DNA of 27,500 nt. Source: Schizochytrium sp. TIO01. Lineage: Eukaryota; Sar; Bigyra; Thraustochytrida; Thraustochytriidae. The notes under the pieces are model-generated. The model was not told the origin of the DNA, made no database searches, and worked only from the letters and a program-made list of their open reading frames with translations. The translations under genes were made by a program, and so were the position numbers. The DNA lies in assembly GCA_004764695.1 (NCBI GenBank), contig SMSO01000034.1, forward strand, positions 1,937,501-1,965,000. The letters run 5' to 3'. This document shows, one piece after another, positions 1 through 27,500 of the stretch. Each line of letters opens with the position of its first letter. Position 1 is the first letter of the stretch.

Positions 1-440
1 GTGGTAAGGCGCAGGACGTGTATACTATTTCTTTATTCAAGATCTATTAGATATAATCACATGCAGTGATCCAGAGTTTGATCCTTTCTATTTGCCAAAG
101 TTTATCTTTTCAGAGTTGTATCCTTGCAATAGCCGTTCACACTATTATCCCCCCTTACGTTTTCTACGAATGGGTATTAAATTGCAATATTGTTATTGCT
201 ATTCTTCCTAACAAGCAAGATGCTGTAGCTTCCCTTCGCCGTTTAAATTCTATCAGCAGCATACAATTGTTATCTTATATTCTAAAACTCCGTAGTTGTT
301 GAAAGAACTTGAATTATCTCACTATTAAATTGTTTTGTAGGTTGGGGATTAATTTTTCGAATGATAAGGAAGATCAGAGACCAGTCGGTAGTTGTAACCC
401 TTTGAAGGTTTTCAGTATAGCAGCTACGAGTAATATATCA
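1..440. other. Unassigned left-edge sequence
   Basis: No gene can be supported here. Short open frames exist on the plus strand, and the one ending at 509 runs into the conserved repeat that starts at 441. They are low-complexity or pyrimidine-rich, without clear start context. The segment may contain upstream exons of whatever gave rise to the conserved C-terminal peptide in the next feature, but no splice junction could be fixed. Confidence 0.5.
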
Positions 441-823
441 CTGCTGAGATCTCCAATCGAAGGAACTAGTGCACAGGACATTGCTAGAGTTCTTGGCCTC
501 CCTTTATGAAACCCCACTAGACATGAGGTTTACAATAGATCAAGAATAGACAGTCATTGCCGGAGCCAAGAACTAGAAGTGTGAATACACATTACTTACA
601 TTCAAGCATGGTGTAACTTAAATCGATGGTTGGAGAAGTTGGATTAACCTAACCCCATCGAGTATCTCTAACAACTTAAAAAAAAAAAAAAGTCTACGTG
701 AATCCATCTGTCCTGGAATTTGCTGTTCGTGAACTCTTAAAATCAACCTTCTTAAGCCTTCATCAAGCCTCTTCTCTTCATCCTTGCAGCTAACCGCAAG
801 CTAATCAGCATCACCTTCCAGCA
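441..823 (+). repeat. Dispersed repeat L, copy 1, with conserved C-terminal peptide
   Basis: This segment aligns by eye with 9600-10015 in the same orientation, with many substitutions and a few indels. Its first 69 bases encode LLRSPIEGTSAQDIARVLG then LPL and a TGA stop. The other copy encodes the same peptide with two conservative changes (A to G, L to V) and a TAA stop. Downstream, both copies keep a block around CCAAGAACTAGAAGTGTGAA and an inverted repeat with TCGATGG and CCATCGA arms. Both also keep a block around ATCCATCTGTCCTGGAAT. Copy 1 has a run of 14 A at 678-691. The retained peptide suggests the 3' end of a duplicated gene or of a mobile element's ORF. I do not recognise the peptide, and no full-length protein is visible. 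Confidence 0.7.
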
Positions 824-1659
824 ATCACTTTTGCTCACATTTGTAGAACCTCACTTGCATAAAACACGCAACCGGCATTGTGAAAAGTGTAATTTTCCTT
901 AAAGTGTGTTGACCTTCAGAGGGGTCGTGCCGATGATCTCATTTGGTCCAGTTGTTTCCTCACAGTTTAAGCACCAATGCGCATTCAGTAATTTTATCTA
1001 GTTTTAGTGACTATGTCTCGGGATAGGGTTAAAAGCGAGTGTTTGATAGGTGCATTTGAAACTTTCAGAAATAATACAGACGGATGAATTTGTTTGTTAA
1101 TAGTTACACCAATAACTTTTTTCATATTGTCCATCGAGGCTTTTATTATGGTTTTGCTTTTGAAATATCTAGATGGATCTTCTTTGGGATATAAAGATAT
1201 TTAGATTCATAAAACGTTTTCGTGCTGCTTTTCTATATCATTGATATAGAAATGACAGTGAGCATACCCATTGGTTGCTCTTTTGTCATTTTTTTTTCTA
1301 TATATTAAGACGACATTCTTCGTTTACTTTGGGGATCTTGTTTTATTGCTATATTGTTAGAATTTTTGGTATTTCTTTTTTTTTTGTTTTTGTGGTGGTC
1401 ATGGGCACGTCCAAGAGTTTAGAAACTTACAAACACCTTTTGATAGCCTGTTTGCTGAATATTTTGACTTTAAAAAGAGACAAAGGTATGCGAAATTCGA
1501 TGGAGTATTTCTTTTGAAAACCGCGATGGCCACGCAAAGAGAATGTTCTGTTCTAGAATGGTAATTTTGAAAATGAATTTCCCTAGTTGGTATGGACATT
1601 TATTATACGTAAAGGGATGATGAAAAGAAACAAGCAGTAGAGGGCCAGATCCTCAGCTC
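824..1659. other. AT-rich region without a recognisable gene
   Basis: Only short spurious frames are present, including a Phe-rich one from 1275 to 1517 caused by T-runs. I see no splice-consistent coding sequence, no RNA gene and no repeat shared with the rest of the window. Confidence 0.5.
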
Positions 1660-1725
1660 GCAGGTGTAGCTCAGTGGTAGAGTGTCCGCCTGACACGCGG
1701 AAGGTCACGAGTTCGATCATCTGTA
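1660..1725 (+). pseudogene. tRNA-Val(GAC)-like pseudogene lacking the T-stem 3' strand
   Basis: The 5' acceptor strand GCAGGTG, a D-arm (GCTC/GAGT) and a perfect anticodon stem TCCGC/GCGGA enclose loop CTGACAC at 1690-1696, giving anticodon GAC (Val). The T-arm opens as ACGAG-TTCGAT, but the five bases that should close the stem are absent. The sequence jumps straight to CATCTGT, which pairs fully with the 5' acceptor strand using two G-U pairs. A loss of about six bases explains this. A run of five T at 1738-1742 could still stop Pol III. The loop matches eukaryotic tRNA-Val, which normally carries AAC, so G34 is also unusual. It is probably non-functional. Confidence 0.7.
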
Positions 1726-1891
1726 AATCTGATTTGATTTTTGACCATTTGAAGAGTTTTTAACAGACGGAGTAGCATATGCTTCTTAGGTCGTGATCGA
1801 AAGACCATGCTTAAGGCAATATTTTTGCAAGCATAGAGATTGAATTGTAGGATAGCTTGATTCTGCACTAAAGCCAAGGGCACGAACTTGC

Positions 1892-1964
1892 GCTCGGATA
1901 GCTCAGTTGGTAGAGTGACAGTTTAGTAAGCTGTTGGTCCCGAGTTCGACTCTCGGTTCGAGCA
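1892..1964 (+). tRNA. tRNA-Thr(AGT)
   Basis: A complete 73-base cloverleaf. The acceptor GCTCGGA pairs with TTCGAGC, followed by discriminator A. The D-stem is GCTC/GAGT. The anticodon stem is ACAGT/GCTGT with 7-base loop TTAGTAA, giving anticodon AGT (Thr; A34 would be edited to inosine). The T-stem CCGAG/CTCGG closes loop TTCGACT. The internal promoter boxes are intact: A box TAGCTCAGTTGG and B box GTTCGACTC. There is no intron and CCA is not encoded. It lies 166 bases after the tRNA-Val-like pseudogene on the same strand. Confidence 0.93.
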
Positions 1965-2462
1965 AATATTTTTTGTGTGCAAATAGTAATAAAAAAAGTT
2001 TTTTGTATGTGAAAGGCATCCTGCCATTCAAGACTTCGACTCAACTTGATGGCTTGGAGACTAGGAAAAGCTTATCTTGACAACATCAAGATTCTGCAAT
2101 TCTAGCATGCCCCTCATTTTTCACATATCTACAATTGAGTTCCTATTTGCAGTATGTATGGACTTAACTTTTGTTATTATCTTACATTAAGCCTGCGTTA
2201 TCCTGGGCTTTATAAATCCCCTATTGCGGATAATGAGATATTCTAAAATAGTTTCCACAGTGAGGTAAATTCTAATTTTTTGACAGGAACAAAATCTTTC
2301 TAAAATTGGTGCACTCAAGCTTGATTATTGTATGATTAATATTTCTCACAAAGCAAAATAACTATATCTATAGCTACAATTGCTAAAACATGTACTACCA
2401 TGAAAATAAAAATATCATTCTGAAATTTTAGGCAACACATAAGTGCATTGCGATGATTTAGC
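1965..2462. other. Intergenic AT-rich DNA
   Basis: After the tRNA terminator I see no gene, RNA or repeat in this stretch. Confidence 0.5.
1969..1974 (+). terminator. Pol III terminator of tRNA-Thr
   Basis: A run of six T five bases after the end of the tRNA, the usual Pol III stop signal. Confidence 0.8.
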
Positions 2463-2653
2463 GAAGCGTGCAGAGGTACCCTACCAAGGATGGTTCGCTC
2501 AGGAGAAAGTGAAGGAGGAGAACATTTTGTTATTAGAGTTTCAAATCTGAATGCAGGCAGAATAAATGTATCATGTCGGATCGAAGAGTGTCAGACAAGA
2601 GAGCTAGATTAGGTTAGGTAGGCGAGGTTAGACACTTAGCTGTATATAACTTC
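2463..2653 (+). repeat. Dispersed repeat R, copy 1
   Basis: Aligns by eye with 10525-10725 in the same orientation. Shared landmarks in order are GAAGCGTG, CAGGAGAAAG, the block around CAGGCAG then AATGTAT, a TTAGGTTAGG stretch, and GTTAGACA then AGCTGTATAT. Here the telomere-like part is degenerate (about 2609-2632). No open frame spans it. It is probably part of the same duplicated segment as repeat L, which lies upstream of both copies. Confidence 0.65.
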
Positions 2654-5600
2654 GCAAGAAACTAAGAGATTCGTACTTTGCACTAAACAAATTATTCTTG
2701 AGTGAGCCTGTCATCAATGTCGAAGAGATGATTCTGCTCCTTGACTGGGTAGCAGTTTCTCCGACACAACTACAATAATGAATAATGTTTCCTCAGTTCT
2801 ACGAAAAGCACTTGGACAAAGGTTTTTTGACCTCCACGTACGCACAACATTTCTGAAGACTGTTACTTTCAAAGAAATTTAGTGGCATGTAATTATACAG
2901 TTGGTTTGACAAGTAGGTTGGCGTTCTCTGAATGTGAGCTACTTTGAAAAGTAAACTAGGTGACTCTATAAAGAAACGCTTGAGATAATTTAACATGCTG
3001 ACAAACAGCCAGACTTGGCCGGTTCAAGTGTCCACCCTTTGCATAGGGGAAACAAACAATACATTCAAACATGTTTAAACTAGCACATTATATTTTAAAG
3101 CACCGTTACTAAACAGTATTATTTTAAATCATGAAAAGGCATCAGCCTAAGTGTCAGTATAATTTAAAGAAAGTATACTTTATGCATAAACTCGTCTAAG
3201 AAGAATTTAAATCAAAATGAAGTATGACAAGAGCAACAGTTGCTAATGTAATCTCACAATTTCGATTGAAAGAATCGTTCATGATTCGAAAAAGCAACGT
3301 AGTATTTTTGGACAGCTATTAAGCCAAAAGTTTTATCATGCATTGTGGGTCGCAAAGGTACGAATCAAACTGAGATATATAAGGGGGTTGTTGCACGTTT
3401 TGTTATTGTTTGCTGCGACTGCGACTGCGACCCGTCTTTCTGATGATAAAGTAAAACAAACATTTGTAGTAAAGAATGTCGTGTTGTTATTTTAAAATAT
3501 TTATTTAGTTTTAAAATTTTGTATTCATTTCAAAATTTAAAACGTTATTACAATTAAAAGATGAATTTTAAAACATTATTTCAAAGATTTTTCTAAGTAA
3601 GAAGTAAACATTTAAAATAAGCATTCAAGCATTCTATTTATTTTTAAAAATGAAGGGAGAATACAAAGTTAGTTGCTTATTTATAATAGATGATTGTATT
3701 GATCAAACAATTAAGTGCGAATAATCAATTTGCCAGCAAAACGCTCTGTCGGCCTGCATGTTATTTTAACTCGCTAGATGTTTCTTGGCCTGAGAAATAT
3801 CTAATAAATATTTAAATGATTTTGTGAATGTTGGCCCTGTCTAAAAGCTACATCAAACTTTCGTCCTGATTACATAATTTTTATGTCTGACACATATGTT
3901 TGTGTTTTGCTGTACGAATTGCATTGCTCCAAACTCAAAATCGCAACCTGGATTATGAAACTATGAATCAGTTAGGTGCAGTGCAACTGTTCGGGATACT
4001 TAAAAAAGTATGTTCATTACATACATTTATATTAAACTACTTTAAATCGATTCATTAAAACAACAAACCAAGTTAAACATAAAGCCAGCTGGCTTGATGT
4101 AGTATGGGAATTGATGCAACGCGCTGTGCAGCTCTTGCTAGATTGCCGGCGTCAATCTATTTTCCGGTTTTGAAGAATTAAATACGAAGATAATAGCATC
4201 ACTTTTTCTTTTTCCTTTTTTAAAAGAGTTAATTGAAGAAAGAGAAGACAGACTAAATATTTCTTTTAACTTGCTTTTAAAAAGATATTTTAAAAAAGAT
4301 AATATAAAGCTTATCTATCCCTAAACATTTTGAATTGCAGAACTTATATCAATATGTATACACTTTTTAACATAAAGATACACCTTCACCCGCAACATAT
4401 GCTTGTAAGAGCCCTCCGAGATAAAAATTGTGTGGATCGGGTGTTATCATTATATGACATTAACTACGGGGTTAACAAAAGCATCACAAGTTGCTACTAA
4501 TGCAATGTGAATGCTTCATTTTATACATAACAAGATATAATCTTTAAAAACAAAACTGTTGACCTGAAGGTTATCGATTAGATGAGTATCGTGGTTCAAG
4601 CTTGGATAGTAATGAACTCGCAGAGAGTCTAGATTTCTTGTTGCAATGAAATCAATTTAAGCCGGCACCATCGTTCAGTGGCCCATTCAGATTGTTCTAG
4701 CAAGATTGCCTAAAGAATAGAAGGAACACATTCACAAACGTCGTCAATCATTGCGTAAAATCTTTCAATCTCTGCGACTTTATCCTCCAGTTTGCCATAT
4801 ATTTTCAATTCCTAATAGAGTAGGTTTATCATTCAACTTATCTGTAAAAGTTGCTTCAGTTTAGTAAATTTTTAAAATTATTGTTTATAGAATAAAACCA
4901 TTTTAATTTAATGCTTTTTCTTTAAAAAAAAAAAGTTAATTTAAACAATTTATAAGAATAAGATGTTTTATTTCTTATTATTTGATTTTAAAGAAAAACA
5001 TTTGTACTTCAAAAAAGAAGAAGAAAAAGTGAGAAATGATAAAGTAATGGCAATTTTTGAAATGACAGAAATTATCGCTGTAGCCTAAATGAGATCTTCT
5101 TTTTTATTAAAGTAGTCTTTATGATGATTCCGTGGTTGCACCAAAACGAGTCTTAATACTGCGCAATAGTACAGATAGCACTGGGTAGGCAGCAATCTGA
5201 GTTGCTCTGAAGAAACCCACTTGTTGCAGGATTAACTAAAACGTTAATTGTCAAGTTCGAAAATTTATACCATAATAGTAGATCAAGCTTAAGAGCAATC
5301 ACAGAGCAATGGACGCTCAGGTCAGAGAAGAATCATTGTAGAGCGAATTTAATTTATTTTAAATGTTGCCTGATGAGACGTTTTTAATCGAGACCTCAGA
5401 ATGGTTTTGAATAAATATCCTTAACTTGTTTTGAAATTGAGAAGATAGCATCATAAGTACGGAGTGTTCTGAAATGCGTTGTGTATTGTTTTGATTTTGG
5501 GGACAGTTTAGCGAGAGATATTGTGCTAGATACATGCGTGTCGGATGACCGAAACCAATATTTTCAGTTTGTTGAAGCGTTTTCAAATTGGCCATGAAGC

Positions 5601-6812
5601 TGTTCAACGCTGTGTGGTGCTGTGCATGGCATTCTAGAGAAACCACGCATGTCTTTAAATTTGCTTGCTCACGACGCTCTGTGAAATCATAACGATGTAA
5701 ATGTTTTCAACAAGAGGGAACTGTAGAACAAAGAAATTATCAAAATTATATTTCAGAAGATTATCCTTAGAGTGTAGACCTTTTGTAAGACCTCGTCTAT
5801 CAAAAAGCTTTTATAGGGGCTATTTCTCGAATGTTTGGGGAAGCCGCAGTAAAGTCGAGCTTTGTTTTTTTGAGTGTCGATGAATTGGAAATTTTGTTTC
5901 CTGGAGGCAAACACAGTTTATATTAAATATTGTACGCTTGATGAAGGCAACTAAACTAATCCAGTTTCCATCAAGACTCTAAAGTAACAATCATATACTA
6001 TATACAAAGAGGTTCCAGTGTAATGGCAGACCTTGATTAAGCAAATGCGTACAAATCCCTGTCTATACGCATTGACATTCTTTAGAACAGATATAATGCA
6101 GCTTTCTGCAAGCGCCAAAACGCCACAACATATTTACATAGATTCCAGAACCTTTGAAATACGATAATGTTGCAGCTCTTTCGAAGCAAGTCCTCTGACC
6201 AACTGTTTGGTAGCTAAGCACAATAAATTGCCCTCTGCTTTTCAATAAAATTGAAAAAGAAAACTGGTTTGAAGGAGAAAACAGTGCAATGAGGAATCGC
6301 ACAAAGAACAAAAACTACAAATTATTTCATAACTAGTCCGTTTTATGGCTAAGGAAGGACATTTGTCAATTTGGAGATGCCACACAAAGGGGAACTCATA
6401 AAGGATAAAAAAGAACGCATTTTGTGAGATCACACCATAAATATATAAACAAGCAGCTATCGAACGATTTGCAAGTTAAGATTTGACAGAGATGTGCTCG
6501 GGAGGAAGCTGTGTGTAAAGTCCCAATGAAGGATTCAAAAGCACTTATTATTCACTGCATTTATGCACAGATTAAATAATTCGAAGTTTGCAGTCGTCGT
6601 ACAGATTCGAAAGAAAAAAAGACACCCCTTCTCCAGCTTAAAGAAAAATAGAAGGTGTTGCGCAATCAAAAAGTACAATGTCTTGCTTTGACGTTAGTGT
6701 AGGTAAAGTAGTTGCTTGCAATCATAGTTCTCAACTGTAGAATTGCAAGCAGGCTAAGGTTCTGTTACTCCTAGTTAGACAAATCTTCAACTATTGTTCT
6801 AGATAGATTAAA

Positions 6813-7130
6813 CTATAGTCTTTCATTTCTGTAACAAAGTGTGGGAAGAATTAAAAGGAGAAGCATTAGAACTTGAATCAAATCATAGAGATCTGCTCCA
6901 GACGCTCTGGCCATGCGCAGGTGGAGCATAGTGGGTGGTTCGTTTGGTCTTAGCAAACACGCTGGGTTGACTACCTGTGCTTGAAGGCTACGTAGCTTCC
7001 GGTTTCCTCTGCTTGGCCGCCAAAACGAACGATGTTGTGACATCAAATCGCAGTAACTTTGGCTCTGCGAGACTTCGACGAGGCTCGAGCTCCTGCTATC
7101 ATTGGCCCTTCGACAAGCAAGGCCTCCGGT
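6813..7130 (-). CDS. Possible terminal exon of an unknown protein
   Basis: An open frame of about 105 codons on the minus strand lies in the only moderately GC-rich patch of this intergenic tract. It stops at TAG 6813. The frame is open up to a possible acceptor (TGATGTCAG) near 7130, and the first internal ATG is at 7046. The product is rich in Ser and Arg at first. It ends in a leucine-rich hydrophobic stretch (LIQVLMLLLLILP) and a basic tail, which could be one membrane segment. I recognise no family, and no other exon could be linked. This may be a chance frame. Confidence 0.15.
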   Translation of the reverse strand, partial: TGGLACRRANDSRSSSLVEVSQSQSYCDLMSQHRSFWRPSRGNRKLRSLQAQVVNPACLLRPNEPPTMLHLRMARASGADLYDLIQVLMLLLLILPTLCYRNERL

Positions 7131-8480
7131 CTGACATCAAGGCAAATGCATGTTCTCTAGAGAAAGTAATCGATGCTGATTCACAAGCTTGGTCAATCTC
7201 AGTATGTGACTGTTTTGCTCTTGGTTATGGGTTTTGAAATTTGCTGCTGACTAAAGTAATAAATAATTCTTCACAAACACGAGCGACTTCATGAGTGGCA
7301 AGAAAATCAAATAATCATCATATCGAGTGGTCTCAGACCTGGGGGTTATGAAGTTTTTGTTCTTATGCTTTGCACATTTTAGCCAGGATAATAGCAATAA
7401 CAACCTTTTTGAATAGGGTTTCTGATCTGGGTCCTTCATGGTGTAATAAGCAATCACCACAGTCAGCATTGCAAATGCTTAAAGCAGGCATGAATTTCGT
7501 AGTGCATTTTGTCGGACTATATACAGATACTAGTGCTTCATAAAGTGAGAGAGGAAAGAAATATCATTATCTTTCACACTGTGCACGAAAAGCAATCAGA
7601 TCTAGTGTATTTTGGCATATTAGTGTTGCGACAATTACAACGTTGTGTTATATTGTTAAGTTATGACTTCGGTTTTTCGTAAAATGAATGTGTTCCACCC
7701 TAGCAGGTTTATACTGAAGTACCAATAGTAACTTGGTTTAGGAAAAACTAAAAACAAAATCTCGTAAATCACTTGATGGCCAAATTTGTTCCTCTAGAAT
7801 CCCAAATCAATTTAGGTCGCTTGAGAATTTAAATCAAAGTTCCTCGTACTTGCCTTTGTTTCGAAATATGGTAATAATAACATGGCTGTCTTCAGGAAAG
7901 CTGTTAAACATGTTATTTCCTTAAACCTGCTGAAGGACATCTTCAGCATACAATTACTGTCCTATTACCTTGAGAGTCCGCCATCTGGGCAAACGAAGAA
8001 GATGTAAATGAATCCTCGGGCCGGAGAATGGCGTTTGAAATAAACAATATATCTCGCGATTGATAGTTGTGATAAGCATGACCCCTTTTAAAAGCAAGTG
8101 CGACTTTTCCTGTCAATCCTCTATTCACTTTACTGAGATTTTAATGCGTAGTTTTCGTTTGTTTCGGTAAACGTGTTATACAGAGAATGCAACTCCTACC
8201 CCTGACTTTCCCTGGTAGATCCTCCATTAATACAAAGTAATTTTGTTTATTTATTTCTTTGCGCCTAATTTTTAATGTATTGCAAAAAATAGGATACATC
8301 AATTTTGAGATTCCCTACCATTTTCTAAATGCAGTAATGTTGATAGTAAGCCGACAATACCAGCAAGTATGTCAAAAATGAACATATTAACCCCACTTTA
8401 TGTGGTAAACTAACGTCATTGCTCAAATATTAGTGATTCATATCAAAGTACCAAAAATGATTGGCTCGGGGAAAATAATG

Positions 8481-8485
8481 AAAAA
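8481..8485 (-). terminator. Pol III terminator of 5S rRNA copy 1
   Basis: Five A on the plus strand, that is a T5 run on the transcribed strand, two bases past the 3' end of the 5S gene. Confidence 0.6.
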
Positions 8486-8486
8486 T

Positions 8487-8605
8487 AACATTCAACACCG
8501 GGGCTTCGCATGCAGTCCCCTATCATACTACTGACCCGGCCCTACGCGACTTTACTTCTCAGTGCGAATGAGATGAGGTGTTACCCGCGTGGTATGATCG
8601 AATGT
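8487..8605 (-). rRNA. 5S ribosomal RNA, copy 1
   Basis: On the minus strand the 119-base sequence begins ACATTCGATCATACCACGC and ends CCCCGGTGTTGAATGTT. The ends pair as a 9-bp helix I (ACATTCGAT with GTTGAATGT, including G-U pairs). Eukaryotic 5S landmarks are present: CATACCAC near the 5' end, GAAGTAAAGTCG in the internal-promoter region, GGGCCGGGTCAGTAGTA, and GGGGACTGCATG. It is identical by eye to the copy at 21011-21129, while the flanks of the two copies do not match. Confidence 0.93.
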
Positions 8606-9599
8606 GATCGAGTGAGTCGAACTCTGGCATTTATATTTCAGAGCTGTATTTCATTCTTCTTATATAAAAAGTAACAACGCAGCAAGTAGCTTTCCTTCGA
8701 GTGTCTCTGGCCTCTGCCATGAAGACAAAAGCTTCCTTGCAGGCTTTTTGCTACGAAGTGTTTTATCTGTCTTTGTTGAAATACAAGCTGATGCTGAGCA
8801 ACAGTAAAGTTAGTAAACAGCAAGTCTGCTCTTTTTTCGACAAAACAGAAACATGTGCCACAGGCTAACTTTATCAACAAGTGATGAAATTCTGCTTTTG
8901 ATTGACACTATTGAGAAGGAAAAACTGACACATTACTATGTCATGACTTCGTAAGGCTCAAAGGAAGACCTCCTTGACCAGACCATGGTGAAGCGTCAGT
9001 CAACATAGTGATGCGTCTATGTCAGGGAACGAAGGGGACGAAGCAAGCCTGGAAATGAGTTTGCAAGGCAATCCGACAAGATTAGCAAAAAGCTGTAGGT
9101 CCTCTACTCTCTTGGTTGACCTTTCGAGCAATCGATTATTTATTCTGTGAATATTACAAATCTTGAGTGCATGCTTAAGAAATATCTCATGTTTCTTTCC
9201 CAAGCACGAAATTATCTGACATGATTGAAAATTTCCAAAGCTGTCTTGCATAGGTGAATGGTTATAAGTAGTTGCTTTAGTCTAGTTTGCATAGTTTTAA
9301 ATAAATACATTTAGAAAAAAAAAAAAAAAAAATTACACTGTTTTTTGTTGTGGTGTTTCAGTTCTGTGCTAGTAGGAAAGGTGACACTTGTTCACTTAAA
9401 TGATTTCCTTTGCGTCGCCGATATAGTTCGACTCTCTCCTACTATTCATTGTTCCTTTCACAGATGCAAGAAACACCTTACGTTCATGATTCATTCAAGC
9501 AGCTGTGTATCTCCTGGAAAACCACAACAAGCTAATTTCCCATGCTGGATACAAGAAAGAAAGTTACTGGGTGCTACTATTCCAAATGAGTTAACCACC
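8606..9599. other. Intergenic region with an A18 tract
   Basis: No gene can be supported. Minus-strand frames at 8638-8880 and 9000-9251 lack domains and context. A run of 18 A lies at 9315-9332, shortly upstream of repeat L copy 2. The plus-strand frame ending at 9668 runs through here into the conserved C-terminal peptide, but its upstream part is not shared with copy 1. Confidence 0.45.
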
Positions 9600-10015
9600 T
9601 TGCTGAGATCTCCAATCGAAGGAACTAGCGGACAAGACATTGCTAGAGTTCTTGGTGTCCCTTTGTAAAACCCATTAGAAATAAGGTTTACATTAGAACA
9701 AGAATAAGCAGCCAGACTTATGTGGCTGCTGAAGCCAAGAACTAGAAGTGTGAATACACATCACCGACACCCAAGCTTGGTTTAGGTTGGATCGATGGCG
9801 GAGAAGGTTGGATAACCTAACCCCATCGATTATCTCTAACCACATTCAAGAATGTCTTAATCTCCCTAATTACTACATGAATCCATCTGTCCTGGAATTC
9901 ATTCCTCAGGACAGCAGTTCGCTAACTCTTAAATCAACCTTCTTATAGCCTACATTAAGCCTCTTACCTTCATCTTTACAGTCAACCTCACGCTAATCAG
10001 TATCACCTTTCAGCA
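9600..10015 (+). repeat. Dispersed repeat L, copy 2, with conserved C-terminal peptide
   Basis: This is the partner of 441-823. It encodes LLRSPIEGTSGQDIARVLG then VPL with stop TAA at 9666-9668. Upstream residues GATIPNELTT may match AATSNIS of copy 1 weakly. After the stop, conserved blocks include an inverted repeat (ATCGATGG near 9790 and CCATCGAT near 9824). A second hairpin, CTGTCCT/AGGACAG, lies near 9887-9917 and is disrupted in copy 1. Silent and conservative changes in the peptide, with different stop codons, suggest past protein-level constraint. What the parent gene was is unknown. Confidence 0.7.
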
Positions 10016-10524
10016 CACCTAGTTGTTATATCTAGTGTTGCAAAGTTGAATATAATGAGAAGTGCGTATAAAAACCTATGAAGGGACTATCCTAGCACGG
10101 TTGTGCGCATTCTGTTTGCCTGTGCACTCACATGTGTCTCAGCTGCTTTGAAACTAACTCGAACAGTAACCTTGATGTATGTTTGAAGAACAACACAATC
10201 TTCAGTGGGACACCATCACAGAGATCTCGTGGGAGATGCAAACCGCTTAACACTTTCATTAACACTATCAGCATATGTAGCTTCAGTACACGTGTTCTCC
10301 TCTTAGAGGTGTATTGCAAGTTAGCGTGAGGCGATCACCAAGAGATAGCGTAGGTAGAGAAATGAAGGAAAAGAAAAGTTAGAATTAATATACTGCTGAC
10401 AAGGCCCATTGTCAAAGTCTATGGGCTTTGGACTTGTGTTCGGCACCTTGAGATGATCCGTCCGACACATAGCTGTAAAACTTCGATAAGGCATTAGTAT
10501 GTATTGCAGAGTAGCCTGAGCTGT
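10016..10524. other. Spacer between repeats L and R, copy 2
   Basis: No recognisable gene. The corresponding spacer in the left copy is about 1.1 kb longer and carries the tRNA genes. I see no convincing similarity between the two spacers. Confidence 0.45.
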
Positions 10525-10725
10525 GAAGCGTGGAGAGGTAGTCTGACAAGGATGACGAACTCAGGAGAAAGAGAAAGAGGATGATATATGAGTTATCGGG
10601 GTTTCAGGTCTGGATACAGGCAGGAATGAATGTATGATGTCAGTCCGGTACACAGGATGTGTCGGACATGAGGGCTTGGTTAGGTTAGGTTAGGTTAGGT
10701 TTAGACAGTAGCTGTATATTACTTC
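10525..10725 (+). repeat. Dispersed repeat R, copy 2, with telomere-like TTAGG units
   Basis: Partner of 2463-2653. It includes (TTAGG)4 at 10680-10699, perfect here and eroded in copy 1. The rest is colinear with the left copy, with substitutions and small indels. No open frame spans it. Confidence 0.65.
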
Positions 10726-11872
10726 AATAGTATGTAAAGCCAATAGTTTCTTTCAACGGATGAATCATAATGTAGAGGAGTAATTTTAAATTCATCATTG
10801 TAGAATATGTCTTGGAACACTGATAAAGCTTATCATGTGGGATTCTATTCAGTCAAGTAGCCAGATTAAAATATGCAGTTCGTGGGGCGCAGCAAAATTT
10901 AAAAACTCTGTGCTGAGATTACCAAGCAAAGAGTTTTGTGGAGAAGAGTCATTGTCACACTATTAAAAGTTCTCGTAGTCTAGGACTTATAAGAATATGA
11001 CTATCAAATACGAAGGAGTGAGACCAAGGAAAGTCATAAGTGAATATGAAATACACAACCAAAGAATTATGTTGAACAAACGAGCTAGCCTCACCCCTTG
11101 AGCTCTGAGTTTTAACAGTCTTAGTCTCCGACTCAGGGTATGAACTGTTCCACCTGTTAAAGATTTTTACGCAGCAGCAGTGGATCATTTACTAGGACAG
11201 TAAATCCTCGAATGCACAAAACTCTTGAAGTTTCGGTGCTGAGTGTTCATCTTCAAGGTTTGCAATCGCTAACTGTGTACGCCGAAGCATAAAAAGATGC
11301 CTCCATCTTCACGTATAACCTTTGGCTGCTTAGAGATCCTCTTTGAGTAGCCTCCTCCTATAGCGATTGTGCATTTACTTTGTAGCTTCTCTGGTATCCA
11401 CAATTCTGTCATTGTCTCGCAATCTCAGATTGATGGAGTAAACTGATTCCTTTATCACTCTGTGCGTCATTGCAATGCTCTCTTCAATAAAAAATTGAAG
11501 AACAACTTAAGATGTAATCAGGAAGGCAATGTACTGCCTTTGGAGGTTCGTTGAGTCAACTTTGTTCTGAGAGATAAAGATATGGAATTTAAATGGTTTT
11601 CTTGAGAAGAGTCCATGCTTCGAATAGTAAATCTGGATACATGGCATACCAAGATCAAAGAGTTTCGAGGATTAAATAACTGATGGTTTCCTTCTAGCTT
11701 TCAAAAGTTGTCTGGAGTGCAAAGGTTTGTGTTCAGAGTCTGATCTTTACGATAGACTTATTGTGAAATAGTAAATAGTTACCAAGAAAGAATCAATCTC
11801 CCTATTACTCAGGTCGTCATAGGTTCGGAGAAAGGGTTGCGTCTGTAATACTACTTTAGCTCCTGCCTTTGA
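10726..11872. other. Intergenic region, possible undetected upstream exons
   Basis: No exon could be fixed here. If the plus-strand exon ending at 12139 belongs to a spliced gene, its upstream exons should lie in this stretch. Candidate acceptors occur (for example near 11390 and 11430), but I found no phase-consistent coding sequence between them. Confidence 0.4.
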
Positions 11873-12139
11873 TGGCGTTCTTATGCAAATTGGAAAAGCC
11901 CAGCACCTCGCAACCGAGAGGAAATCGTCACATTAAAGGTTTCAGTGCCGTTAGAAGAACTGCATTTTGGCTTTGATGAAAAAATAAATAAAAAGTTGCT
12001 TTCCGAAATGAGAACTATTGAGAACTGCCAAAGAGAGATGAATCAAAAAAGTATTTTTGAGTTTGTTTTGCGACGATTTGGCTTAAACCTAGAGCTTGCG
12101 GTGTTGCTGAATGAATTATCGAAGGAGCGGAGAGAGTAA
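11873..12139 (+). CDS. Probable 3' exon of an unidentified protein
   Basis: A plus-strand frame is open from after TGA 11870-11872 to TAA 12137-12139 (88 codons), with no ATG at its beginning. It is therefore either a terminal exon, entered at an acceptor such as the AG at 11902-11903 or 11944-11945, or a chance frame. The peptide is charged and amphipathic: REEIVTLKVSVPLEELHFGF, then KLLSEMRTIENCQ, then FVLRRFGLNLELAVLLNEL and a basic end. VSVPLEELHFGF faintly recalls the C-terminal region of DnaJ proteins, but the rest does not, so I assign no function. AATAAA lies 26 bases after the stop (12165-12170). The gene would converge on the LRR-kinase gene that ends at 12440. Confidence 0.4.
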   Translation, partial: WRSYANWKSPAPRNREEIVTLKVSVPLEELHFGFDEKINKKLLSEMRTIENCQREMNQKSIFEFVLRRFGLNLELAVLLNELSKERRE

Positions 12140-12439
12140 AACAAAGTAAGAATTAGTATCTAATAATAAAGTAAATATGCTCCTCAAACTGGAAAAATAA
12201 AGTTAAGAAAGCATATATATCATCAGTGAAATGTTAACGAATCATTACACTGTTCTAAATTATGTTTAATTTATGTTAAGTTTTAGTACGTCCCCTCACC
12301 AAGAACCTTGCCAAAAAAAAACATTATAAATTTTGATCCTGTTGGCAGACGTCGGTACTGTCTGGAGGAGAGCAATTACTTTCTTGCCTTCTAGTCAACA
12401 GCGCTTACGAAAAAGATAATCATTAAAAAATCGAATAAT
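12140..12439. promoter_or_regulatory. Convergent intergenic region with poly(A)-type signals
   Basis: AT-rich 3' flank shared by two convergent genes. AATAAA on plus at 12165-12170 serves the left gene. AATAAA on minus (plus 12439-12444) overlaps the TAA stop of the LRR-kinase gene. Confidence 0.4.
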
Positions 12440-15400
12440 TTATTCCAATCTAAAGTTTGCGACAACAATATCTGGTGTTAGCAAAGGCGACAATAACTCT
12501 TTCAAAACGAGTCGAAGATTTCTATCCTGAATTTTGGCATTCCAGTACTCACGCAGACGTTCTGCGCGGAGCAACTGCCACGCCTCACGAACCTGCTCAA
12601 AAGAATCAGCAAAAAATGGATCTTGCCCAAGTCTTCTTGAACAGGTTCTCACATGATCATGACATGCATCTTCATCCTGAGAACTGTAGCCAAGACACCA
12701 AGCGCAGAAGTGATGACCACAAGTCTCATTACCACACTCTACAGCACAGCAACCGTAAAAATCGTGTACATATGCCTTACAGTTCGGACAACATGTGCTC
12801 AAGATCTTCTCTTGAATATGAAGTAAATGAAGCCGTGCGTCGCGATTCTGTTCATCAGCACGTAAAACTTGTGCTATGCGCCTTTGGATCTCCTTCTCCG
12901 CCCACACTGCTGCTTCATTTTCTGCCTTCATCTTCGCAATCAACAATAGGTGATTCAAAGCAGTTGGTGCAAGACGGGTGATTTCTTGACCTGATATCCT
13001 TCCACTACATTCAGGTTTCATGCATGCCATCGTTCCATCAGCATCCACCCTTACGTTAGCAAGTGGCCGTGCCGCCGCTTCTACTGAAGATTCGATACAG
13101 TCTCTGCAAAGGAAGTCTCCCTCCTCGCAGCTCGTGCCCTCGGAAAGCAGACGCTCCTCCATGCATACTAGACATATCTTGACAGGGATCTTAGGAGCTC
13201 CAAAAGCTTCATGTTGGAGTGCTTGGCGAGCGGTTGGACGCTGGCCAGGGTCTGTTGCTGTAAGAGCATCGATAAGTTTCTGCATTGCAGCGGTTCGCTC
13301 AGTAGGATACAGCTCCTTTAAGCTTATGCCCACAGAGTACATATCCATCGCTGTTTCAAACCTATCTACAGGCCCATTCTGCAACTCGGGGGCAACGTAC
13401 CGTGGCGTTGCTTGAAGTGATGTGTAAGTTGCAGTGTAGTCTGCATTCTTGATGCCGTCAAAGTCGCCGATCAATGGTGTCCCGTTACTTGTGAGGAAAA
13501 TGTTTTCTGGTTTGATGTCACAATGCACAATGCCATGGGTATGTAAATCCGCCACGCCGATAAGCAGACCCATAGCAAGTCGGTCGCGTGCTGCTTTGCT
13601 TTCGTTAGGATGACTCTCAATCCACTTGGCAAGGTCACCTTGCTCGTAGAAAGGCATGACGATACAACCACGCGGTACTCCATGTGCCAGATCAACAAAA
13701 GCACCATTGATACGTATCACGTGCTGAGACACCACTTTGCCCAGATTCGCAACTTGTCTGTAGAAGGTTTTAGATTGACTTGAATGTCCAAGCTGAAACT
13801 CTTTTAGAACCATAGTTTTACCATCTCCATCAAATACTTTCTGGACTCTCTTGCCAACTCTGGAAGCAAGGGGCTCGCCGAGAGGCTTGAAGTCCGAAAC
13901 TGTGACATTCGTCAACCAAAGGTCAGAACATGCTACTTCAAAAACACCCTCTGCACTTACGTGAAGCCTTTCCAGCCAGGCTCTATCTTGCAGCAACTCT
14001 GGATAATGTTCCTGCGCGTGTTGCAGAGTTTCAGCAAGCTTATGACGAAAAGCTTTGCTAAGATCGATAGGGTTGCCTTGAGAGAGAATGAGCTCTTGTT
14101 TTCTGATACGATTTCTAAAATATGCTTGATCTTCCTCATCCATGTCCTCTATTTCGAGTTCTTCGTTGGCTCTCTTCAAAATTTCTGTGGCTATCCTCGA
14201 CTTGTCAAGTTTCTGGTATAATTCTTCAACATCTGAGACAGAAGGTTCTTTCAAACCCAGTACTGCATAGTCATACAGCTCAGAGAGCTCTTTTGGTGTG
14301 TAATTGCTCGCGTCATTCAACGTAGCACTCTCAGAGTATCCTTCAAATCGAGCAAATGTTGAACTTATCGCGCAAAATATTTTGGACAAGTGGGCACGAA
14401 GTGTATCTCCTTGTAGAGCTTTGATCTCTTCCTTGAGAGCACTCTCAAGTTCAGACAACTCGGGTTCTAGCTCCATGGCCTGCTCGGGTGATCTCAGAGC
14501 AACCGATAATCCATCACCAAGTTCTAGCTCAGACAATCGAGAGATGACGCGTTTTACAGCTTGTTGGCTTCGTTCACCAATGTTGTTGAGTTGGTCTTCT
14601 CCACTCCTTTTGTACCCTTCCACGCATTGGCCAGCCTGAATAACGAGTTCTTGGCAGTGTTTGAAGTCATCTGTGATGGTCTCTTCATCGACTGGAGCAA
14701 GGTTGATCTTTAGATCGTTTACCAAACTTTCAACTCTCTCTTTGAATTCTCGCACTGCACTCTCATCACTTTCACAAAGATTGGCGCGAACCCATGGGTA
14801 CACAACCTGCAAAAGTGAATACAGGTACCTCCGTTCGGTGTTCCGCTTTTCGATGAGGCTGGCCAAGCCATCAGCAGAGCTTGCACGAATCTGGCCTTGT
14901 CGCACGTCAAGACTCTCTTTGGAGTTCTTGATGTCAGCGAAAACCTGTCGCAACTTTACTTGGCCAAAGTAGCCCTGGATCGCCGGTCGAACGAATTCCT
15001 CAAGCAGGGCAATCCCAGTCTGCAGGGAGTTTCCTCTGACCCCACCTCGGTCCGCGCGCAAGTCCGAGACTTTCTTGGCAAGCTGCACCACATCAGCAAA
15101 ACTCACGCTCGCTCCATCCGGCCGTTCTCTGAGGCGAACAAGAAGACGTAAGCAAACGAGCAAAATGGTGTTGAAGCAGTAATAAAGGCAAAAGCAAAAG
15201 TTAGGATACCCTCTATCTCAATAACACAATTCGTGGAATGAATAATTACACGATCCCAAACAAAGACTGACCGCATGAACTTACCCAGATCCATCCAAAG
15301 TAGCAAGCCCGGCGCTCTCATCGCCATCTTGCTCGTTCTTGGGCTCTGCAGAAGGCTCGCTTTCTGCAGTCTCTATGGAAGCATAGGAATCGAGCTCTGA

Positions 15401-18400
15401 CGAGAAATCTGCAATGTCCTCTCCAGGAGAACACACCCTTTCGAACAATCGTTTAGGGGTTCCAGAAAAATTGTCATAGCTGCATTTGATAAATCAATGA
15501 ACGAAAGAAAGAGAATAAAAGCGCTTGTTAGAAAAACGATGCACGCAACTAAAGACGGCCTCGCAAGTCCATATGGAGACATGGAGAGAACCATAGAAGG
15601 CAAGGTTCTGCGCAAGCTGGGAATACCAGCAGAGGAAACGGAACTTACTAGATTTGAACAGAAGGACATGCTTTGTGCAGAGACTTTGCGACGGCCTTTG
15701 CGCCCTCCGAGCCAATGTCGTTGTTACGAAGACTGTGAGTATAAATGAATAAGTTTGTTTTATTCATTCGTTGTCAGGAAAGACAGGTCCAGTCAGTTGA
15801 TCCTGTTTTGTTTTGTTTTCCCTCACAATAAAAAGCAATCAGCTCTTCTTCTGCTGCTGCTGCTGCCTAGTATCAAATTATATAGATTTCTTTCTTCTCT
15901 TTGTAAAAAAGAAAAGACTTCTTTGCCTTTCTTTGCGTACCCAACTACGTAAACTACTTAGGTAGTGTACCAGCAGCACTACAAACACCAAGCACTAAAA
16001 ACAAAGAAAGAAAAAGCTTGGTCCTGACTATTACGATAGCTTTCCCTCGTGGATGATTCCACAAACGTACCCAAGTTTAGTCAGGTTCTTGCATCCCTCG
16101 AGTGCCTTTGCGACGGCCTTTGCGCCCTCTGAGCCAATGTCGTTGTTATTAAGACTGTGAGTATAAATGAATAAGTTTGTTTTGTTCATTCGTTGTCAGG
16201 AAAGACAGGTCCAGTCAGTTGATCCTGTTTTGTTTTGTTTTTCCTCACAATAAAAAGCAATCACCTCTTCTTCTTCTGCTGCTGCTGCCTATCAAATTAT
16301 ATAGATTTCCTTCTTCTCTTTGTAAAAAAGAAAAGACTTCTTTGCCTTTCTTTGCGTACCCAACTACGTAAACTACTTAGGTAGTGTACCAGCAGTACTA
16401 CAAACACCAAGCACTCAAAAGAAAGAAAGAAAAAGCTTGGTCCTGACTATTACGATAGCTTTCCCTCGTGGATGATTCCACAAACGTACTATAATTGTTG
16501 AAGGTTCTTGCATCCCTCGAGTGCCTTTGCGACGGCCTTTGCGCCCTCCGAGCCAATGCCATTCTCCTGAAGACTGTGAGTATAAATGAATAAGTTTGTT
16601 TTGTTCATTCGTTGTCAGGAAAGACAGGTCCAGTCAGTTGATCCTGTTTTGTTTTGCTTTTCCTCAATAAAAAGCAATCACCTCTTCTTCTGCTGCTGCT
16701 GCTGCCTATCAAATTATATAGATTTCCTTTTGCCCTTCCTTCTTCTCTTTGTAAACTAACCAACTACGTAAACTACTTAGGTAGTGTACCAGCAGTACTA
16801 CAAACACCAAGCACTAAAAAGAAAGAAAGAAAAAGCTTGGTCCTGACTATTACGATAGCTTTCCCTCGTGGATGATTCCACAAACGTACGCTAAAAATTG
16901 AAGGTTCTTGCATCCCTCGAGTGCCTTTGCGACGGCCTTTGCGCCCTCCGAGCCAATGTCGTTGTTATGAAGACTGTGAGTATAAATGAATAAGTTTGTT
17001 TTGTTCATTCGTTGTCAGGAAAGACAGGTCCAGTCAGTTGATCCTGTTTTGTTTTGTTTTTCCTCACAATATAAAGCAATCACCTCTTCTTCTGCTGCTG
17101 CGTATCACATTATATAGATTTGCTTTTGCGCTTCCTTCTTCTCTTTGTAAAAAAGAAAAGACTTCTTTGCCTTTCTTTGCGTACCCAACTACGTAAACTA
17201 CTTAGGTAGTGTACCAGCAGTACTACAAACACCAAGCACTAAAAACAAAGAAAGAAAAAGCTTGGTCCTGACTATTACGATAGCTTTCCCTCGTGGATGA
17301 TTCCACAAACGTACGCTAAAATTTGAAGGTTCTTGCATCCCTCGAGTGCCTTTGCGACGGCCTTTGCGCCCTCCGAGCCAATGTCGTTGTTATGAAGACT
17401 GTGAGTATAAATGAATAAGTTTGTTTTGTTCATTCGTTGTCAGGAAAGACAGGTCCAGTCAGTTGATCCTGTTTTGTTTTGTTTTTCCTCACAATAAAAA
17501 GCAATCACCTCTTCTTCTTCTGCTGCTGCTGCCTAGTATCAAATTATATAGATTTCCTTCTTCTCTTTGTAAAAAAGAAAAGACTTCTTTGCCTTTCTTT
17601 GCGTACCCAGCTACGTAAACTACTTAGGTAGTGTACCAGCAGTACTACAAACACCAAGCACTGAAAAGAAAGAAAGAAAAAGCTTGGTCTTGACTATTAC
17701 GATAGCTTTCCCTCGTGGATGATTCCACAAACGTACCCAAGTTTAGTCAGGTTCTTGCATCCCTCGAGTGCCTTTGCGACTGCTTTTGCGCCCTCTGAGC
17801 CAATGTCGTGCCCACCAAGACTGTGTTTGTTTGTTTGTTTGTGAACAAGTGAGATTTGTTTTGTTCATTCGTTGTCAGGAAAGACAGGTCCAGTCAGTTG
17901 ATCCTGTTTTGTTTTGTTTTTCCTCACAATAAAAAGCAATCAGCTCTTCTTCTTCTGCTGCTGCTGCCTATCAAATTCTATAGATTTCCTTCTTCTCTTT
18001 GTAAAAAAGAAAAGACTTCTTTGCCTTTCTTTGCGTACCCAACTACGTAAACTACTTAGGTAGTGTACCAGCAGTACTACAAACACCAAGCACTAAAAAC
18101 AAAGAAAGAAAAAGCTTGGTCCTGACTATTACGATAGCTTTCCCTCGTGGATGATTCCACAAACGTACACTAAAGTTTGAAGGTTCTTGCATCCCTCGAG
18201 TGCCTTTGCGACGGCCTTTGCGCCCTCATCGCCAATGTTGTTGTTGTCAAGACTGTGAGTATAAATTCATTCGTTGTCAGGAAAGACAGGTCCAGTCAGT
18301 TGATCCTGTTTTGTTTTGTTTTTCCTCACAATAAAAAGCAATCACCTCTTCTTCTGCTGCTGCTGCTGCTGCCTATCAAATTATATAGATTTCCTTCTTC

Positions 18401-19756
18401 TCTTTGTAAAAAAGAAAAGACTTCTTTGCCTTTCTTTGCGTACCCAACTACGTAAACTACTTAGGTAGTGTACCAGCAGTACTACAAACACCAAGCACTA
18501 AAAACAAAGAAAGAAAAAGCTTGGTCCTGACTATTACGATAGCTTTCCCTCGTGGATGATTCCACAAACGTACTGTAAAGATTGAAGGTTCTTGCATCCC
18601 TCGAGTGCCTTTGCGACGGCCTTTGCGCCCTCATCGCCAATGTTGTTATACTGAAGACTGTGAGTATAAATGAATAAGTTTGTTTTGTTCATTCGTTGTC
18701 AGGAGAGACAGGTCCAGTCAGTTGATCCTGTTTTGTTTTGGTTTTCCGCACAATAAAATCAATCACCTCATCTTGTGCTGCTGCCTATCAAATTATATAG
18801 ATTTCGTTTTGCCCTTCCTTCTTCTCTTTGTAAAAAAGAAAAGACTTCTTTGCCTTTCTTTGCGTACCCAACTACGTAAACTACTTTAGGTAGTGTACCA
18901 GCAGTACTACAAACACCAAGCACTCAAAAGAAAGAAAGAAAAAGCTTGGTCCTGACTATTACGATAGCTTTCCCTCGTGGATGATTCCACAAACGTACTG
19001 TAAAGTTTGAAGGTTCTTGCATCCCTCGAGTGCCTTTGCGACGGCCTTTGCGCCCTCATCGCCAATGTTGTTCTCAGAAAGACTGTGAGTATAAATGAAT
19101 AAGTTTGTTTTGTTCATTCGTTGTCAGGAGAGACAGGTCCAGTCAGTTGATCCTGTTTTGTTTTGGTTTTCCGCACAATAAAATCAATCACCTCATCTTG
19201 TGCTGCTGCCTATCAAATTATATAGATTTCGTTTTGCCCTTCCTTCTTCTCTTTGTAAAAAAGAAAAGACTTCTTTGCCTTTCTAAAGTACCCAACTATG
19301 TAAACTACGTAGGTAGTGTACCAGCAGTGCTTTCGTTTTGATTCCTTTCCCCTAGTACCAACACCACTCAAAATAAAGAAAGAAAAAGCTTGGTTCTGCC
19401 TGTTTCGATAGCTTTCTCTCGTGGATGATTCCACAAACGTACTACAATTTTTGAAGGTTCTTGCATCGCTCGAGTGCCTTTGCGACGGCCTTTGCGCACT
19501 CATCGTTAATGTCGTGCCCACCAAGACTGTGTTTGTTTGTTTGTTTGTGAACAAGTGAGAGTAAGTATATGCCATTTCCAACTTCTTCATGAGTGCCACT
19601 ACTAGTACAAAACTATTCTTCTTCTACAAAGCTGACTACTACAACACATCGACGACGCGATGCCTCCTTCTTCTGTCTCCTCCCTTCTGCATCGTGCACC
19701 TACCGAATCTCCGTCGTATCTTCTCTGATGTCCTCAATTTTGCTTGCCGTAGTCAT
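12440..19756 (-). CDS. LRR - protein kinase - RING/RBR-like fusion protein
   Basis: Thirteen predicted exons: 19756-19704, ten 84-base LRR exons (19526-15649), 15479-15285 and 15128-12440. All junctions are phase 2, and the sum is 3777 bases (1258 residues plus stop). ATG 19756 has an in-frame TGA 24 bases upstream. Residues 18-298 are ten LRRs of ribonuclease-inhibitor type. Residues 299-362 are an acidic Ser/Glu-rich linker. Residues 364-770 are helical and Glu/Lys/Leu-rich. The kinase is at about 771-1005: Lys805 (VLKEF), HCDIKPEN with Asp900, DFD in place of DFG (Asp918), APE at 942-944 and Arg993. Its Gly-loop is degenerate. A RING1-like set follows (C1015, C1018, C1030, C1037, C1040, C1065, C1070), then a charged helix and a RING2-like set (C1143, C1146, C1157, C1161, C1166, C1171, C1174, then CHDHVRTC). 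There is no signal peptide or membrane segment, so it is probably cytosolic. Inferred role: ligand recognition by the LRRs coupled to phosphorylation and ubiquitin transfer. Substrate and partners are unknown. Confidence 0.85.
15129..15284 (-). other. Intron before the helical-kinase-RING exon
   Basis: 156 bases, donor GTAAGTTC, acceptor CGCCTCAG, phase 2 (GG then A makes Gly363). The long minus-strand frame reads through the acceptor as far as 15163 from a TTG, which is not the true start. Confidence 0.8.
15480..15648 (-). other. Intron joining the last LRR exon to the linker exon
   Basis: 169 bases, donor GTAAGTTCC, acceptor AAATGCAG, phase 2. It is unrelated to the repeat-unit introns. 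It explains why the plus strand shows a plausible-looking 83-codon frame across 15497-15748, which is antisense to this intron and the last LRR exon. Confidence 0.8.
15649..19526 (-). repeat. Tandem array of ten LRR exon-intron units
   Basis: Exons in gene order: 19526-19443, 19082-18999, 18657-18574, 18252-18169, 17820-17737, 17398-17315, 16973-16890, 16573-16490, 16154-16071, 15732-15649. Each is exactly 84 bases, phase 2 at both ends, and encodes one 28-residue LRR. The nine intervening introns are 316-360 bases. They begin GTACGTTTGTGGAATC, and most end TACTCACAG. They contain CCAAGC and GCTTGG arms and variable CTT/CTG triplet runs. Residues 9-24 of the units (core EGAKAVAKALEGCKNL) hardly change, while residues 2-5, 25, 26 and 28 vary. 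In order, residues 2-3 read GG, SE, QY, DN, GG, HN, HN, QE, NN, RN. Residues 25-26 and 28 read QK-Y, QT-H, QS-H, QT-V, TK-G, QI-A, QF-A, QQ-Y, TK-G, then VQ and Y. The first and last units differ most from the others. Confidence 0.93.
19527..19703 (-). other. First intron of the LRR-kinase gene
   Basis: 177 bases, donor GTAGGTGC after ATTCG, phase 2, acceptor AACACAG. The acceptor end holds a CAAA-type repeat (GTTT on plus, about 19528-19547), which recurs at the acceptor of LRR exon 5 (17821-17845). It joins a short N-terminal exon (MTTASKIEDIREDTTEI) to the first LRR. Confidence 0.75.
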
Positions 19757-21005
19757 CGTGTTTTGCAGCAGTGAGTGTCACCTTTGATGGATGGATTGAT
19801 CAATCGCGTTGATTGACTTTGCTTGTCTTAGTCTTCGCTTTGCTTTGGCGCTCGAAAGAGAGAGAGAGAGAGAGAGTAGTTTGAGTCTTTGCTCGCGCTG
19901 CTGATCAGGAATGGAGACTCCTGCTCTGTCTTCTTCTTCTCCTTCTTCTTTGCAGCAAAGAAGGAGGAACGGGCGAACTCCTTGCGACGCCTCGCAATTG
20001 CCTCTGCAGACCAAGCCTCGGTCACGAGTAACGAACGCGTGAAGGGGTGTTGCGCGCGAGAGGTCGCGGGGGCGTGGATATCGTGCGTACGCGCTGCCTC
20101 GTGTTACGGGTTTGCGAGGATGGCTGGCTTTGGCGAGAGTAGTAGGTTGCTGGGTATGATACTTGGTTGTATACGTAGGTTAAGCGCTGCTAGTGTTTTC
20201 GAAGGTCCGTTGAGTCAATTTTTTCCTGAGAGCGCAAGGTGTGAAAATGGATTCTGCTCTTGAAGAAAGACGAGGAGGCGTTGTGCTTCTACCAAGTCAC
20301 ACACAATACAGAACGTGGTAGGAAGGTCCCTATCCATTTGTGATCGTGTATGGGTGCTATTGTTTTGGTTTGATAATATATAGCATTGAGTAGGGTTTTG
20401 TTGAGCAAAAGGAGGTCGAGTTTCGATTGTCATGGCGTTTTGTGTAACGAGTAGTAGGCAAGAAGAGGTCCTTGTATCGGGGTCGATTAGACAGAAGAGC
20501 CAAAAAATTGTAGTCTTTTTGTTGTTTTTGGTGAGGTCTTGAAGCGACGAAAACTCGTAACTGTGTCATACAAGAAATAAATTGCTTGTCGGGAGTAGGT
20601 TTTTGTCTATCAGATAGTAATAGGTTTGTGATGCGATCTATGATAGATTATCTTGAGATCGGGAAAGCTTGGGAGAGAATGGAGAGCAAGTCGACAATTT
20701 TCGGATTTTAAAGATGTGTCGAGTCGTTGGATATTTGCTTCACGGCTTCAATGTGAAAAAAGCAGAGAGTTGCTTTCAACGATCAGAGCTACTGGCGGCT
20801 GCGACCAAAGGTGTGCCAGAAAGAAGGGAAGGAAAGTTTCAAAAAGAGGAGCATCTTTGACCGAGAGTAGATGCCTAATTGCCGTTCTTACAGTGCTTGT
20901 AATCCTCTTCGGGCAGGTTTATTTTCATGAAATGATTTTTTAATAATATTGTGATATCAACCGTGGAGTTGCTCTCTTGTAGTGCAACGGTAAAAAATAA
21001 AGGGG
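19757..21005. promoter_or_regulatory. 5' region of the LRR-kinase gene and head-to-head spacer
   Basis: Directly upstream of ATG 19756 on minus is a CT-rich leader with (AG)10 on plus at 19857-19876 and further pyrimidine/purine-asymmetric stretches to about 19975. The block 19970-20150 is clearly more GC-rich than the surroundings, as expected for a promoter or leader. No coding exon could be supported: plus frames at 19889-20263 and 20653-20943 and minus frames at 19778-20025 lack domains and splice context. TATA-like elements are not distinctive. Confidence 0.4.
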
Positions 21006-21012
21006 AAAAAAA
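21006..21012 (-). terminator. Pol III terminator of 5S rRNA copy 2
   Basis: Seven A on plus (T7 on the transcribed strand), immediately at the 3' end of the 5S gene. Confidence 0.7.
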
Positions 21013-21129
21013 CATTCAACACCGGGGCTTCGCATGCAGTCCCCTATCATACTACTGACCCGGCCCTACGCGACTTTACTTCTCAGTGCGAATGAGATGA
21101 GGTGTTACCCGCGTGGTATGATCGAATGT
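21011..21129 (-). rRNA. 5S ribosomal RNA, copy 2
   Basis: Same 119-base sequence as 8487-8605 with no difference seen by eye, on the same strand, with a better terminator. It lies in the spacer between two head-to-head LRR genes, not in a tandem 5S array. The 18S gene in this window is about 5.8 kb away and on the opposite strand. Confidence 0.93.
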
Positions 21130-21689
21130 ACTTCAATGTCGGTTCATACTCTATTTATACTCAGTTTAAAAATGGTTGTTATTTACTTCTTTGGTAGTGC
21201 AACAAGATAGTGGTAGTGGAACGTCTGGAGCAAACATCACTGCAAAAGATATTATAGTAGAAGTTATTAACTAGTTTGGTAAAGATAGGCCTAGGATATT
21301 GTTAGAAAGAACTCAAGTGCAGAAAAAGAATGCAGAACCCAAGTCGCTGCAGAGATTGATCAAATCACTATTTTCGACGGAACAGCAAGTGTGGCGCAGC
21401 AGAGAGCAGGGAGCATAAGCAACATCAGCAGCGACGAGCAACACGATTGCGAGTCGGCGACCCTTTTCTTCGCGAGCGTTGGCTTAGCAAGGATTGACAA
21501 GAGACAAAGCTCGAACGAACGATCGGCGAGGGAGGGCGCTCTTGAAGTGCAGTATACACAGGGAGCTTCTACTACACGCTGATCGTGTAGCGTAGAAACG
21601 GGTGGCGGGAGACTAAGTGGAGTTTTCTTAGGTTCTTCTCGGAGTCAACTGTTGAAAGTACCGTCGCCAGGCACGAACGAGGGACGAAA
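21130..21689 (+). promoter_or_regulatory. Promoter and leader region of the second LRR gene
   Basis: The right half (about 21360-21690) is more GC-rich than typical spacer and purine-rich, consistent with a 5' leader. A 63-codon frame (21391-21582) begins with GTG, not ATG, and ends before the gene's first ATG. The frame of exon 1 stays open upstream of ATG 21690 to a TAG at 21588-21590, so a further upstream exon cannot be excluded. Confidence 0.35.
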
Positions 21690-24600
21690 ATGATTAGAGA
21701 AAACATGATTTCAGATCACTCTTGTGACTTCTTTGGCGAAATGAACAAGCGGACGCTTCGAAAGCTTCGTGAAGGTTCGGTTACCAAAAATATAGAGTAA
21801 GTGTAAAAGTAAGAGAAGATCTTTGGACACAGAAACACCAGACCAAGAATATCTAGCCAGTTAGTAAAAATTTGACTTCCCCGTGTTGATCTGCCGTGCG
21901 TGCATTATTCATGTGCTGGATACAGATTTGAAAGGGCTACTGACTTTGAGCTTGCTGATGATGCAAAATCTTTTCTTTTTTTTAATATAATAGACTAAGT
22001 GGGTACCATTGGGCACGAGTTCAAATTAGCAACGAAGGTTGGCAAGCCTTGACTGAGGCAGTCAAGGAAAATCGTGTGGAATCAACCTTGAAGTGAGTTT
22101 TCGTTAAAGATTCCGTAATCGCGCGGCATTGTAGACGATCATTAAAGCATGACTGACGGAAGCTGTTCTTTCTCGGTGTTTCGGAGGAAATTCTCGATGA
22201 ATAGACTCAAGAACATTAATATTAGCAATGATCATTGGGTTGCTCTCGCAAACGCACTGAAGGAGACTACAGGGAGACTACAGTAATGTCTGGGCTCATG
22301 TAAGTGAGAATTAACATTTCGTGTGTTGAGGCAATGGATCTGATCACACCATTTCATGTTTAATTATATATACACTAACATGAATGATTACCCGTCGGGG
22401 CACACAATACCATCCTTTGATGGTGGCTAACAAGCAGCTTGTGTAACGTCCCATTCACCACTGAAATGATCAAGGGCTTGGATGGTGTTCTGAAGAAGAA
22501 CCGAGCTTTGAAGCGTTTGGGGTGAGTTCAGCTAAGTCAAGGTGAAATGTCATCTAGGTCCCACCTGACAGGTTGTCATTTTTTTTGTTGACGAGCATGT
22601 CATTGGGGACGACTTTGTAGGATCATTATTTGAAAGTTGCTAACAGTGAGATTATTTGGTGGTTACTATAATACTCCTTGTTATCAATGGGTGCGCAGGC
22701 TTTTGGATAACAATTTTGGGAGTGAAGCTTTTGCGATTTTGGTGGAAGCTCTGAAGATGAATGAGACGCTGAAATGTTTGGAGTGAGTTTGTTGAAGCAG
22801 TAAGACAAGATATGTGGTCTCTTTGTTGGTCATTAAAGAGGTTTTAGTAGCAAAATGAGAATGACGACTGACGATGGTATAAATTGATGTGGTTTTATTT
22901 GTGAGCGAGCAGGATTGAAAGGAATATCGGGGCTGACGATTGCGTCGTTTTAGCTGATAGTCTAAAGAACAACCAGTCACTGAGTACAGTAAAGTGAGTA
23001 TAGTCGGCCTTGGAATTTTTGCTAGATGTTATGTCTTGTCGTGCATATAAGAGAGTTATATGATAGGCAGCTAACAAATTGTGCGATGCGTTGGCATGGT
23101 GCTCTATTGAATGGGCAGTCTTGATGACAATACGATTGGCAGCAAAGGTTGTTTGGCTTTGGCCGAGGTGCTCAAGGTAAACGAAACGCTGCGAATTCTA
23201 CAGTAAGTATATATAGTCTATATATGCCGCCGGATACAAGAATGTTTCTGATAGTCGTGCAGGAAGTTTGCTGACGTTACTGTCGATTGATTAAACGATA
23301 CTGTTGCATAATGTTTGACAAGCGGGGGCTTACAGACTTCGTGGTAACAACGTTGGCAGATACACTCAAGAAGAACAAGACGCTGACAGAGTTGGGATGA
23401 GTTGAACAAGATTTCAAGTGTATTCATGTGTCTGTAAAATGGTGAACATGTGGGGCACAAGGAGAGGTTTTGCCTTGATCTTTTTAAAATTATAAATGCA
23501 TGGTGAGAAATGTTTGAGCAAGGTGGCTGACGTTCAAACTTGAGTGAAATCACTTTTATTTTTTCATTGTCAATTGTGGACCAACAGGCTGGGGAACAAC
23601 AATATTGACAACAAAGGTTGTGCAGCGTTGGCGGATGCGCTCAAGACAAACCATACGTTGACCATGCTAGAGTGAGTTGACTGTTATACCCTTTGCATGC
23701 ATGCAACAAGAGGGTTAATCATATGATATACTGACAGGAAGTATTAGAATGATTACGATTCTTAAAACAATTTGTTGTCTTTGGCCGAGTACGGATGCGC
23801 AGCCTTACATCTAACAAAATCAACGACGAAGGATGGGTGGGCTTGGCTGAAGTACTGAAGGAGAACAAGACGGTGGAAACGTTGCTGTGAGTTAGACTAG
23901 CAATTTATCAGGCTATTGCCGGTACGAGAAGATACCCATTGTAGCTTCTTTTGCAAAGAGATAACTGACTTTGATATGAATTGACGCATTTTCTTTTTCA
24001 ACAGGATGAATGGAAGCATTGTTGGCGATAAAGGTTGTGCGACGTTTGCTGAGGTACTCCAGAAAAGCCATTCGCTGAAAAACCTAGGGTGAGTTGAGCA
24101 ATCTATGTGTCAGACCATTCTGAGAATACACGGACCTTTGTTCAAATTCTTGTCTGTTTCAAGTAAACGATGGAAATTTAGAAGCATAGAGTTGCACATG
24201 TAGTGGGTTCGTACTAATTGTGCAGGAAGACTATTTGTTAAGATAGCTGACTTTCGTGTAAAAATGGAAACAAATGAAATGATTTGCTATTTCGTTTTGG
24301 ACTAATAGTCTGGGTACAAAGTACTTTGATAACACAGGCTTTCGCGCTTTTATGGATGTACTCAAGGAAAACCAGGTTTTGAAAGCGCTATTGTGAGTTG
24401 AATGCCTTTTTTTGAGGAGGGGAGGGCTCTGACTGATGCAGAAATGATCAGAGGGTCGAAAGAAGTTGTGTAATTACGTGTTTGGTTCAAGCAAGTAGAG
24501 CAGGAAGCGATGCTTGTTTTTGAAACCATGAGGAAGCCATTCGTGACACTGTCAGAGGACTAACGTTGGATTGGAAGGGGTTATGGCACCCAACAACGTT

Positions 24601-25367
24601 TTTATTTTATTGCTAACTGCAATCTAACAGCTTGAGCGCAATGAGCATTGACGACAAGTTTTGTGTGGCTTTGGGTGAGGTATTGAAGAAGAACAAGGTT
24701 CTGACAGCATTATCGTGAGTTAAACAAGTTATTTTTGGGCACCAAAGTGGAAAGAATCAGAATTAATGGTGTACACTACTGCAATTGATAAATATGGAAC
24801 ACTTGGAAGATATAAGAGCAAATATGTCCTTGAAAAGTGCAGTTTGATAGCAGAGATCTAACTCTATTCATTATTTGTAAATCGTGTTATAGTATCAACG
24901 GGAAGGACAAGAGCAGCACAAAAGGTTGTATGGCGGTGATTGAAGGACTTCAGGTGAACCGCAGTATCACAGTCTTTGAGTACGTTGAAGAAAAACATGA
25001 AGAAAAGGAATTGTTTGTCTAACAGAATGATGTATTGATTGATAGACACCCCTGGCGAGGTGATAAAAGTATCCAAAGTGAGCTTGACCTGAATAACCAG
25101 ATTTATGCTGAACAGGAAAGGAAGAACAAGCTTGAACAGGTAATTCGTGAGCTTCGTTGCATCCATGCCGTGAACAGGACCTTAGCTATGCCGCTTGCAG
25201 GGAAACGTGGCAAACAAATTGTGCAGAGTAGTTTAACTAGCAACACGACCAATCTAGGAGATAAACAGCAATGCCTTGATGAACAGAAGCTGGAAGTTAG
25301 TCGTTTAGAAGCTGCAAACAGTGTCCTAACGGCTTCATTGGGATTGCTGGGCACGTATCTTTGCTAA
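21690..25367 (+). CDS. LRR protein with C-terminal coiled-coil segment
   Basis: Predicted exons: 21690-21796, 21994-22092, 22205-22282, 22438-22521, 22699-22782, 22913-22993, 23119-23202, 23588-23671, 23803-23886, 24005-24088, 24309-24392, 24631-24714, 24893-24979, 25046-25367. All junctions are phase 2, and the sum is 1446 bases (481 residues). Most donors read GTGAGT. Exons 2-13 each encode one ribonuclease-inhibitor-type LRR, for example LDDNTIGSKGCLALAEVLK. The last exon encodes a charged, probably coiled-coil segment (QERKNKLEQVIREL) and ends LLGTYLC. No kinase, RING or NB-ARC domain is present. The repeats have diverged along their whole length and the introns are unrelated, unlike the neighbouring array. 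Weak points: exon 3 (78 bases, donor GTAATG), and the last intron. If that intron is retained, translation stops at TAA 25020-25022 after EELFV-like residues. It is divergent from the LRR-kinase gene across about 1.9 kb. Function is unknown; a recognition or scaffold role is inferred. Confidence 0.75.
23336..23396 (+). pseudogene. Decayed LRR exon inside the second LRR gene
   Basis: After an intact acceptor (GCTTACAG) the sequence starts as an LRR exon (CTT CGT GGT AAC AAC, LRGNN) and ends as one (CTC AAG AAG AAC AAG ACG CTG, LKKNKTL). It is 61 bases, not 84. The missing 23 bases shift the frame to a stop, and the donor is ATGAGT where the neighbours have GTGAGT. Because neighbouring exons are symmetric (phase 2-2), skipping it keeps the frame, joining CA to G as Gln. 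Confidence 0.8.
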
Positions 25368-26480
25368 CCAGATAAATCATTTTCCAATCTAGTCATAAAG
25401 GCTGGATTGAAATCTGGACTGCAAAGATATTACACAGAATGGAAAGAATACAATATTACGGCATGACGTTGGGATTCTTAAAGGAAGACACTGGTATCAG
25501 GACTTGCATGATAGCTGATGTTTGACACCATGACATAATCGCTGCTATGGTGTAACACTGCATGAGATGCACCCTTAATAAGAAACGAAGTGAACAAAAT
25601 AAAGCAAAGGCGACAGCAGTTCCGAATCAACCTACAAGACGACCATCTGTCCAAAGGCAATATCTCACTCTAGCCTCAACACCAACAAAGCACAAGTATC
25701 TCTGACCCTGTTAGGCAACCACGACCAACGTTCAAGTAGGTATAGAGACGTTTTCTAAGTTTAAGTTCTTCAATAGAACAGAGTAGGTGAGGGAATGCGG
25801 CGTCTTGTAACCATTGACGTATTTATGAAAGCAGTCTGATGGTTAAAAACTTCATCTTATCCAAGGAGAGACCCTGAATGAAATGTTTTCGTATGGGATA
25901 TTATTGCAGATCATCAGAAAAATTAGAGATCATTTTTGTTTTGTATTGGTGTGTTTCTTTAAGATCAGAAAAGACTCATATAGGACATTAATTTATGTTA
26001 AAAAGAAGGATATAGGCAGACACATAATCATAGCATTTTATTCTAACTTCAAGTCCAGTAGACCGACTGTGTAGGTCACAAAAGCTTCACTTAAAAAGAT
26101 TCACAACCCATCCTTGTATACTGTACTTGCTTGAAAACCATTCTGTTGAAATGCTAATCATCAAAGTCGTGGTTTGTTCTCACAATTTTTTCAGGTCATA
26201 ATTATATATCTTTTCTACCTTATTCGTCTTTGTATCACAGGTACTACAACTATTCAGGCAGCAAACATGACCCAAAAATACCAGATCAAGTTTTTGGAAG
26301 AACTTTCCCGCAGCAATTTTCACTTTTTGAAATGAAAGCAACCCATATCAATATATTTGGAAATTTGAAAATTTACCACCATTCATTTTGCCTTTTCAAA
26401 CCTCCAAAACAAGCAAATATCTACAATATCCATTTTCGGTTTCTGTGTCAAAGGGCCCTTGTTCAACGCGGCCACTGAAC
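25368..26480. other. AT-rich intergenic DNA between LRR gene and rDNA
   Basis: No gene can be supported. Frames at 25883-26074 and 26230-26478 have no domain or splice context. This may include the outer rDNA spacer. Confidence 0.45.
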
Positions 26481-26963
26481 GGGAAACCGTCAGAACAGAA
26501 CAGAACAGTTGACAAGTTCCAACTCTTGCCGGTTTTGTGAGTTCTCGAGGTGGCGCGAGGAAGAATGTGTGCGGACGGGTTCAACTCTGCTGGACTTGTG
26601 AAGCTCAAGAAACTTCCTGCAAAATGCGCTAAGATTGGATCTGAGACAGCGTGTGCCGTTTGGGTACATTTTGAAGCTGTCGCGGTCTTGAAGCTTCGTA
26701 TTGTTACGTAAATCTTCGCAAAGTTTTGATCTGAACCGAAGGCGTGAGGACCGTTGCATGTGGATGAATACTTCTTCAGAAGCGTGCAGCACTTCACATC
26801 GAAGTCTCCCCTAGAGATGCTCATTTGAAAAGACATTCTTTGGCGCGAGATTGGTCAAGGTTGAAAAGGACGATTGGCTGAGTTTTGAAATACACTGAGA
26901 TTGTTGAAGAAACTTGTTTAAAATGATCTCTCACAGACTCATTTTAAATAAAATAAACATAGC
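26481..26963 (+). promoter_or_regulatory. Probable rDNA promoter and 5' external transcribed spacer
   Basis: The sequence becomes more GC-rich at about 26480-26850, just upstream of the 18S start, after a short direct repeat (CAGAA, three and a half units, 26491-26508). By position this should hold the Pol I start site and leader. No consensus can be read from one copy. A 146-codon minus frame here (26396-26836) has no recognisable domain and is treated as chance. Confidence 0.35.
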
Positions 26964-27500
26964 AATCTGGTTGATCCTGCCAGTAGTCATATGCTCGTCT
27001 CAAAGATTAAGCCATGCATGTGTAAGTATAAGCGATTGTACTGTGAGACTGCGAACGGCTCATTATATCAGTAATAATTTCTTCGGTAGTTTCTTTTATA
27101 TGGATACCTGCAGTAATTCTGGAAATAATACATGCTGTAAGAGCCCTGTATGGGGCTGCACTTATTAGATTGAAGCCGATTTTATTGGTGAATCATGATA
27201 ATTGAGCAGATTGACTATTTTTGGTCGATGAATCGTTTGAGTTTCTGCCCCATCAGTTGTCGACGGTAGTGTATTGGACTACGGTGACTATAACGGGTGA
27301 CGGAGAGTTAGGGCTCGACTCCGGAGAGGGAGCCTGAGAGACGGCTACCATATCCAAGGATAGCAGCAGGCGCGTAAATTACCCACTGTGGACTCCACGA
27401 GGTAGTGACGAGAAATATCGATGCGAAGCGTGTATGCGTTTTGCTATCGGAATGAGAGCAATGTAAAACCCTCATCGAGGATCAACTGGAGGGCAAGTCT
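26964..27500 (+). rRNA. 18S (SSU) ribosomal RNA, 5' part
   Basis: The sequence starts AATCTGGTTGATCCTGCCAG, the standard eukaryotic SSU 5' end. It continues with AAGATTAAGCCATGCATG, GCGAACGGCTCATTA, GGAAATAATACATGC, TAACGGGTGACGGAG and CGCGTAAATTACCCA. Only the first 537 bases lie in the window. From memory, the stretch TATGCGTTTTGCTATCGG and the start of the 5' domain match labyrinthulomycetes of the thraustochytrid group best. No intron or insertion is visible. The gene reads toward the right edge. Confidence 0.95.

Follow-up and report, generated by a model that had tools for sequence, protein, structure and literature searches.

The window, as we call the whole stretch of 27,500 nucleotides analysed here (positions 1937501–1965000 of its contig), carries on its minus strand one spliced gene model, built from splice signals and open frame, which runs from 19756 to 12440 and yields a product of 1,258 amino acids beginning MTTASK. 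Ten leucine-rich repeats (LRRs) come first in it, and a linker and a helical region lead on to a protein kinase and, at the end, a Cys-rich RING-like tail. The exons are listed below, LRR exons 1 to 9 being placed by the exon/intron alignment of the units:

19704..19756, minus strand: exon 1, start codon plus MTTASKIEDIREDTTEI, ending in phase 2 (open frame, in-phase join to LRR exon 1)
19443..19526, minus strand: LRR exon 1 (LGGHDINDECAKAVAKALERCKNLQKL+Y)
18999..19082, minus strand: LRR exon 2
18574..18657, minus strand: LRR exon 3
18169..18252, minus strand: LRR exon 4
17737..17820, minus strand: LRR exon 5
17315..17398, minus strand: LRR exon 6
16890..16973, minus strand: LRR exon 7
16490..16573, minus strand: LRR exon 8
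16071..16154, minus strand: LRR exon 9
15649..15732, minus strand: LRR exon 10, the C-cap version (similar caps end most sampled arrays)
15285..15479, minus strand: acidic linker exon (YDNFSGTPKRLFERV...LDGSG), with phase 2 at either end (splice signals, open frame)
12440..15128, minus strand: last exon, with helical region, protein kinase, Cys-rich RING-like tail and stop (Pfam Pkinase 6e-30, motifs kept in ten paralogs, 49 genomic matches)

The ten LRR exons between 19526 and 15649 of the minus strand are each 84 nt long and bounded by AG and GT, and they are separated by closely aligning, near-identical introns of 316–360 nt that are phase 2 throughout; TRF reads the region as a single tandem array with a period of ~425 and 9.1 copies. 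A preliminary description of this DNA had reported these exons and introns, with coordinates that proved exact. Its picture of ten like exons is right as to format, but the tenth, a C-cap, ends differently on its 3' side (KSLHKACPSVQI), and the gene as a whole spans 19756–12440. Exon 1 (53 nt) recurs unchanged in L021 and as a variant in L034, two other loci of the family described below. LRR exon 5 has LGGHD in common with exon 1 and TKLG in common with exon 9, and the end of the intron before it resembles the end of the intron before LRR exon 1. Each intron splits a beta strand, leaving L24xxL27x28 on one side and L1x2x3N4 on the other. In the ribonuclease-inhibitor-type LRR fold, the strand LxxLxLxxN lines the concave face, and the joined exons are of this type, matching Pfam LRR_6 in nine stretches (8.8e-55) and, among solved structures, ribonuclease inhibitor (1dfj, 3.3e-28) and NLRP3 chains.

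The gene had been described as encoding a kinase–RING protein. The kinase part is borne out by the Pfam profile (PF00069, 6e-30) and by the catalytic motifs VLKEF, HCDIKPEN and GDFDG, which are retained with small changes in the ten paralogs that we read; the kinase body is under purifying selection, with a dN/dS of 0.12–0.40 depending on region. For the RING part, the evidence consists of a Cys/His-rich tail, whose Cys pattern is invariant among paralogs, and of weak PDB profile matches (best 0.017) to parkin, Ariadne, RNF4 and the E3A zinc region; no Pfam model at all matches the tail even at E 5, and a single-sequence structure model is too poor to be used (pLDDT 40). Judged from its sequence, the tail looks like a RING or RING-between-RING domain. 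Because the structure matches are weak and no Pfam model applies, we term it only RING-like, and a full RBR assignment was not obtained. The helical region of the last exon gave no match. Hydrophobicity in the spliced protein nowhere reaches what a signal peptide or membrane anchor would need (best 19-residue Kyte–Doolittle mean 1.24), and the protein is therefore probably intracellular.

Across the genome searched (64.06 Mb, 37 contigs), the 925-residue kinase–tail ORF has 49 matches, 42 of them without internal stops, and a 56-residue LRR query finds 1,351 candidate places by a rough count, or about a thousand candidate LRR exons. Of the 49 family genes, 34 lie no more than 100 kb from an rDNA copy, 45 such copies having been located by a short sequence pattern, and a further ten are at most ~65 kb away from where a contig ends; we found no TTAGGG-type telomere repeats. 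The same format, 84 nt and phase 2, is seen in the sampled arrays; most of them are closed by a C-cap exon resembling that of the window, and the longest array comprises 23 LRR exons. The 24 arrays analysed were picked from the best matches, so that the sample leans towards similar arrays, and long arrays may contain assembly errors.

The diversity of these exons is concentrated at a few codons. In our main set of 211 internal exons from 24 arrays, with divergent arrays excluded from the main ratio, the concave codons 2, 3, 26 and 28 differ within arrays by 0.562 per nucleotide, the introns by 0.031 and the convex codons 9–23 by 0.013, the last being 0.42 of the intron value. The resulting concave/intron ratio of 18.1 (95% CI 13.7–23.4, bootstrap over the 24 arrays) exceeds 9 in all 21 arrays whose introns could be measured. 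For the window alone, the nine internal units give 0.624 for concave codons, 0.020 for convex codons 9–23 and 0.042 for introns, a ratio of 14.9 (bootstrap 95% 9.4–29.4). Intron divergence equal to or above codon divergence, the outcome named beforehand as speaking against the preliminary description, is thus found neither in the window nor in the sampled arrays. A nonsynonymous excess at the beta-strand positions is likewise present as expected: in a set of fewer arrays, divergent ones included, pN at codons 2–3 is 0.58, against 0.040 in introns and a convex pS of 0.020. Concave-codon variation within arrays comes close to that between them (0.93). Because relaxed constraint should leave sites at or below the neutral level, these values call for either selection that favours difference or mutation focused on particular sites.

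Ranked by amino-acid entropy over the 211 internal exons, the codons follow the order 2, 3, 28, 26, 5, 8, 25, 4, which places the variation on the exposed strand face, as had been claimed for positions 25, 26, 28, 2 and 3 and, to a lesser extent, 4–5. That list captured the strand x positions but missed codon 8, mostly a two-state Asp/Ser site, and set codon 5 too low, which is as variable as codon 25. The convex residues 9–24 had been said to hardly change; this is true of codons 9–23, which fall below the introns. Codons 24 and 27 (both Leu) vary silently, in linkage with codons 25–28. The third position of L1, which is silent and adjoins codon 2, differs by only 0.012, compared to 0.031 in introns; its quietness could partly reflect splice-site constraint.

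Within arrays, these variants reassort almost freely. Codons 2–3 form one linkage block and codons 24–28 another; inside an exon, neither block is linked to the other or to codon 8, nor do the blocks show linkage from one side of an intron to the other. In exons, r2 decreases from 0.27 at 1–3 nt to 0.019 at 9–15 nt, and in introns it is 0.053 at 16–30 nt and 0.014 at 31–60 nt, approaching the null of 0.006 beyond 15 nt and 60 nt, respectively; these tests count related units as samples. By the same within-array measure, the variable codons show no clear linkage with introns. Because the introns lose linkage too, general short-tract exchange suffices, and a cassette mobility separate from intron exchange, which we also considered, is not needed. 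Exchange also takes place between genes. Introns lie at a mean distance of 2.7–6.6% from those of the window units irrespective of kinase-body identity, which ranges from 94% down to 83% (Spearman 0.02, omitting the three divergent arrays L027, L035 and L036, whose introns are 20–40% different), and body pS rises from ~0.08–0.16 for nearer genes to 0.28–0.69 for distant ones. The introns are homogenised family-wide despite this divergence of the bodies, in agreement with the earlier proposal that conversion homogenises the remainder of the units.

Codon usage speaks to the origin of the variants. At variable sites, a given residue is encoded by essentially one codon, with Thr26 being ACT in 94/94 cases, Ser2 TCT in 41/41, Ser3 AGC in 27/27 and Asn3 AAC in 56/56, whereas the ORF itself uses several codons for each of Thr, Ser and Asn; some variable residues are less uniform, such as Asp2 (GAC 14, GAT 5). 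This near-single codon per residue argues for identity by descent as the main source, rather than repeated mutation. The strand variant of a unit recurs in another array for 66% of units at codons 2–3 and for 73% at codons 25–28, and unit pairs with near-identical introns can differ by entire pre-existing variants: at 1–2 intron substitutions per 500 nt, units 5 and 8 of array L022 differ by six bases at codons 25–28, and units 3 and 8 of array L025 by eight. Rare codons are one step from common ones in 85% of cases at codon 2, hardly above chance (76%), in all cases at codon 3 and in 86% at codon 26, and such one-step codons are what ordinary mutation would supply.

Taken together, we consider it likely that family-wide exchange homogenises the units while diversifying selection keeps the binding face diverse, in receptors of an LRR–kinase–(RING-like) architecture. 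The region would then encode the ligand-binding half of one among ~49 family members, presumably intracellular receptors whose genes are mostly subtelomeric. Units would be reshuffled by unequal exchange and by gene conversion in short tracts, acting inside arrays as well as between genes on separate contigs; these processes would leave little difference in introns and convex codons throughout the family, and diversifying (balancing) selection would retain many residues at codons 2, 3, 26 and 28, and fewer at codons 5, 8 and 25. The exchange presumably proceeds by recombination rather than by another copying process. Selection, we infer, favours the recognition of varied ligands, although in a single genome balancing selection cannot be separated from repeated sweeps, and the overall pattern suggests a protein that uses its kinase and tail for signalling in defence or in the recognition of self and non-self.

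Compatible with this explanation, but rather unlikely to describe the main role of the arrays, is the possibility that they chiefly feed splice variants, with symmetric exons being skipped or chosen in the mRNA and the germline variety mirroring this usage. As all LRR exons are 84 nt long and phase 2-2, any of them could be skipped in frame, and alternative splicing of LRR exons of this kind has been reported for brown-algal ROCO genes (PMC11378527); however, splicing alone explains neither the concave excess nor the homogenisation between genes.

The preliminary description had left the choice between diversifying selection and a mechanism that targets changes to the strand codons. Of these, selection, combined with family-wide conversion, agrees with our results. 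A dedicated mechanism acting directly on the strand codons, through targeted hypermutation or templated short cassettes and with only ordinary selection, would account for the very sharp edges of diversity, which drops from ~0.6 to the level of a few per cent over a distance of a few bases, and for the behaviour of the variants as ~6- and ~11-nt blocks independent of their surroundings. Yet the L1 silent site right beside codon 2 is quiet, each amino acid at the variable sites comes with essentially a single codon, variants are shared between arrays and swapped as a whole, and linkage is lost over ~60 nt between intron sites as well, making such a mechanism improbable. Given that strand variants reassort almost freely at 10–60 nt, one can also conceive of a dedicated system, somatic or in the germline, that supplies LRR exons with copies of short variants and thereby builds an anticipatory, combinatorial receptor repertoire in a protist, but we regard this as very doubtful.

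It is quite improbable, too, that the introns are anomalous, conserved by a function in splicing or RNA structure and hence a poor neutral yardstick. Their ends are indeed more conserved than their middles, but the middles reach a difference of only ~0.1 over all units, divergent arrays included, and values in line with those of the introns are seen at convex silent sites (within-array pS 0.018–0.020) and at the L1 silent site; moreover, the strongly diverged introns of L027, L035 and L036 indicate that the intron sequence is not fixed by need. Relaxed constraint, by which exposed strand residues, tolerant of many amino acids where convex residues are constrained, would merely be free to vary, is the least probable alternative and was rejected, as the neighbouring introns, the neutral yardstick, are 18 times less different than the concave codons.

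If exchange combined with selection on the binding face is indeed at work here, this family would join fungal WD repeats and brown-algal LRR exons as another example of one strategy, in which many exchangeable repeats are homogenised family-wide and selection is confined to the binding face. The expectation that an exon–intron-unit version of this strategy would be new did not hold up, since LRR exon units are already known from brown-algal ROCO genes (PMC11378527) and from Tetrahymena (PMC6564038), and the claim to novelty shrinks accordingly. To our knowledge, novelty lies in the architecture, in the intron yardstick and in the reassortment at fine scale. Our literature searches for LRR receptors in thraustochytrids returned nothing relevant, and a large recognition repertoire such as we propose is not described for this protist in any of the papers searched. 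With the introns serving as a neutral yardstick inside each repeat, exchange tract length, mutation supply and selection become separately measurable.

Variation on the LRR concave face is shared with lamprey VLRs and hypervariable plant NLRs. Lamprey VLRs are assembled somatically from donor cassettes, and plant NLRs contain an NB-ARC domain and usually lack exon-per-repeat units; neither an NB-ARC nor a NACHT domain was found in the protein described here, which sets it apart from NLRs. The HET-D and HET-E proteins of Podospora anserina carry a STAND NTPase and a HET domain. Their repeats are exchanged within and between ten family members, with four surface residues per WD repeat under diversifying selection (PMC1805685), their rearrangements have been directly observed in spontaneous mutants (PMC2873952), and RIP has been proposed as the mutation source for the NWD/hnwd WD-repeat family (PMC1805685, PMC2873952). 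The parallel with these arrays, drawn in the preliminary description, stands: here, too, a multi-gene family with varying repeat number shows concerted evolution within and between loci and diversifying selection at a few surface residues. However, the Podospora repeats are WD40 repeats without an intron each, whereas we find LRRs with one exon per repeat, and a kinase and RING-like tail, so that the combination of WD40, NACHT/STAND and HET domain that defines the HET (NWD) family is replaced by LRR and kinase.

Brown algae, which are stramenopiles like the thraustochytrid host, have ROCO genes with separate 72-nt phase-2 LRR exons and positively selected concave sites, and these are candidate immune receptors, according to PMC11378527, which cites Zambounis 2012. 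One LRR per phase-2 exon, exon shuffling and concave diversification are common to both families, but our exons are of the 84-nt ribonuclease-inhibitor type, the introns are near-identical family-wide, and a kinase body takes the place of the ROC-COR GTPase, for which the ORF has no Pfam match. Tetrahymena possesses thousands of 90-nt phase-2 LRR exons in near-identical units, some of them kinase-fused, and its group III LRR genes, which underwent rapid species-specific expansion and lie close to chromosome ends and centromeres, are linked to a REP retrotransposon (PMC6564038). The architecture of that group is a different one, the REP link is peculiar to it in this comparison, and the text of PMC6564038 does not contain the phrase 'positive selection'; its near-identical exon–intron units, fixed exon length, phase-2 introns, rapid species-specific expansion, occasional kinase fusion and chromosome-end location, however, resemble the family described here.

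The 84-nt LRR exon format also occurs in a second LRR gene of the window:

Window 22699-24088, plus strand: LRR gene containing five or more LRR exons of 84 nt in phase 2, LLDNNFGSEAFAILVEALKMNETLKCL among them.

While the intron lengths of this gene vary, its exons have the same 84-nt, phase-2 format as those of the kinase-family arrays, indicating that the format is not limited to the kinase family. Codon 8 of the LRR exons in the kinase-family arrays, which is located after the strand, is mostly two-state, encoding either Asp (GAT) or Ser (TCG, TCA), and shows no linkage to either variable block.

In three array loci (L027, L035 and L036), the introns differ by 20-40% from those of the window units; these arrays seem to be members that escaped from the family-wide homogenisation. 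Two further loci are possibly orphan donors or decayed genes:

C5:11000-16000: L052, a short or broken array without a listed kinase body nearby.
C23:32000-36500: L053, a short or broken array without a listed kinase body nearby.

On the contig carrying the window, C33:1931596 to 2029309 holds two family genes in opposite orientations, flanked by rDNA copies that are also oppositely oriented, a layout resembling two chromosome ends joined in assembly. TTAGGG repeats were not found in the genome. Among loci L037, L038 and L054, the array regions at the ends of contigs C24 and C32 are identical across 3,967 nt, and that on C35 is 99% identical across 1.5 kb. All three regions are very recent subtelomeric copies.
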